In this document: piece after piece, positions 1-64,000 of the stretch
How the letters are laid out: each line of letters begins with the position of its first letter
Position numbering within the stretch: position 1 is the stretch's first letter
DNA from: Azospirillum brasilense
Lineage (GTDB): Bacteria > Pseudomonadota > Alphaproteobacteria > Azospirillales > Azospirillaceae
Direction of reading: 5' to 3'
NCBI RefSeq assembly: GCF_003349955.1
Contig: NZ_QLKQ01000014.1
Coordinates: 1-64,000 of the forward strand
Length of the DNA: 64,000 bases
Made by a program: the position numbers and the translations under genes
The notes under the pieces: generated by a model
The model's database searches: none
Told to the model about the DNA's origin: nothing
Seen by the model: only the letters and a program-made list of their open reading frames with translations

Positions 1-395
1 GGAGGGAACTCGACTCCCACCCCCGCCCAGCGGGGGAGGGCCGGGGTGGGGGCCAGGAGTCGCGCCACATCTGGAAAATCTCCGTCCAGCCCTCCGAAGG
101 GCCGCGCGTGGCGGAGTCGATCCGCTGGGCGCTGGACGCGGACCTGTATTTCGACTGGGGTGGCGGGCTGATCTGGGCGGCGGTGGCGCCGACGTCCGAC
201 GCCGCCTCCGCGATCCGCGGCGCGCTGGGCGCCGCCGGCCACGCGACGCTGGTGCGCGCGCCCGAGGACGTGCGGGCCACCACGGAGGTCTTCCATCCGC
301 TGGCCGAGCCGGTGATGGCGCTGAGCCGCCGGGTGAAGGAGAGCTTCGATCCCTGCGGCATCCTGAACCCCGGCCGCATGCACGCGGGAGTGTAG
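1..395 (+). CDS. glcE: Glycolate oxidase FAD-binding subunit GlcE, C-terminal part
   Basis: The reading frame is open from base 3 to the stop at 393-395 and is cut by the window edge. The visible residues fit the C-terminus of GlcE, the second FAD-linked subunit of the glycolate oxidase complex that makes glyoxylate. Seen directly are IWKISV, then YFDWGGGLIW, and a final FDPCGILNPGRM, the usual ending of this flavoprotein family. A GTG at 108 is only an internal codon. glcF starts 6 bases after the stop, so the two are co-transcribed. Oddly, bases 11-62 form a GC-rich palindrome translated in frame as a Gly/Pro/Arg-rich stretch just before the IWKISV strand, which looks like a repeat insertion. 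Confidence 0.85.
   Translation, partial: RELDSHPRPAGEGRGGGQESRHIWKISVQPSEGPRVAESIRWALDADLYFDWGGGLIWAAVAPTSDAASAIRGALGAAGHATLVRAPEDVRATTEVFHPLAEPVMALSRRVKESFDPCGILNPGRMHAGV
11..62. repeat. GC-rich palindromic repeat inside glcE
   Basis: The outer arms CGACTCC (11-17) and GGAGTCG (56-62) are perfect inverted repeats. They enclose imperfect arms of C-rich and G-rich sequence (CCCACCCC against GGGGTGGG). The composition and design resemble the intergenic palindrome at 9170-9221. Here it lies within an open coding frame, is a little over 17 codons long and keeps the frame open. Confidence 0.55.
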
Positions 396-401
396 GCATC
401 C

Positions 402-1748
402 ATGCAGACCAACTTCACGCTCACACAGCTCGCCAACGCCGATTACCGGGACTCGGAAGCGATCCTGCGCAAGTGCGTCCATTGCGGCTTCTGCACGGCG
501 ACCTGTCCGACCTACGTCCTGCTGGGCGACGAGCTGGACAGCCCGCGCGGCCGCATCTACCAGATCAAGGACATGCTGGAGAAAGGCGGGCCGCCCACCG
601 AACATCAGGTGAAGCACATCGACCGCTGCCTCTCCTGCCTGTCCTGCATGACGACCTGCCCGTCGGGCGTCAATTACATGCATCTGGTCGATCACGCCCG
701 CGCTCATATCGAGGCGACCCACGCCCGCCCGCCCGCCGACCGGGCCATCCGCGATCTGCTGGCCCGTGTGCTGCCGAATCCGCGGCTGTTCCGTCTGGCC
801 CTGATCGCCGCCTGGTTCGGCAAGCCCTTCGCCGGTCTGCTGCCGGGTCGGCTGGGCGCGCTGCTGGCGCTGGCCCCGAAATCGGTGCCGGGGCCGAGCC
901 ACAGCGACCGTCCGGGCAGCCATCCGGCGGTCGGGCCGCGCCGCAGGCGCGCCGCCCTTCTGGTCGGCTGCGCCCAGCAGGTTCTGGCCCCGCAGATCAA
1001 CGAGGCGACCATCCGCCTGTTGAACCGCCACGGGGTCGAGGTGGTGGTGGCGAAGGGAGCCGACTGTTGCGGCGCCCTGACCCATCACATGGGCAAGACC
1101 GACCTCAGCGACGCCGCGGCGAAGAAGACCATCGACGCCTGGATCGCCGAGATGGACGGTGAGGGGCTGGACGCCATCATCGTCAACACCTCGGGCTGCG
1201 GCACCACGGTGAAGGACTACGCCTTCCAGTTCAGCGAGAACGCGGAATACGCGCCCAAGGCGCTGCGTGTGGCGGCCATCGCCCGCGACGTGACGGAGTT
1301 CCTGGCGGAAATCGGCCTGTCCGCCCCGGTGATCGAAACCGGGCAGGCCATCGCCTACCATTCCGCCTGTTCCATGCAGCACGGCCAGCGCATCAAGGAC
1401 CCGCCGCGCGCCCTGCTGCGCGGTGCCGGTTTCGAGGTGAAGGAGATCCCGGAGGCGCATCTCTGCTGTGGCTCCGCCGGCACCTACAACATGCTTCAGC
1501 CGGAGATCGCCGTTCAATTGCGCGACCGCAAGGTCCGCAACATCGAAAGCACGAAGGCCGCCGCCATCGCCGCCGGCAATCTCGGCTGCATCACCCAGAT
1601 CGCCACCGGGACCGGGCTCCCCGTCGTCCACACGGTGGAGCTGCTCGACTGGGCCACCGGCGGCCCGAAGCCTGAGGCGTTGAGGGACAACCCAGCGTTC
1701 GCCGGTCCGGACCGGTCGCCGGGCACGGCGGCGCGCGCGGCGGAGTAA
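402..1748 (+). CDS. glcF: Glycolate oxidase iron-sulfur subunit GlcF
   Basis: This 448-residue protein is the iron-sulfur electron-transfer subunit that works with GlcD and GlcE in glycolate oxidation at the inner membrane. Two 4Fe-4S binding motifs are visible near the N-terminus, CVHCGFCTATCP (about residue 25) and CLSCLSCMTTCP (about residue 77). Two CCG-type cysteine motifs follow in the C-terminal half, DCCGAL and LCCGSAG, as expected for the heterodisulfide-reductase-like fold. The length matches the family, apart from a slightly long, low-complexity C-terminus. It follows glcE by 6 bases; glcD would lie upstream, outside the window. Confidence 0.95.
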   Translation: MQTNFTLTQLANADYRDSEAILRKCVHCGFCTATCPTYVLLGDELDSPRGRIYQIKDMLEKGGPPTEHQVKHIDRCLSCLSCMTTCPSGVNYMHLVDHARAHIEATHARPPADRAIRDLLARVLPNPRLFRLALIAAWFGKPFAGLLPGRLGALLALAPKSVPGPSHSDRPGSHPAVGPRRRRAALLVGCAQQVLAPQINEATIRLLNRHGVEVVVAKGADCCGALTHHMGKTDLSDAAAKKTIDAWIAEMDGEGLDAIIVNTSGCGTTVKDYAFQFSENAEYAPKALRVAAIARDVTEFLAEIGLSAPVIETGQAIAYHSACSMQHGQRIKDPPRALLRGAGFEVKEIPEAHLCCGSAGTYNMLQPEIAVQLRDRKVRNIESTKAAAIAAGNLGCITQIATGTGLPVVHTVELLDWATGGPKPEALRDNPAFAGPDRSPGTAARAAE

Positions 1749-1760
1749 GTCGACCATATC

Positions 1761-1943
1761 CCCTCTCCCCTCCGGGGAGAGGGTTAGGGTGAGGGGGTTG
1801 CGCTTGTGCCGGACGCTCCGCCAAGCACAACCCCCTCACCGGCTCTCGGCGGATGTCAGAGGCATCCGCCTGCCGCCGTCAGCGCTGGCTTTCAGCCAGC
1901 GCGAGAGGCCCTTCGGGCCACCCTCTCCCCAGAGGGGAGAGGG
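1761..1943. repeat. REP/BIME-like palindromic repeat cluster
   Basis: Two hairpins, each with arms CCCTCTCCCC and GGGGAGAGGG around a 3-base loop, sit at 1761-1783 and 1921-1943. Between them are inverted copies of GTGAGGGGGTT and AACCCCCTCAC plus smaller hairpins. Together they fill most of the 285-base gap between glcF and pcs. The same units recur at 35377-35493. No gene is supported here. Confidence 0.85.
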
Positions 1944-2033
1944 CTATTCGGACGCATGCGGCCTCCTTGCAGGGGACGCACCGACCCCCTTGGACTTTTC
2001 TCGCCGTATGGCTAGGTTGGCGCCAACGGGACG

Positions 2034-2783
2034 ATGGGGCGCTCAGTGGACAGCGGGTTTAAGGACGACAGCGACGGCGGTTACGGGATCGGGCGGCGGC
2101 TGTCGGCCTGGGGAGTGCACGCCTTCACGGGCAGCGGCGTCGTGCTGGGGCTGCTGGCCCTGCTCGCCGCGGTCAACGGCGAGGCCAAGGCGTGCCTGGG
2201 CTGGCTGGGGCTGGCGCTGGTGGTCGATGGGGTGGACGGCACGCTGGCCCGCCGCGCCTCAGTGAAGGAGGTGCTTCCGGGCATCGACGGGTCGGCGCTG
2301 GACCTCGTGATCGACTATCTGACCTACGTCGTCGTTCCGGCGGTCTTCCTGTACCGCTTCGGCCTGCTGCCGGACGGTTTCGGCGTGGCGCTGGCCGCCT
2401 TCATCATGATGACCTCGCTCTACTGCTTCTCGAACACCGGGATGAAGAGCGGCGACAACTACTTCGTCGGTTTTCCGGCGATCTGGAACGTGGTCGCGCT
2501 CTATCTGTGGCTTTTGGCGCTCGACCCGTGGATCAACACCGCCGTGGTGCTGGTCCTCGGCCTGCTGACCTTCACGACGGTCAAGTTCCTGCATCCCTTC
2601 CGGGTGCGCCGCTGGATGCGCCTGAATCTTCTGGTCAGCGGCGCGTGGCTGGCCTCCAGCGCGGCGCTGGTGGTCCTCTATCCGGATCGGCCCGACGCCG
2701 TCTGGTACGTCTGGCTGGCCAGCAGCGCCTATTACGCGGCGGTCTGCGCGTGGCGGACGCTGCGTGGGCCGGCCGAGGCGTAA
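2034..2783 (+). CDS. pcs: Phosphatidylcholine synthase
   Basis: A 249-residue integral membrane enzyme of the CDP-alcohol phosphotransferase family. It would condense CDP-diacylglycerol with choline to give phosphatidylcholine, the one-step route typical of host-associated alphaproteobacteria. The signature is visible around residues 65-95: DGVDGTLARR, then a downstream GxDGxxLDLVIDY block supplying the metal-binding aspartates. The phosphatidylcholine-synthase-like NTGMKSGDNYFVGFPAIWN follows, and several hydrophobic segments flank both. The ATG at 2034 gives the family's usual length. It stands alone, with repeats upstream and a convergent lipoprotein gene 18 bases downstream. Confidence 0.9.
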   Translation: MGRSVDSGFKDDSDGGYGIGRRLSAWGVHAFTGSGVVLGLLALLAAVNGEAKACLGWLGLALVVDGVDGTLARRASVKEVLPGIDGSALDLVIDYLTYVVVPAVFLYRFGLLPDGFGVALAAFIMMTSLYCFSNTGMKSGDNYFVGFPAIWNVVALYLWLLALDPWINTAVVLVLGLLTFTTVKFLHPFRVRRWMRLNLLVSGAWLASSAALVVLYPDRPDAVWYVWLASSAYYAAVCAWRTLRGPAEA

Positions 2784-2801
2784 AACGCCTCAGGGCCTCC
2801 C

Positions 2802-3077
2802 TCAGGGCTTTTCGGGAGCGGTTTCCCGGTTGATGTCGTCCTTGGCGTCGCGGGCCTTCTGCTGGATGGCCGCGCCGGCGTCCTGCATCATGCGGCCGGC
2901 CTCGGCGCCGATGCCCTTGGCGGCCTCGCCCACGCGCTCTGCGGTCTGGTCCACCGCGCGCCCGATCTCCTGGCCGGTCTTCTCCGCCGACTGCTGGTCG
3001 TCGCAGGCGGCCAGCAGCGGCAGGGCCAGGAGGGGAAGGGCAAGGACGGCGGTGCGAATCCCGTTACGACGAGCCAT
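2802..3077 (-). CDS. Small predicted lipoprotein of unknown function
   Basis: A 91-residue protein with a basic N-terminus, a hydrophobic stretch and a clear lipobox LLAAC near residue 25, so it is likely lipid-anchored in the cell envelope. The mature part is charged, alanine-rich and probably helical, with spaced repeats such as QEIGRAVDQTAERVGEAAKGIGA that suggest an amphipathic helix. No family was recognised; it resembles small envelope-stress or YtxH/late-embryogenesis-like helical proteins only in character. It is convergent with pcs. The upstream gap 3078-3290 shows no further gene. Confidence 0.65.
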   Translation of the reverse strand: MARRNGIRTAVLALPLLALPLLAACDDQQSAEKTGQEIGRAVDQTAERVGEAAKGIGAEAGRMMQDAGAAIQQKARDAKDDINRETAPEKP

Positions 3078-3290
3078 GGGATGGTCTCCACAGTTGATCC
3101 ATGGAGACGTAACGGTTCAGGTGAGTGTTTGGTGCCCGCCGCCCCCCGAAAGCGGACCCTTTATCAAAAGCGGTAGGAGGCGGCGATCGCGACCACCGGC
3201 CAGAAGCGGGCGGCGATGGCCGGCGTGGGGCGTCGGCCGCCTTTCAGCTGGCTGTGGCCAAAGCGCCACAGCGATGGGTCCTGAGCGTGT

Positions 3291-5090
3291 TCAGAACTGG
3301 TCCTCGCTCAGCGCCATGACCGTGCGGTGGGCGGTCAGGATCGGCAGCAGCAGGCCCGGCCCCTGGGCCAGGATCTGCTCGGCGTAGAAGCGGGCGGTGA
3401 CCAGCTTGGCCTCCAGGAAGGGCGCGTTGGCGCCGGGCTGGCGCAGCCCCTCCAGCGCCTTGGCGGCGGAGCGGGCGAGCATCCAGCCGCCGGCCACCGT
3501 GCCCCACAGCTTCAGGTAGTTCACGGCCCCCGCCGCCGCGGCGCGCAGGTCGCCGTCGGCCTGCGTCTTCACCACCCAGGCCACCGCCTGTTCCAGCGCG
3601 TCCAGGCCGGCGGACAGGTTGGTGCGGATCGCCTCCATGTCGTCGCCGGCGATGCTCTCCAGCTCCGCCACCGTGGCGCGCATCTCCGCGATGAAGGTCC
3701 GGGCCGACTCGCCGCCGTCGCGGCCGGTCTTGCGGAAGGTCAGGTCGTTGGCGTGGATGCCGTTGGTGCCCTCGTAGATCGGGGTGATGCGGGCGTCGCG
3801 GTAATGCTGGGCCGCACCCGTCTCCTCGATGAAGCCCATGCCGCCGTGGATCTGCACGCCGGTCGAGGCGACGTCGCAGCCGATGTCGGTGCTCCACGCC
3901 TTCACGACGGGGGTCAGGATGTCCACGCGGGCGGTGGCGGCGGCGCGCACCGCGGCGTCCTCGTGGTGGCGGGACACGTCGAGCTGGGTGCCGGCGTAGA
4001 GCGCCAGCGCACGGGCGGCCTCCGTCTTGGCGCGCATGTCCAGCAGCATCCGGCGCACGTCCGGGTGGCGGATGATGGCGACGCCGGAGCCCTTCGGGTC
4101 GGCCAGATCCTTGCTCTGCACGCGGCCCTTGGCGTAGTCGCGGGCCTGCTGGTAGGCGCGCTCGGCGATCGCCACGCCCTGGATGCCGACGCCGAGGCGG
4201 GCGTTGTTCATCATGGTGAACATGTATTCGATGCCGCGGTTCTCCTGGCCGACCAGGAAGCCGGTGGCGCCGCCATCATCGCCGAAGGCCATCACGGCGG
4301 TGGGGCTGGCCATGATGCCCAGCTTGTGCTCCAGGCTGGCGCAGCGCAGGTCGTTGCGCGCGCCCGGCGTGCCGTCCGCGTTGGGCAGGAACTTCGGCAC
4401 GATGAACAGGCTGATGCCCTTGATGCCCGGAGGCGCGTCGGGCAGGCGGGCCAGCACCAGATGGACGATGTTGTCCGTCAGGTCATGCTCGCCGTAGGTG
4501 ATGAAGATCTTCTGGCCGGTGATGCGGTAGGTCCCGTCGTCGGCCCGCACCGCGCGGGTGCGCACGGCGGCGAGGTCGGAGCCGGCCTGCGGCTCCGTCA
4601 GGTTCATGGTGCCGTTCCACTCGCCGGCGATCATCTTCGGCAGGTAGAGCGCCTTCTGCTCCGGGCTGGCGTGTTCGGTCAGCAGATCGACGGCGCCCTG
4701 GGTCAGCAGCGGGCACAGGCCGAAGGACAGGTTGGCCGCCTGCCACATCTCATTCACCGCGAAGGCCACGGTCCAAGGCAGCCCCTGCCCGCCATACTCC
4801 GGCTCGAAGGGCAGGCTGTTCCAGCCGCTCTCGGTGAACTGGCTGTAGGCGTCCTTCCAGCCGGTCGGCGTGCGGACCACGCCGTTCTCCAGCACCGAGC
4901 CTTCCTTGTCGCCGACCCGGTTCAACGGGGCGAGCACGCCGGAGGCGAACTTGCCGGCTTCCTCCAGCACGGCGTCCACCAGATCGGGGGCCGCCGAATC
5001 GCAGTTCGGAAGTGCTGCGACCGTTTCGAGGCCGACCACCTCGTTGAGGACAAAGCGGAGGTCATCGACCGGAGCGGTGTAGGGAATCAT
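3291..5090 (-). CDS. Acyl-CoA dehydrogenase, large type with C-terminal extension
   Basis: A 599-residue flavoprotein that would oxidise an acyl-CoA to the 2-enoyl-CoA. The first half has the family signatures LTEPQAGSDL and IFITYGEHD. The catalytic glutamate lies in the PIYEGTNGIHANDLTFRK motif. The length and the helical C-terminal extension match the DmdC-like subgroup (about 590-600 residues) that includes 3-methylmercaptopropionyl-CoA dehydrogenases; the substrate cannot be read from sequence. I chose the ATG at 5090 (MIPYTAPVDDL) over an upstream start because homologues begin this way. A near-palindrome at 5182-5201 upstream may be an operator. Confidence 0.9.
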   Translation of the reverse strand: MIPYTAPVDDLRFVLNEVVGLETVAALPNCDSAAPDLVDAVLEEAGKFASGVLAPLNRVGDKEGSVLENGVVRTPTGWKDAYSQFTESGWNSLPFEPEYGGQGLPWTVAFAVNEMWQAANLSFGLCPLLTQGAVDLLTEHASPEQKALYLPKMIAGEWNGTMNLTEPQAGSDLAAVRTRAVRADDGTYRITGQKIFITYGEHDLTDNIVHLVLARLPDAPPGIKGISLFIVPKFLPNADGTPGARNDLRCASLEHKLGIMASPTAVMAFGDDGGATGFLVGQENRGIEYMFTMMNNARLGVGIQGVAIAERAYQQARDYAKGRVQSKDLADPKGSGVAIIRHPDVRRMLLDMRAKTEAARALALYAGTQLDVSRHHEDAAVRAAATARVDILTPVVKAWSTDIGCDVASTGVQIHGGMGFIEETGAAQHYRDARITPIYEGTNGIHANDLTFRKTGRDGGESARTFIAEMRATVAELESIAGDDMEAIRTNLSAGLDALEQAVAWVVKTQADGDLRAAAAGAVNYLKLWGTVAGGWMLARSAAKALEGLRQPGANAPFLEAKLVTARFYAEQILAQGPGLLLPILTAHRTVMALSEDQF

Positions 5091-5181
5091 GGATGGAGCG
5101 GCCTCCCGTGACCCGATTGTGCGTGCGTTTCTGCGTGCCCGATTGCGCGTGAACACGGCTTGGGCGGTTTACGTGCGCGTC

Positions 5182-5201
5182 ACCATACCGTACCGAATGG
5201 T
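5182..5201. promoter_or_regulatory. Near-palindrome, candidate operator for the acyl-CoA dehydrogenase gene
   Basis: The 20-base site ACCATACCGTACCGAATGGT matches its own reverse complement at 8 of 10 paired positions. It lies 91 bases upstream of the minus-strand acyl-CoA dehydrogenase start and 141 bases upstream of the plus-strand transglycosylase start. Size and symmetry suit a dimeric repressor such as a TetR-family fatty-acid regulator, but no regulator gene is adjacent. Confidence 0.35.
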
Positions 5202-5342
5202 GCATGGCGAGCCTCACCGTCGGACAGGAATATTGGCATCTGGGTTGCGGCGCGAACAGCGCGGCTGCGACGCAGGAGGCGAGGCGGGACTTGGCATCGC
5301 GGTTGCAAGAGTGGGGCAGCACCGCTCACAGGGGTTCCTCCC

Positions 5343-6380
5343 ATGACCATCGCCGCCGCCCTTGCCCGTCAGGCCGAATCCGCCGTCCAGGCCGCGAAGA
5401 CCAGCCGCGGGCCGGAGAACGTCGAGGCGGCGGTCCGCAACGCCAGCGCCAAGACCGGGGTCGATTTTTCCTACCTCATGGAAAAAGCTGCCGTGGAGAG
5501 CGGGTACCGGACGGACGTGAAGTCCTCCTCCTCTTCGGCGACCGGGCTCTACCAGTTCATCGACAGCACCTGGCTGGCGACGATGCGCGACCATGGGGCG
5601 GACCACGGCTACGCCAAATACGCCAACGCGATCCAGACGCGCGGCGACGGGCGGCCCTATGTGACCGATCCCGACCTGAAGCGCGAGATCCTCGACCTGC
5701 GCAAGGACCCCAACGCGTCGGCCCTGATGGCCGCGGAATACACCCGCGACAACAAGGAGTATCTGGAGGACACGGTCAAAGGGAAGGTCGGCTCCACCGA
5801 ACTCTACATGGCGCATTTCCTCGGGGCCGGCGGAGCGTCGAAGTTCCTGAACGCCATGCAGGACAACCCCAACCGCGCGGCGAAGGAGCTGTTCCCCGAC
5901 GCCGCCTCGGCCAACAAGGCGGTGTTCTTCGACAAGGACACCGGCCGGGCCAAGTCGCTGAAGGACATCTACGACCGTTTCGCGACGAAGTTCGCGGAGT
6001 CGCCCAACGCCGACTTCGCCCCGGCCCAGACCGCCATCGACCGGGTGCGCCGCCAGGACATGCCCGACGGCTTCACCGTCCAGGTGCCCAGCATGCCGCA
6101 GAAGGCGCTGAACGGCACGCCGCTGTCGATCTACCATGTGCTGGCCCTGAACGCGCTGGAGACGCCGGACGAGGTGGACAGCATCTCCGGCAGGCCCGCG
6201 CGCGGCCGCCGTCCGGAGGGTGAGGACAAGGACAACCGCCGCATGCGCGACCAGCCGGTCCGCACGGATCAGAACGAGCACACCGGACTGGGCCTCGGGC
6301 TGGGCCTGTCCAAGGTGGTCGGGCAGGGGATTGCGGCCGGGACGTCGGACACGACAGCGACGACGGCGAAGGCGGCCTGA
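5343..6380 (+). CDS. Lytic transglycosylase, SLT-like domain
   Basis: A 345-residue protein with a lysozyme-like soluble lytic transglycosylase core. Around residues 40-75 it reads MEKAAVESGYRTDVKSSSSS followed by ATGLYQFIDSTWL; the glutamate of the first block is the expected catalytic acid and the second is the family GLxQF motif. It would cleave peptidoglycan glycan strands. No classical signal peptide is visible, which is common for transglycosylases exported with flagella or other machines. The C-terminal 70 residues are low-complexity and probably disordered. I took the ATG at 5343 because the longer upstream reading is arginine-rich and unlike the family. Confidence 0.8.
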   Translation: MTIAAALARQAESAVQAAKTSRGPENVEAAVRNASAKTGVDFSYLMEKAAVESGYRTDVKSSSSSATGLYQFIDSTWLATMRDHGADHGYAKYANAIQTRGDGRPYVTDPDLKREILDLRKDPNASALMAAEYTRDNKEYLEDTVKGKVGSTELYMAHFLGAGGASKFLNAMQDNPNRAAKELFPDAASANKAVFFDKDTGRAKSLKDIYDRFATKFAESPNADFAPAQTAIDRVRRQDMPDGFTVQVPSMPQKALNGTPLSIYHVLALNALETPDEVDSISGRPARGRRPEGEDKDNRRMRDQPVRTDQNEHTGLGLGLGLSKVVGQGIAAGTSDTTATTAKAA

Positions 6381-6396
6381 TCGGCTGACCGCGGGG

Positions 6397-7110
6397 CTAC
6401 GCGCCCTTGAGCCGGTCGCGGGCGTCCGCCGCGATGGCCGCGAAGACCCGGCGGTCGCCGGGCAGCAGCGCGTCGGCGGTCAGCCGGCGGTGGGGCTCGA
6501 ACCGCAATCCCGCCCGGTGCGCCGCCGTGGCGCTTCCCCAGAAGGCCGGCGGCCGATGGCGCAGGGCCGTGGCATGGCGCGGTTCGCGCAGCCTCACCTC
6601 CCGCAGCACGTTGGTCAGGTCGAAGTCGATCAGGACCCGCCGCCCTCCGGGGCCGGTCAGGCGAATCCAGGCGTGGAACGGAAAGGATTCCGCCTCCTGC
6701 CGCCGTTGCGCCGGATCGGGAGGACGGACGTCGGTGGGCGCCGCCGGGTAGCCGAGCCAGCGCCCCCGGCTGTGGGTCTCGGACTTGCGGAAGGCCACGC
6801 GGCCCAGCGCGACCTCCGTTTTCCCGTGGCCCAGGGACTCCAGCAGCATCGCCCCGGCGAAGGCGTAATACTGGCAGCCGCCCAGCCGGTGGGTGTGGAC
6901 CAACTCGCGGTGAAGCGGATGGGCGGTCACGGCGTCATGCACCGCCCGCCGGATGCGCTCCCGCTCCGGCGGCAGGGCGCATGTCGTGGGCGTGCCGTGC
7001 TCCGGCGCCGTCTCGGCCTCGCCCAGCATCAGGCGCATCCACGCCGACATCGTGAGAAGCATCGCTTGCCCCCTGTCCATGGTCGATGAGCCGGCGTTGC
7101 CGGTTTCCAT
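6397..7110 (-). CDS. Hypothetical protein with a possible transglutaminase-like Cys-His-Asp triad
   Basis: A protein of up to 237 residues with no recognised family. The order of GGCQYYAFAG (cysteine at the start of a helix), SFPFHAWIRL (histidine) and VLIDFDLTN (aspartate) is what a transglutaminase/NlpC-like cysteine hydrolase fold would show. That resemblance is my inference. No signal peptide or membrane segment is evident. Alternative starts are ATG codons at 7080 and 7062; the first residues of the long form look non-native. It converges on the lytic transglycosylase gene, 16 bases away. Confidence 0.6.
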   Translation of the reverse strand: METGNAGSSTMDRGQAMLLTMSAWMRLMLGEAETAPEHGTPTTCALPPERERIRRAVHDAVTAHPLHRELVHTHRLGGCQYYAFAGAMLLESLGHGKTEVALGRVAFRKSETHSRGRWLGYPAAPTDVRPPDPAQRRQEAESFPFHAWIRLTGPGGRRVLIDFDLTNVLREVRLREPRHATALRHRPPAFWGSATAAHRAGLRFEPHRRLTADALLPGDRRVFAAIAADARDRLKGA

Positions 7111-7164
7111 GACAATGTGAACAGCGCGGGCGGGATCGGGGTTTCCCTGAAGGCAGGGAAGGAG

Positions 7165-7404
7165 TCAGGCGGCGCGGGCTTCACCCCGCAGAGTGCGCAA
7201 CGTGGCAAGCGCCTCCGCAATCACGTCGGGGTGCTTGGATGCGTATTGGATGTCGTAGCCGACCGGTTCACCGTCCTCGCCAAGATCGATGACCAGATCG
7301 CGGGCGTCATCGACCCGGCTGTCCACCCCAGGCCCGGGCCGGACCTTGACATACATGCTGTCCGTATCCGGGTCGTAAAGAACGGGGCTGTGGGGGTCGG
7401 TCAT
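7165..7404 (-). CDS. DUF2283-type small protein
   Basis: A 79-residue protein whose core (LYDPDTDSMYVKVRPG, then DLVIDLGEDGEPVGYDIQYAS) matches the DUF2283 pattern: a short beta-rich domain starting Y-D-x-x-x-D-x-x-Y followed by a D-x-x-G-x-x-x-G-x-x-I block. DUF2283 proteins often sit next to small DUF4258-like partners. Here the start overlaps the stop of the upstream gene by four bases (ATGA, 7401-7404), so the two are translationally coupled. Its function is unknown; an antitoxin-like role is possible but unproven. Confidence 0.75.
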   Translation of the reverse strand: MTDPHSPVLYDPDTDSMYVKVRPGPGVDSRVDDARDLVIDLGEDGEPVGYDIQYASKHPDVIAEALATLRTLRGEARAA

Positions 7405-7673
7405 GGTTCGAAATCCCGGTCCAGAAAGGCATTGTGGACGGTCTCGCCATCCTCCAGAGTCACCACTCTAACATAAGACCGCAGATGTGTGACCCAACCC
7501 CAGTACCGCACACGGCCACTCGGCTCCCGTTGCCGCTTTATCGGGTTGGACAGCACGGCGAGCACATCCAGCGGATCGATGCCGCGCCGTTCCGGCTTTG
7601 CCATGACCACCAGGGCGAAATAGCGGGTCCGCCAGAAGGGCAGCGGCGGAAGACGTGTTGGCTCCTCCGCCAC
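7401..7673 (-). CDS. Small DUF4258-like partner of the DUF2283 protein
   Basis: A 90-residue basic protein reading YFALVVMAKPERRGIDPLDV near residue 20, then RYWGWVTHLRSYVRVVTLED and ending HNAFLDRDF. An N-terminal helix with a basic patch, a strand-rich middle and a closing DRDF resemble the DUF4258/BrnT-like RNase-fold proteins; the match is from memory and weak. The GTG start at 7673 lies 12 bases downstream of the preceding flavoprotein gene's stop. It is translated just ahead of the DUF2283 gene, with a 4-base overlap. Confidence 0.6.
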   Translation of the reverse strand: MAEEPTRLPPLPFWRTRYFALVVMAKPERRGIDPLDVLAVLSNPIKRQREPSGRVRYWGWVTHLRSYVRVVTLEDGETVHNAFLDRDFEP

Positions 7674-7685
7674 CGCGGGCGCCCC

Positions 7686-9137
7686 TTACGGCAGCATCTT
7701 GCCGGGGTTCAGCAGGCCCTTGGGGTCGAGCGCCGCCTTCATGGCGCGCAGCAGGTCGAACTCGACCGGGCTCTTGATGACCGGCATCTCGTCCTTCTTG
7801 AAGCGGCCCACCCCGTGCTCGGCGGAGATGGAGCCGTCCAGGTCGAAGATGACCTCGTTCACGACGTGGCAGATCTCGTCCCAGCGGGCGAGGTAGGCGG
7901 CGGTGTCGGCGCCCTCCGGCTGGCTGAGGTTGAAGTGGATGTTGCCGTCGCCGACATGGCCGAAGGGGGTCGGGCGGATGCCGGGGCAGGCCTGGGCCAC
8001 CGCGGCCTCGGCGCGCTCGATGAACTCGGCGACGCGCGACACCGGGACCGACACGTCGTTCTTGATCGAGCCGCCCTCGAACTTTTGCGCCTCCACGATG
8101 GCCTCGCGGATGAACCAGAGCTGGTTGGCCTGGGTCTCCGACTGGGCGATGGTGGCGTCGGTGGCCAACTCCGCCTCGAAGGCCTCGCCCAGCGCCGCCT
8201 CGACCGTCTCGCGGAAGGCGTCGGACTGGGTGCCGGCGGTCAGCTCGGTCAGCACGTACCAGGGCGACGGCTCGGCCAGCGGGTCGATGGTGCCGGCGAC
8301 GTGCTTCAGCGCGAACTCCAGGCAGCGGCGCGACATCAGTTCGAAGGCGGCGACGGCGTCGCCCGACGCCGCGCGCAGGCGGGCCAGCAGCTCGATGGCG
8401 GCGGCGGGACTGGGCACGGCGATGAAGGCCGTCTCCGCCTGGCGCGGGCGCGGGTAGAGCTTCAGCACCGCGGCGGTGACGATGCCCAGCGTGCCCTCCG
8501 CCCCGATGAACAGGTGCTTCAGGTCGTAGCCGGTGTTGTTCTTGCGAAGGCTGCGCAGGCCGTTCCAGACGCGCCCGTCGGCCAGCACGACCTCAAGACC
8601 CAGCACGAGATCGCGCATGTTGCCATAGCGCAGCACGTTGATGCCGCCGGCGTTGGTCGAGATCAGCCCGCCGATCTGGCAGGTGCCCTCGGCCCCCAGG
8701 CTCATGGGAAGCAGGCGGTCCTTGTCCTTTGCGGCCTCCTGCGCGGTCTTCAGCACGACGCCGGCCTCCACCGTCATGGTGTAGTTCAGCGTGTCGATGC
8801 CGCGGATCTTGTTCATCCGCGACAGGCTGATGACGATCTCGCGCCCTTCCTCGTAGGGGATGGAGCCGCCGACGAGGCTGGTGTTGCCGCCCTGCGGGAC
8901 GACCGGGATGCCGGCCTCCGCGCAGAGTTTCACCACCGCCGCGACTTCCTCGGTGCTGGCCGGGCGGACCACCGCCGGGCTGTTGCCCTTGAAGCGCCCG
9001 CGCCATTCCGACAGGTAGGGGGCCATGTCCTCCGGCGCGGTGAGAAGGCCGTTCGGGCCGACGATGGCGCGGATCCGGTCGAGGGCGGCAGAGAGGTTGG
9101 CGGCGTCAGGGCTGGCGGCAGGGTTGGCGGAGGTCAT
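7686..9137 (-). CDS. FAD-linked oxidase, D-2-hydroxyglutarate dehydrogenase-like
   Basis: A 483-residue cytosolic flavoprotein of the VAO/GlcD family. The N-terminal FAD-binding domain shows VPQGGNTSLVGGSIP and later GAEGTCQIGGLISTNAGG. The C-terminal domain has the substrate and metal histidine blocks GHVGDGNIHFNLSQP and SAEHGVGRFKKDEMP and ends LDPKGLLNPGKML. This pattern is closest to D-2-hydroxyglutarate dehydrogenase, which oxidises D-2-hydroxyglutarate to 2-oxoglutarate; D-lactate or glycolate cannot be excluded. I took the ATG at 9137 because the upstream extension only translates the repeat at 9170-9221. Confidence 0.9.
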   Translation of the reverse strand: MTSANPAASPDAANLSAALDRIRAIVGPNGLLTAPEDMAPYLSEWRGRFKGNSPAVVRPASTEEVAAVVKLCAEAGIPVVPQGGNTSLVGGSIPYEEGREIVISLSRMNKIRGIDTLNYTMTVEAGVVLKTAQEAAKDKDRLLPMSLGAEGTCQIGGLISTNAGGINVLRYGNMRDLVLGLEVVLADGRVWNGLRSLRKNNTGYDLKHLFIGAEGTLGIVTAAVLKLYPRPRQAETAFIAVPSPAAAIELLARLRAASGDAVAAFELMSRRCLEFALKHVAGTIDPLAEPSPWYVLTELTAGTQSDAFRETVEAALGEAFEAELATDATIAQSETQANQLWFIREAIVEAQKFEGGSIKNDVSVPVSRVAEFIERAEAAVAQACPGIRPTPFGHVGDGNIHFNLSQPEGADTAAYLARWDEICHVVNEVIFDLDGSISAEHGVGRFKKDEMPVIKSPVEFDLLRAMKAALDPKGLLNPGKMLP

Positions 9138-9169
9138 GGGCGGACGGTCCGGGGGCTGGAGAGAGCATC

Positions 9170-9221
9170 GCCCCCACCCCGACCCTCCCCCGCTGTCGCA
9201 GGGGAGGGTCAGGGTGGGGGC
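9170..9221. repeat. Intergenic palindromic repeat
   Basis: A 52-base hairpin with arms of 21 bases (9170-9190 and 9201-9221) that pair at all but one position, around a 10-base loop. It lies in the divergent gap between the flavoprotein gene and the ABC permeases and has the same style as the element at 11-62. It could fold strongly in RNA, but without a U-run it is not a clear terminator. Confidence 0.85.
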
Positions 9222-9268
9222 AAGACTCTCCCACACCAACACTCCCCACGGCACCGGACCCCTGCGCC

Positions 9269-10192
9269 ATGACCGTCTCCGCCGTCCCATCCGAAGCGTC
9301 CAGCGCATCCGCGGCACCGCGGGGCGGCGGGGTGCGCCGTTCCATGCTGCGCCGGGCCGCCCCCTATCTCCAGGCCGGGCCGCTGGCCTTGACGCTGCTG
9401 GTCTTCCTGCTGATCCCCATCCTGACCATCGTCGCGGTCAGCTTCTGGGACTATGACAGCATCCGCATCTACCCGGATTTCGTGCTGACCAACTACGAGG
9501 AGCTGCTGACCTCGCCGGTCACCTGGAAGACCTACCTGAACACGGTGAAGTTCGCGGCGCTGACCTGGGGCATCACGTTGGTGATCGGCTTCACGGTGGC
9601 CTATTTCCTGGCCTTCCACGTCCAGTCCACGACCTGGCAGATGGTGCTGTTCCTGGTCTGCACGATTCCCTTCTGGACCTCCAACATCATCCGCATGATC
9701 TCGTGGATTCCCTTCCTCGGGCGCAACGGGTTGCTGAATTCCGGGCTGATCTCCGCCGGTCTGATCGACCAGCCGCTGGAGTTCCTGCTCTTCTCCGACT
9801 TCGCGGTGGTGCTGGCCTTCGTGCACCTCTACGCGCTGTTCATGGTGGTGCCGATCTTCAATTCGATGATGCGCATCGACCGCGCCCTGGTCGAGGCGGC
9901 GCGCGACGGCGGCGCCAGCGCGGCGCAGGTGGTGTGGAACGTCATCTTGCCGCTGGCCAAGCCGGGCATCGCCATCGGCTCCATCTTCGTGGTCACGCTG
10001 GTGATGGGCGACTTCATCACCGTGCGTCTGATGAGCGGCGGGCAGAGCGCCTCCATCGGGCTGATGATCGCCAACGAGATTTCGCTGCTCCAGTACCCCG
10101 CCGCCGCCGCGAACGCGGTCGTGCTGCTGGCCGTCGTCCTCATCATGGTCGTGGCGATGCTGCGCATCGTCGACATCCGCAAGGAGCTGTAA
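9269..10192 (+). CDS. ABC transporter permease, PotB-like
   Basis: A 307-residue inner-membrane permease of the spermidine/putrescine-type (binding-protein-dependent) family, with about six transmembrane helices. The conserved cytoplasmic EAA loop reads EAARDGGASAAQVVWNVILP followed by LAKPG (about residues 210-235). The N-terminal 30 residues are low-complexity ahead of the first helix. The second permease gene starts 3 bases later. No ATP-binding or solute-binding gene is adjacent in this window, so this half-transporter must borrow its other parts. The substrate is unknown; homologues carry polyamines or other small amines. Confidence 0.9.
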   Translation: MTVSAVPSEASSASAAPRGGGVRRSMLRRAAPYLQAGPLALTLLVFLLIPILTIVAVSFWDYDSIRIYPDFVLTNYEELLTSPVTWKTYLNTVKFAALTWGITLVIGFTVAYFLAFHVQSTTWQMVLFLVCTIPFWTSNIIRMISWIPFLGRNGLLNSGLISAGLIDQPLEFLLFSDFAVVLAFVHLYALFMVVPIFNSMMRIDRALVEAARDGGASAAQVVWNVILPLAKPGIAIGSIFVVTLVMGDFITVRLMSGGQSASIGLMIANEISLLQYPAAAANAVVLLAVVLIMVVAMLRIVDIRKEL

Positions 10193-10195
10193 GCG

Positions 10196-11035
10196 ATGAC
10201 CGGCACCGGCACCCGGCGCGGCCTGTCCTTCTACCTGCTCGCCGCCTTCTTCGGGCTGTTCGTCCTGTTCCTCTACGGGCCGATCGCCACCATCACCATC
10301 CTGTCCTTCCAGGGGCCGGAGGGCGGGTTGACCTTCCCGATGAACGGCGTCTCCATCCACTGGTTCAGGAACCTGTTCGAGCAGCAGGCGGTCGGCGATT
10401 TCGGCGGTTCCTTCCGCCGCTCCATCGCGCTCGGGCTGACGGTGATGGTGCTGACGGTGCTGTTCTCGCTGCTCGCCGGCTTCGCCTTCCGCCGCCGCTT
10501 CCTGGGCAGCGGGGCGCTGTTCTATCTGGCGGTGGCGAGCCTGATCGTGCCGTCGATCCTGGTCAGCCTGGGCATCGGCCTGCTCTTCAACATCCTGGGC
10601 ATCGAGCCGACCTGGTACGGCTCGGCACTCGGCGCGCATCTGACCTGGACTCTGCCCTTCGGCCTGCTGATCGTCTTCGCCATCTTCAACCGCTTCAATC
10701 CGGCCTACGAGGAGGCGGCGCGCGACCTCGGCGCCACGCCCTGGCAGACGGTGCGGCATGTGGTGCTGCCGATCCTGCTGCCCAGCCTGATCGGCGTCGG
10801 GCTGTTCGGCTTTACCCTGTCCTACGACGAGTTCGCGCGCACGCTGATGACCGCGGGGTCCTTCAACACCCTGCCGCTGGAGATCTACGGCATGACCACC
10901 AACGTCACGACGCCCGTGCTCTACGCGCTGGGCACGCTGACGACGCTTTTCTCCTTCACCGTCATCGGCCTGTTCCTCGCCGGGGTGATGATCCTGCGCC
11001 GCCGCCGGCTGCGACGGACCGGCGCCGCCGCTTGA
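10196..11035 (+). CDS. ABC transporter permease, PotC-like
   Basis: A 279-residue partner permease with about six membrane helices. The EAA loop is EAARDLGATPWQTVRHVVLP, followed by LLPS. The N-terminus shows the typical FYLLAAFFGLFVLFLYGPI first helix. It forms the channel with the preceding PotB-like protein and follows it by 3 bases. The racemase gene begins 17 bases downstream, so all three are probably one transcript. Confidence 0.9.
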   Translation: MTGTGTRRGLSFYLLAAFFGLFVLFLYGPIATITILSFQGPEGGLTFPMNGVSIHWFRNLFEQQAVGDFGGSFRRSIALGLTVMVLTVLFSLLAGFAFRRRFLGSGALFYLAVASLIVPSILVSLGIGLLFNILGIEPTWYGSALGAHLTWTLPFGLLIVFAIFNRFNPAYEEAARDLGATPWQTVRHVVLPILLPSLIGVGLFGFTLSYDEFARTLMTAGSFNTLPLEIYGMTTNVTTPVLYALGTLTTLFSFTVIGLFLAGVMILRRRRLRRTGAAA

Positions 11036-11052
11036 GAGGCAGAGAACCAACC

Positions 11053-11799
11053 ATGCGCATCCTGGTCGTCAACCCGAACACCACCGCCTCGATGACCGAG
11101 AAGGCCGGCGAGGCCGCCCGCGCCGTCGCCGCGCCGGGGACGGAGATCGTCGCCGCCAACCCGGCCATGGGCCCCGCCAGCATCGAGGGCTATTACGACG
11201 AGGCGCTGGCCGTCCCCGGCCTGCTGGAGGTGATCGCCGCCCACGGGCGCGCCGCGCCCGGCATCGACGGCGTGGTGATCGCCTGCTTCGACGATGTCGG
11301 GCTGGACGCCGCGCGCTGCCTGTCCGCCGTCCCGGTGGTCGGCATCTGCGAGGCGGCGGTGAAGACCGCCACCCTGCTCGGCGGGCGGTTCAGCGTGGTC
11401 ACCACCATGCCGCGCTCGGTCCCGGCGCTGGAGCATCTGGCGGAGCGCTACGGCGTGGCCGGACGCTGCCGGGTGCGCGCCGCCGGCGTGCCGGTGCTGG
11501 CGCTGGAGGACCCGGCGTCGGGCGCCGTGGAGCGGGTGCGCGAGACCATCCGCCGGGCCATCGCGGAGGACGGGGCGGAGAGCATTGTCCTGGGCTGCGC
11601 CGGCATGGCCGATCTGGCGCGCGCCCTGACCGCCGAAATGGGCGTGCCGGTGGTGGACGGCGTCACCGCCGCGGTGAAGCTGGTGGAGGGGTTGGCCGTG
11701 CTGGGCTTGCGCACCGGCAAGACCGGCGGTTACGCTTTCCCCCTGCCCAAACCCTACGCCGGGGACATGGCGCGCTTCACCCCCGCCCCGCAGCCTTGA
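11053..11799 (+). CDS. Asp/Glu/hydantoin racemase family protein
   Basis: A 248-residue cofactor-independent racemase. It starts ILVVNPNTTASMT, the family hallmark, and carries the two expected catalytic cysteines in IACFDDVG (about residue 76) and VLGCAGM (about residue 182). Members racemise hydantoins or allantoin or act on related acids; the exact substrate cannot be read. Its position directly behind two ABC permeases suggests that the imported compound is a hydantoin, ureide or amino-acid derivative. The ATG at 11053 is the natural start. Confidence 0.85.
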   Translation: MRILVVNPNTTASMTEKAGEAARAVAAPGTEIVAANPAMGPASIEGYYDEALAVPGLLEVIAAHGRAAPGIDGVVIACFDDVGLDAARCLSAVPVVGICEAAVKTATLLGGRFSVVTTMPRSVPALEHLAERYGVAGRCRVRAAGVPVLALEDPASGAVERVRETIRRAIAEDGAESIVLGCAGMADLARALTAEMGVPVVDGVTAAVKLVEGLAVLGLRTGKTGGYAFPLPKPYAGDMARFTPAPQP

Positions 11800-11813
11800 C
11801 CCGGAGGAACGCC

Positions 11814-12656
11814 ATGGACGGCTACCGCGTGCGCGTGATGAGCCGGGCCGAGCTGGATCTCGCCGTGGACTGGGCGCGGGCGGAGGGCTGGAACCCCGGC
11901 CTGCACGACGCCGGGGCCTTCCACGCCGTGGACCCCGAAGGCTTCCTGATCGGGGAGCTGGACGGCGAGCCGGCGGCCTGCCTTTCCGTCGTCCGCTATC
12001 CCGGGAATTTCGGCTTCCTCGGCTTCTACATCGTGCGGCCCGAAATGCGCGGGCGCGGGTTCGGCTGGGAGCTCTGGCAAGCCGGGCTGAGACATCTGGA
12101 GGGCTGCACCGTCGGGCTCGACGGGGTGGTGGCGCAGCAGGACAATTACCGCAAGTCCGGCTTCGCGCTGGCCCACCGCAACATCCGCTACGGCGGCGCG
12201 CCACCCGCCGGAACCTCCTCCGCCGCTTCGTTGGTGGACGCGCGGACGGTGCCCTTCGACCGGCTGCTGGATTGGGACCGCGCGCTGTTCCCGGCACCGC
12301 GCGCCGGCTTCCTGTCCAACTGGATCACGCTGCCCGGCGCCACCGCGCTGGCCGCCATGAGCAACGGGGACCTGCGGGGCTTCGGGGTGATCCGCCCCTG
12401 CCACAGCGGCAGCAAGATCGGCCCGCTCTACGCCGCCGACCGCGGCACAGCGCGCGATCTGGCTTTGGCGCTCGCCGCCACGGCGGGCGACGGCCCGATT
12501 GTCCTCGACGTTCCGGAGGTCAACCGCGACGCCGTCCTGCTGGCGGAGGAGTTGGGCCTGAGCCCGCAATTCGAAACCGCCCGCATGCATCTCGGCCCCG
12601 CCCCAACCATCGACACCGCGCGCCTGTTCGGCGTGACGACCTTCGAACTGGGCTGA
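11814..12656 (+). CDS. GNAT-family N-acetyltransferase with YitH-like C-terminal domain
   Basis: A 280-residue protein. The N-terminal GNAT domain shows FLGFYIVRPEMRGRGFGWEL, with the acetyl-CoA pyrophosphate loop RGRGFG near residue 78. The C-terminal half (from about residue 150) resembles the Acetyltransf_18/YitH domain, with LSNWITLPGATALAAM and GFGVIRPCHSGSKIGPLYA. A ribosome-binding site GGAGG lies 7 bases before the ATG at 11814. It is 14 bases behind the racemase and probably part of the same transcript. The substrate is unknown. Confidence 0.85.
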   Translation: MDGYRVRVMSRAELDLAVDWARAEGWNPGLHDAGAFHAVDPEGFLIGELDGEPAACLSVVRYPGNFGFLGFYIVRPEMRGRGFGWELWQAGLRHLEGCTVGLDGVVAQQDNYRKSGFALAHRNIRYGGAPPAGTSSAASLVDARTVPFDRLLDWDRALFPAPRAGFLSNWITLPGATALAAMSNGDLRGFGVIRPCHSGSKIGPLYAADRGTARDLALALAATAGDGPIVLDVPEVNRDAVLLAEELGLSPQFETARMHLGPAPTIDTARLFGVTTFELG

Positions 12657-12787
12657 AGACGGGCAAGCGTTGCCGTAACAGTCCGTTACCAAACAGCGGG
12701 CCGCCGGACACACGCCGGCAACAGGGAGCGCGCAGCATCGGGGCATCGGGATCACGATCCCGGCCTGACGAGAAGAGGGACACCCCC

Positions 12788-13177
12788 ATGTCGCGCACCC
12801 TGATCGCCGCCATGACCACCGCCCTGACCGCCGCCACCATGCTGGTCGGCCTGGGCACCCAGGACGCCTCGGCCGCCGGTTGGGGACCGGACCATCGCGA
12901 ACCGCCGCGGATGGAGCGGGACCACCGCGGCCCCAATGCGCACCGCCCGGAAGCCCATCGCCCGCCGCCGGTCCACCACACGGCCCGGCATTGGAGGCCC
13001 GGCGACCGGCTGCCCACCGCCTACGCGTCGCGGCGCTACGTCATCGCCACGCCCGCCGCTTATCACCTGCACCGGCCGCCGCGCGGCCATCACTGGGTCC
13101 GCGCCGGGTCGGACGCCGTTCTGGTGGCGTCCCGCTCGGGAATCATGGTGCGGATCGTCCCCGGCCTCTTCCGCTGA
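12788..13177 (+). CDS. RcnB-family periplasmic protein
   Basis: A 129-residue exported protein. It has a clear signal peptide (hydrophobic stretch, then DASAAG near residue 30), a histidine/proline/arginine-rich linker, and a compact C-terminal domain with YHLHRPPRGHHWVRAGSDAV followed by VRIVPGLF. This is the RcnB pattern; RcnB in Escherichia coli modulates nickel and cobalt efflux. The many histidines fit metal binding, but the role here is inferred. A 131-base gap without another gene precedes it. Confidence 0.8.
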   Translation: MSRTLIAAMTTALTAATMLVGLGTQDASAAGWGPDHREPPRMERDHRGPNAHRPEAHRPPPVHHTARHWRPGDRLPTAYASRRYVIATPAAYHLHRPPRGHHWVRAGSDAVLVASRSGIMVRIVPGLFR

Positions 13178-13275
13178 GACCATCGCCTTCCTTCGTGGAC
13201 GTGACATGGCCGGGCGGTCTACTCTCCCCCGAGTTGCACCGCCCTTCCCCGCGATGCCCGCTCAATGGACGCTTC

Positions 13276-15234
13276 ATGACGGACAGCCGCAGCACCCGGC
13301 CCTCGCTCACCGATGCCCTGTCCCTGCACAACGACGGCCGCGGCGAGGAGGCGGAGCGGGCGTACCGCCAGATCCTGAAGCGCGAGCCGCGCAATCCCGA
13401 CGCCTGGCACCTGCTGGGCGTGCTGCTGTCCGAGCGGGGCGATCACGAGGCCGGAATCGCCGGCATCCGCACCGCCCTGTCGATCCGGGACGCCTTGGAA
13501 TACCACCTGAATCTCGGCTCCGCCCTGCTCGACGCCGGCCGCGTGGACGAGGCGCTGGACGCCCTGATGGCGGCGCTGCGCCTCGGCCCGGACCGGGCGG
13601 ACATCCATTTCCGGCTGGGCAACCTGTTCCGCCGGCAGCGGCGGCCCAACGAAGCCGTCGCCGCCTACCGGCAGGCCATCGCGCTCCAGCCCGGCTTCGT
13701 GGAGGCGTTGAACAACCTCGGCTCCCTGTTCCTGGAGGTCGGGCAGACCGACGCCGCCATCGCCGCCTTCACCGACGCCATCCAGGCGGAACCGGCCAAC
13801 GCCCAGTCCCACGGCAACCTCGGCTACGCGCTGGACCTGCAGGACCGGCTGGGCGAGGCGGCGGCGGCCCACCGCGTCGCCCTGACCTTCCAGCCCGATT
13901 TCGCCCTGTCCTGGTCCAACCTCGGCAACGTCCTGAAAGCTCAGGGGCATCTGGAGCAGGCCATGGCCGCCTACCGCTCCGCGCTGACGCACCGTCCGGA
14001 TTTTTCGATGGCGCACAGCAACGTCCTGATGGCCCAGCATTACCTGCCGGAGTGCGGAAACGCCGACTTCCGCGCCGCCGCCCGCGAGTGGGCCGGACCG
14101 GACGACGGCGGGCTCCCGGCGGCCGCTCCGGCGGTGCGGGACGACGGCCCCCGCCCGCTGCGCATCGGCTACGTCTCCAGCGACTTCAACAGCCACCCGG
14201 TCGGCTATTTCCTGGAAAGCGTCCTGCGGGCGCACGACCGCAAGGCGGTCACCGCCTTCGGCTACGCCAACAACGGCCGCACCGACGACGTGACGGAGAG
14301 CCTGCGCGCCGCCGCCGACGGATGGCGGCCGATCGTCGGCATGGACGACGCGGCGGTGGCCGAGCTGATCCGGCGGGACGGCATCGACATCCTCGTCGAT
14401 CTCTCCGGCCATACGGGAAACAACCGCCTGACCCTGTTCGCCCGGCGGCCCGCGCCCGTCCAGGCGAGCTGGCTTGGTTACTTCGGAACGACCGGCCTGC
14501 CGGCCATGGACTGGATCATCGCCGACCGCCATGTCCTGCCGCCGGGGGAGGAGCGCTTCTTCACCGAGAAGGTCTGGCGCCTGCCCGCCAGCTACCTGTG
14601 CTTCACCCCGCCGGCGGAGGATGTGCCGGTGGGGCCGCTTCCCATGCTCGGCGGCGGTCCGGTCACGCTCGGCGCCTTCCACAACCGGGCCAAGATCACC
14701 CGGCCGACCGTCGCGCTGTGGGCGCGGGTCCTGACCGCGCTGCCGCAAGCCCGCCTGCTGCTGAAATCACGGGAGTTCGCCGATTACGGCGTGCGGCAGG
14801 TGTTGCGCGACCAGTTCGCCGCGCACGGCATCGCGCCGAACCGCCTGCGCATGGAAGGGAAAACGCCGCGGGCGGACTATCTCAACAGCCACAACCGCAT
14901 CGACCTCGCGCTATCCCCCACCCCCTTCGGCGGCGGCACGACGACGGCCGAGAGCCTGTGGATGGGCGTGCCGGTGGTGACCCTGCGCGGTGACCGCTGG
15001 GCGGGGCGGATCGGGGTCAGCTTCCTGGAGACGCTGGGCCTCGCAGAGCAATTGGTGGCGGACGACCTGGGGGACTACGTCGCCAAGACCGCCGCTCTGG
15101 CCGGCGACCCGGAGACCCTGGCCGCCCTGCGCATCGGCCTGCGGGAGCGTCTGCGCCAATCGCCTTTGTGCGACGCGCCGGCCTTTGCCCGGTCGCTGGA
15201 GGACGCCTATCGGTCGATGTGGCGCGAACCGTAA
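13276..15234 (+). CDS. TPR protein with O-GlcNAc transferase-like (GT41/SPINDLY) domain
   Basis: A 652-residue cytosolic protein. Residues 10 to about 265 are tandem tetratricopeptide repeats, visible as recurring A-Y-R-x-A-L and LGN/NLG units. The C-terminal half is a GT41-type glycosyltransferase: LRIGYVSSDFNSHPVGYFLE, DILVDLSGHTGNNRLTLFAR, PVQASWLGYFGTTGL and a nucleotide-sugar loop TPFGGGTTTAESLWMGVPVV. Family members attach sugars to proteins; in several alphaproteobacteria relatives act on flagellin, but no flagellar gene is nearby. The ATG at 13276 puts the first TPR close to the N-terminus. Confidence 0.88.
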   Translation: MTDSRSTRPSLTDALSLHNDGRGEEAERAYRQILKREPRNPDAWHLLGVLLSERGDHEAGIAGIRTALSIRDALEYHLNLGSALLDAGRVDEALDALMAALRLGPDRADIHFRLGNLFRRQRRPNEAVAAYRQAIALQPGFVEALNNLGSLFLEVGQTDAAIAAFTDAIQAEPANAQSHGNLGYALDLQDRLGEAAAAHRVALTFQPDFALSWSNLGNVLKAQGHLEQAMAAYRSALTHRPDFSMAHSNVLMAQHYLPECGNADFRAAAREWAGPDDGGLPAAAPAVRDDGPRPLRIGYVSSDFNSHPVGYFLESVLRAHDRKAVTAFGYANNGRTDDVTESLRAAADGWRPIVGMDDAAVAELIRRDGIDILVDLSGHTGNNRLTLFARRPAPVQASWLGYFGTTGLPAMDWIIADRHVLPPGEERFFTEKVWRLPASYLCFTPPAEDVPVGPLPMLGGGPVTLGAFHNRAKITRPTVALWARVLTALPQARLLLKSREFADYGVRQVLRDQFAAHGIAPNRLRMEGKTPRADYLNSHNRIDLALSPTPFGGGTTTAESLWMGVPVVTLRGDRWAGRIGVSFLETLGLAEQLVADDLGDYVAKTAALAGDPETLAALRIGLRERLRQSPLCDAPAFARSLEDAYRSMWREP

Positions 15235-15343
15235 GGGTGCCGTGGGCGTGCCAAAGGAAGTCCTTCCGATACGCCCTGGCACAACGGCGCGGACCATGCG
15301 TTGAAAGACCCGACGACGCAGCGGAAGCGAGGCCGAGACGCCG

Positions 15344-15601
15344 ATGATGAAGGATCCCAAACAGATCGCGCGGGTTGCCCTGCAATCGGCCCGCGTCAAT
15401 GTCGAGGTCTACGAGGCCTGCGGCCTGATCGACACGCCGTCGGCCCACGGCCTGCGCTACAAGATCGCCGTGCAGGCCGGGGACGTGAACGGCGACGACT
15501 GCCGTTTCCCCTCCTGCGCCTGTCCCTGGCCGGACTGCTCCCGTCAGGCGGAGGCGGAAGCGGAGGGCGATCAGCCCAGCGGACCGACCGTCTCCACGTA
15601 A
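15344..15601 (+). CDS. Small cysteine-rich hypothetical protein
   Basis: An 85-residue reading frame with a helical first half (ARVALQSARVNVEVYEACGL) and a compact cysteine cluster CRFPSCACPWPDCSR near residue 53 that could bind a metal ion or be disulfide-bonded. The last 31 bases overlap the 3' end of the convergent regulator gene. No family was recognised. Coding-like codon use and the non-random cysteine spacing support it; the short length and the overlap count against it. Confidence 0.5.
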   Translation: MMKDPKQIARVALQSARVNVEVYEACGLIDTPSAHGLRYKIAVQAGDVNGDDCRFPSCACPWPDCSRQAEAEAEGDQPSGPTVST

Positions 15602-16641
15602 CGCTCCATGGCGGCGACGCCCTCTTCGGTCAGTTCGATGAAGACGCGGCGGCCGTCCTTGTCGTCGGCGATGCGCCGGACCAGCCCGCGGTCGTGCAGG
15701 TCGCTGATGCGGCGCAGCGCCGTGGTCTGGGCGACGCCGGACGCGATGCACAGCGACGACACGGAAATCCGCCGCCCCTGGAGATGGTTGATCATCAGGT
15801 CCAGCAGCATGTCCCAGCAGGGGTCCTCGAACAGCCCCTTGGGAAAGAACTTCTCGCGGGCGGCGCGCTTGCGCCGGATCGCCGTCAGAATGCCCAGGCT
15901 GTCCGGCGCGCCGCCGTCCGCCGCCGGGTCGCAAACGGGCGGAGCCGCGGCCGCGATGACCGTGGGGGACGCCGCGGGCGCGGCGGCCGTGCGATGGGCG
16001 GCGACGAAGGGCATCATGCGGGCCGCCGCGGCTTCCCCGCGCAAGGCCCGCACCGTTTCGACCAGCGCCAGCCCGTGGCGGTAGGCCTGCTCCAGCGCGT
16101 CGTCGCGGCTGTCCATGGCCGCCGGGAATTCCGGAGCGGGCGATGCACCCGTCTCCTCACCGTCGAGGACACGGGCCAGCGCACGCTCGATCTGCGCCTC
16201 GTCCTCCGGGTCGGTCACCACGTCGGCCGCTTCCAGCCGCAGGGCGCGCACCACGTCGTCGGCCTCCGGATTGCGGGCGAAGAGGATGCAGGCAAGGCCG
16301 CGGTGGGTGCGGTGCAGCCGTTCCATCAGCGCCAGACCGTCGAACCAGGGCGACCCGCCGTCCACGAACACCACGCCGACGCTGCGGTCCACATCGAGCA
16401 GGCCCAGCGCGGAGATGACGTCCCGCGTGTCCTGAACCCGGTGGCCGAGCCGCAGGGCGCAATCGCGGATACCGGCGATGGCCGCGCTGTCGTTGCCGAT
16501 GATCAAAATGGAAGGCGCCGCCGCCGAGTACGCCGGTGCCGAGTAGCCCGCCGCCGTTTGGCCGGCTGCCGTTTGACCGGCGGCCATGTGACCCGTCAGC
16601 GCGAGACGCTCCGCCGAACGCGAAACCAGGGACCGTTGCAT
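15571..16641 (-). CDS. Degenerate receiver fused to a MarR-like winged helix
   Basis: A 356-residue regulator. Residues 43-160 follow a response-regulator receiver. Asp94 is kept at the phosphoacceptor position (VFVDGGSPWFDG), but the paired acidic residues near the start are reduced to GND, and the conserved lysine is replaced by Asp144 (VVTDPED). After a loose Ala-rich linker, residues 255-350 form a winged helix of MarR/PadR type (RISVSSLCIASGVAQTTALR, then DDKDGRRVFIELTEEG). A paralogue with the same layout lies at 28965-29942. A perfect 20-base palindrome sits 161 bases upstream. The N-terminal 40 residues carry AAGQT/AAGYS repeats and look disordered. Confidence 0.8.
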   Translation of the reverse strand: MQRSLVSRSAERLALTGHMAAGQTAAGQTAAGYSAPAYSAAAPSILIIGNDSAAIAGIRDCALRLGHRVQDTRDVISALGLLDVDRSVGVVFVDGGSPWFDGLALMERLHRTHRGLACILFARNPEADDVVRALRLEAADVVTDPEDEAQIERALARVLDGEETGASPAPEFPAAMDSRDDALEQAYRHGLALVETVRALRGEAAAARMMPFVAAHRTAAAPAASPTVIAAAAPPVCDPAADGGAPDSLGILTAIRRKRAAREKFFPKGLFEDPCWDMLLDLMINHLQGRRISVSSLCIASGVAQTTALRRISDLHDRGLVRRIADDKDGRRVFIELTEEGVAAMERYVETVGPLG

Positions 16642-16802
16642 GCCGCTCTCACCCGCATCAGATCGCGCGCCGGTTGACCGGCGGCGGTGTCAGGCCCGGC
16701 GCGGCGCCCCGATGCGGCGGAACGATCCGCCACCTCCAGGTACCCCGCTTGGAACCGTCAATCATTCGTTGGGTGATGTATAGCATTACCCCGTTCGAAC
16801 GC

Positions 16803-16822
16803 GTATCAACGGCCGTTGATAC
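16803..16822. promoter_or_regulatory. Perfect 20-base palindrome, candidate operator
   Basis: GTATCAACGGCCGTTGATAC reads identically on both strands. It lies in an AT-rich gap between the 3' end of the OmpR-type regulator gene and the start of the receiver/MarR gene, 161 bases upstream of that start. MarR-family proteins commonly bind palindromes of about this size, so autoregulation is a reasonable inference. It could also serve an unrelated regulator. Confidence 0.5.
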
Positions 16823-16872
16823 TTTTCTGTCGGAGTAATGTGCGGTTTATTATTGCATATTAATCATTATCG

Positions 16873-17622
16873 TCAAGATTCGTCGGATTCCAGTGCATAG
16901 CCGACCCCACGGACGGTAACGATCGGCGAGGACGTGCCGTCGTCCAGCCGCATCTTGCGGCGCAGCCGGGTGATCAGCGTATCCACCGTATGCTCGCTGA
17001 TGGAACGCGGGTCGCGGTTGCTGATCACGTCCAGAAGATATTCGCGGCTGACCGGGTTGGGCCGCATCGCCGCCAGCGCCGCCAGAATGTTGAACTCCCC
17101 CGTCGTCAAGGCGAGGTAGGAACCGTCGGGACGGAACAGCGCGCGGCGCACCAGATCCAGACGCCATCCCCGGAAGGTCAACGGCGCGTCGGGCGCCGGC
17201 CCCGCCGCCGCCTCCGCGGATGCGGGCGGAACGGCGGACGCCCCGGAGCGGCGCAGCAGGTTGCGGATGCGGATCAGCAGTTCGAGCAGATCGACCGGCT
17301 TGGTCACATAGTCGCCGCCGTGGGACAAACCGGCGATGCGGTCGGTCGGGCTGTCGCGCCCGGTCACGAAGATCAGCGGAACGGTCTCCCCCAGCCTCAG
17401 CCGCTCGGCCAGGGCCAGCCCGTCGCAATCCGGCAGATTGATGTCCAGCAGCACCAGGTCGGGCCGGTCCTGCGCGACGCGCGCGGTCAGTTCCGCCCCG
17501 TTCGCGGCCCGCAGCACCCGCAGCCCCTGATGCTCCAGGTAGGTCGCGATCAAATCCTGTGTTTCCGGGGAGTCCTCGACCACCAGCACGGTCCGCCCGA
17601 CCAGCTCCGATCCGACGCTCAT
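16873..17622 (-). CDS. OmpR-family response regulator
   Basis: A 249-residue two-component regulator. The receiver domain (residues 10-125) has the acidic pair in VVEDSPE, the phosphoacceptor Asp in LVLLDINLPDCDG, the threonine in FVTGRD and the lysine in YVTKPVD, so it looks fully functional. The C-terminal winged helix (about residues 150-245) shows LTTGEFNILAALA and VDTLITRLRRKM with VRGVGYAL, typical of OmpR/PhoB. It lies 64 bases downstream of the hybrid kinase on the same strand and is its likely partner through the kinase's HPt domain. Confidence 0.9.
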   Translation of the reverse strand: MSVGSELVGRTVLVVEDSPETQDLIATYLEHQGLRVLRAANGAELTARVAQDRPDLVLLDINLPDCDGLALAERLRLGETVPLIFVTGRDSPTDRIAGLSHGGDYVTKPVDLLELLIRIRNLLRRSGASAVPPASAEAAAGPAPDAPLTFRGWRLDLVRRALFRPDGSYLALTTGEFNILAALAAMRPNPVSREYLLDVISNRDPRSISEHTVDTLITRLRRKMRLDDGTSSPIVTVRGVGYALESDES

Positions 17623-17686
17623 GATGCCCTGCCCACCGCTGCCGTCCCCGTTGCGACAACTCCGGTCGCGTCAACTCTCATCGCCG

Positions 17687-20557
17687 TCATGTCAGCCCCG
17701 CCTCCCCCTTTTCGATGGCGCGCAGGGCGGCGTGAAGCCGGTCCCGCAGCGCCGCCGCGTCCCCTTGCATGGAAGCGGTCCCCCCGCCCCCGCTTTCGAC
17801 GGCCTGCGCCGTCCGCTCCAGTGCCCGCGCCGCGGCGCTCACCTCCGGAAAGCCATAGGTGCCGCCACTGCCCTTCATGCGGTGGGCCGCATCGACAACG
17901 CGCCGGGGCGGCGAGTCCGCGTCGTCGAGGACCGCCAGGACCTCTCGGCAGGCCTGGGCGAAGCGGTCCATCAGCCGGGTCCGATCGGCGCTGGACAGCC
18001 CGCCGGCAACCGGCCCCGCCGTGAACGGCGCCCGCTGGACCGTCACGGACGGAGCGGGCGCGCCGGAGCCCGACGGCGCGTGACGGGCGAGCGCGTCCTG
18101 GAGCGCGTCGGGGTCCACCGGCTTCGCCACCACCTCGTCCACGCCGGCGTCCAGATAGTCCGCGCGGTCCTCCGGAGAGCTGTTGGCGGTCACCGCGATC
18201 ACCGGCACCAGCGCGCGCTCCGCATCCGGCAACGCGCGGATGCGCCGCGTCACCTCCACCCCGTCGATCCCCGGCAGCCGCATGTCGAGCAGGACGACGT
18301 CCACGGTCCTGGTCGCCAGCACCGCCAAGGCCGCCTCGCCGCTCTCCACATAGACGGCGCGATGGCCGCCCGGCGCCAGGTACTCGCGCAGGATGGCCTG
18401 GTTCTCCGGCGCGTCCTCCACCACCAGGATGTCCAGGCTTCCCGGAACGGGCATGGGAGCGGCGCGGTCCGGTGACGGATCGGCGACCGGCAACGGGCGG
18501 GTCGGCAGCGAGACCGTGAAGAGGGAGCCGCCACCCGGCCGCCCCTCCAGGCAGACCGTGCCGCCCATCAGCCGGACGAGCCCGTCGACGATGGCGAGCC
18601 CCAGCCCGGCGCCTTCGCGGCGGTTGCCTTCCAGCCGGCTTCCCTCCAAACGATGGAAGGGCTCGAAGATGATGGCCTGCGCCGCCCGCGGCACGCCGGG
18701 ACCGCTGTCCGCCACGGTCAGGCACAGGACGACCGTCCCGCTGGCCGCGTCCGGTGGCGCATGGCTGGTGGTCAGCGTCACCTCCACCCCGCCGCGTTCG
18801 GTGAATTTCACGGCGTTGCTCAGCAGGTTCAGAACGATCTGGCGCAGGCGCAGTGGATCGATCCAAAAGCGCGCCACCCCCAGGCCGCTGACCGTCAGGG
18901 ACAGGGCGAGCCCCTTTTCCTCGGCGCCCGCCCGCATCAGCGCCACGGCGTCCTCGACCAGCGCCACCACGTCGGTGGGCTGGGGATGAAGCTCCATCCG
19001 GCCCGCTTCCAGCCGCGACAGATCGAGAATGGTGTCGAGCATCGAGACGAGGTGCCGCCCCGCCCCGTCCGCGACGCGCAACCGCTCGTCCATCCGGTCG
19101 GTCGGCCCCTCGCGGCGGATCACCCGCACCATGCCGAGAATGGCGTTCAGCGGGGTCCGGACCTCGTGGCTGAGGTTGGCGAGGAAGCGTTCCAGCGTCG
19201 CGGACTTGTCCGACAGGGCGCGGGTGCGCTCGGCGATCTGGCGCTCCAGCCCCTCGTTGAGCGCGGCCAGCTCCTGGGACAGCCGGCGCTCGTTGAGGAA
19301 GGCCGTCTCCACCCGCCGCCCCAGCACCAGCGCGTGGCTGAACAGGAACAGCAGCGCGCCGTAGGGAACGAGGTCGATGCTCTCGAAGAAATGCGCGTAC
19401 ATCAGCGCGTCGTGCACCACCGACCCCAGGAAGGCCAGCGCGCCCGCCCCCAGCAGGAGCGCGCCGGAATGGCGGCGCAGGGCGGCCACGGCGAGGCGCC
19501 ACGCGAAATACAGGGCCGACAGCACCAGCAGCAGGCTCGCCACGTCGCGCAGCCGGGTGAACTGCGCCGGCTCGGTCACCAGAACCAGGAACATGCCCGG
19601 CACCGCGACCGCCATCATGGCGCGCCCGACCCCGCGGTGCAGGCAACCGGGAAACAGCTCGCGCAACAGGTGGAAGTAGATCGGGTAGAACATGTAGATC
19701 GGCAGATATTCCAGCCGGTAGGCCCAGACCTCCGACACGCCGGGGAAGAAGACGCGCAGCAGTTCGCTGGTGCACATCAGCCGCATGGCGCAGGCGGCCA
19801 GCAGCATGACCAGGAACAGCGGGGCCGCCGAGAGGCGCCGGCGCAGGAAGGCGCCGATGAACAGCGCCATCAGCGACAGCGACATCAACGCCCCGGCGTT
19901 GGTCATCAACTGCCGCTGCCACAGACGCGACAGCCCGCCGTTGGCGTCGAGATAGATCGTGCGCCCGATTCCGCCCTCGAAATGGAAGTGGTTGGAGACC
20001 TCCACCGCCAACTCGATCACCCGCTGCCCGCCGTGCAACGTGACGAAGCGGGAAACGGAGGAGGACCGCTCCTGCGCGGCGGCCAGGGCCGGCACTCCGG
20101 CGCCGGCGACCGAGCGGCCGTCCACCCACACCCGCATGGCCGAATTGACCGGCGGCATCTTCAGCGTCAGCGGTGGCATTCCCGGCGGCAGCAGGATCTT
20201 CAGGCGGAAGGTGGCGGCGCCAAACCCGCCCATCTCCCGGCCGTCCGGGCGCTCCACCCCGTTCCAGATCGCCGGCAGGGTGAAAAGCGTCCAGAGCGAC
20301 CCATCCGGCTCCGGCAGGGGATTCAGGCTTTCCTCCCCGGCCAGACGGTCCCAGGACACCAGCCATTCACCGTCCAGCGACACCGGCCCGTCGAGGTCGG
20401 CGTACCAGCCGCGCAGGTCGAGCACGCCGCGCTCCGCCTGCGGCAGGACCGTGGCCAGAGCCGGACCGCTGGCCAGAACGGTGCAAAGAAGAGCGAGAAG
20501 CAGAACCGCGCCCAGCCGTCGGGCGCCACAAGCAAAAATGGCGGTTACGGACGGCAT
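17687..20557 (-). CDS. Hybrid sensor histidine kinase with 7TMR-DISM input, receiver and HPt domains
   Basis: A 956-residue membrane kinase. A signal peptide (about 1-36) is followed by a beta-rich extracytoplasmic domain of 7TMR-DISMED2 type (GEWLVSWDRLAGEE, later FRLKILLPPGM), about seven membrane helices (roughly residues 215-400), a coiled coil, HisKA with NLSHEVRTPLNAILGM, and HATPase motifs (LRQIVLNLLSNAVKF, DSGPGVP, GAGLGLAIV). A receiver (VVEDAPENQ, VVLLDMRLPGIDG, VVAKPVD) and a C-terminal HPt (DAAHRMKGSGGTYGF) complete the phosphorelay. I preferred the ATG at 20557 because the upstream extension is not signal-like. 7TMR-DISM inputs are thought to bind small carbohydrates or similar ligands. 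Confidence 0.88.
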   Translation of the reverse strand: MPSVTAIFACGARRLGAVLLLALLCTVLASGPALATVLPQAERGVLDLRGWYADLDGPVSLDGEWLVSWDRLAGEESLNPLPEPDGSLWTLFTLPAIWNGVERPDGREMGGFGAATFRLKILLPPGMPPLTLKMPPVNSAMRVWVDGRSVAGAGVPALAAAQERSSSVSRFVTLHGGQRVIELAVEVSNHFHFEGGIGRTIYLDANGGLSRLWQRQLMTNAGALMSLSLMALFIGAFLRRRLSAAPLFLVMLLAACAMRLMCTSELLRVFFPGVSEVWAYRLEYLPIYMFYPIYFHLLRELFPGCLHRGVGRAMMAVAVPGMFLVLVTEPAQFTRLRDVASLLLVLSALYFAWRLAVAALRRHSGALLLGAGALAFLGSVVHDALMYAHFFESIDLVPYGALLFLFSHALVLGRRVETAFLNERRLSQELAALNEGLERQIAERTRALSDKSATLERFLANLSHEVRTPLNAILGMVRVIRREGPTDRMDERLRVADGAGRHLVSMLDTILDLSRLEAGRMELHPQPTDVVALVEDAVALMRAGAEEKGLALSLTVSGLGVARFWIDPLRLRQIVLNLLSNAVKFTERGGVEVTLTTSHAPPDAASGTVVLCLTVADSGPGVPRAAQAIIFEPFHRLEGSRLEGNRREGAGLGLAIVDGLVRLMGGTVCLEGRPGGGSLFTVSLPTRPLPVADPSPDRAAPMPVPGSLDILVVEDAPENQAILREYLAPGGHRAVYVESGEAALAVLATRTVDVVLLDMRLPGIDGVEVTRRIRALPDAERALVPVIAVTANSSPEDRADYLDAGVDEVVAKPVDPDALQDALARHAPSGSGAPAPSVTVQRAPFTAGPVAGGLSSADRTRLMDRFAQACREVLAVLDDADSPPRRVVDAAHRMKGSGGTYGFPEVSAAARALERTAQAVESGGGGTASMQGDAAALRDRLHAALRAIEKGEAGLT

Positions 20558-21002
20558 GACGGCAGGCGGCAGAGGCACCGGGACACAGTTCCTTCGGCAG
20601 GCGCATGGCACAGGCCGCGGCCCGACCCGCAGGTCGAATGACGCCCAGCCGATCCCATCATGAGAGGTATCGCAAAACGGTCGTTGCGGAAATACCGATG
20701 CACCCAGGCATTTAAAGCCGAAACCCCATGAAACCGAAACCGGCCACGCTGCGAAGTATAATCGGCCATCGGCGCAACAACGACTCACAAATTCACAGCA
20801 AGCTTCATCAATCGTAAATCCTATAGAAAATGTGGTTTTAACCTCTCAATCGAGGATGAGGCCCATACTTGGCGCTGACCACCGAACGTGGCGATTTCAA
20901 CAGCGTTCGCTAATGGGCAGAGCGCCCGGAACCGCCCGAACACAGGCGAACCTCTGGACGCTCCGACACAACGCACCCGATGGGTGATGACGCTGAACGC
21001 GG
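20558..21002. other. Intergenic region with no supported gene
   Basis: These 445 bases separate the hybrid kinase gene from the 3' end of the helical-protein gene. The part around 20750-20870 is clearly more AT-rich than its surroundings and probably carries the kinase promoter. Short reading frames here lack coding character. A weak hairpin CACCC-GAT-GGGTG lies near the 3' end of the helical-protein gene, without a U-run. Confidence 0.6.
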
Positions 21003-21764
21003 TCAGGCCATGGCCTTCATCTGCTTGTCCATGCGGGCCAGCACGGCCATCACCTCCTTGCAGCGGCTCTTCACATCCTCGTCGGTCTCCGGGATGCCGT
21101 CCTGGGAGGAGATGTTGCGCCAGTCCTTCAGGAAGGCCTTCAGCTCGGGCATCTTCGGCAACTGGGTGCCGACGCCGCGGATGTCCTCCTTCCACAGGTC
21201 CTGGTAATCGCCCACCGTCTTCGCCGTCTTCAGCTTCTTCGCCAGGGACAGCATGTATTTTTCCAGGATCTCCCGCCCCTTGGCGCGCACCTTGTCGGCC
21301 TTCTCGATGGCGTCCTTCATGCCCTCGTAGTCATCGACGATCTTGTCGCCGAGCGAGGACTGGTTGAAGGCGACGAAGAGCTGGTCGGCGGCCTTGGCGA
21401 CCTTCTCCGCGTGGGCGGTGGAATCCTTCGGGATCAGCTTGTTCGCTTTGAACTTCTTCGCCGTCGCCTCGGCCAGATCGCGGAGCTTCTGGAGCTGGGT
21501 GCGCAGCGGCTCGACCGAGCGCTTGTACTCCGCCCGCGCCTCGTCCAGCAGCGAGTTGAGGTCGTCCAGCGTGGCGTTGCTGGGGGCGTTCACCGACACG
21601 CTCAGCGTCTTCCAATTGATGGCGCCGTGCGCCTTGTCCACCGCCTTCATCGCGTCGCCGATGCCGGTCTTGCCGGCGATCTTGGCGATGGCGCCCTTCT
21701 TCTTGTCCCAATCCTTCTGGGTCAGGATGTCCGGGATGTCGATCCGCTTCAGGGGACCACCCAT
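21003..21764 (-). CDS. Helical coiled-coil protein of unknown function A
   Basis: A 253-residue, lysine-rich, almost wholly helical protein without signal peptide or membrane segment. It begins MGGPLKRIDIPDILTQKDWDKKK and contains heptad-like stretches such as LDEARAEYKRSVEPLRTQLQ. No family was recognised. It is the last gene of the leftward run that begins at 28591, 148 bases behind helical protein B, so it may belong to the same transcript or have its own promoter. Similar size and character suggest that A and B act together. Confidence 0.7.
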   Translation of the reverse strand: MGGPLKRIDIPDILTQKDWDKKKGAIAKIAGKTGIGDAMKAVDKAHGAINWKTLSVSVNAPSNATLDDLNSLLDEARAEYKRSVEPLRTQLQKLRDLAEATAKKFKANKLIPKDSTAHAEKVAKAADQLFVAFNQSSLGDKIVDDYEGMKDAIEKADKVRAKGREILEKYMLSLAKKLKTAKTVGDYQDLWKEDIRGVGTQLPKMPELKAFLKDWRNISSQDGIPETDEDVKSRCKEVMAVLARMDKQMKAMA

Positions 21765-21912
21765 GTCTCACCTCCTCCGCTTAACCAAGCATTCACCCTA
21801 TCGGTCCGCATGGTAGGAGGCGGGCGCGCCCCTCGGAATCGGCGATTGCTCCTCTCCCGCCGCGACCGGAACCGAATGGGTCCAAAACGGCGGCTTCGCC
21901 CCCCGCCCCGCT

Positions 21913-22686
21913 TCAGCGACCGCCCACCAGCTGCACCACGCCCTTGCAGACGGTGGCGAACTCCTTGATGAGGTCGGTGATCTGGCGGGCGGTGTAGTCG
22001 GGCGGCACGCGCATCGGCGGCCCGTCGCCGCCCTGCCCGGCCCACGGGGCGAGCTTGCGACGGTAGAAGTCGGGATCGGCGCGCAGCCCGTCCAGCGCCT
22101 TCGCCGCGGCGAGCTGGGCGGCGAGATCGCGGGCCAGCGCCGGGAACAGCTCGTTGTAGGTGTCCGGCGTCGGCTTGGCGCGCACCTTGGCGACCCCGGC
22201 GGCGGCGCGGGCGAGCGCGCCGTTGATGTTGGCCTCCCATCGCTTCTGCGCCCGCTCCGACGAGGCGGCGTCCTTCTCGGCCTGGGCGGCCTGCGCCTTG
22301 AAGCGGTCGGCGTCCGCGCCGATGTCCGCCTCCAGTTCGGCGACCTCCTTGACAAGGGCCTTCATCGCCCGTTCGCAGACCGCCGCCGCAGCCTTGTCGC
22401 CACGGCTTGCCGTATCCTCGTCCAGGGCCTTGCCGAGCGTGGCCAGATAGGCTTTGCGCGCCTTCGCGGCGTCCTTCCCCACGGCGACGAGAGCCCTCAC
22501 GGCCTCATCGCCGGCCGTGGCGGCGCGGTGGACGGCGTCGCCGGCCTTCAACGCCTTGACCAGCGCGGCGTCGCCGTTCAGCGCGGCGGCGACCGCCTTG
22601 GCGTCCTTAGGCCGGTGCTTCGCCGTGGCGGCCTCGAAGCGCTTGCGGGCCGCGGCCCAGCGCTGCTCGTAAGGGACATGCGCCAT
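21913..22686 (-). CDS. Helical coiled-coil protein of unknown function B
   Basis: A 257-residue alanine/lysine-rich protein, predicted helical throughout, with long heptad-like tracts (KEVAELEADIGADADRFKAQ) and a more structured C-terminus containing DFYRRKLAPWAGQ and YTARQITDLIKEFATVCKGV. It has no signal peptide or membrane helix. It begins 21 bases after the ATP-grasp stop and so is probably in the same operon. Function unknown; a structural or scaffold role for the neighbouring enzymes is only a guess. Confidence 0.7.
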   Translation of the reverse strand: MAHVPYEQRWAAARKRFEAATAKHRPKDAKAVAAALNGDAALVKALKAGDAVHRAATAGDEAVRALVAVGKDAAKARKAYLATLGKALDEDTASRGDKAAAAVCERAMKALVKEVAELEADIGADADRFKAQAAQAEKDAASSERAQKRWEANINGALARAAAGVAKVRAKPTPDTYNELFPALARDLAAQLAAAKALDGLRADPDFYRRKLAPWAGQGGDGPPMRVPPDYTARQITDLIKEFATVCKGVVQLVGGR

Positions 22687-22707
22687 CGCCGCCCGTCCGT
22701 TCCGACG

Positions 22708-23961
22708 CTACGCGACGGTCGGCTGGAGGCGGTCCTCCAGGGAGCGGATGGCGGCCCAGTCGCGCTCGAACACGGCGCGGTCCGGATGCGCCAGATAGAC
22801 CTTCGCCAGCACCTGAGTCAGATCGAGGGTCGGCACCACATCGTCCCCGACCCGCGGCACGAGGCCGTAGCCGCGCACGCTCGCCATCCCGTCGAGGACG
22901 GAAAGGTCCGGCAGCGCCGCCACCCGGCCCGACACCAGAACCGGCAGGTAAAGGACCATCGCGTCGGCCTGGAACCGGTAATGGCCGTCGAGCAGCGGCC
23001 CGACCGCCGCCGCCCCGTCGAAGGCGTCGACCAGCAGATCGACCTGATCGTGCCCGGTGCCCGCCGCGATGCCGGTGGTCGAGCCGGCCGGCCCCATGGC
23101 GCGCGCCGCGATCTCCACCAGCGCCGGTCCGCGCGCGGTCATCCGCACCTCGGCATGGCCGGCGCCGTCGGTGATCTCCAGCGCGTCGAGCACCCGGCGG
23201 ATGTAGGCCATCAGCGCCTGCGCCACCGGCTCCTCCGGCGGCAGCAGACGGTAATAGTCGTAGACGAAGGGCGACCCGTTCAGCGCCCGCTTGGCCGACA
23301 GCAGGACGTCGCAGACATAGTGGCGCCCGCCGCGGCTGACCGTGTTGACGACGTATTCGAGCCCGTCGAGGTAGGTCTGCACCAGCACCCGCTCGTTGGC
23401 CGAACCGCAGAAGTCGCGGCTGCCCAGGATGGCGTCCACGGCGGCGCGGAGCTGCGCGGGGGTGTCGCAGAAATAGACATGGTCGGTGGAGGCGCTGGCC
23501 ATCGGCTTCGCCACCACGGGCCAGCCCGCCTGTGCCGCCCACTCCACCGCCTCCGCGGCGCCGGTCGCCATGGTCTGGCGGGCGGTCAGCAGGCCGGCGG
23601 CGGCCAGCCGCTCGATCATCATGAACTTGTTGCGGCGCGCGGCGGTCAGCTTCGGGCTGTTGCCCGGCGTGCCGAGAAGGGCGCCCAGCGCGTCGGTCAG
23701 CTCCACCGCGGACTCGTTGCCCGGCAGGATGAAGGCCGGGGCCAGCGGGCGCAACGTCCTCGCCAGCGCGTCGAGGTCGCCGTCATGGAGGATGTGCGCC
23801 GCGAAGTCGTTGGGCTGATAGCTGCGCAGCAGCGACAGGGCGAGGTCCGGGCGGCTCTGCACCGCGACCACGTCGTAGCCCCGCGCGCGCAGGCGCGGCG
23901 CCAGAAGGATGCCGGTGGAATAGGGGTCGACGACGACCGCAATCTTGCGCAGGGCACTCAC
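22708..23961 (-). CDS. ATP-grasp carboxylate-amine ligase
   Basis: A 417-residue cytosolic enzyme with the ATP-grasp layout. It has an N-terminal pre-ATP domain (VDPYSTGILLAPRLRARGYD, then FILPGNESAVELTDALG), the nucleotide lysine in VVAKPMASASTDHV (Lys152), VQTYLDGLEYVVNTVS, and the metal-binding block HAEVRMTARGPALVEIAARAMG. This is the arrangement of L-amino-acid and dipeptide ligases of the BacD/RizA kind, which join a carboxylate to an amine through an acyl-phosphate. The substrates cannot be read. Its start overlaps the upstream GNAT stop by 4 bases (23958-23961). Confidence 0.85.
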   Translation of the reverse strand: MSALRKIAVVVDPYSTGILLAPRLRARGYDVVAVQSRPDLALSLLRSYQPNDFAAHILHDGDLDALARTLRPLAPAFILPGNESAVELTDALGALLGTPGNSPKLTAARRNKFMMIERLAAAGLLTARQTMATGAAEAVEWAAQAGWPVVAKPMASASTDHVYFCDTPAQLRAAVDAILGSRDFCGSANERVLVQTYLDGLEYVVNTVSRGGRHYVCDVLLSAKRALNGSPFVYDYYRLLPPEEPVAQALMAYIRRVLDALEITDGAGHAEVRMTARGPALVEIAARAMGPAGSTTGIAAGTGHDQVDLLVDAFDGAAAVGPLLDGHYRFQADAMVLYLPVLVSGRVAALPDLSVLDGMASVRGYGLVPRVGDDVVPTLDLTQVLAKVYLAHPDRAVFERDWAAIRSLEDRLQPTVA

Positions 23962-24743
23962 GGCGTGGCCTCCAGCTCGGCGTCCTGGGGTACGGCCTGC
24001 ACCGGCTCCTGCGGGCGCGCGTAGGTGACCAGCGGCACGGGACCGTCCAGCTCCACCGACCGCCCGATCCAGCCGGCCTCGATCACCGCCCTCTGCTCGT
24101 CCAGCTCGGGCACCGCGAAAACGCGCTCGCTGCCCGGCACCCAGGCGGGCGGCGCCGCCCCCAGGTCGCGGTGCAGCAGGTAGCGCAGCCGGCCGCTGGC
24201 GTGCATGACCAGCACCCGGCGCACCAGGAAGCCGCCGGCCAGCAGGTTCGCCAAGCTGCGCGGGTTGGACAGGGCGACGCGCGAGAACAGGTGCGGGCGC
24301 CCGGCCCCGAGCGCGTGGAGCGTGCGCAGAGTCACCAGCAGCCGTTGCAGCCCGTTGCCGCGGAAGTCCGGATGGACCATGCAGCTCGCCATGTGGGCGG
24401 TGGCGGTGACGGCGGGGCGCGCGCCCGGCAGGTCGTCCACGAAGGCCGGCATGCCCGGCTGCGGCAGCCCCAGGATGGCGCAGCCGATCAGCCGCCCCTC
24501 GGCCTCCAGCCCCAGGGTCACGCCGCGCTCACCCAGATGCAGACCGGCGAACTCCGGCGTTTCGGGGAAATAGGCGTCGATGTCCGGCAACTGCCCGAAG
24601 ATGTAGCCGCGGAACGCCTCCAGCGCCGGCAGGTCGGCGGGGCCGAGGAAGCGGATGCGGTAGGGAACGCAGACCGGCTCGCCGCGCCGGACGCGCAGCA
24701 TGCCCGTGTGGACCGTCTGTTCGGGGGATAAGAGGACCGTCAT
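23958..24743 (-). CDS. GNAT-family N-acetyltransferase
   Basis: A 261-residue protein with the acetyl-CoA fold: RIRFLGPADLPALEAFRGYI at the start of the domain, ASCMVHPDFRGNGLQRLLV with the RGNGLQ phosphate loop (about residues 117-135), and VALSNPRSLANLLAGGF. The C-terminal 80 residues extend beyond a minimal GNAT. It is encoded 1 base after the binding-protein stop and overlaps the ATP-grasp gene by 4 bases. The pairing suggests that it acylates the substrate or product of the ligase. Confidence 0.82.
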   Translation of the reverse strand: MTVLLSPEQTVHTGMLRVRRGEPVCVPYRIRFLGPADLPALEAFRGYIFGQLPDIDAYFPETPEFAGLHLGERGVTLGLEAEGRLIGCAILGLPQPGMPAFVDDLPGARPAVTATAHMASCMVHPDFRGNGLQRLLVTLRTLHALGAGRPHLFSRVALSNPRSLANLLAGGFLVRRVLVMHASGRLRYLLHRDLGAAPPAWVPGSERVFAVPELDEQRAVIEAGWIGRSVELDGPVPLVTYARPQEPVQAVPQDAELEATP

Positions 24744-24744
24744 G

Positions 24745-25797
24745 TCAGGCGTCCTGGACGATTTCGGCGATGTTGAGCAGGCGCATCGGCGGGTAGAGGT
24801 CCAGTTGCTTGGCCGCCCCGATGCGCAGCAGCAGGGAGAAGCGGTTCAGCGTCTCCACCGGAATGGTGTCGGCGGGCTTGGCTCCGGTCAGGATCTCCAC
24901 CGCCTTCAGCCCGGCGAAGCGCCCGACGTTGACGGCCGGGCTGACCAGCCCCATCAGCAGGTTGGCCCGGCGGATTGGCAGCTCGGTGGAGCAGAAGGTG
25001 GCCAGCCGGTGGGCCAGCGCCTGCTCGGCCACCACCGCGTTGTTGTTGGAGGCGACCAGCGTGTCCGGCCCGATGTAGACCAGCTCCGCCCCGGCGCGCG
25101 CCGCGTCGGCGATCAGGTCGGGGATGGCGGCGGCGACCGGCGCGCCGGAGGCGTCGCGCGGCAGCGCCGCGTCGTGGATCTCCACCCCCTGGCGGGCGGC
25201 CTCCTCCTTCAGGTCGCGCACGGCGACGACCATGTTGTCCTCGGCCGGGTTGTAGACCGCGGCGATCTTCTTCCAGCGCCGGTAGGACAGCATGGTCTTC
25301 ATCTGCACCGCGGCCGGCGCGATGTGCCTCGTGCCGGTGACCGCGCGCCCCGGACGGTCCAGCGCGCGCACGACCCGCGAGGCCACCGGGTCGGTGACCG
25401 AGGTGAAGACCACCGGCACGTCGGTCAGGAAGCGCGACGGGTCCGGATCGTCGTAGCGCCCGACCGCTCCCAGGGTCAGCGGCGTGAAGACCGTCACCAC
25501 CAGATCGGGCTTGGAGGCCCGGATCTCCGGCAGCAGCGCCGGCATGGCGGAGGCCTGCGGCACCTCGCGCACCTCCACCGTGGCGGACAGGCCGCTCGAC
25601 GCGATGAAGTCGCGCAGGCCCAGCACGTCGCCGACGTCCTTGCGCGGGGTCAGCACGACGATGCGCGCCGGCTTGGCGGCGGTGAAGGTCCGGGCCGCCG
25701 GACCGAAGGACGGCTGCGCGAAGGATGGTGCGGCCCCGGCCAGCAGAGTTCCGGCGCTCAGGGCGGCCGTCAGGACGGTGCGGCGGGACAGGCTCAT
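24745..25797 (-). CDS. ABC-type substrate-binding protein, PF04392-like, Tat-type signal
   Basis: A 350-residue periplasmic protein. The signal peptide contains the twin-arginine motif SRRTVLTAAL and an AQP cleavage region near residue 28. The mature part has the layout of the TrpX-like ABC_sub_bind family: IVVLTPRKDVG, a DLVVTVFTPLTLG strand, DVPVVFTSVTDPVASR, KKIAAVYNPAEDN and YIGPDTLVASNNNAVVAEQA. Members bind amino acids or other small ligands. No ABC permease or ATPase is adjacent; instead it lies between a HAMP-MFS fusion (4-base overlap at 25794-25797) and a GNAT gene. It may present the ligand to the sensor-like proteins upstream. Confidence 0.85.
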   Translation of the reverse strand: MSLSRRTVLTAALSAGTLLAGAAPSFAQPSFGPAARTFTAAKPARIVVLTPRKDVGDVLGLRDFIASSGLSATVEVREVPQASAMPALLPEIRASKPDLVVTVFTPLTLGAVGRYDDPDPSRFLTDVPVVFTSVTDPVASRVVRALDRPGRAVTGTRHIAPAAVQMKTMLSYRRWKKIAAVYNPAEDNMVVAVRDLKEEAARQGVEIHDAALPRDASGAPVAAAIPDLIADAARAGAELVYIGPDTLVASNNNAVVAEQALAHRLATFCSTELPIRRANLLMGLVSPAVNVGRFAGLKAVEILTGAKPADTIPVETLNRFSLLLRIGAAKQLDLYPPMRLLNIAEIVQDA

Positions 25798-27773
25798 GCG
25801 GGGGTCCTCTGCGGAAGGTCGGCGGCGGGCGGACGCGGGCGGAACAGGGTGCTCAGCAGAAGCTGCACGGCGACGCAGGCCGCCAGCACCGCGCCGATGC
25901 CCTTCAGCGCCCCGGCGTAGCCGTAATGGGCCAGGAACAGCCCGGCCAGGAAGGGAGCGATGACCGAACCCAGCCGCTCGATCAGGCGGAACATGCCGAT
26001 CACCGTGGTCTCGCCCAGCGCCGCCCGCTCCTTGACGCAGACGTCGGCGAGCATGGCGAGCTGCGGCGCGCCAAGCATGGCATGCGCCACCCCCAGCAGG
26101 GCGACCCCGGCCAGCGCCGTGCCGAGCGAACCCGGCATCGACAGCACCCAGGCGGCTCCGGCGGCGACCAGCCCGCCCGCCACCAGGAAGCCGATGCGCT
26201 GGCCCGAGCGGTCCGACAGCTTCGCCGCCATCGGAGACACCACGATCATCAGCAGCCAGTAGAGCAGCAGCACGCGGCCGATCCAGGACTGGCTGACCCC
26301 CTGGTCGTCCAGCGCCAGCGGCAGCAGGAAGAACAGCAGCGCCGTCAGCCCCAGCTTCGCCGGAACCGCGCTGAAGACGGCCAGCCCGACGAAGCGCGGG
26401 TTGCGCAGGCACAGCACGGCGTCGGCCAGACGCAGGCCGCGGCTGGATTTCGCCTGGGCCGCGCGCACCCGCGGCAGCACCTGCCACGCCATGAAGGCGG
26501 CCAGCAGCGCCAGCCCGGCGGAGATCAGGAAGGTCGTGCGGAAGCCCACCTGCCCGGCGATCACGCCGCCGATGGCCGGGCCGCAGACGCCGGCGCTGAG
26601 GATGCCGCCGGCGTACATGGCGATGGCCTGGGCGCGCTGCTTGGGGTCGGTGGCGTCGATGACGAAGCCCTGCGCGGCGATGAAGACGCTGGCGTAGCCG
26701 ACGGCGGTCAGGCAGCGCGCGACGATGAGCTGGATGAGGTCGGTGGCGAGGCCGGAGCCGACGAGGCCGACGAAGGACAGCAGCGCCCCGCCCAGGAACA
26801 CGGCCCGCCGCCCGCGCCGTTCCGACACGCTGCCGGCGATCGGCTGGCTGACCGCCCAGAGCAGCATGAACAGCGCGATGGGCGCGCCGATGACCATCTC
26901 CATCGACAGGCCGGGCACCGGCTCGAACAGCTGCTTGATGTAGACGGACAGGAAGGTGCGGGTCAGCTCCTCCGCCAGGGAGAAGACGAAGATGGCGAAG
27001 CGCAGCTCGACCACCCGCTGCATCATACCGATCTTGGTCATCGCCTGCTCGGAGGCGGTCATGTCGGCCTTGTGCTGCACGCTGTCCAGCGCCCAGTCGA
27101 CGGCGCGCGACAGCTCGCCCACCTCGTCGCGGTTGCGCAGGGCGACGCGCACGCCGAGATGCCCGTCGGCGGCCTGCTTCATCACCGCCGTCACCCGGCG
27201 CAGCGGTGCGGCGACGGAGGAGCCGACGACCAGCAGCAGGATCTCGATGTTGAGCAGGATGGCGACGATCAGCACGGAGCCGAGGTCGAACACCACCTCG
27301 TTCATGGCCGAGCGGACATAGCCGGAATCGACGCCGACATGCAGCCGCGCCGCCTCGTTGCCCTCCAGCGGCAGGACGGTGTCGAGGAATTGCGGGGACT
27401 CGCCCTCCGGCGGGGTGTCGGCGACGGTCAGGCGGCTGCCCGCCCGCGCCTCCTCGGTTCCCGAGAAGGCGTGGAGGCGCCCGTCGATCTCCAGCGCCAG
27501 ATACTTGACGTCCGGGTTGGCGGCCAGCGCGTCGGACAACAGCTCGTCCACTCCGACCAGCTTGTCCAGCTCGAAGCCGAGCGCCACCGCGCGGTCGATC
27601 TGCGCCACCACATAGGACCCGACGACCTCGGCCTTGCGGGCCAGTTCCGGCTCGATCAGCGGGCGGAACAGCGTGTTGACGTGGTTGGTCTGGACGGCGA
27701 GGCTGACCAGCATCAGGACGGACACGACGCCCGTCAGCATCCAGTTCAGGCGGCGTATGAAGGACAGCTTCAT
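25794..27773 (-). CDS. Chemoreceptor-like sensor-HAMP module fused to an MFS transporter
   Basis: A 659-residue inner-membrane protein with two parts. Residues 1-240 look like the front of a chemoreceptor or kinase: membrane helix 12-29, a periplasmic domain of about 135 residues (YLALEIDGRLHAFSG, a dCache/sCache-like strand pattern), membrane helix 165-185, then a HAMP with the hallmark DEVGEL at 216-221. Residues 255-645 are a 12-helix major facilitator transporter, including the loop motif GSVSERRGRRAVF. There is no kinase or methylation domain between them, so the HAMP feeds directly into the transporter. Both start and stop overlap neighbouring genes by 4 bases. Confidence 0.85.
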   Translation of the reverse strand: MKLSFIRRLNWMLTGVVSVLMLVSLAVQTNHVNTLFRPLIEPELARKAEVVGSYVVAQIDRAVALGFELDKLVGVDELLSDALAANPDVKYLALEIDGRLHAFSGTEEARAGSRLTVADTPPEGESPQFLDTVLPLEGNEAARLHVGVDSGYVRSAMNEVVFDLGSVLIVAILLNIEILLLVVGSSVAAPLRRVTAVMKQAADGHLGVRVALRNRDEVGELSRAVDWALDSVQHKADMTASEQAMTKIGMMQRVVELRFAIFVFSLAEELTRTFLSVYIKQLFEPVPGLSMEMVIGAPIALFMLLWAVSQPIAGSVSERRGRRAVFLGGALLSFVGLVGSGLATDLIQLIVARCLTAVGYASVFIAAQGFVIDATDPKQRAQAIAMYAGGILSAGVCGPAIGGVIAGQVGFRTTFLISAGLALLAAFMAWQVLPRVRAAQAKSSRGLRLADAVLCLRNPRFVGLAVFSAVPAKLGLTALLFFLLPLALDDQGVSQSWIGRVLLLYWLLMIVVSPMAAKLSDRSGQRIGFLVAGGLVAAGAAWVLSMPGSLGTALAGVALLGVAHAMLGAPQLAMLADVCVKERAALGETTVIGMFRLIERLGSVIAPFLAGLFLAHYGYAGALKGIGAVLAACVAVQLLLSTLFRPRPPAADLPQRTPA

Positions 27774-28591
27774 GGCGCGACTCCCGCCGGGCGCGCGGCC
27801 TCCGCCGCCGGACCGGCGGGCTGGGGAGGGTCCTCCTCCGCACCGTGCTGCTGCTGTTCCAGGATGCGGTCGGCGAAATCCTTCAGGCCGGGGGCGAAGG
27901 CCGCCAGCTCCGGGGTCAGCTTGGGCGGCTCGCCCATGCCCAGCATGTTGATGCTGACGGTCATCTCGCGCAGCCGCCGCTGGATCGGACGCAGCAGCAG
28001 CCAGACCGCGACCATGGTGATCAACAGCCCGGTCAGCAGATTGATGCCGCCGGACAGCAGCAGGTCGGGAATGGTGCCGCGGATGCCCGCCTGCACCTCG
28101 CCCAGCGAATAGGTCAGGGCGACGCCGCCGGCCACGCCGCCGAAGGCGTTGCGGATGCCGAGCAGAAGCGCCTGGCTGTCGCCGTCGGCGACGGCCGCCA
28201 CCCGGTCGGACTTGCCGTCGCGGGCGAAGGCCGCCTTCCAGCCGGCGGGGATCGCGCCCACCGGGCCACCGTGCCCCGCCCCCCGGCCCGCCGCCGCCAG
28301 CACCTCGCCCGTGTCGGTGAACAGGACCAGACCGGTGATCCGGTCGTCCCGCACCATCGCGCGCTGGATCAGCGCGTCGAGATTGCGCAGGGCGGTGATG
28401 GACACGCCGAGGCTGACCGCGCCCTCGACCTCCCCGGCCAGCCCGCGCAGGGCGACGGTGAAGCGGGACGCCACGGTGTCCTCCACCATGCGCTCCATCT
28501 TCAGATAGGAGAGCGCGGCGGTGGAGAGCAGCGCGAAACAGAGCGCCACCTGCAGCAGCAAAATGATCTTGGTCGTCAGGGTCAGGCGCAT
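27770..28591 (-). CDS. Two-TM sensor-like membrane protein without an output domain
   Basis: A 273-residue protein: membrane helix 8-30, a periplasmic sensor domain of about 145 residues (DDRITGLVLFTDTGEVLAAA is Cache/PAS-like), membrane helix 178-200, and a short cytoplasmic tail starting RPIQRRLREM as a HAMP would. The tail ends proline/alanine-rich after about 70 residues with no kinase, GGDEF or methyl-accepting domain. I chose the ATG at 28591 because the longer reading begins with non-conserved sequence. It is the first gene of the leftward run and overlaps the HAMP-MFS gene by 4 bases. Confidence 0.75.
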   Translation of the reverse strand: MRLTLTTKIILLLQVALCFALLSTAALSYLKMERMVEDTVASRFTVALRGLAGEVEGAVSLGVSITALRNLDALIQRAMVRDDRITGLVLFTDTGEVLAAAGRGAGHGGPVGAIPAGWKAAFARDGKSDRVAAVADGDSQALLLGIRNAFGGVAGGVALTYSLGEVQAGIRGTIPDLLLSGGINLLTGLLITMVAVWLLLRPIQRRLREMTVSINMLGMGEPPKLTPELAAFAPGLKDFADRILEQQQHGAEEDPPQPAGPAAEAARPAGVAP

Positions 28592-28964
28592 GGGTCCGGT
28601 GCCGGCAAGGGGTGCGGCCACCTTACGCGCATCGCGTGCGCCGCCGTTTCCAAGACGGGTCCAGTCTGGAGAAGACCCCGGCGACATGGCTCCGCTCCGG
28701 CCCGACCCCGCCGGACGCGCACACCCACCCACCGCATCGCAACCGGGAAGGGCATTCCACTGGGATTTACTTATCAAATCAAGAACAGTCGGCGACACAA
28801 GTCCGTCGAATTATGCCGTTTCGCCTAATCCATCGAATTTTTGCGGAATTTTGCGACATTTATCGATCGCTCTGTTTTGGACCATGATTGCATCCATGAT
28901 GGTTTGCTTTGCGTGGTAATCCTTATGCACAGCATTCCATGCACCCAACGGGGGAAGGGCTTCG
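28592..28964. promoter_or_regulatory. Divergent control region
   Basis: A 373-base gap between the start of the leftward sensor/MFS run and the rightward receiver/MarR gene. The stretch from about 28760 to 28930 is unusually AT-rich for this genome, consistent with divergent promoters. At 28881-28903 lies an imperfect inverted repeat, ACCATGAT...ATGATGGT, matching at 8 of 11 paired positions, 61 bases before the receiver/MarR start. Confidence 0.55.
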
Positions 28965-29942
28965 ATGCGGATCGAGTTGGAGCGACCCTTGGCGTGGCCG
29001 GTGCGCCCGGTTCAGACCAGCGCCGGCCTTCATGTTTCGGCGACGTCCATTCTGATCGCCTGCGCCGACCGCGCGCTGGGAATCGGCATGCACGACGCCT
29101 TCGAACGCAACGGCCACCGCATCCACGTGACCCACGACCCCATCGCGGCGCTCGACACGCTGGAAGCGGACGGCAGCATCGGCATCGTGGCGGTCGAGTT
29201 GGCCCTGCCCCATTTCGACGGGCTGGCTCTGGTCGAGCGGATGCGCAAGAGCGTGCAGCGGCATCTCCAGGTCATCGTCGTAGCACCCGACGCCACGGCG
29301 GCGGACGTCGTCCGCGCCATGCATCTGCGCGCGGCGGACTTCGTCAGCGATCCGCAGGACGGCAGCCAGCTTCACGGCGCGCTCGCCCGCGCCCTGGCCG
29401 CCCATCAGGCGGCGGCGCCGCTGCCCGCCCCGCCTGCGCACGCCGGCAACGGCGCGTTGCATGGCGCGCTGGAGGACGCCTACCGCCACGGCCTCGCCCT
29501 CATCGAAGCGGTGAAGGCGCTGCGGGAGAACCAGCCTGAGGCGGCCGCGCCGGCAAGGGTCACCGCGCAGGCCGCTCCGCCCCCGCCCCCTGCCGCGGCG
29601 GGGGAAAACCGGCGGCTGGCGGTTTTGAGGACGCTCCAGCAATCCCGCGTCGCCCGCGACAAGTATTTTCCGAAGGGGCTGTTCGAGGACCCCTGCTGGG
29701 ACATGCTGCTCGATCTGATGGCCAACCACCTGCGCGGGCGGCGGATTTCCGTGTCGTCGCTGTGCATGGCCTCCGGCGTGGCCCAGACCACGGCGCTGCG
29801 GCGGATCACCGAACTGCACGATCGCGGTCTGGTGCGCCGGATCGCCGACGAGAAGGACGGCCGCCGCGTCTTCATCGAACTGACCGAACAGGGGATCGTC
29901 GCCCTGTCCGACTATGTCGAGCACATCCAGGACCTGACCTGA
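28965..29942 (+). CDS. Pseudo-receiver fused to a MarR-like winged helix (second copy)
   Basis: A 325-residue paralogue of the protein at 15571-16641. The receiver part (about 27-145) has lost phosphorylation chemistry: the phosphoacceptor Asp is Glu78 (VAVELALPHFDG), the acidic pair is CAD, and the conserved lysine is Asp129 (FVSDPQD). The C-terminal winged helix (about 230-318) is nearly identical to its paralogue, including KGLFEDPCWDMLLDLM and DEKDGRRVFIELTEQG. It probably binds DNA with a state set by something other than phosphorylation. It is transcribed away from the sensor/MFS run and may regulate it. A GGGGAAGGG ribosome-binding site precedes the ATG. Confidence 0.82.
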   Translation: MRIELERPLAWPVRPVQTSAGLHVSATSILIACADRALGIGMHDAFERNGHRIHVTHDPIAALDTLEADGSIGIVAVELALPHFDGLALVERMRKSVQRHLQVIVVAPDATAADVVRAMHLRAADFVSDPQDGSQLHGALARALAAHQAAAPLPAPPAHAGNGALHGALEDAYRHGLALIEAVKALRENQPEAAAPARVTAQAAPPPPPAAAGENRRLAVLRTLQQSRVARDKYFPKGLFEDPCWDMLLDLMANHLRGRRISVSSLCMASGVAQTTALRRITELHDRGLVRRIADEKDGRRVFIELTEQGIVALSDYVEHIQDLT

Positions 29943-30090
29943 CCGGGCCGGGCCGGCGCGAATTGGCCCGGTCCGGCGGGTTTCCCGTCCAGACTGCTTC
30001 AACCGGGACCCGTCCCGGATCGACAGCACGCCCCGAAAGCGGCCAACATCGCGGTAAGGAACGCCCTGCGCGCAGGACGGCGGAGACCCG

Positions 30091-31257
30091 ATGGCCGACC
30101 AGAAACTGAAGGATGTGATCGTCGTCGCGACCCCGACCGAGGGGATCGGCCCGACATCCTCCCTGCCCACGCGCCCGGCGTCGCCCAGCGAGGAGCCGGA
30201 CCGCCAGCGCATGGCCGAACGGCTGCGCGCCCAGGGTTGGAGCTACCGCCGCATCGCGGAGGAGTTGCAAGTCTCCTACATCCTGGTGTCGCGCTGGCTG
30301 GGGGGTGACGGCGCCACCTCCGGCGGTCCGCGCACGCCGCCGACCGCCGTCGCTCCCTCCCCGCCGGCCCCCGGCGGGACGCGGACGGCCAAGGCGACCA
30401 AGGCCGCGAAGGCGGCGGCCAGCGCGGCCGCGCCCAGCGCCGACGAGGATGTTCTGGCGCTCCAGTTCCGCGCCTTCGAGCAGTATGTGCGCGAGGTGAT
30501 CGACGGCATGGAGACGCGGCACGAGTCGCTTCTCCAACGCCAGGAGGAGCTGATCCAGGCGCTCGACACGGAGCGCGCCGCCGCCCGTGCGCGGGAAGAG
30601 GAGTTGCTCGCCACCCTCGACCAGGAGCGCCAGCGCTGGAGCGAGGCCGAGGACCGCTTCCGCGAGGAGCTTGAACGCTTCAAGACGGAGATGCGCCGCG
30701 GCCAGAGTGCGGCGAGCGCGGTCGCCGTTGCCACTGCGGCACTCGGCGGTGGCGACGAGGAGGAGGAGGAGTCCTCGGATTTCTCCGCTTTCAGTTTCGA
30801 CGACGATGACGACGAGACCAAGGACGACGATGCGGGCGGCGATGACGCCAACGCCTTCAACTTCGATGATGACGAGGATGAGGACGGCAGCGATCCCTTC
30901 AGCTTCGACACCGACGACGCGGAGGAGACGGCCGAAGACGAAACAACCGACTCGGCCGACAGCGCTGACGACGACGGTGACGATCCCTTCAGTTTCGACG
31001 ATGACGAAACGGAGGAAACGGCCGAGGACGCTCCCGCCAAGACGGATGCGGAACCGGACGAGGACCCGTTCTCCTTCGACAGCGACGACGAGCCGGACGA
31101 GCCCAAGGCCGAAGCCGAGCCGGCCGGAACCGCAAAGGCTGACGCCGAGGACGATCCCTTCTCCTTCGGCGACGAGCCGGAGCCCGAACCGGAGCCGGAG
31201 CCCGAACCGGAGGCCCCGCCGAAGAAGAAGGGACTCTTTGGCTTCTGGCGCAAATGA
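30091..31257 (+). CDS. Acidic repeat protein with N-terminal helix-turn-helix and FSF motifs
   Basis: A 388-residue protein of unknown function. Residues 38-70 (MAERLRAQGWSYRRIAEELQ and then VSRWL) look like a resolvase/transposase-type helix-turn-helix. Residues 120-203 form a charged coiled coil. Residues 220-375 are extremely acidic and probably disordered, punctuated by six short motifs: FSFD at 234, FNFD at 256, DPFSFD at 268, 298 and 325, and DPFSFG at 355. A (PE)n tract follows, and the protein closes with the basic-aromatic tail KKKGLFGFWRK. The motifs suggest several docking sites for one partner. It lies between the pseudo-receiver gene and dprA. Confidence 0.8.
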   Translation: MADQKLKDVIVVATPTEGIGPTSSLPTRPASPSEEPDRQRMAERLRAQGWSYRRIAEELQVSYILVSRWLGGDGATSGGPRTPPTAVAPSPPAPGGTRTAKATKAAKAAASAAAPSADEDVLALQFRAFEQYVREVIDGMETRHESLLQRQEELIQALDTERAAARAREEELLATLDQERQRWSEAEDRFREELERFKTEMRRGQSAASAVAVATAALGGGDEEEEESSDFSAFSFDDDDDETKDDDAGGDDANAFNFDDDEDEDGSDPFSFDTDDAEETAEDETTDSADSADDDGDDPFSFDDDETEETAEDAPAKTDAEPDEDPFSFDSDDEPDEPKAEAEPAGTAKADAEDDPFSFGDEPEPEPEPEPEPEAPPKKKGLFGFWRK

Positions 31258-31330
31258 CGACCGCGCGGGAGCCCTGAGACACCGGCCGCCGCACACGTTT
31301 GCGTGTTGATCGCGCCGCGCGGACGGTTGT

Positions 31331-32464
31331 ATGAATGGCGCCATGATGCAACCGCACCGAACCCTGTCCGCCACCGAGCGGTTCGACTGGCTCCGACTCA
31401 TTCGAACCGAGAATGTCGGGCCCATCACCTTTCACCGCCTGCTGGAGCGGTTCGGCAGCGCCGGCGCCGCGCTGGAGGCGCTGCCCGACCTCGCCAAACG
31501 CGGCGGGCGGACCAAGCCGCTGCGCATCGCGCCGAAGGCGGACATCGACCGCGAACTGGCCGCCAACGACCGCATCGGCGCCCGCCTGCTCTGCTCCTGC
31601 GAGCCCGACTATCCCGAGCCGATGGCGGCGCTGGACGACGCGCCCCCGGTGGTGTCGGTCCTCGGCCACCCGCATTTGCTGCAACGGCGCGCGGTGGCGC
31701 TGGTCGGGGCGCGCAACGCCTCGATGAACGGCAAGAAATTCGCCGAACGGCTGGCGCGGCAACTGGGGGAGGCCGGGCTGCTGGTCGTCTCCGGGCTGGC
31801 GCGCGGGATCGACACGGCGGCCCACGCCGGGGCGCTCGGCAGCGGAACCGCGGCGGTGGTGGCGGGCGGTGCCGACGTCGTCTACCCGCCGGAGAACGAG
31901 ACTCTCTACCGCGACATAGTGCAGCAGGGTGTGATCCTGGCGGAAAGCCCGGTCGGCACCACGCCGCAAGCCCGCCATTTCCCGCGCCGCAACCGCCTGA
32001 TCTCCGGCCTGTCGCTGGGGGTTCTGGTGGTGGAGGCGGCGCTGCGCTCCGGCTCTCTCATCACCGCGCGCATGGCGCTGGAACAGGGGCGGGAGGTGAT
32101 GGCCGTTCCCGGCTCGCCGCTCGATCCGCGTTGCCAGGGCACCAACAATCTGCTGCGTCAGGGGGCGGCCTTGGTGGAGGGTGTGGACGACGTGCTGCGG
32201 GCGCTGGACAACCTGTCGCCACCGACCCTGCGGGAGCGCCAGGGCGACCTGTTCGCCCAATCCCGGCCCGCCGTTCCGTCCGACGCGGATCTTGAAACGG
32301 CGCGCGCCGTCATCCTGGAAAACCTCGGCCATACACCGGTTGCCATTGACGAACTCGTCCGCGGGTGCCAATTGTCCGCTCCGGTGGTGTTGACCGTGGT
32401 GCTGGAACTTGAGCTTGCGGGCCGTGTCCAGCGCCAGCCGGGGAACCAGGTGAACCTGATCTGA
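31331..32464 (+). CDS. dprA: DNA-processing protein DprA
   Basis: A 377-residue cytosolic protein that binds single-stranded DNA and loads RecA during natural transformation and recombination. The Rossmann-like core is clear: VALVGARNASMNGKKFAERL, VVSGLARGIDTAAHAGAL, and FPRRNRLISGLSLGVLVVEA with AVPGSPLDPRCQGTNNLL. The N-terminus has a SAM/HhH-like region (LIRTENVGPITFHRLLERFG) and the C-terminus a small winged helix (about 315-375). It starts 73 bases after the acidic protein gene; topA follows after 53 bases, a common alphaproteobacterial order. Confidence 0.93.
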   Translation: MNGAMMQPHRTLSATERFDWLRLIRTENVGPITFHRLLERFGSAGAALEALPDLAKRGGRTKPLRIAPKADIDRELAANDRIGARLLCSCEPDYPEPMAALDDAPPVVSVLGHPHLLQRRAVALVGARNASMNGKKFAERLARQLGEAGLLVVSGLARGIDTAAHAGALGSGTAAVVAGGADVVYPPENETLYRDIVQQGVILAESPVGTTPQARHFPRRNRLISGLSLGVLVVEAALRSGSLITARMALEQGREVMAVPGSPLDPRCQGTNNLLRQGAALVEGVDDVLRALDNLSPPTLRERQGDLFAQSRPAVPSDADLETARAVILENLGHTPVAIDELVRGCQLSAPVVLTVVLELELAGRVQRQPGNQVNLI

Positions 32465-32517
32465 TCCCGATCCGCACCGCCAGCGTTTGGTAAAGGCACT
32501 TTCAGGGGCGCGGACTC

Positions 32518-35340
32518 TTGCCGGGCAGCAACGTCGTCATCGTCGAATCGCCGGCCAAGGCGAAAACGATCAACAAATACCTTGGCTCGGACTACACCGT
32601 GGTGGCCAGCTTCGGCCATGTGCGCGACCTTCCGGCGCGCGACGGATCGGTGCGTCCGGACGAGGACTTCGCCATGGACTGGGAGCTGGGCGACCGCTCC
32701 AAGCGCCACATCGACGAGATCGCCAAGGCGGTCAAAGGGGCCGAGCGCGTCTATCTCGCCACCGACCCGGATCGCGAAGGGGAAGCCATCGCCTGGCATT
32801 TGTCGGAGCTGCTGCGCGAAAAGCGGCTGATCGACGACTCCAAGGTCCAGCGCATCACCTTCAACGAGATCACCAAGAGCGCCGTCCAGGCCGCGCTGGA
32901 GGCCCCGCGCGACGTCTCGCGGGAGCTGGTGGACGCCTATCTGGCGCGCCGCGCCCTCGACTATCTGGTCGGCTTCACCCTGTCGCCGGTGCTGTGGCGC
33001 AAGCTGCCGGGCTCGCGCTCGGCGGGCCGCGTTCAGTCGGTGGCGCTGCGCCTGATCTGCGAGCGCGAGTCGGAGATCGAGGTCTTCAAGCCGCAGGAAT
33101 ACTGGACCATCGAGGTGGGCTTCGCCACGCCGGGCGGCGCCTCCTTCACGGCCCAGCTCACCCAGCTCGACGGCAAGCGGCTCGACAAGTTCGCCCTGCC
33201 CGCCCGCGAGGCGGCGGAGGCCGCGGTGGCGCGCATCAGCCCGCAGTCCTTCTCGGTCGCGACGGTGGAGCGCAAGCAGAGCCGCCGCAACCCCTCCCCG
33301 CCCTTCACCACCTCGACCCTGCAACAGGAGGCCTCGCGCAAGCTGGGCTTCGGCGCCACCCGCACCATGCGCACCGCGCAGCGGCTCTATGAGGGCGTGG
33401 ACATCGGCGGCGAGACGGTCGGCCTCATCACCTACATGCGAACCGACGGCGTCAGCCTGTCGCAGGAGGCCATCGAGGGCGCCCGCAACCTGATCGGCTC
33501 CCATTGGGGCGAGCGCTACGTGCCGGCGCAGCCGCGCGTCTACAAGACCGCCGCCAAGAACGCCCAGGAAGCCCACGAGGCCATCCGCCCGACCGACCTG
33601 TTCCGCCGCCCCGAGGAGGTCTCCTCCTACCTGGAAGGCGACGAGCTGCGGCTGTACGAGCTGATCTGGAAGCGCACGCTGGCCAGCCAGATGGAAAGCG
33701 CGGTGCTGGATCAGGTGGCGGTGGACATCGCCTCGCCGTCCAAGGACGTCGTGCTGCGCGCCACCGGCTCGGTCGTCGTGTTCGACGGCTTCCTCAAGGT
33801 CTATCAGGAGGACCGCGACGACGGCGCCGCCGACGACGACCAGGAGCGCCGCCTGCCCGCCATGGAGCAGGGCGACGCCCTCGCCCGCGGCGACATCAGC
33901 CCGGAACAGCATTTCACCCAGCCGCCGCCCCGCTACACCGAGGCCAGCCTGGTCAAGAAGCTGGAAGAGCTGGGCATCGGCCGCCCGTCCACCTACGCCT
34001 CCATTCTCCAGGTGCTCCAGGACCGCAACTACGTGCGGCTGGACAAGCGGCGCTTCATCCCGGAGGACCGCGGCCGTCTGGTCACCGCCTTCCTGAAGAA
34101 CTTCTTCAACCGCTACGTCGAGTACAACTTCACGGCGGACCTGGAGAACAAGCTCGACGAGATTTCGGACGGGCGGATCGACTGGAAGACCGTGCTGCGC
34201 GACTTCTGGCGCGCCTTCCACGTCGCGGTGGACGGGACCAAGGATCTGACGATCACCCAGGTGCTGACCACGCTGGACGAGGAGCTGGGGCCGCACTTCT
34301 TCCCGACCAACACCGACAACGGCACGCCGGGCCACGACCCGCGCGTCTGCCCGGTGTGCAGCCAGGGCCGGCTGGGGCTGAAGCTCGGCAAGATGGGCGC
34401 CTTCATCGGCTGCTCGCGCTACCCGGACTGCCGCTACACCCGCCCGCTCGCCGTTGCCAACGACGAGAACGGCGAGGCGCAGGAAGGCCCGCGCGAGCTG
34501 GGCAACGATCCCGAAACCGGCCTGCCGGTGACCGTGCGGCGCGGTCCCTACGGCGCCTACATCCAGCTCGGTCCGCCCCCGGTGGCCGCCGCCCCGGCCG
34601 AGGCGGTGGTCGAGGAAGCCCCCGTCGACGGCAAGAAGACCAAGGGCAAGAAGAAGGTCAAGGTCGAGGCTCCGAAACCCAAGCGCGTCTCGCTGCCCAA
34701 GGGCATGGCCGCCGCCGACGTTGATCTCGACACGGCGCTGAAGCTGCTCGCCCTGCCGCGCAGCATCGGCAACCACCCGGAGACGGGCGAGGACATCAGC
34801 GCCGGCATCGGCCGCTTCGGCCCCTACCTGAAGCACGGCAGCGTCTACAAGTCGCTGACGCCCGACGACGACGTGCTGACCATCGGCATCAACCGCGCGG
34901 TCGATCTGCTGGCCGGCGCCGCCAAGAAGGCGTCGGCCCCGGCCAAGACGCTGGGCGACCACCCGAAGACCGGCAAGCCGGTGACCACCGGGTCCGGCCG
35001 CTTCGGTCCCTACGTCAAGCACGGCTCCGTCTACGCCTCCATCCCCAAGGGCACGGAAGCGGACAGCGTGACGCTGGAGCAGGCGCTGGAGCTTCTGGAG
35101 GCCAAGGCCGCCAAGGACGCCGCCAAGAAGGGCAAGGCTCCGAAGGACGCCGAACCGGCGGCGGCCAACGGTGCCGAGGCGCCCGCCAAGGCCGAGAAGG
35201 CGACCAAGGCCAAGGCGAGCGCTACCAAGAAGGAGCCGGCGAAGAAGGACGCGGCGAAGAAGGCCGCTCCGAAAAAGGCGGCCGCCAAGAAGGAAGACGC
35301 GGGGGACGAGGAAAAGCCTGCCGCCCGCAAGCGGGCGTGA
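32518..35340 (+). CDS. topA: DNA topoisomerase I
   Basis: A 940-residue type IA topoisomerase that relaxes negative supercoils. The Toprim domain begins VVIVESPAKAKTINKYLG and includes TDPDREGEAIAWHL. The catalytic tyrosine is Tyr306 in GLITYMRTDGVS. A single zinc-ribbon-like motif (CPVCSQGRLG, then GCSRYPDCRYT) lies near residue 610, followed by two Topo_C repeats (PRSIGNHPETGEDISAGIGR and KTLGDHPKTGKPVTTGSGR). The last 80 residues are a lysine/alanine-rich basic tail that should bind DNA. The start is TTG at 32518; the conserved motif begins six codons later, so no downstream ATG would preserve it. Confidence 0.95.
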   Translation: MPGSNVVIVESPAKAKTINKYLGSDYTVVASFGHVRDLPARDGSVRPDEDFAMDWELGDRSKRHIDEIAKAVKGAERVYLATDPDREGEAIAWHLSELLREKRLIDDSKVQRITFNEITKSAVQAALEAPRDVSRELVDAYLARRALDYLVGFTLSPVLWRKLPGSRSAGRVQSVALRLICERESEIEVFKPQEYWTIEVGFATPGGASFTAQLTQLDGKRLDKFALPAREAAEAAVARISPQSFSVATVERKQSRRNPSPPFTTSTLQQEASRKLGFGATRTMRTAQRLYEGVDIGGETVGLITYMRTDGVSLSQEAIEGARNLIGSHWGERYVPAQPRVYKTAAKNAQEAHEAIRPTDLFRRPEEVSSYLEGDELRLYELIWKRTLASQMESAVLDQVAVDIASPSKDVVLRATGSVVVFDGFLKVYQEDRDDGAADDDQERRLPAMEQGDALARGDISPEQHFTQPPPRYTEASLVKKLEELGIGRPSTYASILQVLQDRNYVRLDKRRFIPEDRGRLVTAFLKNFFNRYVEYNFTADLENKLDEISDGRIDWKTVLRDFWRAFHVAVDGTKDLTITQVLTTLDEELGPHFFPTNTDNGTPGHDPRVCPVCSQGRLGLKLGKMGAFIGCSRYPDCRYTRPLAVANDENGEAQEGPRELGNDPETGLPVTVRRGPYGAYIQLGPPPVAAAPAEAVVEEAPVDGKKTKGKKKVKVEAPKPKRVSLPKGMAAADVDLDTALKLLALPRSIGNHPETGEDISAGIGRFGPYLKHGSVYKSLTPDDDVLTIGINRAVDLLAGAAKKASAPAKTLGDHPKTGKPVTTGSGRFGPYVKHGSVYASIPKGTEADSVTLEQALELLEAKAAKDAAKKGKAPKDAEPAAANGAEAPAKAEKATKAKASATKKEPAKKDAAKKAAPKKAAAKKEDAGDEEKPAARKRA

Positions 35341-35376
35341 CGCCTCACTTCATAAACATCGACAACGCTGTCTTAA

Positions 35377-35493
35377 CCCTCTCCCCTCCGGGGAGAGGGT
35401 GGCCCGCAGGGCCGGTGAGGGGGTTGCGCGTGTCACTACGTTCGGCACAAGCGCATCCCCCTCACCCTAACCCTCTCCCCGGAGGGGAGAGGG
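35377..35493. repeat. REP/BIME-like palindromic repeat cluster
   Basis: Two hairpins with arms CCCTCTCCCC and GGGGAGAGGG lie at 35377-35399 and 35471-35493 and flank a centre with GGTGAGGGGGTTGCG and its inverted partner. It is the same element as at 1761-1943 and fills the gap between convergent topA and the DUF2459 gene. The hairpins could also help to terminate transcription. Confidence 0.85.
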
Positions 35494-35515
35494 GAAAAAA
35501 CGCGCTCTTCACCCC

Positions 35516-36187
35516 CTACCGCACCCAACGCATGACGCCGCCCTCGAACGGTGTCCAAGCGCCCACGGTCACTCCGGCGGCGCGCAGGGCCTTGCCGGTC
35601 CATTCGTTGCAGGTCGCGACCGGGCTGTAATGGCCGACCGCCTCGTAGAAGAGGTCGGTCACGCCGTAGCCGCTGCCCGGCAGGGGCATCACCCTCCCCG
35701 CTCCGTCCCGGCGGAAGCTGTCGCGCACGAAGGCCGCCAGGGCATGGTACTGTTCCTCGCCCAGCACCAGCGCGCCGCAATCCGGGCTCCTCGCCGGGCT
35801 GTGCAACGCGTAGACATGCATCACCGACGGCCCGCGGCCGAATAGGGCGGACAGGGCCGTGGCGAACCGCAGGTCCGACCATTGGCGGGTTTCCAGATAA
35901 AAGGCGCGGTCGCCCCATCCGAAGGAGCGATGGCTCGCCCGGGGACCGGCGCCGGGAAAATCGCCGTCCGGCAGGTCGATGGTCCAGTCCACGGTGTCCG
36001 TGACGGCGGGAAGCACCAGATCGGTGTGGATGCCGTTGGTGCAGACAAAGACCTCCGCGCCCTCCCGCGCCGCCGGCCGCCCCTCCACCGCGAGACGGGA
36101 AAGCACCGCAGAGGCCAGCAGGTAGGCTCCGGCCGCAATCGCCGGAATGGCCAACGCCAACGCCACCCCGTTCCGTACCACCCTCAT
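35516..36187 (-). CDS. DUF2459/TIGR02117-type protein of unknown function
   Basis: A 223-residue protein with one N-terminal membrane helix or uncleaved signal (residues 8-27) and an extracytoplasmic domain. Family features are VFVCTNGIHTDLVLPAV, then FGWGDRAFYLETRQWSDL, and C-terminal CNEWTGKALRAAGV. The arrangement is reminiscent of a cysteine-hydrolase-like fold, but no activity is established. I used the ATG at 36187; the longer reading lacks a signal-like start. It faces away from the rnr gene. Confidence 0.8.
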   Translation of the reverse strand: MRVVRNGVALALAIPAIAAGAYLLASAVLSRLAVEGRPAAREGAEVFVCTNGIHTDLVLPAVTDTVDWTIDLPDGDFPGAGPRASHRSFGWGDRAFYLETRQWSDLRFATALSALFGRGPSVMHVYALHSPARSPDCGALVLGEEQYHALAAFVRDSFRRDGAGRVMPLPGSGYGVTDLFYEAVGHYSPVATCNEWTGKALRAAGVTVGAWTPFEGGVMRWVR

Positions 36188-36312
36188 GGATGCGCTCCCG
36201 CCACGCCCGGCACGGTTCTGGCGCGCCTTTGTGGCGGAGCCATGGCGCGGCGGTTGGATTCGCCGCGCCCAGGGCTTACTTAAGCGGTCCACTCTCCACG
36301 GCACGGATTCCC

Positions 36313-38598
36313 TTGACCGACACCTCCCGCCGCTCCGGCAGCTTTCCCGATAAGGACACGGTCCTCTCCTTCATCCGCGACAGCGCGACTCCGGTCGGCA
36401 AGCGCGAGATCGCGCGCGCCTTCAAGCTGTCGGGCAGCGACGACCGCGAACGGCTGAAGGCGTTGCTGAAGGAGTTGGAGGCCGACGGCGCCGTGGAACG
36501 CGGGCGCAACAAACGCGTCGCCCCGCCGCAGTCGCTGCCGGAGGTCGCCGTGCTGGAGGTGACCGGTGCCGACGCGGACGGCGAGGTCACCGCCCGCCCG
36601 GTCACCTGGACCGGCGAGGGCAACCCGCCGCGCATCTTCTTGATGCCGGAGCGGAAGGGCCACCCGACGCTGGGGACCGGCGACCGGGTGCTGGCGAAGC
36701 TCAGCCGCGTCAACGACCGGCTCTACGAGGCCCGCACCATCCGTCGGCTGGACGGCACGGTGGGGCGCGTTCTCGGCGTCTATTACCCGGCGGCGGACGG
36801 TGGACGGATCGTCCCCACCGACAAGCGCAACAAGACCGAACTGCTGGTCCTCCCGGCCAACCGCAACGACGCCGAGCCGGGCGAGCTGGTCCTGGCCGAC
36901 CTGCTGCCGGCCTCCCGGATGGGCTTGCCGCAGGCCCGCGTCGCGGAGCGGCTGGGCCACACGGCGGAGCCGCGCGCCGTCAGCCTGATCGCCGTCCACA
37001 CCCACGGGCTGCCCACCGACTTCCCGCCCGCCGCCCTGCGCGAAGCGTCGCACGCCGCCGTGCCCTCCCTGACCGGACGGACCGACCTGCGCGAGTTGCC
37101 GCTGGTGACCATCGACGGCGCCGACGCCCGCGATTTCGACGACGCGGTGTGGGCGGAGCCGGACCCCGACCCGGCGAACGACGGCGGCTGGCATCTGGTG
37201 GTCGCCATCGCCGACGTGGCCTTCTACGTGCGCCCCAACTCGGCGCTGGACCGGGCGGCCTACGAGCGCGGCAACTCCGTCTATTTCCCCGACCGCGTCG
37301 TGCCGATGCTGCCGGAGGCGCTGTCCAACGACCTCTGCTCGCTCCGCCCCCATGAGGACCGCGCCTGCGTCGCGGCGCATTTGTGGATCGACCGCCACGG
37401 CGCGCTGCTGCGGCACCGCTTCGTGCGCGGTCTGATGCGCTCCGCCGCGCGCCTGACCTACGAGCAGGTGCAGGCGGCCCGCGACGGGGCGCCGGACGAG
37501 GCGACGGCGCCGCTGCTGGACGCCGTCATCGCGCCGCTCTACGGCGCCTACGCCCGCCTGTGGGCGGCCCGGCAGCGCCGCGGCACGCTGGAACTCGACC
37601 TGCCGGAACGGCGCGTCCGGCTGGACGGGCGCGGGCGGGTGGCGGAGATCGCGCCGCGCGAGCGCCTCGACAGCCACCGGCTGATCGAGGAGTTCATGAT
37701 CTGCGCCAACGTCGCGGCGGCCGACAGCCTGGAGCGGGCCGGCATGCCCGGCCTGTTCCGCGTGCACGACCAGCCGTCGCTCGCCAAGCAGGAGGCGCTG
37801 CGCGAGTTCCTGACCGGCATTGGCTACACGCTGCCGCGGGTGCCCCGGCTGTCCCCGGCCCATTTCACCGCAATTCTCGACCGCGCCGCCGGAACGGCGG
37901 AGTCGCAGCTGGTCAGCGAAGTCATCCTGCGCAGCCAGTCGCAGGCCGAATACAGCCCGGAGAACATCGGCCATTTCGGCCTGTCGCTGGACCGCTACGC
38001 CCACTTCACCTCGCCGATCCGCCGCTACGCCGACCTGATCGTCCATCGCGCGCTGATCCGCGCGCACGGGCTGGGGCCGGGCGGGCTGGACGACGCGGCC
38101 ATGGCCGGGCTGGCCGACATCGGCGAGCACATTTCGATGACCGAGCGCCGCGCCGCCACCGCCGAGCGCGACGCCATCGACCGTTTCACCGCCGCCTTCC
38201 TGGCCGACCGCGTGGGCGCCCTGTTCACCGGACGGATTTCCGGAGTCACCCGCTTCGGCCTGTTCATCCGGCTCGACGAGAACGGGGCCGACGGGCTGAT
38301 CCCCGCCAGCACCCTGCCCGACGACCAGTACGAGCATGACGAGCGCGCCCACGCCCTGGTCGGCCAGCGCACCGGCCGCAGCTACCGGCTGGGCGCCGCG
38401 GTGACGGTGGTGCTGATGGAGGCCGACCCGCTGACCGGCAGCACCCTGTTCGCCCTGCCCCGCGCCGAAGACGATTCGACCGGACGGTTGATTGGTGGGA
38501 CCGATCATCCGTTGCAATCCGGCCACCCCGATCGCCCCACGGGAAACGCCCGTTTCGCGGGCCGTGCAACCCAGAAGCAACGGAAGCGTGGCCGCTGA
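36313..38598 (+). CDS. rnr: Ribonuclease R
   Basis: A 761-residue 3'-to-5' exoribonuclease that degrades structured RNA. The N-terminal winged-helix region (SFIRDSATPVGKREIARAF) is followed by cold-shock-like domains. The RNB catalytic domain shows TIDGADARDFDDAVWA with the metal-binding aspartates, later SPIRRYADLIVHRAL. A C-terminal S1 domain begins LFTGRISGVTRFGLFIRL. The TTG at 36313 gives a family-like N-terminus; an in-frame ATG at 36190 would add 41 unusual residues. The protein lacks the very long basic tail of the enterobacterial enzyme. Confidence 0.92.
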   Translation: MTDTSRRSGSFPDKDTVLSFIRDSATPVGKREIARAFKLSGSDDRERLKALLKELEADGAVERGRNKRVAPPQSLPEVAVLEVTGADADGEVTARPVTWTGEGNPPRIFLMPERKGHPTLGTGDRVLAKLSRVNDRLYEARTIRRLDGTVGRVLGVYYPAADGGRIVPTDKRNKTELLVLPANRNDAEPGELVLADLLPASRMGLPQARVAERLGHTAEPRAVSLIAVHTHGLPTDFPPAALREASHAAVPSLTGRTDLRELPLVTIDGADARDFDDAVWAEPDPDPANDGGWHLVVAIADVAFYVRPNSALDRAAYERGNSVYFPDRVVPMLPEALSNDLCSLRPHEDRACVAAHLWIDRHGALLRHRFVRGLMRSAARLTYEQVQAARDGAPDEATAPLLDAVIAPLYGAYARLWAARQRRGTLELDLPERRVRLDGRGRVAEIAPRERLDSHRLIEEFMICANVAAADSLERAGMPGLFRVHDQPSLAKQEALREFLTGIGYTLPRVPRLSPAHFTAILDRAAGTAESQLVSEVILRSQSQAEYSPENIGHFGLSLDRYAHFTSPIRRYADLIVHRALIRAHGLGPGGLDDAAMAGLADIGEHISMTERRAATAERDAIDRFTAAFLADRVGALFTGRISGVTRFGLFIRLDENGADGLIPASTLPDDQYEHDERAHALVGQRTGRSYRLGAAVTVVLMEADPLTGSTLFALPRAEDDSTGRLIGGTDHPLQSGHPDRPTGNARFAGRATQKQRKRGR

Positions 38599-38750
38599 GT
38601 CACAGTGGTGGACATTCCACGACAAAGAGTCTTGCCCCCGACTTTTGTCCCGCCAGCCCTCATTTCTGAAGTGCTATTCCTTATCCGTTCGAATCCGGCG
38701 GGCAACCGTCCGGGTCCGCCTGTGGGAAAGGAGGCCGCGTACGGCGCGCC

Positions 38751-40337
38751 ATGGGCATACGGAAACGAGGATTTTCGCCGCGCGGGCGTCTGTCGGTCCC
38801 GCTCGCGGCCGCCATGCTCGCGGTTGGCCTCGGAAGCCTCGGCGAGACGCTGCCCCGTCCGGCCGCAGCCGCGACCGAGGCCGCCTTCGTCAGCGAGCAG
38901 GTCTTCGCCGTCGCGTACGGCAAGATCGCCGAAGTGTATCTCCAACAGGTTGATTTCGGCCGCCTTGGGCTGGACGGGCTGAAGGGTCTCGCGACCATCG
39001 ACCCGACCGCCCGCGCCGAACGCCAGGGCAACACCGTACGCCTGTACGTCTCCGGAAGCGTGATCGGGGAATACGCCGCCCCCTCCCTGTCCGACGCCGC
39101 CGGCTGGGCCGCCCTGACCACCAAGGCGGTGGAGCGCGCCCGCCTCTATTCCCCCACCCTCTACCAGGCGGTGCCGGAGCGGGTCTATCAGGTGGTCCTC
39201 GATTCCGTGATGACGGATCTGGACGGCTATTCCCGCTACACCGGCACCCAGCGCGCCACCAGCGAGCGCGCCCAGCGCGAGGGGTACGGCGGGATCGGCC
39301 TGTCGCTGGAGACGGCGAACGGGCGCACCCTGATCCGCAACGTGCTGCCGCGCAGCCCGGCCGACCGTGCCGGAATCCGCGGCGGTGACCAGCTTCTGGC
39401 GATCGACGGCGACCTGACCGCGCGCCTGAGCGAGTCGGACATGCGCGACCGGCTGCGCGGCCCAACCGGGACCATGGTCCTGCTGACCGTGGCGCGCGAC
39501 AACAACCCGCCGCGCCGCGCCCCCCTCCGGCGCGAGCGCGTGGTTCCCAACACCGTGAACGCCAGCGTGTCCGAGCAGGTCGGGGTGCTCAAGGTGGACC
39601 GCTTCAACGCCGCCACCGCCTCCAACCTGCGCGACGCCGTGCTGTCGACGCGGCAGAGCGTGGGCAAGGGCCTGCGGGGCTTCGTGCTCGACCTGCGCGG
39701 CAACCCCGGCGGCCTGCTCGACCAGGCGGTCGCGGTGGCCGACCTGTTCATCGCCCAGGGCAAGATCATCACGACCGAGGGCCGCCACCCCGACAGCCGC
39801 CAGCGCTTCGAGGCCAGCCCCGACGACATCGCCGAAGGCTTGCCGCTGGTCGTTCTGGTCGACGGACGGTCCGCCTCCTCCGCCGAGGTGGTGGCGGCGG
39901 CGCTCCAGGACTCGGGGCGCGCGGTTGTGGTCGGCGCCTCCTCCTACGGCAAGGGCAGCGTCCAGACGGTGACCCGCCTGCCCAACGACGGCGAGCTGTT
40001 CCTGACCTGGAGCCGAATCTACACGCCCGCGGGCTACACCCTGCACCGCCAGGGCGTTCAGCCGACGGTCTGCACCAGCCGCGCCGGCCAGGACGATCCC
40101 GTCGCCCTGCTGTCCGACCTGCGCGACGGCCGGGCCCGCCCGATGACCCAGTTCGCCGGCTGGCGCGCCCGCGCCGCCGACGACGAGGAGGCGCTGGCCC
40201 GCCTGCGCGAGGCCTGCCCGTGGAAGGAGCATGAACCGGAACTGGACGTGAAGGTGGCGCTGCGCCTTCTCGCCGAACCGGCGCTCTACCAGCGCGCGGT
40301 CGCCCTGTCCTCCACCAACACGGTGGCCGAGCGCTGA
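38751..40337 (+). CDS. S41-family carboxyl-terminal processing protease
   Basis: A 528-residue exported serine protease of the CtpA/Prc type. An N-terminal signal or anchor (FSPRGRLSVPLAAAMLAVGL) is followed by a helical region, a PDZ domain (GGIGLSLETANGR, VLPRSPADRAGIRGGDQLL) and the S41 core (GFVLDLRGNPGGLLDQAV). The catalytic serine lies in DGRSASSAEVVAAALQ and the general-base lysine in SYGKGSVQTVTRLP. It probably trims or degrades periplasmic or membrane proteins. A strong bidirectional hairpin follows the stop. Confidence 0.9.
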   Translation: MGIRKRGFSPRGRLSVPLAAAMLAVGLGSLGETLPRPAAAATEAAFVSEQVFAVAYGKIAEVYLQQVDFGRLGLDGLKGLATIDPTARAERQGNTVRLYVSGSVIGEYAAPSLSDAAGWAALTTKAVERARLYSPTLYQAVPERVYQVVLDSVMTDLDGYSRYTGTQRATSERAQREGYGGIGLSLETANGRTLIRNVLPRSPADRAGIRGGDQLLAIDGDLTARLSESDMRDRLRGPTGTMVLLTVARDNNPPRRAPLRRERVVPNTVNASVSEQVGVLKVDRFNAATASNLRDAVLSTRQSVGKGLRGFVLDLRGNPGGLLDQAVAVADLFIAQGKIITTEGRHPDSRQRFEASPDDIAEGLPLVVLVDGRSASSAEVVAAALQDSGRAVVVGASSYGKGSVQTVTRLPNDGELFLTWSRIYTPAGYTLHRQGVQPTVCTSRAGQDDPVALLSDLRDGRARPMTQFAGWRARAADDEEALARLREACPWKEHEPELDVKVALRLLAEPALYQRAVALSSTNTVAER

Positions 40338-40338
40338 G

Positions 40339-40372
40339 CCTTTTTCCGCCCCGATTTGCGGGCGGAAAAAGG
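40339..40372. terminator. Bidirectional rho-independent terminator after the protease gene
   Basis: CCTTTTTCCGCCC (40339-40351) and GGGCGGAAAAAGG (40360-40372) form a perfect 13-base stem with an 8-base loop. The A/T runs at the stem ends give a weak U-tract in either direction. It separates the protease gene from rpmG. Confidence 0.75.
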
Positions 40373-40407
40373 ACTCGGATCGGCCCTTCCGGCCAGTTTA
40401 CAAAGGC

Positions 40408-40435
40408 TTGACATCGCGGCTGTAGCGGGTATCTT
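40408..40435 (+). promoter_or_regulatory. Sigma-70-type promoter of rpmG
   Basis: A consensus -35 box TTGACA (40408-40413) and a -10-like TATCTT (40430-40435) are separated by 16 bases, about 64 bases upstream of the rpmG start. This is the clearest housekeeping-type promoter seen in the window. Confidence 0.6.
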
Positions 40436-40498
40436 CCCCCGCTACGACGCCGCCCCGCCGGGCTGGCGGGTCACGGATTTTTAGTCGGGATTGAGATC

Positions 40499-40666
40499 AT
40501 GGCGAAGCAGAACACCGTCCTCATCAAGCTGGTGAGCACGGCCGACACCGGCTTCTTCTACGTGAAGAAGAAGAACCCGAAGAAGACCACCGAGAAGCTG
40601 TCGTTCCGCAAGTACGACCCGGTGGCTCGCAAGCACGTCGAGTTCAAGGAAGCCAAGATCAAGTAA
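40499..40666 (+). CDS. rpmG: 50S ribosomal protein L33
   Basis: A 55-residue basic protein, [20 protein letters not shown], followed by [10 protein letters not shown] and ending EFKEAKIK. This is the cysteine-free form of L33 found in proteobacteria, with the usual length. It sits in the large ribosomal subunit near the E site. It has its own strong promoter upstream and a strong terminator 25 bases downstream, so it is a monocistronic unit. Confidence 0.95.
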
Positions 40667-40691
40667 GGTTTCCCCGGGACCACCGGAATCG

Positions 40692-40717
40692 AAAAGGCCG
40701 CCTTTCGGCGGCCTTTT
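40692..40717. terminator. Rho-independent terminator after rpmG
   Basis: AAAAGGCCGCC (40692-40702), loop TTTC, and GGCGGCCTTTT (40707-40717) form a perfect 11-base stem with a U-run at the end. The symmetry lets it serve both rpmG and the convergent pleD gene. Confidence 0.9.
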
Positions 40718-40773
40718 GCTTGTCCGGAGGGGCTCAAGCTTCCGTCAGGAGCCCACCGATCACCCAGCGCCCG

Positions 40774-42171
40774 TCAGGGGGCCAGCAGGGCGTCGGCGCG
40801 GGGATCGGCGATGGTGCGGTTGCGCCCGGCGCGCTTGGCCTCGTAGAGCGCGTCGTCGGCCCGGCGGATCAGCCCTTCGGCGGTATCGCCCAGCCGGCCG
40901 CCGACCGTGACGCCGATGGACACGGTGACCGGGATCTCACCCACGTCGGCGGTCACCTTGAACAGGGTGTCGGCGATGCGGGTGCGCAGCCGCTCCGCCA
41001 CCGTCAGCGCCGCATCGACATCGGTGTCCGGCAGGATCACCACGAACTCCTCGCCGCCGAGCCGCGCCACCAGATCGAAGGTGCGCAGGTTGCGGCTGGC
41101 CCGGCCGGACACCTCCTTCAGCACCTCGTCGCCCACGGTGTGGCCGTAGCTGTCGTTGACGACCTTGAAGTGGTCGATGTCGAACAGCAGGATCGCCACC
41201 GGCTTGTGGTTGTCGATCGCCCGTTCCAACAGCCGCGGCAGATGGGCGTTGATGTAGCGGCGGTTGAAGACGCCCGTCAGGCTGTCGGTCAGCGCCATGG
41301 ACAGGCTCTGCTCGTAGTTCGCGCGCAGCCGCTCCTGGTAGCGCTTGCGCCGAATCTGCGTGCGGGCGCGGGCCAGCAGTTCGTTCCGGTCGATCGGCTT
41401 GATGACGTAATCGTTGGCGCCCAGTTCCAGCCCTTTGGCGACGCGGTTGAGGTCGCCCTCATCCACCACCAGCAGGATCGGCACCTGCCGCGTGCGCTCG
41501 TGCGAGCGCAGTTGGGAACACAGGCGCAGTCCATCCTCGTTCATCAGGGTCAGGCTGATCACCACGAGATCCAGATCGTCGCCCAGCGCGCGCTCCAGCG
41601 CCGTGGCGCAGGTGTCGGCGGACATGACGTGGCCATGGTCGCGCTGCAGCGTCTCGGCGATCTTGGCCAGATCGAGCCGCGAGTCCTCCAGAACCAGGAT
41701 GCGGGCCCCCTCATAGGACTCGCTGTGCAGCGTGCCGGTCGGCTCCAGAACCCCGAACTGGCCGGAGGTGGTCTCGCGCAGCCGCCATTCGTCCATCATC
41801 ATCTTCAGGCGGACGAGCGACCGCACCCGCGCGAACAGGGCGATGTCGTTGACCGGCTTGGTCAGGAAGTCGTCGGCCCCGGCCTCCAGACCACGAACGC
41901 GGTCGGCGCCGTCGGACAGGGCGGTGACCATCACCACCGGAATGTGCATGGTCGCGGGGTCGGAGCGGATCTTCTCGCACACCTCGAACCCGTCCATGCC
42001 CGGCATCATGACGTCCAGCAGAACGATGTCCGGAGACTCGCGCCGGATCACCTCCAGCGCCTCGGGACCATTGCTGGCGGTGATGACGTTGAAATACTCG
42101 CGCGTCAGCTTCGCCGCGAGCAGCTTCACGTTCGGAAGGACATCATCGACGACGAGGACGCGAGCGGACAT
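40774..42171 (-). CDS. pleD: Diguanylate cyclase response regulator PleD
   Basis: A 465-residue protein of REC-REC-GGDEF architecture that makes cyclic di-GMP when phosphorylated. The first receiver is complete (VVDDVLPN, phosphoacceptor Asp53 in LLDVMMPGMDG, lysine in LTKPVND). The second receiver (about 155-270) has Ser206 in place of the aspartate and acts as an adaptor for dimerisation, as in Caulobacter PleD. The GGDEF domain has an intact active site GGEEF (372-376) and an inhibitory RxxD site (Arg363-Asp366) five residues earlier. It follows divK by 27 bases; in Caulobacter both belong to the cell-polarity circuit. Confidence 0.93.
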   Translation of the reverse strand: MSARVLVVDDVLPNVKLLAAKLTREYFNVITASNGPEALEVIRRESPDIVLLDVMMPGMDGFEVCEKIRSDPATMHIPVVMVTALSDGADRVRGLEAGADDFLTKPVNDIALFARVRSLVRLKMMMDEWRLRETTSGQFGVLEPTGTLHSESYEGARILVLEDSRLDLAKIAETLQRDHGHVMSADTCATALERALGDDLDLVVISLTLMNEDGLRLCSQLRSHERTRQVPILLVVDEGDLNRVAKGLELGANDYVIKPIDRNELLARARTQIRRKRYQERLRANYEQSLSMALTDSLTGVFNRRYINAHLPRLLERAIDNHKPVAILLFDIDHFKVVNDSYGHTVGDEVLKEVSGRASRNLRTFDLVARLGGEEFVVILPDTDVDAALTVAERLRTRIADTLFKVTADVGEIPVTVSIGVTVGGRLGDTAEGLIRRADDALYEAKRAGRNRTIADPRADALLAP

Positions 42172-42198
42172 GGAACGTGCGACCGATCCCGTAAAAGG

Positions 42199-42576
42199 TT
42201 AACGAAGGAACTTCTGAACGGCTTGCAGGAACTTCGTCACCGAGATCGGCTTGGCGATGTAGTCCTCGCAGCCGCCCTCCCGGATCTTCTCCTCGTCCCC
42301 CTTCATCGCGAAGGCGGTCACCGCGATGATCGGAATGCCCGCCAGCTCCGGATCGTCCTTGATCCAGCGCGTGACCTCCAGGCCCGACACCTCGGGCAGC
42401 TGGATGTCCATCAGGATCAGGTCCGGCCGGTGCTCCCGCGCGATGGCCAGGGCATCCATCCCGTTGCGGGTCTGAAGCGTCGCGTAGCCGTGCGCTTCCA
42501 GCAGGTCGTGGAAGAGCTTCATGTTCAGCTCGTTGTCCTCGACGATCAGGACACGCTTCACGGTTCGGTCGTCCAT
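42199..42576 (-). CDS. divK: Single-domain response regulator DivK
   Basis: A 125-residue receiver with no output domain. It reads [20 protein letters not shown], phosphoacceptor Asp57 in [16 protein letters not shown], and [20 protein letters not shown] then KPIS, which is essentially the Caulobacter DivK sequence pattern. DivK relays signals from PleC and DivJ-type kinases to control cell cycle and polarity. I preferred the ATG at 42576 (AGAAGG a few bases upstream), though longer starts at 42612 and 42645 are open. It is the first gene of a divK-pleD pair. Confidence 0.92.
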
Positions 42577-42762
42577 CGGCGCCTTCTTGGGGCTGTTCGG
42601 TTCCGCGAGCATTGTGCCACCCGCGCTTCTGCTTGCAGCGACCACACCCGGAAAGACCGGTATATCCCGTTCACTGTCCCGCCGCGACGGTTAAATTGTC
42701 GTTAGCGATGACCTTCGCGGCCGGCCGCCAAGCGGTAAGTCCCGCGGATTCCACGGCTTCCA

Positions 42763-44559
42763 TCATGCGATGACCCGCTCCGGCGGGAAATGCAGGTCGA
42801 TCCGCGTGCCCTGCCCCGGCCCGCCGGACAGGGCCAACCGCCCGCCGTGGGCCTCCACCAGGGACCGCACGATGGGCAGGCCCAGCCCGGTCCCAGCGCC
42901 GCCGCGGATGCGCTCCCCCGGCACCTGCCGGAAGGGCTCCAGGACGATGGGACGGTGCTCCTCCGGAATGCCGACCCCGGTGTCGATCACGGCGATGCGC
43001 AGCCCGGTCCCGGTCCGCTCCTCCGTGCGCGCCACATCGATGGTGACGCGCCCGCCGGCCGGGGTGAACTTGACGGCGTTGGACAGCAGATTGAGCAGGA
43101 TCTGCCGCAGCGACCGCCGGTCCGCGCGCAGGCGCGGCAGCGGACGGGGAAACAGCGCGTCGAAGGTCAGCCCGGCGGACGCCAGCGTCAACTCCTGAAG
43201 GGCGTAGACCTCGCCCACCACGACCGCGACGTCCACGTCCTCGTCGTTCAAGTCGAGATGGCCGGCTTCGATCTTCGACAGGTCCAGCACATCGTTGATG
43301 AGTTCGAGAAGATGCGTGCCGGAGGCGCGGATGTTGCCGATGCAATCGCGCTGCCGGTCGGTCAGCGGCCCGGTCCCCGGATGCAGCAGAAAGTCCGAAT
43401 AGCCGATGATGACGTTGAGCGGTGTGCGCAGTTCGTGGCTCATCCCGGTCAGGTAGTCGGACTTGACCCGGTTCAGCTCCGCCTGCCGCGTGGCGTGGGC
43501 GGTCCGGCGCTCCCGCTCCACGGCTCGCTCGGCGGACTCCAGCATCAGGCCGAACGCGTCGGCGGCCATGGCGGCCAGCATCCGGACGGCGGGCGGCACC
43601 CCCTGGGGTTGGCGGCGGTGGCCGGAGATCACTCCCCACGGCTTGCCACCCTGGAGAATCGGTACAGTCAGGGCCGCCCCGGCTCCCATGCGCCTCAGGA
43701 AGTCCCGGCGGGCCGGAGGCGGACTGCGCAGATGGGCGTGGGCAAGATCGGGGGGCGCAACCGCCCGGTCGGCGCGCAGGAGGGGAACCGGCTCCGCCGC
43801 ATGGTCGAGGACCACGCGCAGGCGCGGGCTGCCGTCCGGACCGCGGTCGAAGACGCTCGCCGGCAAGGCCGCGCCGGGCCGGAGTTCCGGAACCGCGTGC
43901 CCCCAGTCCGGCGCCTCGTCCCTTGCCACCACCTCCCCGTTGCCGAAATCGTCGAAACGGCAGACGATGACGCGGTCCATCCCGGTGAGACGGCGGACCG
44001 TCCGGGCGGTGTGCGCCGCCATGGCCTCCAGCCCCGCGGCGCCGCGCAGGGCGGCGACGCCCGGCATGACGCCGGACGGCGGCGTCGTGGCAGGCCAGTG
44101 CTCCGCCCCGGCGGGCTGCCTCTCCACCTCGATGATCACCCGTCCGTCATGCTCGTGCAGAAAGGCCGGCAGCGGCCGGCTTCCCGGCGGCGTCACCGAC
44201 GCGTGCACCCCCAGCGCCCGCAGGTCCGGCGGCAGGGCGCGCAGCCCCGCCAACAAATCCGCGAGCTCGGGCAGTTCGAGAACCCCCACGCCACGCCCCA
44301 GCAGCCGGTCCGGCACCAGGCCGAGGAATTCCGCGGTGTTCGCGCTGCAGGCCAGGATGGTCTCGCCATCGCTGTGCAACGCCACCAGAGCACCGTGCGG
44401 TTGTATCCCATCGGCCGCGCCTTCGGCGGCCCAAAGGGTCGATCGGCCAACCCTGGACGGCGATGAGGGAGGATTCGGACTATCCGAAAACGTGTTCAGG
44501 ACGGGCACCTCTGCGACGGGAAGGTGCCGATGCTGCGGCGGGAACAATCGTCCGGTCAA
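42763..44559 (-). CDS. Phytochrome-like histidine kinase lacking the PHY domain and bilin cysteine
   Basis: A protein of up to 598 residues. Residues 47-150 are a phytochrome-type PAS_2 domain (GIQPHGALVALHSDG) and 178-335 a phytochrome-type GAF (AEPVPLL, then LAHAHLRSPPPARRDFLRRM and GKPWGVISGHRR). HisKA follows directly (SHELRTPLN, His375), then HATPase (LRQILLNLLSNAVKF, DTGVGIP). No PHY domain fits between GAF and HisKA, no cysteine precedes the PAS_2 motif where bacteriophytochromes attach biliverdin, and PASDIP is changed to PASVFD. It probably no longer senses red light. The start is uncertain (TTG at 44559 or GTG at 44508). It lies upstream of divK on the same strand. Confidence 0.82.
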   Translation of the reverse strand: MTGRLFPPQHRHLPVAEVPVLNTFSDSPNPPSSPSRVGRSTLWAAEGAADGIQPHGALVALHSDGETILACSANTAEFLGLVPDRLLGRGVGVLELPELADLLAGLRALPPDLRALGVHASVTPPGSRPLPAFLHEHDGRVIIEVERQPAGAEHWPATTPPSGVMPGVAALRGAAGLEAMAAHTARTVRRLTGMDRVIVCRFDDFGNGEVVARDEAPDWGHAVPELRPGAALPASVFDRGPDGSPRLRVVLDHAAEPVPLLRADRAVAPPDLAHAHLRSPPPARRDFLRRMGAGAALTVPILQGGKPWGVISGHRRQPQGVPPAVRMLAAMAADAFGLMLESAERAVERERRTAHATRQAELNRVKSDYLTGMSHELRTPLNVIIGYSDFLLHPGTGPLTDRQRDCIGNIRASGTHLLELINDVLDLSKIEAGHLDLNDEDVDVAVVVGEVYALQELTLASAGLTFDALFPRPLPRLRADRRSLRQILLNLLSNAVKFTPAGGRVTIDVARTEERTGTGLRIAVIDTGVGIPEEHRPIVLEPFRQVPGERIRGGAGTGLGLPIVRSLVEAHGGRLALSGGPGQGTRIDLHFPPERVIA

Positions 44560-44634
44560 GCGCGGTCTGGGGGGTGCGACAGGCTGCCCGATCCCGCTGT
44601 GTGGTGGTGGCGGCGGGAGCGGAATCGAACGGTG

Positions 44635-45444
44635 TCAGGCGGTGGTCCGCGGGTTCGCCGCGCGATGACCGGACGGGCGTGCGACCTTGCGTCCCGCGGG
44701 ATGCGGGCGACGTCCGGCCTTGTTGCTGTACATCCGGGAATCGGCGAGGCGCATCACCTCCTCCTCCCGGTCGTCGGCCCCGTAGGATTGCACCCCGAAG
44801 GAGAAGCGGACCGGCAGGTCGGCGTTGTTCCAACGCACGCAGTGCCGGCCCGCCGCCGCCGCGATCTGCCGGGCACGGACGTCGCCGCAGACCGCGTCGG
44901 TTTTGGTGAGCAGCAGCGCGAACTCATCCCCGCCCAGCCGAGCCACCACATCCTCCTCACGGACCGATCCGACGAGCATCCGCGCGACCTGCCGCAGATA
45001 GGCGTCGCCGGCCATGTGCCCATGGGTGTCGTTGATCCGCTTGAAGCCGTCCAGATCGATGATGACCAGCACCCCGCCGCCCGTTCCATTTCCCTTGGCG
45101 CCGCCTCCTTTGCTCCCCTGCCGCCGCGCGGCGGCGATCTCGCGCCGGAAATGGCTGAAGAAGCCGCGGCGGTTCAGCAGGCCGGTCAGCTCGTCCGTCA
45201 TGGAGAGGCTTTCCAGATGGGCGATCCGGTCGCGCTGTTCGGCGATGGTCGCGCGGGCCTCGGCGAGCTGGCGCTCCAGGGCCGACGCCTCGACCGTCAC
45301 GGCCGCCACCGGATGGGCGATGCGGGGGTTGCGCAACGGCGGCATCCGCAACAGCCGGTCGTGGGTTCCGCGGTCGAAAGGCAGTCCGTCGTGATGGTCG
45401 GAGGAAATGGGGTCCGGGTCCTGGGTGTTCACGACGGCGCTCAT
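44635..45444 (-). CDS. GGDEF-domain diguanylate cyclase
   Basis: A 269-residue, probably cytosolic protein. The first 50 residues are disordered-looking, residues 52-85 form a coiled coil (ALERQLAEARATIAEQRDRI), and residues 82-250 form a GGDEF domain with an intact active site GGDEF (171-175), an RxxD inhibitory site (Arg162-Asp165) and NDTHGHMAGDAYL. A poly-Gly/Lys insertion (SKGGGAKGNGTGGG, 111-124) sits in the N-terminal part of the domain. It should synthesise cyclic di-GMP. I chose the ATG at 45444, which has a GGAGA ribosome-binding site, over 45486. Confidence 0.88.
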   Translation of the reverse strand: MSAVVNTQDPDPISSDHHDGLPFDRGTHDRLLRMPPLRNPRIAHPVAAVTVEASALERQLAEARATIAEQRDRIAHLESLSMTDELTGLLNRRGFFSHFRREIAAARRQGSKGGGAKGNGTGGGVLVIIDLDGFKRINDTHGHMAGDAYLRQVARMLVGSVREEDVVARLGGDEFALLLTKTDAVCGDVRARQIAAAAGRHCVRWNNADLPVRFSFGVQSYGADDREEEVMRLADSRMYSNKAGRRPHPAGRKVARPSGHRAANPRTTA

Positions 45445-45657
45445 GGGCTTTCTCCACATGATCGGCACTGGCTGCGCCGAATTCAAAGCAATCGCCGTGC
45501 CATATGGTGAAATCCAGAAGACTAGGCCTTTCGTCCCGGCAACTTCTGCCGGGCAAGGCCGCCCCCAGGCAGAATTTGCCTGGAGGACAGCTGGTTGCGG
45601 AAAATTTTATCTATTTTTGATTTATTTTCTCTTTTGAACGGCTTTCGAACAAAAGGA

Positions 45658-45675
45658 CTGTCGGGCTCCCGACAG
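45658..45675 (-). terminator. Rho-independent terminator of the 2-hydroxyacid dehydrogenase gene
   Basis: CTGTCGGG (45658-45665) and CCCGACAG (45668-45675) make an 8-base stem with a 2-base loop. Read leftward, it is followed by CCTTTTGTT, a short U-tract. It begins 18 bases beyond the stop of the minus-strand dehydrogenase gene. Confidence 0.7.
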
Positions 45676-45692
45676 GCGCGCCCGCGGCCCCA

Positions 45693-46679
45693 TTACACCA
45701 CGCGGTCCGGCGCCGCCGCCCCGGCGAAGACGGCATCCAGATTGTCGAGCGCCCGGAAGCCCATGGCGTTGCGGGTCTCCACCGTGGCGCTGCCCAGATG
45801 CGGCAGCAGGAAGGCGTTCTCCAGCCCGCGGTAGCCGGCGTGCAGGTTCGGCTCGTTCTCGAACACGTCCAGCCCGGCGGCGGCCAGCCGTCCGCTGGCC
45901 AGCGCGGCGATCAGGGCCTCGTCGTCGACGACGGAGCCGCGCGCGGTGTTGACCACGATGGCCCCCGGCGGCAGGCGCCCGATCCGCTCCGCGTTCAGCC
46001 AATGGGTGGTTTCCGGAGTCGCCGGGAAATGCAGCGACAGCACGTCGCAGACCGCCAGCATCGCCTCGGGATCGGCGTGATGGACGGCCCCGGCCTCCTG
46101 CTCCGCGGGCAGGCGGCGCCGGTTGGAGTAGTGGATGGTCATGCCGAAGGCCCGCGCCCGCTGCGCCACCGCCTGCCCGATTCGGCCCATGCCGATGATG
46201 CCCAGCCGCTTTCCGCCGAGATGGGTGCCGAGAAGCTGGGTCGGTGTCCAGCCGCTCCACGCCCCGGCGCGGATCATCCGCTCGCCCTCCGAGGCGCGCC
46301 GCGCCGCGCCGAGCATCAGCAGCAGCGCGATGTCGGCGGTCGCGTCGGTCAGCACGTCCGGGGTGTTGGTGACGATCAGGCCGCGCGCCTTGGCCGCGTT
46401 CAGGTCGATGTGGTCGGTGCCGACGGAGAAGGTGGCGACGATCCGCACGCCCTCGGGCAGGGCCGCGATGGCCGCGGCGTCCAGCCGGTCCCCGGCGGTG
46501 CAGAGGATGCCCTCGGCACCGGTCTCCGCCGCCAGGGCGGCGATGTCGGCGCCGGACAGCGCACGGTCCTGCGGGTTCAGCCGGGCATCGAAATCACGCG
46601 CGGCACGGGCCTCCACCGCCTCGGGCAGACGCCGGGTCACCAGGAGGACGGGCCGTGTTGCGGGGGTGTCGCTGCGCAT
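45693..46679 (-). CDS. D-2-hydroxyacid dehydrogenase, glyoxylate/hydroxypyruvate reductase-like
   Basis: A 328-residue NAD(P)-dependent enzyme that would interconvert a 2-oxoacid such as glyoxylate and its 2-hydroxyacid. The nucleotide-binding motif is LGIIGMGRIGQAVAQRARAF. Catalytic residues are visible as Arg in VVNTARGSVVDD, Glu in LDVFENEP and His in LLPHLGSATVETRNAM. The residue region NRRRLPAEQE after the second strand suggests NADPH preference, by family rule. The ATG at 46679 has a GAGGA ribosome-binding site. It may interact with the glycolate metabolism encoded by glcEF, but it is 45 kb away. Confidence 0.9.
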   Translation of the reverse strand: MRSDTPATRPVLLVTRRLPEAVEARAARDFDARLNPQDRALSGADIAALAAETGAEGILCTAGDRLDAAAIAALPEGVRIVATFSVGTDHIDLNAAKARGLIVTNTPDVLTDATADIALLLMLGAARRASEGERMIRAGAWSGWTPTQLLGTHLGGKRLGIIGMGRIGQAVAQRARAFGMTIHYSNRRRLPAEQEAGAVHHADPEAMLAVCDVLSLHFPATPETTHWLNAERIGRLPPGAIVVNTARGSVVDDEALIAALASGRLAAAGLDVFENEPNLHAGYRGLENAFLLPHLGSATVETRNAMGFRALDNLDAVFAGAAAPDRVV

Positions 46680-46772
46680 GTTTCTGTCCTCAGCCTTCCG
46701 TTTATTCGGGGGGTCGGGCCTTCCGCTCCGACGCCGAAACACCCATAATCCATCCGACGCTGCCAATCACCT

Positions 46773-47663
46773 GTGGATGTCGCTTTGCAGAACCGCCGCT
46801 CCGCCGCCCGTCTCGCCCTTTGCGCGACCATCGGCGCGTTCCTGGTGTCCGTGACCGCCCTTCCCGTCGCCGGCCCGGCCCAGGCGGCACCCGCCAACGC
46901 GGCGGGCGCGGCGGTGGGGGCGGCCGCCGGCGCCGCGGCGAACATCCTGCCGCACCGCGCCGTCTACAAGATGTCGCTGCTGTCCGCCCGCAACAGCTCC
47001 AAGGTCAGCGACGTGCGGGGCCGCATGCTGTTCGAGTGGGCCGACGCCTGCGACGGCTGGACGACGGAGCAGCGCTTCCAACTCCGCTTCGTCTACGCCG
47101 AGGGCGACGAGATGGCGATGACCACCAACTACACGACGTGGGAGGCCAAGGACGGGCAGCGCTACCGCTTCAACGTCCGCAAGCTGATCAACGGCGAGGA
47201 GGACGAGGAGGTGCGCGGCGACGCCCGGCTGGCCAAGGACGGCAGCGGAACCGCGGCCTTCTCCAAGCCGGAACCCCAGGACATGGAACTGCCCCCCAAC
47301 ACCATGTTCCCGACCGCCCACACCCTGGCGGTGCTCGACCACGCCGGGGCCGGCGAGACCTTCTTCAACCGGGTCGTCTTCGACGGCGCCGATTCCGAAG
47401 GGGCGACCGAGGTGTCCACGGTCATCGGCGCGGCGGCGCCGATCAAGGAGGACGACGCCGACCCGCTGCTCAAGGGCAAGAAGGCGTGGCCGGTGCGCAT
47501 GGCCTTCTTCCCGCTGAAGAGCGATTCCGCCCAGCCCGAGTACGAGATGAGCCTGCGCCTGTTACAGAACGGCGTGGCCGAATCCATGCAGATCGACTAC
47601 GGCGATTTCACCGTGAACGCCATCCTGGAGAAGGTGGAGGCTCTGCCGAAGTCGGGTTGCTGA
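46773..47663 (+). CDS. EipB-like cell-envelope protein (DUF1849)
   Basis: A 296-residue periplasmic protein. After a signal peptide (hydrophobic 15-35, AQAAP) comes an Ala-rich linker and then the DUF1849 beta-rich domain: LPHRAVYKMSLLSARNSSKV, ADACDGWTTEQRFQL, MQIDYGDFTVNAILEK. The two cysteines (in DACDGW and at the extreme C-terminus, KSGC) match the conserved disulfide of Brucella EipB, which supports envelope integrity. The start is a GTG at 46773 with no ideal ribosome-binding site, so it could lie slightly downstream. Confidence 0.85.
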   Translation: MDVALQNRRSAARLALCATIGAFLVSVTALPVAGPAQAAPANAAGAAVGAAAGAAANILPHRAVYKMSLLSARNSSKVSDVRGRMLFEWADACDGWTTEQRFQLRFVYAEGDEMAMTTNYTTWEAKDGQRYRFNVRKLINGEEDEEVRGDARLAKDGSGTAAFSKPEPQDMELPPNTMFPTAHTLAVLDHAGAGETFFNRVVFDGADSEGATEVSTVIGAAAPIKEDDADPLLKGKKAWPVRMAFFPLKSDSAQPEYEMSLRLLQNGVAESMQIDYGDFTVNAILEKVEALPKSGC

Positions 47664-47810
47664 CCGCCGGGCGCAAAGGTCACAGCCTTTGGCGCAAATC
47701 GTTACAATTCAATGTGCCATATTATGACGAAACTGGCCTAAGCTGTGCATGGTGCATCCACGCCTCCATGGAGTCATGGTGTGCACCGACAGCAGGATGA
47801 GGGTTTCCCT

Positions 47811-48038
47811 ATGGCCAAGAAGCAGGTTTTGGTGGGACAGGTGTTCCAGACCGTTGGCGCGACCAACGGGCGGTCCTGGCGCGTGCGGGAGACCGTGACC
47901 CTGTTCGGCATCCCGCATGCCCGCGTGGTCAGCACGGAGGACGAGGGCGACGCCAAGACGCTGAGCTGCTTCGTCCTGGTCGACTCCAACTATTACCGCA
48001 TGATCGGATCGGCCCCCGCCGGCAACGTCGCGGCCTGA
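47811..48038 (+). CDS. Small conserved-looking protein of unknown function
   Basis: A 75-residue protein that is largely beta-strand: KKQVLVGQVFQTVGATNGRS, WRVRETVTLFGIPHARVVST and LSCFVLVDSNYYRMIG. No domain was recognised. The ATG at 47811 is supported by AGGATGAGG upstream. It is monocistronic, with a strong terminator downstream, and is preceded by an AT-rich promoter-like stretch near 47700-47740. Confidence 0.75.
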   Translation: MAKKQVLVGQVFQTVGATNGRSWRVRETVTLFGIPHARVVSTEDEGDAKTLSCFVLVDSNYYRMIGSAPAGNVAA

Positions 48039-48066
48039 CGCCTTCCGGTTTCGCCTTTCCGTTCCC

Positions 48067-48110
48067 AACAAGAAAGCCCCCCGGCCTCGCGGACGGGGGG
48101 CTTTCTTGTT
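48067..48110. terminator. Strong bidirectional terminator
   Basis: AACAAGAAAGCCCCCC (48067-48082) and GGGGGGCTTTCTTGTT (48095-48110) form a perfect 16-base stem with a 12-base loop. It lies between the convergent small-protein gene and aspS and can serve both. Confidence 0.9.
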
Positions 48111-48162
48111 GGCCGCCCTTCCCTCCCCGCCGAAGCGGGAAGGGAAAGGAGAACTCAAGCCG

Positions 48163-49992
48163 TCAGGTGGCGGCCTTCGGCGCCTCGGCGGCGACCTTCG
48201 GCTTCGGCAGGTCCAGCTTCAGGTGCAGTTCGCGCAGGCGCGCCTGATCCACCGGGGCCGGGGCCTGCATCAGCAGGTCTTCCGCGCGCTGGTTCAGCGG
48301 GAAGGCGATGACCTCGCGGATGTTCGGCTCGTCGGCCAGCAGCATCACGATGCGGTCGATGCCCGGAGCCGAGCCGCCGTGCGGCGGCGCTCCCAGCTTG
48401 AAGGCGCTGAGCATGCCGCCGAAGCGGGCTTCCAGCTCCTCCGGCGGGTAGCCGGCGATCTCGAACGCCTTGTACATCAGCTCCGGCAGATGGTTCCGGA
48501 TGGCGCCCGACGACAGCTCCACGCCGTTGCAGACGATGTCGTACTGGTACGCCTTGATGTCCAGCGGGTTCATCGTGTTCAGCGCCTCCAGGCCGCCCTG
48601 CGGCATGGAGAAGGGGTTGTGGCTGAAGATGACCTTGTTGGTCTCCTCGTCCAGCTCGTACATCGGGAAGTCGACGATCCAGCAGAAGCGGAAGGCGTTC
48701 TTCTCGATCAGGTCCAACTCCTCGCCGATCTTCGTGCGGGCGAAGCCGGCCAGCTTGGCCGCCGGGCCGGGCTGGTCGCAGACGAAGAAGACCGCGTCGC
48801 CGTCCTCCACGCCCGCCGCGGTGCGCAGCTCGGCCTGGGCGGCCTCCGGCACGAACTTGGCGATCGGGCCCTTGCCGCCCGCCGCCTCGAAGATGATGTA
48901 GCCGAGGCCCGGAGCGCCGAGGCCGCGCGCCCAGTCGTTCAGCTTGTCGAAGAAGCTGCGCGGCTTGTCGGACACCTTCGGGGCGCGGATGGCGCGGACC
49001 ACGCCGCCCTTCTCCAGCGTCTGCTTGAAGGCGCGGAACTCCACGTCGTCGCGCTTGAAGACGGCGGTGACGTCGGTGATCTCCAGCGGGTTGCGCAGGT
49101 CCGGCTTGTCGTTGCCGTACTTCAGCATCGACTCCGCGAAGGAGATGCGGCGGAAGGGCGGCTTGTCGATGGCCGGCGGCGTCTCGCGGCGGAAGCCGCC
49201 GAACTCGTCGAAGATGCCGTGCAGCACCGGCTCGATGGCGGCGAACACGTCCTCCTGGGTGACGAAGGACATCTCGAAGTCGAGCTGGTAGAACTCGCCC
49301 GGCGAGCGGTCGGCGCGGGCGTCCTCATCGCGGAAGCAGGGGGCGATCTGGAAGTAGCGGTCGAACCCGGCGACCATCAGCAGCTGCTTGAACTGCTGCG
49401 GCGCCTGGGGCAGCGCGTAGAACTTGCCCGGATGGTTGCGGCTGGGCACCAGATAGTCGCGGGCACCCTCCGGCGAGGAGGCGGTCAGGATCGGCGTCTG
49501 GAACTCGGTGAAGCCCTGGTCGATCATGCGGCGGCGCGCCGACGCGATGACGCGCGAGCGCAGCAGGATGTTCTCGTGGATGCGCTCGCGGCGCAGGTCG
49601 AGGAAGCGGTAGCGCAGGCGCACGTCCTCGCCGGCGTCGGTGTCCTGGTTGACCTGCAGCGGGATCTGCTCCGCCTCGCCCTGCACCGACAGCTCGGCGA
49701 TCTGCACCTCGATGCGGCCGGTCGGCAGGCGGTCGTTGATGGTCTCCGCCGTGCGCTTGACCACCTTGCCGGTCACGGTGATGACCGATTCCAGCTTCAG
49801 CCGCTCCGCCGCCTGGAAGGCCGGGTTGGAGGTGTCGACCACGCACTGCGTCAGGCCGTAATGGTCGCGCAGGTCGATGAACAGGAGCTGTCCATGGTCG
49901 CGCTTGCGGTTGATCCAGCCCGACAGGCGGACAATCTGACCGGCGTTCTCTTCGCGAAGCTGGCCGCAGGTGTGCGTGCGGTAGGGGTGCAT
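48163..49992 (-). CDS. aspS: Aspartyl-tRNA synthetase
   Basis: A 609-residue class IIb synthetase charging tRNA-Asp. It has an N-terminal OB-fold ([20 protein letters not shown]), motif 2 ([20 protein letters not shown]), the bacterial insertion domain, and motif 3 in [19 protein letters not shown]. The length fits the bacterial type. Alphaproteobacteria often carry a non-discriminating form used with GatCAB; that cannot be settled here. I chose the ATG at 49992 ([10 protein letters not shown]). Confidence 0.95.
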
Positions 49993-50158
49993 GGGTCGAA
50001 ACACCTTGGAAAAGGTCGGAATCCTGCGCGGAAAGGCGGCCCGACACACCACACCGACAGCGCGGGAATGTCAAGTCGCCATCCGCGTCCGCTGCACGCT
50101 GGGAGAGTTGCCGAAGGGCGAGCTTTCGCGCGGTCGCGCGCTCGTGTATGAAGCGGCT

Positions 50159-51325
50159 ATGACACTGATCACGACCACCGATGACCTTGACGCCTTCTGC
50201 CGCTCGCTGGCCGGGGTGGACTACATCACCGTCGACACCGAATTCCTGCGCGAGAAGACCTATTGGCCGCAGCTCTGCCTCGTGCAGGTCGGCGCGCCGA
50301 ACGGCGCGGTCGCCATCGACCCGCTGGCCGAAGGGATCGACCTGGCGCCGCTGTTCCGCGTGATGGTGGACCCGGCCATCCTCAAGGTGTTCCACGCCGC
50401 CCGGCAGGACGTGGAGATCTTCTGGCATCTGTCCGGCCAGATCCCCCACCCGCTGTTCGACACCCAGGTCGCCGCCATGGTCTGCGGCTTCGGCGAGAGC
50501 GTGGGGTACGAGACGCTGGTCACCAAGCTGGCCGGGGCGCGCATCGACAAGTCCAGCCGCTTCACCGACTGGTCGCACCGCCCGCTGACCGAGCGGCAGC
50601 TGACCTACGCCCTGTCCGACGTGATCCATCTGCGCCCGGCCTACGAGAAGCTGAAGCGCCGCCTCGTCCGCTCCGGCCGCGCCCATTGGCTGGAAGAGGA
50701 GATGGCCGTCCTGACCGATCCGGCCACCTACCAGGTGGACCCGGACAGCTCCTGGCTGCGGCTGAAGGTGCGCACCAACAAGCCGCGCTTCATGGCGGTG
50801 CTGAAGGAGCTGGCGGCGTGGCGGGAGCGTGAGGCGCAGCGCCGCGACCTGCCCCGCTCGCGCGTGCTGCGCGACGAGGCGCTGCTGGAGATCGCCGCCC
50901 ACGCCCCGACCAGCGTGGACGACCTCGCCCGCACCCGCGGCATGGGCCGCGGCTTCGCCGAGGGGCGTCAAGGCGCCGAGGTGCTGGCCTGCGTCCAGAA
51001 GGGGCTGGACATCCCGGAGTCCGACCTGCCGCGCGTCGAACCGCGCGAGGAGCCGCCGCCCGGACTGCAACCCATCGTTGAACTTCTGCGCGTGCTTCTG
51101 AAGATGAAGTGCGAGGAGAACAACGTGGCGTCCAAGCTGATCGCGTCGGCCGCCGATCTGGAGGCGATCGCGGCGGACGACGAGGCCCAGGTGCCCGCGA
51201 TGCAGGGCTGGCGCCGGGAATTGTTCGGCGACGACGCCCTGGCGCTCAAGCATGGCCGCATCGGCCTGGCGGTGCTCGACCGCCGTGTCCGCATCGTTCC
51301 GACCGCCAATGGAGAGGGGCCTTGA
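50159..51325 (+). CDS. rnd: Ribonuclease D
   Basis: A 388-residue 3'-to-5' exonuclease for tRNA maturation. The DEDD exonuclease domain is visible: ITVDTEFLREKTYWPQLCLV, VFHAARQDVEIF, LFDTQVAAMVCGFGES, and ALSDVIHLRPAYEKL, supplying the acidic residues and the tyrosine. An HRDC domain follows (about 205-285), then a second HRDC-like C-terminal domain. It is divergent from aspS, 166 bases away, and its ATG at 50159 is followed by the expected start of the exonuclease fold. Confidence 0.93.
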   Translation: MTLITTTDDLDAFCRSLAGVDYITVDTEFLREKTYWPQLCLVQVGAPNGAVAIDPLAEGIDLAPLFRVMVDPAILKVFHAARQDVEIFWHLSGQIPHPLFDTQVAAMVCGFGESVGYETLVTKLAGARIDKSSRFTDWSHRPLTERQLTYALSDVIHLRPAYEKLKRRLVRSGRAHWLEEEMAVLTDPATYQVDPDSSWLRLKVRTNKPRFMAVLKELAAWREREAQRRDLPRSRVLRDEALLEIAAHAPTSVDDLARTRGMGRGFAEGRQGAEVLACVQKGLDIPESDLPRVEPREEPPPGLQPIVELLRVLLKMKCEENNVASKLIASAADLEAIAADDEAQVPAMQGWRRELFGDDALALKHGRIGLAVLDRRVRIVPTANGEGP

Positions 51326-51588
51326 ATGGCCCCATTCGGAATCATTCCAAAATGGCGCAAGAATCCGGCCGGGCCGTTACAGGTTCGCTCAGCTTCGCGA
51401 CGTTTAGCCAAAATTATGAAACATTTCATCGCAATTAACAGCGCTTTAAGGCATTGTTAAAAAAACCATGGGCTAATAAGTCACGGGCTCCGTATCCATG
51501 CCGTGTGGCGGCGCGGTTTGGTTCGCGGGGAAATTCTCGCCTTTAAGGTGCGCACAAGCCCTATGCGCACACCCGGGGGATTTCGCGT

Positions 51589-52878
51589 ATGAGCAGGTTC
51601 GGCGGCAAACCACCCATGGGACGCGACCGCGTCCGCCTCTCCACCACGGAGAAGCAGGCCGCCGTCGCCGCCGCGAAGGACCAGAAGCCCGAATTCGACA
51701 ACGACAAGCTGCTGAATCTGCTCCGCTCCGCGAAGTCCGAACTGCAGGGCATGCGGCTGATCCACATGCATCTGTCGCTGCTGCGGGACAAGGACCCGTC
51801 CAGCCAGATGATCGTCCGCACGATCATCCAGGAGCTGGCGAACAAGGCCTCCTACCTCCAGTCCTTCAACATTTCCAACGGCGACGTCATCATCCTCTAC
51901 AAGGGGCTGAAGCTGACCGGCGTCACCGACGTCTGCCAGAAGGTGGAGCAGATCTTCCTGGCCAAGACGACCCTGACCGGGGCGAACCCCTACAAGGAAT
52001 TCTCGCTCTACTCGATCATGGAACTGGCGTTGAACTTCATCAACGTCATCCGTTTCATCGAGGAGCTGCAGGCCAACGAGACCGGCGACCACTCCAACGA
52101 GACGAAGCCGCCGATCACGCTGGAGGAGATGGCCAAGCTCGAACGCTCCATGCAGATGTTCGACCTGTCGCCCTTCCTGTTCAATCAGGCCATCGCCAAC
52201 ATCGGCCGCAACGCCGAAGAGGACATGGCCTATTTCGAACTCTACATCTCGATCAAGCTGCTTCAGGAACGGCTCTGCCCGGACTACGACATCACGGCCA
52301 ACAAGTGGCTGTTCAACTATTTCACGGCCAATCTCGACCAGTCGGTGCTGCGGGCGCTGAACCACGGGCTGAGCTTCATGCGTGGCCGGCGCATCGGCAT
52401 CAACATCAACCTGTCCACGGTCATCTCCACCGGCTTCGTGAAGTTCGACGAGCGGCTTCCCCTCGATTTCCGCGGGCAGGTGGTGCTTGAGATCTCCAAG
52501 GGCGACCTGATCGAGAACCTGTCGCTGTTCAACGAGGTGGTGGAGTTCGCCCAGGACCGCCGCTACCAGATCGCGGTGGACGGGCTGAACCCCTTCTGGG
52601 TGACGAACTTCGACCTGGAATACCTGAACGCCGACTACGCGAAGATCTTCTGGTCCAACGACATGCTCGAGATGGACCCGACCTTCGAGAAGTATTTCAT
52701 GGAGCGCATCCAGGAGCAGGACCGCTGCAAGTTCATCCTGGCGCGCTGCGACAGCGTGTCGAGCCTCGTCTACGCCCAGAAGGTCGGCATCACGATGGTG
52801 CAGGGCCGCGCCGTGGACAACATCCTGCGCAAGGGCGTGAGCGTCCGCGAAGCCATCGCCCACGCCAAGGTGGCGTGA
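51589..52878 (+). CDS. Protein with degenerate EAL-like C-terminal domain
   Basis: A 429-residue cytosolic protein. The helical N-terminal 220 residues have no recognised family. The C-terminal 200 residues follow the EAL barrel: ININLSTVISTGFVKFDE, VVLEISKGDLIENLSLFNEV, IAVDGLNPFWVTNF and GITMVQGRAVDN. The catalytic E-A-L signature, the paired D-D-F-G loop and other metal ligands are absent or altered (AVDGLN in place of the usual DDFG loop). It is therefore unlikely to hydrolyse cyclic di-GMP and may be a binding or scaffold protein. The 263-base gap upstream is AT-rich near 51400-51470. Confidence 0.75.
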   Translation: MSRFGGKPPMGRDRVRLSTTEKQAAVAAAKDQKPEFDNDKLLNLLRSAKSELQGMRLIHMHLSLLRDKDPSSQMIVRTIIQELANKASYLQSFNISNGDVIILYKGLKLTGVTDVCQKVEQIFLAKTTLTGANPYKEFSLYSIMELALNFINVIRFIEELQANETGDHSNETKPPITLEEMAKLERSMQMFDLSPFLFNQAIANIGRNAEEDMAYFELYISIKLLQERLCPDYDITANKWLFNYFTANLDQSVLRALNHGLSFMRGRRIGININLSTVISTGFVKFDERLPLDFRGQVVLEISKGDLIENLSLFNEVVEFAQDRRYQIAVDGLNPFWVTNFDLEYLNADYAKIFWSNDMLEMDPTFEKYFMERIQEQDRCKFILARCDSVSSLVYAQKVGITMVQGRAVDNILRKGVSVREAIAHAKVA

Positions 52879-52908
52879 GGGAGGCGGCTCCTCCGCCGCC
52901 TCCCGCTC

Positions 52909-54468
52909 CTACTCCGCCGCTTGCGGCCTGGCCGGCGGCACGATCTCACCCTTGCGGTTCAACGCCTTCGCCAGCGCGTCCAGGCGCCGCTGCACCGTCT
53001 CGCCGGCCGGCACGCTGAAATCGTCCGGCAGGGTCAGCACCAGCCGCTCCCCCGACACCTTCAGCGCCGTGCGCTGCAGCAGCGCCGTGGCCCCGCCGGT
53101 CAGCGTGTGGGCCAGCCGCAGCGCCAGCCCCAGAACCAGCGCCTTGCGCGCCTGGGCGTCGCTGAGCAGCGACCGCGGCCCCGCGGTGACCGCGTTGGGC
53201 GCGCCCGGACCGTCGATGGACCCGGCGTAGCGGGCGTAGACGGCCAGCGCCAGGAAGGCCCGCTCGTCATGGTCGATGCCGGGGAAGGGGTAGCGCAGGA
53301 TGCGCAGGCAGGCGTGCTCCGCCCGGTAATCGGGATGCTCGGCCCATCCCACGTCGCTGAGCAGGCAGGAAGCTTGCCGCAGCCGCAGCGCCGCGTCGTC
53401 CTCCCCGGCGAAGAGGTTGCCGGTCCAGGACACCAGCAGGGCCGGGTCGCCGATGCGGACGAAGCGCTGCGCCCAGTCCTCGACGGCGGCGAGCAGCGGG
53501 TCCTGGCGTTGCGCCTCGGGATCGAGCAGCGCGTAGAGGTGCCCTTCCCGCAGCCCAAAGGCCGAGAACACCACGCTGGACGGCTGGACCATGCGCAGCA
53601 GCCGCTCGAAGACCAGAGCCGCGTAGGGCAGCGTGTCGACCCGGCGGCGCGACCCGGACATCTTCTCCAGCGAGGACCGGCTCTGCTTGGCGATCAGCCC
53701 GGCGAAGTCCCGCGCCTCGGCGAAGGGGACCGTGTAGTGGTGGATGATGTGCAGCGGGTGCTTCACATGCTCCATGTGCAGCTTGGCCAGCGCCCGCCAG
53801 CCGCCGCCCACCGGAAAGAAGGGCTTGCCGCGCATCTGGGCCAGCCAGTCCAGCTTCTCCAGATGCTGGTCGATGGCGCGCACCAGCCCGTTCGGCTTGG
53901 CCGGGTTCAGTTCCATCAGGCGCAATGGCCCCAGCGGCATCGTCAGATGCTCGCCGATCACGCCGCGCTCCAGCCGCACCAGCTCCAGGCTGCCGCCGCC
54001 GAGGTCGCCGACCAGCCCGTCGGCGGCGGGGGTGCCGGACAACACGCCCATGGCGGACAGCCGCGCCTCCTCCTCGCCGCTGATCACGCTGACGTCGAGG
54101 CCGGTGCGGTCCTTCACCCGCTGGATGAAGGCCGGACCGTCCGTGGCGTCGCGCACCGCCGCCGTGGCGATGACGTCCAGCCGCCCGACGCGCATGCCCG
54201 CGACCAGAAGGGCGAAGCGTTCCAGGGCCTCCAGGCCTTGGATCACGCCGTCCGGGTTCAGGCAGCCGGTCTTCTCCACCCCGCGGCCGAGCCCGCACAG
54301 GACCTTCTCGTTGAAGACCGGGAGGGGCGACCGCTTCAGAGCGTCATAGACGACGAGCCGGATCGAGTTGGACCCGATGTCGATCACGGCGATCCGCTCG
54401 CCTTTCTCGACCACCTTCTCGACGGCCCTGGTGGGGACCGTGTGTTCCTGCGCCGGCGTCATAAGCAA
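52909..54468 (-). CDS. ppx: Exopolyphosphatase, Ppx/GppA family
   Basis: A protein of about 519 residues that removes terminal phosphates from polyphosphate. The ASKHA fold begins IAVIDIGSNSIRLVVYD, then VIATAAVRDATDG, SGEEEARLSAMG and GDLGGGSLELVRL. The C-terminal half is an HD-like helical region. The start is either TTG at 54468, with GAGGA at a good distance, or ATG at 54462. It lies 13 bases downstream of ppk, whose stop nearly overlaps the ribosome-binding site, so synthesis is coupled. Confidence 0.92.
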   Translation of the reverse strand: MLMTPAQEHTVPTRAVEKVVEKGERIAVIDIGSNSIRLVVYDALKRSPLPVFNEKVLCGLGRGVEKTGCLNPDGVIQGLEALERFALLVAGMRVGRLDVIATAAVRDATDGPAFIQRVKDRTGLDVSVISGEEEARLSAMGVLSGTPAADGLVGDLGGGSLELVRLERGVIGEHLTMPLGPLRLMELNPAKPNGLVRAIDQHLEKLDWLAQMRGKPFFPVGGGWRALAKLHMEHVKHPLHIIHHYTVPFAEARDFAGLIAKQSRSSLEKMSGSRRRVDTLPYAALVFERLLRMVQPSSVVFSAFGLREGHLYALLDPEAQRQDPLLAAVEDWAQRFVRIGDPALLVSWTGNLFAGEDDAALRLRQASCLLSDVGWAEHPDYRAEHACLRILRYPFPGIDHDERAFLALAVYARYAGSIDGPGAPNAVTAGPRSLLSDAQARKALVLGLALRLAHTLTGGATALLQRTALKVSGERLVLTLPDDFSVPAGETVQRRLDALAKALNRKGEIVPPARPQAAE

Positions 54469-54481
54469 CCGATGTCCTCAA

Positions 54482-56629
54482 TCAGATGACCGTACGCAGC
54501 TTCAACCGCGGCGGCGTCTTTTTGCTGCTGAGCGCGCTGCCGCGGCCCGACAGGCTGGGGTTCGTCATGAAATAGTTATGGGCGCTGAACGCGTCCGGAC
54601 CAGCCTCCACCCGATGATAAACGCCATCGGGGCCGAGTTTCCAGGTGTTCGCCTCGTCCTTCAGGTTGGCGACCATGATCTGGTCCAAAACCTGCTCGTG
54701 CACCGTCGGGTTCTCGATGGGCACCAGCGTCTCGATGCGGCGGTCCAGGTTGCGCGTCATCCAGTCGGCGGAGGAGATGTAGAGCTTGGCCTGCGGGCTG
54801 GGCAGCGCGTGGCCGTTGGCGAAGCAGATGACCCGCCCGTGCTCCAGGAAGCGCCCGACGATGCTGCGCACGCGGATGTTCTCCGACAGGCCCTTCACGC
54901 CGGGGCGCAGGCAGCAGATGCCGCGGATCACCATGTCGATCTGCACGCCCTTCTGCGACGCCTTGTACAGCCGGTCGATGATCTCCGAATCGACCAGCGA
55001 GTTCAGCTTCACCCAGATGTGGGCGGGCTTGCCGGCGGCGGCGTTGGCGACCTCCGCGTCGATCAGCTGGCCCAGCTTCTGGCGCAACGTGATCGGGGCG
55101 ATGGCGATCTTCTCCAGCAGCTTCGGCGTGGCGTAGCCGGTCATGTAGTTGAACATCACCGCCGCGTCGTGGCAGAGCGCCGGGTCGCAGGTGAAGAAGG
55201 ACAGGTCGGTGTAGACCTTCGCCGTGATCGGGTGGTAGTTGCCGGTCCCGAAATGCACGTAGCTGCGCAGCGCCTTGTTCTCGCGCCGCACCACCAGCGA
55301 CACCTTGGCGTGCGTCTTCAGATCGACGAAGCCGTAGACGACCTGGGCGCCGGCGCGCTCCAGATCGCGCGCCCAGCGGATGTTGGCCTCCTCGTCGAAG
55401 CGGGCCTTCAGCTCGACCAGGGCGGTCACCGACTTGCCGGCCTCGGCCGCCTCGATCAGCGCGGCGACGATCGGGCTGTCCTTGCTGGTGCGGTAGAGCG
55501 TCTGCTTGATGGCGACCACCTGCGGGTCGCGCGCCGCCTGCCGGATGAACTGCACCACCACGTCGAAGCTCTCGTACGGGTGGTGGACGACGATGTCCTT
55601 GTCGCGGATGGCCGCGAAGCAGTCGCCGCCGAAGTCGCGGATGCGCTCCGGGAAGCGGGCGTTGAAGGGACGGAAGACCAGATCGGGCCGCTCGTCGACG
55701 ATCAGCTGACGAGTGTCCGACAGGCCGATCAGCCCGTCCAGGATGAACACGTCGTCGTTCGAGACGCGCAGCTCGTGGCGCAGGAACTCGCGCAGGTCGG
55801 CGGCCATGCCGGCGTCGGTGGCCAGCCGGATGACGCTGCCGCGGCGGCGGCGCTTCAGCGCGCTTTCGAAGGTGCGGACCAGATCCTCCGCCTCCTCCTC
55901 GATCTCCATCTCGCTGTCGCGCAGCACGCGGAAGACGCCGTGGGCCTTGACCTGGAACGGCGGGAACAGCCGGTCGATGAACAGCATCACCAGCTTCTCA
56001 AGCTGGATGAAGCGGATCTCCGACCCCGGCAGGCGGATGAAGCGGTCGAGCTGCGCCGGCAGCGGGACCAGCGCGTCGAGATGCCGCCCCTTGACCGGCT
56101 CGTGCAGTTGCAGCGCCAGCGAGAAGCCCAGGTTGGGCAGGAAGGGGAACGGGTGCGCCGGGTCCACGGCGATCGGCGTCAGGATGGGGAAGATGTCGTC
56201 GAGGAACTTGGCCTCCAGCCAGTCCTTCTCCCCCTCGGTCAGGTCCTCGGCGCCGACCACCATGATGCCGGCCTCGCGCAGGTCCTGCTTCAGGCTGCGC
56301 CACATGGTCTGCTGCGCGTTCATCAGCTCGACGATGCGCTGGTTCACCGCGGTCAGCTGCTGGGCCGGGGTCAGGTTCTCGGCGCTGGGGGTCTTCACCC
56401 CCGCGGCCACCTGCCCCTTCAGGCCGGCGACGCGGACCATGTAGAACTCGTCGAGGTTGCTGGCCGAGATCGACAGGAACCTCAACCGCTCCAGCAGCGG
56501 GTGATTCGGGTTGGACGCCTCATCCAGGACACGCTGGTTGAAGGCCAGCCACGACAGTTCGCGGTTGATGAAGCGCTCCGGCGCGTCCGCTTCGATGCAG
56601 GTCGCTTCCAGGTCCTGAAGTTCGGTCAC
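54482..56629 (-). CDS. ppk: Polyphosphate kinase 1
   Basis: A 715-residue enzyme that polymerises ATP phosphate into polyphosphate. The N-terminal domain starts [20 protein letters not shown]. The catalytic phospholipase-D-like half contains [52 protein letters not shown] and [16 protein letters not shown] longer in-frame reading upstream is not family-like; the GTG at 56629, with GAGG six bases before it, gives the normal length. It is followed by ppx and is divergent from the SixA-like gene. Confidence 0.93.
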
Positions 56630-56751
56630 AGCAGCCTCGGGCTTTTGCGTGATGGGTGATGCCGCTACAGTCCGGGCGAACCGGACCGCCCGCCGCGGTC
56701 GACGGGCCAGGCAACCTACCCCAACTACGTTACGGTTTTGGGTCAGACAGC

Positions 56752-56775
56752 ATAATACTGCCGTCACGATAATAC
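56752..56775. promoter_or_regulatory. Direct repeat in the ppk/sixA divergent region
   Basis: ATAATAC occurs at 56752-56758 and again at 56769-56775, 17 bases apart, in a locally AT-rich stretch of the 216-base divergent gap. The layout could serve a regulator or sigma factor controlling polyphosphate genes, but it does not match a Pho box convincingly. Confidence 0.3.
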
Positions 56776-56845
56776 CGCTGCGAAAACAGTCGCACCCCCG
56801 GCGCATCCCGCCGGAGCGCGATCCGGACAGGAAGGGACCGCCTCG

Positions 56846-57364
56846 ATGAAGACCCTGTATCTCATGCGCCACGGCAAGTCCGCGTGGGACGATCCCTCCC
56901 TGGACGATCACGACCGCCCGCTGGCGCCGCGGGGAAAGAAGGCGGCCCGGCTGGTCGGCCACGCGTTGAAGGAGCGCGGGGCGCGCATCGGGCTTGTGCT
57001 GTGCTCCACCGCCCGGCGCGCGGCGGACACCGCCGACCGCCTGCTGGAGGTGATGGACGCGCCGGACATCCCGGTGGAGCGCGAGCGCGGCCTCTACCTG
57101 TGCGGCGCGCGCGTCCTTCTGGAGCGGCTGCGCGACGCCCCCGACTCCGCGTCGTCGCTGATGCTGGTCGCCCACAACCCGGACCTCCACGACCTCGCCC
57201 GCGAGCTGGCCGGCAGCGGCGACGTGCGGCATCGGGACGCGCTGGCGGAGAAGTTCCCGACCGGCGCCTGCGCCGTTCTCCTGTTCGAAGCGGCCCACTG
57301 GGCCGACCTGGACAGCGGGGCGGGACGGCTGGCCGATTTCATCCTGCCACGGAAACTCTCTTAA
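56846..57364 (+). CDS. SixA-like histidine phosphatase
   Basis: A 172-residue member of the histidine phosphatase superfamily. It starts [20 protein letters not shown], with the RHG catalytic motif at residues 8-10, and has the second histidine in [14 protein letters not shown]. SixA-type enzymes dephosphorylate phosphohistidine in HPt domains and other proteins. It is divergent from ppk and 71 bases before a CYTH-CHAD gene, suggesting a link to polyphosphate or phosphotransfer control. Confidence 0.88.
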
Positions 57365-57435
57365 CGCCCTTTTGCCAAATGGGGTATTTCAACCCTTGAC
57401 AGAGCAGGCCCGGAACCGAGCAGGAGTCGCCCCCC

Positions 57436-59049
57436 GTGTCTTCCGCGCCCCAGAATGCCGCGCCCCAGAATGCCGCGCCCGCCGCGGTCTCCGCCGTGCG
57501 CGAGGTGGAGATGAAGCTCCACCTCGATCCGCGCGATCTGCCCCGCGTCGTGGACCTGCCCGCCCTCAAGGAGAAGGCGGAGGGCGCGCCGGCCGTCCGC
57601 GACCTGCGCACCGTCTATTACGACACGCCGGACCGCCGCCTGTTCCTTGGGGGCGTCGCCCTGCGGGTGCGGCAGGACGGCGACCGCTTCGTCCAGACGC
57701 TGAAGACCATCAACGCCGCCACCCCCGGCGATTCGGCGGCGGTGGCCATCCGCAAGAAATGGGACTGGACCATCCCCACGGCCGCTCCCGACATGACGCC
57801 CCTCGACGCCGAGGGTGTCGCCGCCCTGGTGCCAGCCGACGCGCGGGCGGCGCTGGTGCCGCAGTTCACGACGGAGTTCCGGCGCACCACCCTGCTCGTC
57901 CGCCCGGACGCCCTGACCTCCATCGAGGTGGCGGTGGACGATGGCCAGATCACCGCCGGCAACGCCTGCGCCCGCATCAGCGAGGTCGAGCTGGAACTGA
58001 AGTCGGGCCGCATCGGGCGCCTGTTCGACCTCGCGCTGACGCTCCAGCGCCGCGTCCCGATGCGCATCGGGACGGAGAGCAAGGCGGAGATCGGCGACCG
58101 TCTCGTCACCGGGCGCCTGCCCGCTCCCATCCTGCCGGAGCCGCTGGGCCTGACCCCGGTCACCACGGTGGCCGAGGCCTATCGCCACATCGTGCGGCAC
58201 GGTCTGCGCCTGCTGCTCGCCAACGAGGCCTGCGCCCTGGCCGGCGGCGACGTGGAGGGGCTGCACCAGATGCGCGTCGCGCTGCGCCGCCTGCGCACCG
58301 CCATCCGTCTGTTCCGCCCGCTGGCCGGAGTGCCGGACGCCTGCCGCGCCGGGAACGACATCCGCTGGTTCTCCCGCCAGCTCGGCCCGGCTCGCGATTG
58401 GGACGTGCTGCTGTCCCACGGGATCGCGCCCTTCGCGGCGACGGAGAAGGCTTCCGCCGACGACATCGCCGCGCTGACCGGTGCGGTTCGCGAAGCCCGT
58501 CGGGCGCCCGCGCTGGCGGCGGTGGAGGCGATCCAGTCGCCGCGCTGCACCGGGCTGATCCTGGCGCTCGGCGCCTGGCTGGAGGATGGGGCGTGGCAGT
58601 CCGGCGCCGCGCCGGAGGTCCGCGCCCAGCTCGACCGTCCGATGGCCGAGCTGTCCGGCCCCTGGCTGGCCGCCCAGCACGCCAAGGCCCTGAAGGCTGG
58701 GGCTTTGAAGGCGGGCCGCGACCTTGACGGCGCCGACGCCGCGACGCGTGACCGGCTGCGCCGCCGCCTGCGCAAGCTGCGCCACACGGCGGAGTTCTTC
58801 CGCGGCCTTTACGCCGAAACCGCAACGGTGCCCTTCATCGCCGCGCTCGACGCCCTGTTGGGCGCGCTGGACGCCGAGCACGACGCCGCGGTGGCCGGCG
58901 ATCGTCTGCGCGGCCTGTCGGCGGACCGGCCGGAGCAGCGGCCCGCCGCCGAATCGACCGCCCGCTGGCTCGCCAAGCAGGCTGACAAACGCCGCAAGGC
59001 GCTGCCGGGACTGTGGAAGGCGTATCGGGACGGACCAGTGTTCTGGTGA
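57436..59049 (+). CDS. CYTH and CHAD domain protein, polyphosphate-associated
   Basis: A 537-residue protein. The N-terminal CYTH tunnel domain (about 20-210) has the ExExK signature EVEMK and later YYDTPDRRL. The C-terminal CHAD domain (about 240-535) is helical and rich in basic residues and histidines, including EGLHQMRVALRRLRTAIRLF and RRRLRKLRHTAEFFRGLY. CYTH domains act on triphosphate compounds or tripolyphosphate, and CHAD domains bind polyphosphate granules. The location next to ppk, ppx and a SixA-like gene supports that role. The start is GTG at 57436; the first 18 residues contain a short NAAPQ repeat. Confidence 0.92.
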   Translation: MSSAPQNAAPQNAAPAAVSAVREVEMKLHLDPRDLPRVVDLPALKEKAEGAPAVRDLRTVYYDTPDRRLFLGGVALRVRQDGDRFVQTLKTINAATPGDSAAVAIRKKWDWTIPTAAPDMTPLDAEGVAALVPADARAALVPQFTTEFRRTTLLVRPDALTSIEVAVDDGQITAGNACARISEVELELKSGRIGRLFDLALTLQRRVPMRIGTESKAEIGDRLVTGRLPAPILPEPLGLTPVTTVAEAYRHIVRHGLRLLLANEACALAGGDVEGLHQMRVALRRLRTAIRLFRPLAGVPDACRAGNDIRWFSRQLGPARDWDVLLSHGIAPFAATEKASADDIAALTGAVREARRAPALAAVEAIQSPRCTGLILALGAWLEDGAWQSGAAPEVRAQLDRPMAELSGPWLAAQHAKALKAGALKAGRDLDGADAATRDRLRRRLRKLRHTAEFFRGLYAETATVPFIAALDALLGALDAEHDAAVAGDRLRGLSADRPEQRPAAESTARWLAKQADKRRKALPGLWKAYRDGPVFW

Positions 59050-59129
59050 GGGCGTGACCTTGCCCCCTCCCTGACCCGCCGCCGCTTCGCAGTCCAGCGG
59101 GAACGGCGCCACCGCTGGATGGTGGTCGA

Positions 59130-60035
59130 TCACACAGCCATCGAAACGCCTGCAACCGCATTGCGCAGCCACAGGTGTGCGGGATCGCCGCCGCGCCGTT
59201 CATGCCAAACCTGGACGAAGGGAAATGGCGGTATCGGAAACGGCGGCTCGAAGACGACGACGGCCGGGTCCTGCTCATGGAGCGCAAGGGCTTTCCGGGC
59301 CACGGTCAGAACGAGGTCCGTCCCTTGGATCAACCGTGGCGCATTTCCCCAATGCGGCAGCGTGACGGCGATGCGGCGCGTGTGGCCGACGGCGCGCAAG
59401 GCCGTGTCGATTTCGGTGCTGGTTTGGTCCTTCATCGCAACGAGAACATGCGGCCGGGCGAGGTAGGCGCCGATATCCAGACGGTCGCGCCCTCCCAGAC
59501 TCGTCCGGTCCGCGAGGCACGCGAAGCGCTCGACGAAAAGCTGCTCCGATTCGATCCGTTCGGGACGATCGGGAAACACGCCGACCGCCAGATCGCAGTC
59601 CCCGTCGAGTATCTGCCGAAGCATCGCCTCCCGGTTCGATTGCGTTATCACCACGTCGATCCCCGGCGCGTCGAGGCGCAGCCTCCTCAGCAGGCCGGGA
59701 AGGACGACAGCGGAGCCGTAATCCGACATCGCCAGCCGAAACGTCCGTTTTTCCTTGGCCGGGTCGAAGCCACCCGGCCCGAGAACCTCCCGCACCTGTC
59801 GCAAGGCTTCGGTCAGCGCCGGAGCAAGTTCAAGCGCCCTGGCGCTCGGAACCAGCTGCCCGTCGCGGCGAATCAACAGGGGATCATCGAACAGATGCCG
59901 CAGACGCCCGAGCGCATGGCTGACCGCCGGCTGGCTCATGTTCAGGCGGGACGCCGTGCGCGACACATGCCGCTCGGCCAGCAACGCATCGAGGACCACC
60001 AGCAGGTTGAGATCGACGCCGCGAAGGGTATTCAT
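59130..60035 (-). CDS. LysR-family transcriptional regulator
   Basis: A 301-residue regulator. The N-terminal helix-turn-helix reads ALLAERHVSRTASRLNMSQP and AVSHALGRLRHLFDDPLLIR, followed by a NodD-like effector-binding domain (FRLAMSDYGSAVVLPGLL, ILDGDCDLAVGVFPD). It is divergent from a YdcZ-type transporter and an azoreductase gene, the usual target arrangement. The start is ATG at 60035 or 60044; neither has a strong ribosome-binding site. Confidence 0.88.
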   Translation of the reverse strand: MNTLRGVDLNLLVVLDALLAERHVSRTASRLNMSQPAVSHALGRLRHLFDDPLLIRRDGQLVPSARALELAPALTEALRQVREVLGPGGFDPAKEKRTFRLAMSDYGSAVVLPGLLRRLRLDAPGIDVVITQSNREAMLRQILDGDCDLAVGVFPDRPERIESEQLFVERFACLADRTSLGGRDRLDIGAYLARPHVLVAMKDQTSTEIDTALRAVGHTRRIAVTLPHWGNAPRLIQGTDLVLTVARKALALHEQDPAVVVFEPPFPIPPFPFVQVWHERRGGDPAHLWLRNAVAGVSMAV

Positions 60036-60050
60036 GTCGTGCATGATCAA

Positions 60051-60061
60051 GATATCATATC
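60051..60061. promoter_or_regulatory. Candidate LysR-type binding site
   Basis: GATATCATATC has 5-base inverted arms around one base and lies between the divergent LysR and YdcZ-type genes, in the only AT-rich part of that gap. LysR proteins commonly bind such sites next to their own promoter. Confidence 0.35.
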
Positions 60062-60116
60062 AGAATTTCCATCTATGTCATGAATGCGGCATCTGGTGAT
60101 GCATGGAGGTTCGACC

Positions 60117-60599
60117 ATGCAAACCAACGCGCTGTTTCTCATCCTGGCCGCGATCATCACCGGTGCGGTCGTTCCGTTTCAGGCCGGGGCCAACGCCGTC
60201 CTGGGACGGACGCTCGGCCATCCGCTGTGGGGGACGGCCGTATCCCTGTGCGTCAGCTTCGCCTGCATCCTGCCCGTCATGGCCTTGGCAAGGGTGGAAG
60301 CGCCAACCCTCTCGAATCTGGCGCAAGCCCCCCGCTGGATCTGGATCGGCGGTGTCGTCGGCGTCGTCTACATCACCGGCGCGCTCATGCTGGCGCCGAA
60401 ACTCGGCGCCGCCGGCTTCATCACGGCGGTCATCGCCGGGCAGATGCTGGCGTCGATCATCATCGACCAATGGGGGCTTGTCGGCCTCCCCCGAAAGCCC
60501 GTCTCGCTGTCCCGTCTTGCCGGTCTCGGCCTGATCTTTCTCGGGCTGATCGTGATGCAGGTGCCGACGCTCGGCGTGAAGCCGCCCGCCGGCTCGTGA
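60117..60599 (+). CDS. DMT-superfamily membrane protein, YdcZ type
   Basis: A 160-residue protein with five hydrophobic helices, starting LFLILAAIITGAVVPFQAGA and containing NAVLGRTLGHPLWGTAVSLC. It matches the YdcZ/DUF606 family of half-size drug/metabolite transporters; the substrate is unknown. The ATG at 60117 follows GGAGG by seven bases. It is divergent from the LysR gene and 40 bases ahead of the azoreductase gene. Confidence 0.85.
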   Translation: MQTNALFLILAAIITGAVVPFQAGANAVLGRTLGHPLWGTAVSLCVSFACILPVMALARVEAPTLSNLAQAPRWIWIGGVVGVVYITGALMLAPKLGAAGFITAVIAGQMLASIIIDQWGLVGLPRKPVSLSRLAGLGLIFLGLIVMQVPTLGVKPPAGS

Positions 60600-60639
60600 C
60601 GGCTCGACGCTCTCGCCGACATCTTAAGAAAGATCACTT

Positions 60640-61239
60640 ATGAAACTGCTTCACATCGACTCCAGCATTCTCGGTGAGCAATCCGTCAGCCGCATGCTGT
60701 CCAGAGCCACCGTCGAACGGTTGAAGGAACACAATCCAGCGATCGACATCATCCATCGCGATCTGGCCGCTGTTCCCGTTCCCCATCTCACCGGCGACCA
60801 TCTGGCGGCGTCCCCGGCCGTGATGGACGAGATCGCGTTCGGTGAAAAGATTCTGGACGAGTTCATCAATGCCGATGTCGTCGTCATCGGCGTCGCGCTC
60901 TACAACCTGACCATTTCCAGCCAGCTCAAGGCGTGGATCGACCGGATCGTCATCGCGGGGAAGACGTTCCGCTACACGGAGAACGGCCCGGAAGGATTGG
61001 CGCAGGAAAAGCGGGTGATCCTTGACGTGGCGCGGGGCGGTCAGTATCGCCAGGGCACGTCCCTGACGGCGTCCGAACACGCCGAATCCTACCTTCGGTC
61101 GATCTTCGCCTTCATCGGTGTGACGAGGCTCGATGTGATCGCCGCGGACGGTCTTGCCGTCAGCGACGCGCACCGGGAAAGCGGCACGCGGGCCGCGTTC
61201 GAGGCCCTCTCGGCCCTTGATCCGCGTTGCGGTTTCTAA
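60640..61239 (+). CDS. azoR: FMN-dependent NADH-azoreductase
   Basis: A 199-residue flavodoxin-like enzyme that reduces quinones and azo compounds. It starts LLHIDSSILGEQSVSRML (phosphate-binding loop) and contains IGVALYNLTISSQLKAWIDR and VARGGQYRQGTSLTASEHAE. The usual YNF of the flavin site is YNL here. It is likely co-transcribed with the YdcZ-type gene under the divergent LysR regulator, a typical detoxification unit. Confidence 0.9.
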   Translation: MKLLHIDSSILGEQSVSRMLSRATVERLKEHNPAIDIIHRDLAAVPVPHLTGDHLAASPAVMDEIAFGEKILDEFINADVVVIGVALYNLTISSQLKAWIDRIVIAGKTFRYTENGPEGLAQEKRVILDVARGGQYRQGTSLTASEHAESYLRSIFAFIGVTRLDVIAADGLAVSDAHRESGTRAAFEALSALDPRCGF

Positions 61240-61253
61240 AGGTCGCTTTGCCG

Positions 61254-61295
61254 GGGCCTGTCCGACGGCCCTGGGATGGCGGTCGGACAGAGCCC
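61254..61295. terminator. Hairpin between convergent azoR and SDR genes
   Basis: CTGTCCGAC (61258-61266) and GTCGGACAG (61282-61290) pair perfectly, extended by GGGC and GCCC around a one-base bulge. There is no U-tract, so it may act only as a weak or Rho-assisted terminator for both genes. Confidence 0.5.
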
Positions 61296-61317
61296 ATCGG
61301 AAGCCTCGACCCGCCGC

Positions 61318-62097
61318 CTACAGCGTCCCCGCGTAGGCGCCGCCGTCCAGCAGCACGTTCTGCCCGGTCATGAAACCGGCGTGGGCCGAGCAGAGGAAGG
61401 CGCAGGCCGCGCCGAACTCCGCCGGGTCGCCGAAGCGGCCGGACGGGTTGCCGGCGCGGCGGAGGTCCATCTCCTCGTCCAGGCTGCGGTTGTTGGCCTT
61501 GGCCCCGCCCTCCATGGTGGCCCGCAGCCGGTCGGTCTCGAAGGGGCCGGGCAGCAGGTTGTTGATCGTCACGTTGTGGCGCACGGTCTGGCGCGACAGC
61601 CCGGCGACAAAGCCGGTCAGCCCGGCCCGCGCCCCGTTGGACAGGCCAAGGATCGGGATCGGCGCCTTCACCGCCGCCGAGGTGACGTTGACGATCCGCC
61701 CGAAGCGGCGGCCGATCATGCCGTCCACGGTCGCCTTGATGAGGAAGATCGGGGCCAGCATGTTGGCCTCGACGGCGCGGACCCAGTCGTCGCGCTCCCA
61801 GTCGCGGAAATCGCCCGGCGGCGGGCCGCCCGCGTTGTTGACCAGGATGTCCGGCTCCGGGCAGGCGGCCAGAGCGGCGGCGCGCCCCTCCTCCGTCGCG
61901 ATGTCGCCGACGGCGGTGGTCACGGTGGCGCCGGTCTCCTTGCGGATCTCCTCGGCGGCGGCCTCCAGAAGGTCGCGACCGCGCGCGGTGATGGTGACCG
62001 CAACCCCCTCGCGCGCCAGCGCCAGGGCGCAGGCCTTACCCAGTCCCTTGCTGGCTGCGCACACGATGGCGCGGCGTCCGGCGATTCCCAGATCCAT
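61318..62097 (-). CDS. Short-chain dehydrogenase/reductase with atypical active site
   Basis: A 259-residue Rossmann-fold protein. The nucleotide loop reads AIVCAASKGLGKACALALA, with NNAG in DILVNNAGGPPPGD and the serine in IVNVTSAAVKAP. Where the family has Y-x-x-x-K, this protein has S-N-G-A-R (LGLSNGARAGLTGF), so the catalytic tyrosine and lysine are replaced. A widespread subgroup shares this pattern, and its chemistry is unclear. The start at 62097 is needed to keep the nucleotide loop, so the gene truly overlaps the 3' end of the upstream hdaA-like gene by 62 bases. Confidence 0.85.
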   Translation of the reverse strand: MDLGIAGRRAIVCAASKGLGKACALALAREGVAVTITARGRDLLEAAAEEIRKETGATVTTAVGDIATEEGRAAALAACPEPDILVNNAGGPPPGDFRDWERDDWVRAVEANMLAPIFLIKATVDGMIGRRFGRIVNVTSAAVKAPIPILGLSNGARAGLTGFVAGLSRQTVRHNVTINNLLPGPFETDRLRATMEGGAKANNRSLDEEMDLRRAGNPSGRFGDPAEFGAACAFLCSAHAGFMTGQNVLLDGGAYAGTL

Positions 62098-62800
62098 CCT
62101 CGTCTCCTCCCTTCCCGGCCTCCAGACCGGCCAGCACCTCGCGGGCCAGCGGCACGGTCAGGGGACGGTGCGCGGCCAGCGAGGCGCGGTCAAGCGCCGC
62201 GACCACCCGCCCCGCCGCCTCCAACGACCGCTCCATCCGGGCCAGCAGGTAGGTGATGAGGTCCATGCCCGGCCGCAACTGGCGGTCGGCGAACAGCTTG
62301 ACCAGCACGGCGGCGAGCAGCGCGTCGTCCGGCGCCTCCACCCCCACCGCGGGGGCCGCCTTGATGCGGGAGCGCAGGTCGGCCAGCTTCATCCGCCAGC
62401 GCGACGGCGGGCGGCGCGACAGCAGGAGCAGATGCCCGCCCGAGTCGCGGGCGAGGTTGTAGAGGTGGAACAGCGCCTCCTCCCGCGCCGGGGCGCCGGC
62501 CACTTGGTCGGCGTCCTCCACCACCACGGCGTTGGCGCGGGCCAGCAGGGCGTGCGGGTCGATCCGGTCGAGCGCCTCGCCCAGGGCGATGGGGGCGTGG
62601 CTGCGCGCCCGCCAGACATGGCCCAGATGGGTCTTGCCGCAACCGTCCGGCCCGTACAGCGTCAGGGCCGGCGCCGGCCAGGACGGCCAGCGGTCGAGCC
62701 ACGCCACCGCCTCGGCGTTGCTGGGCGCCACGAGGAAATCCTCGCAGCCCATGGCGGCGCGGTGTCCGAGGTCGAGCGGGATCTGGGCCGCTAATGTCAT
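62036..62800 (-). CDS. hdaA: HdaA-like DnaA-related replication regulator
   Basis: A 254-residue DnaA-like AAA+ protein without the DNA-binding domain IV. It starts AAQIPLDLGHRAAMGCEDFL, has a Walker A-like loop LYGPDGCGKTHLGH and a Walker B-like VVVEDADQV. HdaA with the sliding clamp stimulates ATP hydrolysis by DnaA and prevents over-initiation; the QIPLDL near the N-terminus fits a clamp-binding motif. The last 30 residues are poorly ordered and overlap the SDR gene by 62 bases. It follows the PerM-family permease gene, a common alphaproteobacterial arrangement. Confidence 0.85.
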   Translation of the reverse strand: MTLAAQIPLDLGHRAAMGCEDFLVAPSNAEAVAWLDRWPSWPAPALTLYGPDGCGKTHLGHVWRARSHAPIALGEALDRIDPHALLARANAVVVEDADQVAGAPAREEALFHLYNLARDSGGHLLLLSRRPPSRWRMKLADLRSRIKAAPAVGVEAPDDALLAAVLVKLFADRQLRPGMDLITYLLARMERSLEAAGRVVAALDRASLAAHRPLTVPLAREVLAGLEAGKGGDEDGSGNRRTPRHRVRSQQGTG

Positions 62801-62827
62801 TGAGCAGAGGTCATGAGGCGGAGGCCA

Positions 62828-63889
62828 TCAGGAAGGGGTACCGCGGTAGTAGGGGCTGTCAAGATAGCGCCCCAACGCGAAGCGTGTCAGCACCCCGATC
62901 ACCGCCGCCACCGGAACCGCCAGCAGAACGCCGACGAAACCGAACAGCGACCCGCCGGCCAGCAGGGCGAAGATCACCCAGACCGCGTGCAGCCCGACCT
63001 TCTCGCCCACCAGCTTCGGCGTCAGGACATTGCCCTCCACCGCCTGCCCGAACAGGAAGATCGCGATGATGATGGCGACTCGCCACGGGTCGTCGAACTG
63101 CAGCAGGGCCAACCCGGTGCTCGACACGAATCCGAACAGCGAGCCGACATAGGGGATGAAGGACAAGAGCCCGGCCATCAGCCCGATCACCAGCCCGAAA
63201 TCCAGCCCGGCCAGCGACAGCGCCACCGCGTAGAACACCCCCAGCACGAGGCAGACCAACGCCTGCCCGCGGACGAATCCGGCAAGCGTCTCGTCCACCT
63301 CGCGCGCCTGCTCGCGGATGGTCGCGGCGTGGTGCAGGGGCAGCCAGCCGTTCACCTTGGCGACCAGGATGTCCCAGTCGCGCATCAGGTAGAAGGCGAC
63401 GATGGGCGTGATGAACATCACCGACAGCACGTCGAACAGCGCCAGCCCGCCGGACAGGATGTGCTTCAGCACCCGGCCGATCCACCCGACGACGTCCCCG
63501 GCGTAATTGCCGGCGGCACCGCGCAGCCGCTCCACATCCTCCGGCGACAGGCGGTGCACCAGCCGGTCGAGCATCGGCATCAGCCGGTCCCGCGCGGCGT
63601 TGGCGTAGTTGGGAAGCACCTCGATCAGGTGGGACACCTGCGCCTGCACCAGCGGCAGCAGCAGAAGCCCCATCAGCACCAGGACCAGGACGAAGGACAG
63701 CAGCACCAGCGTCGTCGCCAGCCAGCGCGGCAGGCGCCAGCGCTCCACCCGGTCAACCACCGGATCGAGCAGATAGGCGATCGCCAGCCCAACCACGAAA
63801 GGGAGCAGCATCCCCGACAGCAGCCACAGCGCCAGGACGAACAGGCCAAGCCCGATCAGCCAGAAGCGCATCTGCTTGCCCGCCGTCAC
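62828..63889 (-). CDS. AI-2E/PerM-family membrane transporter
   Basis: A 353-residue inner-membrane protein with about eight helices. It begins FWLIGLGLFVLALWLLSGML and has the family core FITPIVAFYLMRDWD, LLSFIPYVGSLFGF and a C-terminal GEKVGLHAVWVIFALLAGGS. Members are proposed to export small molecules or ions; the substrate is not known. The GTG at 63889 overlaps the stop of the upstream gene (GTGA), so the two are coupled. It precedes hdaA by 27 bases. Confidence 0.88.
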   Translation of the reverse strand: MTAGKQMRFWLIGLGLFVLALWLLSGMLLPFVVGLAIAYLLDPVVDRVERWRLPRWLATTLVLLSFVLVLVLMGLLLLPLVQAQVSHLIEVLPNYANAARDRLMPMLDRLVHRLSPEDVERLRGAAGNYAGDVVGWIGRVLKHILSGGLALFDVLSVMFITPIVAFYLMRDWDILVAKVNGWLPLHHAATIREQAREVDETLAGFVRGQALVCLVLGVFYAVALSLAGLDFGLVIGLMAGLLSFIPYVGSLFGFVSSTGLALLQFDDPWRVAIIIAIFLFGQAVEGNVLTPKLVGEKVGLHAVWVIFALLAGGSLFGFVGVLLAVPVAAVIGVLTRFALGRYLDSPYYRGTPS

Positions 63890-64000
63890 GGCACCCCTCC
63901 GTGCCGGCTGAACAGAAGCCCGCCGCGATAGACGTAGGCCAGCCCCGACAGCACCGTCGTCGCGGCGCAGGCCCAGATGAGCAGCGGCACCAGCTCCTGC
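63886..64000 (-). CDS. C-terminus of a probable CDP-alcohol phosphatidyltransferase
   Basis: Only the last 37 residues are in the window, cut by the right edge: QELVPLLIWACAATTVLSGL then AYVYRGGLLF and the stop. A final hydrophobic helix ending in a Y-x-x-x-G-L-type motif is typical of PgsA-like phosphatidylglycerophosphate synthases and related enzymes, and this position before a PerM-family gene and hdaA is usual. The identification rests on this short end and on context. Confidence 0.5.
   Translation of the reverse strand, partial: QELVPLLIWACAATTVLSGLAYVYRGGLLFSRHGGVP

Follow-up and report, generated by a model that had tools for sequence, protein, structure and literature searches.

The window analysed here, a 64-kb stretch of Azospirillum brasilense DNA, carries seven ORFs on the minus strand between positions 21003 and 28591. 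Read leftward, the run begins with a membrane sensor, sens (27770-28591, 273 aa, ATG at 28591). This is followed by a fusion of a Cache-like sensor, a HAMP domain and a 12-TM MFS part (25794-27773, 659 aa), a PF04392 (TrpX-like) periplasmic substrate-binding protein (SBP; 24745-25797), a GNAT-family acyltransferase (23958-24743), an ATP-grasp ligase of the L-amino-acid ligase / DdaF type (22708-23961, GTG start), the all-helical protein h1 (21913-22686) and the Lys-rich helical protein h2 (21003-21764), an ORF of the brasilense group and distant relatives. Four-base overlaps (ATGA or GTGA) join sensor to MFS, MFS to SBP and GNAT to ATP-grasp, while 1 base separates SBP and GNAT, 21 bases ATP-grasp and h1, and 148 bases h1 and h2. 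An earlier note, made from the sequence alone, had described this leftward run, and the ORF, start and junction analyses agree with it on every coordinate and spacing. Pfam likewise upheld its domain calls (HAMP plus MFS_1, PF04392, PF00583 and ATP-grasp_4); sens, h1 and h2 matched no Pfam family above cut-off.

A scan of the run for sigma-70-like promoters returned none, and terminator-like sites numbered two in total against 3.8 expected by chance, the sole one inside the run lying right where the first gene begins; neither result is evidence either way. Rfam and tRNA scans gave nothing useful. The run encodes no kinase or phosphotransfer domain, with HisKA/HATPase found by Pfam in 0/7 proteins. 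A hybrid kinase gene lies directly downstream of the run. On its other side, a divergent plus-strand gene (28965..29942; PF00072, MarR_2) encodes a response-regulator protein with a MarR-type winged helix, which is probably the regulator of the cluster and is also kept next to the run both in other Azospirillum and in the genome G057. Next to it, a domain search identified an HTH_23 protein with a long acidic tail (30091..31257, plus strand), whose gene, in other Azospirillum (loci L048 and L050), separates the response regulator from the end of the type VI secretion (T6SS) genes.

Two TM-like segments are seen in the sequence of sens, which is predicted to consist of a TM helix, a single Cache/PAS-like periplasmic domain, a second TM helix and a short cytoplasmic helix. 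No Pfam Cache match was obtained for the window's sens protein. Its AlphaFold2 model (pLDDT 84.9) has a PAS-like periplasmic fold between the two TM helices, a predicted Cache domain that resembles the ectodomain of WalK (137 residues superposed at 2.3 A, Z 14.3). The fusion protein matched HAMP (1.7e-9) and MFS_1 (1.2e-49, 169.6 bits vs cut-off 33.4) in Pfam. Its MFS part contains four charged residues, E269, R596, E599 and R600, that are near-invariant in an alignment of 14 diverse relatives, as well as the motif-A-like GSVSERRGRR. The best NCBIfam matches of the fusion were efflux-type models, all far below cut-off.

The SBP belongs to PF04392 (3.6e-25, 89.2 bits, cut-off 25.9), and its nearest solved relatives (3lft, 3lkv, 6hni) are TrpX-like, but it scored only 79.1 bits against the NCBIfam TrpX equivalog, under the cut-off of 390. 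PF04392 proteins usually serve in uptake. No ABC permease or ATPase gene is present in the run or its neighbours, and the locus therefore does not qualify as a TrpX-type ABC importer. The earlier note had remarked on this missing partner; the same holds in the loci of relatives, where the MFS fusion is the companion of the SBP in 44/47 cases. The SBP has an RR motif, but the Tat-type signal named in the note scored below cut-off (NCBIfam, 10.7 bits vs 16.7) and is at most a weak candidate.

Among 47 loci with an MFS fusion from Alpha- and Gammaproteobacteria, the sensor adjoins the fusion in 45 and the SBP in 44. L056 in genome G001 is a sensor-MFS pair without any SBP. Distance matrices of the proteins were correlated (MFS-SBP 0.58, MFS-sensor 0.64, SBP-GNAT rho 0.85), with 0/2000 permutations reaching values as high. 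Since gene order is kept across tens of genomes, the run is more than a chance assembly: it is a conserved unit and not a set of accidental neighbours, and homologues found mostly apart, which would have spoken against linkage, are not what we observed. The comparison of genes shows a three-gene core, conserved from Azospirillum to Vibrio, that consists of the PF04392 SBP, the predicted single-Cache sensor and the Cache-HAMP-MFS fusion. The linked unit claimed in the earlier note is thus real, but smaller than seven genes, with exchangeable enzymes and lineage-specific helical genes around a three-protein core. No description of such a module was found in the open-licence literature searched, in line with the note's statement that no system with this gene set had been described, and the core is apparently a widespread, undescribed bacterial sensing device.

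The genes that swap in and out at this core encode a GNAT, an ATP-grasp amino-acid ligase, an alanine racemase, a formyltransferase, a PanB-like enzyme or a hydrolase. The window's GNAT (PF00583, 25.2 bits vs cut-off 20.7) has the acyl-CoA-type loop RGNGLQ and occurs in many, not all, relatives. The ATP-grasp protein falls within the NCBIfam PRK07206 subfamily (320.9 bits vs 302) and matches the solved L-amino acid ligase 30vh (E 1.6e-61), but not the DdaF equivalog (207.1 bits, cut-off 840). Most relatives of the cluster are without it, and the "peptide-like chemistry" proposed in the earlier note fits the version with an ATP-grasp ligase and not the others.

The two helical genes are lineage-specific extras of the Azospirillum type. 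h1 (AlphaFold2 model pLDDT 89.6, no clear fold match) belongs to an Azospirillum paralogue family that shares the N-terminal motif W..AK..FE..TGKKKP in alignment and occurs almost exclusively in genomes having the sens-MFS-SBP cluster. A homologue of h2 in a second genus (L173) adjoins an Ala racemase-SBP-MFS fusion-GNAT arrangement. The structural similarity of h1 to helical bundles and to receptors did not exceed the level any helical protein gives, and PADLOC matches of h1/h2 to MukB-like and DRT models (20.9 and 24.0 bits) were taken as coiled-coil noise. A role of the h1 family as cargo encoded beside T6SS is also not supported, with T6SS neighbours at 0/8 h1-paralogue and 0/1 h2-homologue regions checked.

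In other genomes, relatives lie next to genes for a SpoIIE phosphatase or an adenylate cyclase accompanied by Cache sensors, to STAS and anti-sigma-type ATPase (HATPase_c_2) genes, or to T6SS genes. SpoIIE or a cyclase is present in 20/47 MFS-fusion loci; the neighbouring SpoIIE matched PF07228 (4e-53), and the adenylate/guanylate cyclase carries dCache and HAMP domains. In two Azospirillum genomes of other species, a T6SS and the window's exact five genes plus h1 lie in one stretch, which reads hcp-tssC-tssB / sensor2-sensor3-SpoIIE..tssK-tssL-tssM-tssA-hcp and continues ..LGIC-like-HTH-RR / sens-MFS-SBP-GNAT-ATPgrasp-h1. The 64-kb window contains no SpoIIE/STAS/HATPase partner-switch genes and no tss genes; a matching T6SS with sensor2-sensor3-SpoIIE is found on C118 of the same genome, and in complete A. 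brasilense-group genomes the core cluster and the T6SS/SpoIIE half are about 0.5 Mb apart. Further, a gammaproteobacterial locus has SBP and MFS between FHA and ClpV, and in Vibrio sp. THAF190c the core heads a T6SS gene run. Mapped onto the MFS tree, the T6SS label changes 7 times, 6 of them forced by well-supported branches. Genome-level co-occurrence of MFS fusion and T6SS in Alphaproteobacteria was not significant (5/17 vs 63/368, Fisher P = 0.20). T6SS therefore cannot be the only output, and we rejected a T6SS-only role; it is most likely one output among several.

The relatives, often found beside T6SS or signalling phosphatases, suggest that the module probably reports an amino-acid-like chemical to the cell. 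We consider it about an even call that the run encodes a transmembrane module for chemosensing, which responds to an amino-acid-like ligand and relays to SpoIIE or a cyclase, with T6SS as the likeliest process in Azospirillum. We infer the ligand, transport direction and output as follows. The SBP would capture the ligand in the periplasm, its amino-acid-like class being suggested by the TrpX-like solved SBPs, the L-amino acid ligase-like ATP-grasp and the Ala racemase of some relatives. Loaded SBP would dock on the paired Cache domains of sensor and MFS fusion, and binding and MFS transport state would jointly set the HAMP state. The signal may then pass through a relay of homologous Cache proteins to a SpoIIE-type phosphatase, whose partners would be STAS proteins and ATPases of the anti-sigma type, or to a nucleotide cyclase; since the run itself lacks a phosphotransfer or kinase domain, we draw this HAMP-SpoIIE link from homologous neighbours. 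In Azospirillum the relay seems to be built into the T6SS locus, T6SS activity being the most likely controlled process, and in the A. brasilense group the window's cluster would have become separated from the T6SS/SpoIIE half on the same replicon. GNAT and ATP-grasp ligase may acylate or ligate the ligand or a precursor in the cytoplasm.

The earlier note had a periplasmic ligand possibly controlling the export or import of a small molecule made or modified by the GNAT and ATP-grasp enzymes. Given the repeated SpoIIE/STAS/cyclase and T6SS linkage, signalling is at least as likely. A pure transport reading, in which the SBP hands an amino-acid derivative to the MFS for import, Cache tunes transport, GNAT and ATP-grasp process the cargo and T6SS/SpoIIE are incidental, would explain the SBP-MFS adjacency without an ABC partner in the window, the near-invariant charged residues and the usual uptake role of the SBP family. 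Yet the Cache and HAMP domains joined to the transporter, like the additional free Cache sensor, belong to signalling, and the SpoIIE, cyclase and T6SS neighbours recur on several tree branches, which leaves this explanation unlikely in our judgement.

The cluster could instead make its own signal, its enzymes producing an amino-acid-derived compound that the MFS exports and the SBP and Cache sensors read back, in a quorum-like manner and with T6SS or a partner switch under its control, with Ala racemase, formyltransferase or PanB-like enzyme serving elsewhere. One or two small-molecule enzymes, differing by locus, do recur beside the constant receptor (GNAT, amino-acid ligase, Ala racemase, PF02548, PF00551, hydrolase plus His phosphatase), and the efflux-type MFS matches, all far below cut-off, and the strong SBP-GNAT correlation agree with such a circuit. 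On the other hand, several loci (L083, L089, L093, L095, L097) combine the receptor with T6SS or SpoIIE and lack an enzyme, PF02548 is the sole enzyme in L082 and L085, and the cluster has no precursor-supplying pathway, so that we regard the circuit as doubtful. Very improbable is a dapdiamide-type dipeptide cluster, with dipeptide synthesis by ATP-grasp, self-protection by GNAT, export by MFS and feedback through SBP and sensor: the ligase does match DdaF and a solved L-amino acid ligase, and the MFS resembles drug exporters, but the DdaF score is far under the equivalog cut-off, the run has no further biosynthetic gene, and the core is widespread without any ligase.

In LuxP-LuxQ, a periplasmic binding protein works with a membrane sensor that has a Cache/PAS-like periplasmic domain. 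The putative pairing of SBP and Cache/PAS-like sensor is similar, but the SBP is of PF04392, one of the two sensors is joined to an MFS of 12 TM helices, and the core lacks a kinase domain. UhpC-UhpB is a transporter-coupled sensor. So are SLC5/STAC histidine kinases such as CrbS (PMC9100948, PMC5715377). Both join a transporter-like membrane protein to a signalling domain; in our core, by contrast, an N-terminal Cache-HAMP precedes the MFS, an SBP is added and no histidine kinase is present. TrpXYZ-type ABC systems (PF04392; 3lft) share a homologous binding protein, whereas the window's SBP has the MFS fusion beside it and not an ABC permease or ATPase. SpoIIE/STAS/anti-sigma partner switches are represented by the SpoIIE, STAS and HATPase_c_2 genes adjoining many relatives, but in the window such genes are missing and the link runs via relatives and the T6SS locus of its own genome. 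TagQRST-PpkA, in which TagST is an ABC complex, exerts trans-envelope control of T6SS. Its sensors, too, span the envelope and are encoded alongside T6SS, but no homologous parts were recognised, and MFS fusion, SBP and SpoIIE stand here instead. DdaF and L-amino acid ligases are homologous to the ATP-grasp enzyme, a single component of the window's cluster that most relatives do without.

More tentatively, and with more doubt than confidence, we suggest a new class of bacterial receptor that spans the envelope: an SBP, together with a pair of Cache sensors fused to an MFS, would respond, coupled to transport, to a self-made amino-acid-derived signal, and gene exchange would repeatedly have wired this receptor to T6SS, to SpoIIE partner switches or to cyclases. 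If true, transporter, binding protein and HAMP signalling would be united in one receptor, and an SBP family assumed to work for ABC importers would gain a second, MFS-linked role. How most bacteria decide to deploy T6SS is poorly known, and a conserved receptor with a defined SBP would make the question of T6SS control testable.

ORF and start/junction analysis confirmed the seven minus-strand genes between positions 21003 and 28591, with the spacing described in the earlier note (4-base overlaps, a 1-base gap, and gaps of 21 and 148 bases). Pfam assigned HAMP and MFS_1 domains to the MFS fusion, PF04392 to the binding protein (SBP), PF00583 to the GNAT, and ATP-grasp_4 to the ligase, while the small sensor and both helical proteins (h1, h2) matched no Pfam family above the cut-off. 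By NCBIfam, the ligase is PRK07206 (320.9 bits, cut-off 302) and is more weakly related to DdaF. The assembly containing the window comprises 7.1 Mb, and matches to the MFS fusion at 97-98% identity came from Azospirillum brasilense and close species.

Whole-genome searches with the MFS fusion as query detected relatives in 17 of the 385 Alphaproteobacteria sampled, as well as in several Gammaproteobacteria. Neighborhoods of the relatives were annotated with custom-built HMMs; ORF calling in them followed a simple rule based on composition or length, and the starts are therefore only approximate. Order and spacing of all seven genes are kept within the A. brasilense group. In other Azospirillum, the five-gene part persists, with h1 at about 50% identity and h2 lost or weak. 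The same five genes occur in a different order in a second genus (L054), and an alphaproteobacterial MAG (L046) carries MFS, SBP, GNAT, and ATP-grasp. The small sensor adjoins the MFS fusion in 45, and a PF04392 protein in 44, of 47 scored loci, which include several close Azospirillum relatives and thus represent fewer than 47 independent cases. Among the three loci without an adjoining SBP, one is cut by a contig end, one has the SBP on the opposite strand, and one has no SBP. For MFS, SBP, sensor, and GNAT, the correlations between pairwise distances exceed those of 2000 permutations. Judged from these sequence comparisons, adjacency and distance correlation indicate that the conserved core is the sensor, the Cache-HAMP-MFS protein, and the SBP. 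The proposal that the run is a linked unit was thereby upheld by gene order, core adjacency, and correlated distances.

AlphaFold2 predicts for the sensor a single PAS-like Cache domain between two TM helices (pLDDT 84.9); among solved crystal structures, the WalK ectodomain matches this model best (Z 14.3, 2.3 A over 137 residues). In the MFS fusion, two N-terminal TM segments flank a periplasmic domain, followed by HAMP and the MFS part; E269, R596, E599, and R600 are invariant or near-invariant in 14 diverse relatives. The closest solved relatives of the SBP are 3lft, 3lkv, and 6hni, which we take to be aromatic amino-acid binders, and that of the ligase is the L-amino acid ligase 30vh (1.6e-61). 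These nearest relatives suggest an amino-acid-like ligand.

Enzyme positions around the core vary between loci, with GNAT and ATP-grasp among several alternatives: alpha/beta hydrolase and histidine phosphatase (L059, L061), alanine racemase (L081, L118, L173), a ketopantoate hydroxymethyltransferase-like protein (L082, L085), or formyltransferase (L120, L121; upstream in L090). Some loci have no such enzyme around the core. The hydrolase and phosphatase also mark a related arrangement shared by L059, L061, L057, and L098 (A. lipoferum 4B); L057 and L098 have neither the HAMP sensor part on the MFS nor an adjacent SBP.

In a second Azospirillum version, the core leads into a trio of genes for another small sensor, a HAMP sensor, and a SpoIIE phosphatase (4.4e-53); STAS lies near this trio. 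This second pair of sensors shows homology to both the small sensor of the core and the N terminus of the MFS fusion. In L077 and L078, which like the window carry GNAT and ATP-grasp, a dCache-HAMP-cyclase replaces SpoIIE as third protein. In 20/47 loci, a SpoIIE or cyclase gene is found no more than 12 kb away. Just downstream of the run in the window are a response-regulator gene (16873-17622, minus strand) and a hybrid kinase (17687-20557, minus strand; 7TMR-DISM, HisKA, HATPase, receiver, Hpt). L048 and L049 also have a kinase homolog close to the cluster, and the kinase may therefore belong to the cluster's neighborhood. Additionally, the divergent receiver-MarR protein (28965-29942) has a paralog encoded at 15571-16506 (minus strand; HMM score 321). 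Two genes after the core, L116:12342-14540 encodes a dCache-PAS-GGDEF-EAL protein, a possible cyclic-di-GMP output.

The second Azospirillum version lies after Hcp-VgrG-DUF6931-FHA-TssK genes of a type VI secretion system (T6SS). One gammaproteobacterial T6SS cluster holds SBP and MFS between FHA and ClpV, and in Vibrio sp. THAF190c a run of T6SS genes begins with the core. The version present in the window is joined to a T6SS in two other Azospirillum genomes (G033, G010), where a single contiguous stretch comprises, in order, T6SS with sensor2-sensor3-SpoIIE, TssK-TssM-TssA-Hcp, a ligand-gated-channel-like gene, HTH and response-regulator genes, then sens-MFS-SBP-GNAT-ATPgrasp-h1. On contig C118, the window's own genome carries a T6SS that matches this one, including sensor2-sensor3-SpoIIE and the channel-like gene; another T6SS lies on C16. 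In complete A. brasilense-group genomes, T6SS and window cluster share a replicon, about 0.5 Mb apart. On the MFS fusion tree (n = 45), T6SS linkage requires 7 changes, 6 of them forced by well-supported branches. Genome-level co-occurrence of MFS fusion and TssK in Alphaproteobacteria was not significant (5/17 vs 63/368, P = 0.20), which counts against a T6SS-only role. A protein resembling the ligand domain of ligand-gated ion channels recurs between T6SS or SpoIIE genes and the cluster, recognized by a Neur_chan_LBD match over cut-off (L048:3605-4546), a weak match (L050:3324-4370), or similarity of the sequence start (L130:2274-3215, L046:3978-4931). At L092:7974-10541, within a T6SS cluster of a gammaproteobacterium, the MFS fusion reaches 855 aa and seems to have taken in the small sensor as well, so that two core parts are naturally joined in one protein.

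h1 belongs to a paralog family almost confined to genomes carrying the cluster, with a common N-terminal motif and a variable remainder. It is predicted to be all-helical, and its predicted structure gave no clear fold match. No T6SS neighbors of other family copies were found at the regions examined. h1-like proteins with the motif W..AK..FE..TGKKKP and differing C-terminal parts are scattered single genes (L169:8511-9215, L170:8386-9660, L174:7081-7929, L175:7793-9226, L172:6850-7734). An h2 homolog in another genus adjoins Ala racemase-SBP-MFS fusion-GNAT, and h2 may therefore be a functional accessory.

We found no description of a sensor-transporter-SBP module in the literature searched; its nearest known counterparts include sensors assisted by an SBP and sensors coupled to a transporter, such as SLC5/STAC kinases (PMC9100948). 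In the main rival readings, the run would instead encode a circuit for a self-made signal or a transporter assisted by an SBP. The core of SBP, Cache sensor, and Cache-HAMP-MFS is conserved, and signaling and T6SS neighbors recur. We propose that the Cache pair would read periplasmic ligand binding and combine it with MFS transport, that GNAT and ATP-grasp may act on the ligand, and that the signal would be passed on to a SpoIIE or cyclase relay.

Follow-up and report, generated by a model that had tools for sequence, protein, structure and literature searches.

Can a receptor module act on a transporter directly, with no kinase between them? The question is raised by a single gene in the 64,000-nucleotide stretch of Azospirillum brasilense DNA analysed here (hereafter, the window), in which a chemoreceptor-like sensor half and a carrier of the MFS type share one reading frame. 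The conservation of this fusion, of a second sensor, and of a periplasmic substrate-binding protein (SBP) encoded alongside suggests a transporter that is controlled directly from outside the cell.

A sensor, a HAMP domain, and an MFS carrier in one polypeptide

The fusion protein comprises, in order, a transmembrane (TM) helix, a Cache-like periplasmic domain, a second TM helix, a HAMP domain, and an MFS_1 domain:

25794..27773 (-): sensor 1–HAMP–MFS fusion gene, 659 residues
27324..27665 (-): Cache-like periplasmic domain, residues 37-150 (secondary structure, local pLDDT, Foldseek shape matches, and sCache_3_2 matches of relatives)
27228..27296 (-): sensor helix TM2, residues 160-182, with the membrane-embedded Glu177 at 27243-27245
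27075..27224 (-): HAMP domain, residues 184-233 (Pfam PF00672, 38.3 bits against a cut-off of 25, E 1.7e-9)
25839..27002 (-): MFS domain, residues 258-645 (Pfam MFS_1 match and column counts)

The plus-strand frame at 25794-27773 is also open, but is a shadow frame of the GC-rich sequence. A sequence-only reading of the window had proposed this architecture, with a DEVGEL segment at residues 216-221 and a full 12-helix carrier, and the details are borne out. DEVGEL is present in the translated minus-strand protein; in the Pfam search that the reading had named as a check, both HAMP (directly after the second sensor helix) and MFS_1 (residues 259-584, 169.6 bits, E 1.2e-49) match above cut-off; and a hydropathy scan places TM segments near residues 9 and 165, followed by 11 more peaks from residue 290 onward. 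The alignment gives 12 MFS helices; the scan shows one fewer because helix 1 (258-282) lies below its threshold. The MFS domain contains what we take to be motif-A-, B-, and C-like stretches. Pfam finds no kinase, cyclase, or MCP domain and no cytoplasmic output domain in the protein, in agreement with the earlier claim that the transporter is the only output within the polypeptide.

The periplasmic stretch is putatively Cache-type, an assignment to which shape rather than a profile score points. Residues 41-150 are predicted to fold as helix-helix-strand-strand...strand-strand, in a block with pLDDT mostly of 70-80 (48-50 over residues 111-130), and the top Foldseek matches are Cache/WalK sensor domains (TlpC, TlpA, WalK), all with E above 0.05 and none at E <= 0.001. 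The Pfam scan of the window protein gave no Cache match in this stretch; among the dereplicated relatives, 6 of 42 match sCache_3_2. Our two AlphaFold models (mean pLDDT 39.3 and 42.2) are unreliable outside the fused periplasmic domain, and the first of these, of the full fusion protein, gives no view of helix packing; the low confidence probably arises because the input alignment consisted only of near-identical sequences.

Distribution of the fusion

The sensor–MFS fusion recurs across many Alphaproteobacterial families and in Gammaproteobacteria, as revealed by the listing of organisms with the same architecture that the sequence-only reading had also suggested. Copies with 93-98% identity occur in seven named records (six labelled Azospirillum, one Roseomonas). 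At E <= 1e-40, matches were found in 56 of 82 genomes of the family and 21 of 385 genomes of the class; 20 of these 21 are sensor forms, the exception (L065) being a plain MFS protein of 459 residues. A 21-member profile, searched within Pseudomonadota as were all our profiles for the fusion, matched 12 of 398 genomes of the phylum at E <= 1e-50, all sensor forms, and 3 of 274 genomes in another class (that of G544) at E <= 1e-60. On a plasmid of the Gammaproteobacterium Vibrio sp. THAF190c, second sensor, fusion, and SBP genes stand side by side.

For comparison of gene contexts, we retrieved loci with wide flanks and scanned these with local profiles, obtaining 83 MFS ORFs in 82 loci: 69 with an N-terminal sensor (MFS E < 1e-50), 13 without a periplasmic sensor, and one degenerate second copy (L138, E 1e-7). 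This set omits most near-copies of the window gene, as well as G003:C8, G022:C150, G033:C1:4379770, G030, G040:C99, G066, G078, G079, G080, and G081:C1. The 69 loci are not independent; dereplication at 85% MFS identity leaves 42 of 68 sensor loci (L054 excluded), all 42 of which match MFS_1 in Pfam. Because the fusion is unbroken in 69/69 sensor–MFS loci, a sequencing error or chance joining of two genes can be ruled out, and so can the possibility that homologues are two separate proteins, since they are fused and not split.

A second sensor and a binding protein accompany the fusion

In the window, the fusion gene belongs to a tightly packed minus-strand set, from the second sensor gene to a conserved gene of unknown family, in which three junctions are 4-nt overlaps. 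A regulator gene diverges from the set:

28965..29942 (+): divergent response-regulator-receiver/MarR-type regulator (Pfam)
27770..28591 (-): second sensor ('UP'), TM–periplasmic domain–TM with no output domain; start at 28591 placed from orthologues
24745..25797 (-): SBP, ABC_sub_bind PF04392 by Pfam, weakly TrpX-like
23958..24743 (-): GNAT acetyltransferase (Pfam Acetyltransf_1, 25.2 bits)
22708..23961 (-): ATP-grasp ligase that matches PRK07206 above cut-off and is related to dapdiamide synthase DdaF
21913..22686 (-): gene of unknown family that is conserved in the window's clade (7/68 loci)

The second sensor gene lies just upstream of the fusion gene and the SBP gene directly downstream, each joined to it by an ATGA overlap. 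Neither these two genes nor the strand of the fusion gene had been noted in the sequence-only reading. A Pfam scan of the second sensor returned nothing above cut-off; a profile–profile comparison with the fused sensor (hhalign, 98.6%, E 5.6e-16) identifies the two as homologous. The SBP has a leader that is presumably of the twin-arginine type. No ABC permease or ATPase accompanies it in a Pfam scan of the operon genes (21913-28591), and the membrane subunit is MFS_1 rather than the DctM/DctQ subunits that define TRAP systems. A promoter and terminator scan gave nothing above chance. The receiver–MarR regulator is found in 9/68 loci, those of the window's clade. Further out, the window encodes a hybrid histidine kinase with 7TMR-DISM, HisKA, HATPase, receiver, and Hpt domains (17690-20788, minus strand) and an HTH protein whose long acidic tail repeats D/E-rich 'DPFSFD'-like segments (30091-31257, plus strand).

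The partners are conserved far beyond the window. A second homologous sensor is present in 69/69 sensor–MFS loci, in 60 as a separate gene (59 found by script, plus L099, recognised by eye) and in nine fused in front (L127, L131, L142, L147, L148, L150, L151, L152, and L153; this count was made by eye, the script's figure of 32 being too high on account of short, spurious pieces within the MFS half). An ABC_sub_bind SBP is encoded within the locus in 67/69, as is the cognate SBP of known SBP-activated sensors, and in 63 of these on the same strand less than 1.2 kb away. The exceptions are L054, a 3.5-kb contig, and L094, which has both sensors yet no SBP within about 18 kb. GNAT genes occur in 40/69 loci and ATP-grasp genes in 11/69. 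Over 41-42 dereplicated loci, the pairwise distances for the two sensors, the SBP, and the MFS are strongly correlated with one another (r 0.75-0.86; permutation maximum 0.31), partly because of shared ancestry. With the SBP gene conserved beside the fusion, the signal may be a ligand carried by a protein and not one bound solely by the fused domain.

The window's own genome has three PF04392 genes, of which one is the window's SBP and another, on contig C105, is followed by a divergent MFS protein with two sensors and by a dCache-HAMP-cyclase. In this second copy (L161:3700-12330) the second sensor is likewise fused in front, more divergently; a DctP-type SBP and an alanine-racemase-like gene, named by sequence likeness, are also present.

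Several other loci contain a second UP-plus-sensor module, with a very weak MFS match or few TM helices (L083:11110-15956, L082:11170-15578, L086:2424-7233, L096:11190-13480) and, in several cases, a SpoIIE phosphatase or a cyclase nearby; probes for the module, which include the sensor half, match in 20/68 and 4/68 loci. Single-domain STAS proteins in 10/68 loci (e.g., L087:3244-3576) suggest a partner-switching link. Near the unit we also observed alanine racemase (3/68: L084:11106-12425, L086, L132), ketopantoate hydroxymethyltransferase-like (2/68: L087, L090), and gamma-glutamyltranspeptidase (1/68: L094) genes, neighbours that hint at a possible amino-acid-like cargo.

Helix packing, rather than HAMP, as the probable coupling element

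The fusion that the sequence-only reading interpreted as an externally gated carrier is conserved, but its HAMP domain is recognisable (Pfam) in only 13/42 dereplicated members; HAMP-relayed gating is therefore unlikely as a general mechanism, and the idea of HAMP as an essential relay is weakened. Instead, coupling is probably conserved at the level of helix packing. Glu177, buried in sensor helix 2, is kept in 65/68 sensor forms; R258, before MFS helix 1, in 63/68; and E269, within that helix, in 60/68. Also conserved are the RxxER stretch (R596, E599, and R600 in 68, 67, and 67 of 68) and the MFS motif residues R353 (67/68), G321 (66/68), G402 (68/68), and G398 (65/68). The only three members without Glu177 (L151-L153) form one clade and also differ at positions 258, 269, and 272, a co-change that is compatible with a contact, though it represents one event.

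The nearest solved MFS structures by profile in a PDB search are the drug or amine antiporters NorA, MdfA, and VMAT. Together with a motif C-like glycine spacing, this kinship suggests export by antiport; the MFS half may be a proton-coupled exporter.

A clade that has shed its periplasmic domains

The 13 loci without a periplasmic sensor, all from the genus Azospirillum, offer an informative contrast. Their ORFs of 554-598 residues (about 575 residues) begin with four TM helices and have no periplasmic domain and no HAMP, and no SBP is encoded nearby (0/13). We rejected their classification as plain MFS proteins, as the N-terminal helices retain a YxKF-like motif, seen in the first helix of the second sensor, and the D...FE motif found in the second helix of the fused sensor. 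Because helices and motifs both remain, we regard these ORFs as stripped-down two-sensor forms, a homology judged by eye from the motifs and not by profile score. The Glu177 equivalent is kept in 13/13, as are nearly all carrier residues examined.

Genes for an alpha/beta hydrolase (Abhydrolase) and a histidine phosphatase (His_Phos) adjoin all 13 stripped forms; among sensor forms, only L097 and L103, which have both sensor and SBP, share these neighbours. In a quick tree, whose long branches scatter its outgroup, L097/L103 are the sister of the stripped forms, with support of 100 for the 15 rows, which are nested among sensor-bearing rows. The simplest reading of these sequences is that both periplasmic domains, the HAMP, and the SBP were lost together, once, while the cargo context was retained. 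Such a loss, a single evolutionary event, would link the SBP to the periplasmic domains, and the carrier to the four helices. The clade also provides a ready-made natural comparison between forms that have the sensing apparatus and forms that lack it, the carrier core and the neighbour genes being the same.

How might the unit work?

The sequences themselves establish the fusion, its conserved partners and their co-variation, the joint absence of periplasmic domains and SBP, and the MFS motifs. From these we infer a heterodimer of sensors, docking of the SBP, gating, and proton-coupled export, with substrate and direction read in the same way. The SBP would capture an external ligand in the periplasm and dock on a heterodimer of the homologous Cache-type sensors (the separate one and the one fused to the carrier), whose four TM helices may pack against the MFS core; and the state of SBP and Cache domains would act directly on the exporter-type MFS, opening or restraining it with no kinase in between. 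For the window's clade, a conceivable cargo is an amino-acid derivative made by the ATP-grasp ligase and GNAT encoded beside the unit. To this three-part unit, in essence a LuxP/LuxQ-like SBP–Cache sensor with an MFS output, we assign a probability of roughly 0.45. SBPs usually serve import, which counts against it, as do the SBP-less locus L094, the scarcity of recognisable HAMP domains, the kinship within the co-variation, and the fact that the joint loss happened once. For the broader proposition that an MFS carrier forms a complex with an SBP and a Cache-sensor heterodimer, in which ligand capture is mechanically coupled to the carrier (as gating or as delivery) with no kinase, ATPase, or transcription involved, the odds seem to us about even; such a complex would add a class to the known transport systems.

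Delivery in place of gating would make the system one of SBP-dependent secondary uptake, in which the MFS receives its ligand from the SBP and the Cache pair acts as a docking platform and not as a regulator, TRAP-like with an MFS core. The near-constant, mostly closely linked SBP gene favours this, as does the coincidence of SBP loss with the loss of both periplasmic domains. We nevertheless consider it unlikely, given that the GxxxG(P)xxGG stretch resembling motif C, like the nearest solved relatives, is of antiporter or exporter type, that the 13 SBP-less forms keep the MFS and unchanged neighbour genes, and that the fused and partner domains are sensor-like and not DctQ-like. Somewhat more doubtful is a transceptor, in which the MFS half senses or serves as a membrane relay, the complex signals to regulators, and transport is secondary. 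The strongly kept transport motifs of the main family and the missing cytoplasmic output domain argue against it, even if many loci adjoin second UP-plus-sensor proteins with very weak or no MFS match, 14/68 encode SpoIIE phosphatases (the majority of which match HAMP or dCache), dCache-HAMP-cyclases occur in L083 and after the own genome's second copy, and the window's clade has its divergent receiver–MarR regulator; most loci lack SpoIIE. That the sensor half might serve structure or assembly alone, with no role that depends on a ligand, is improbable: four TM helices do survive the loss of the periplasmic domains, but those domains and the SBP are retained together nearly everywhere else.

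Relation to known systems

A search of open-access papers yielded no description of a HAMP- or sensor–MFS fusion, and the sensor–MFS–SBP unit is apparently undescribed as far as that literature goes. One paper that the search did surface, PMC7660916, concerns TRAP transporters. Gating of the carrier by its sensors, if true, would mean that receptor modules thought to address kinases, cyclases, and chemotaxis proteins are able to act on a transporter without an intermediary, and that an MFS carrier may come with a binding protein of its own.

Each half of the unit has recognisable counterparts. Chemoreceptors (MCPs) and Cache-HAMP kinases share the TM–Cache–TM–HAMP order, and the HAMP region matches MCP I in a PDB search, whereas the fusion has no signalling or kinase domain and its HAMP is often degenerate. 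The DHA1-type proton antiporters NorA, MdfA, and VMAT are nearest by profile and have motif A-, B-, and C-like stretches, to which the present unit adds four sensor helices, two Cache-like domains, and an SBP partner. TRAP transporters likewise combine an SBP, a secondary carrier, and a small membrane partner; their carrier fold is unrelated, and here the partner is a Cache-like sensor and the carrier motifs are exporter-like. A further parallel is with the SBP-activated sensor kinases LuxP–LuxQ, TorT–TorS, and XylFII–LytS (PMC6321045), with which the unit shares an SBP encoded together with a TM–periplasmic–TM sensor and possible docking on that sensor's periplasmic domain. Compared with these systems, the output here is an MFS carrier instead of a kinase, two different sensor subunits take part, and the interaction is putative.
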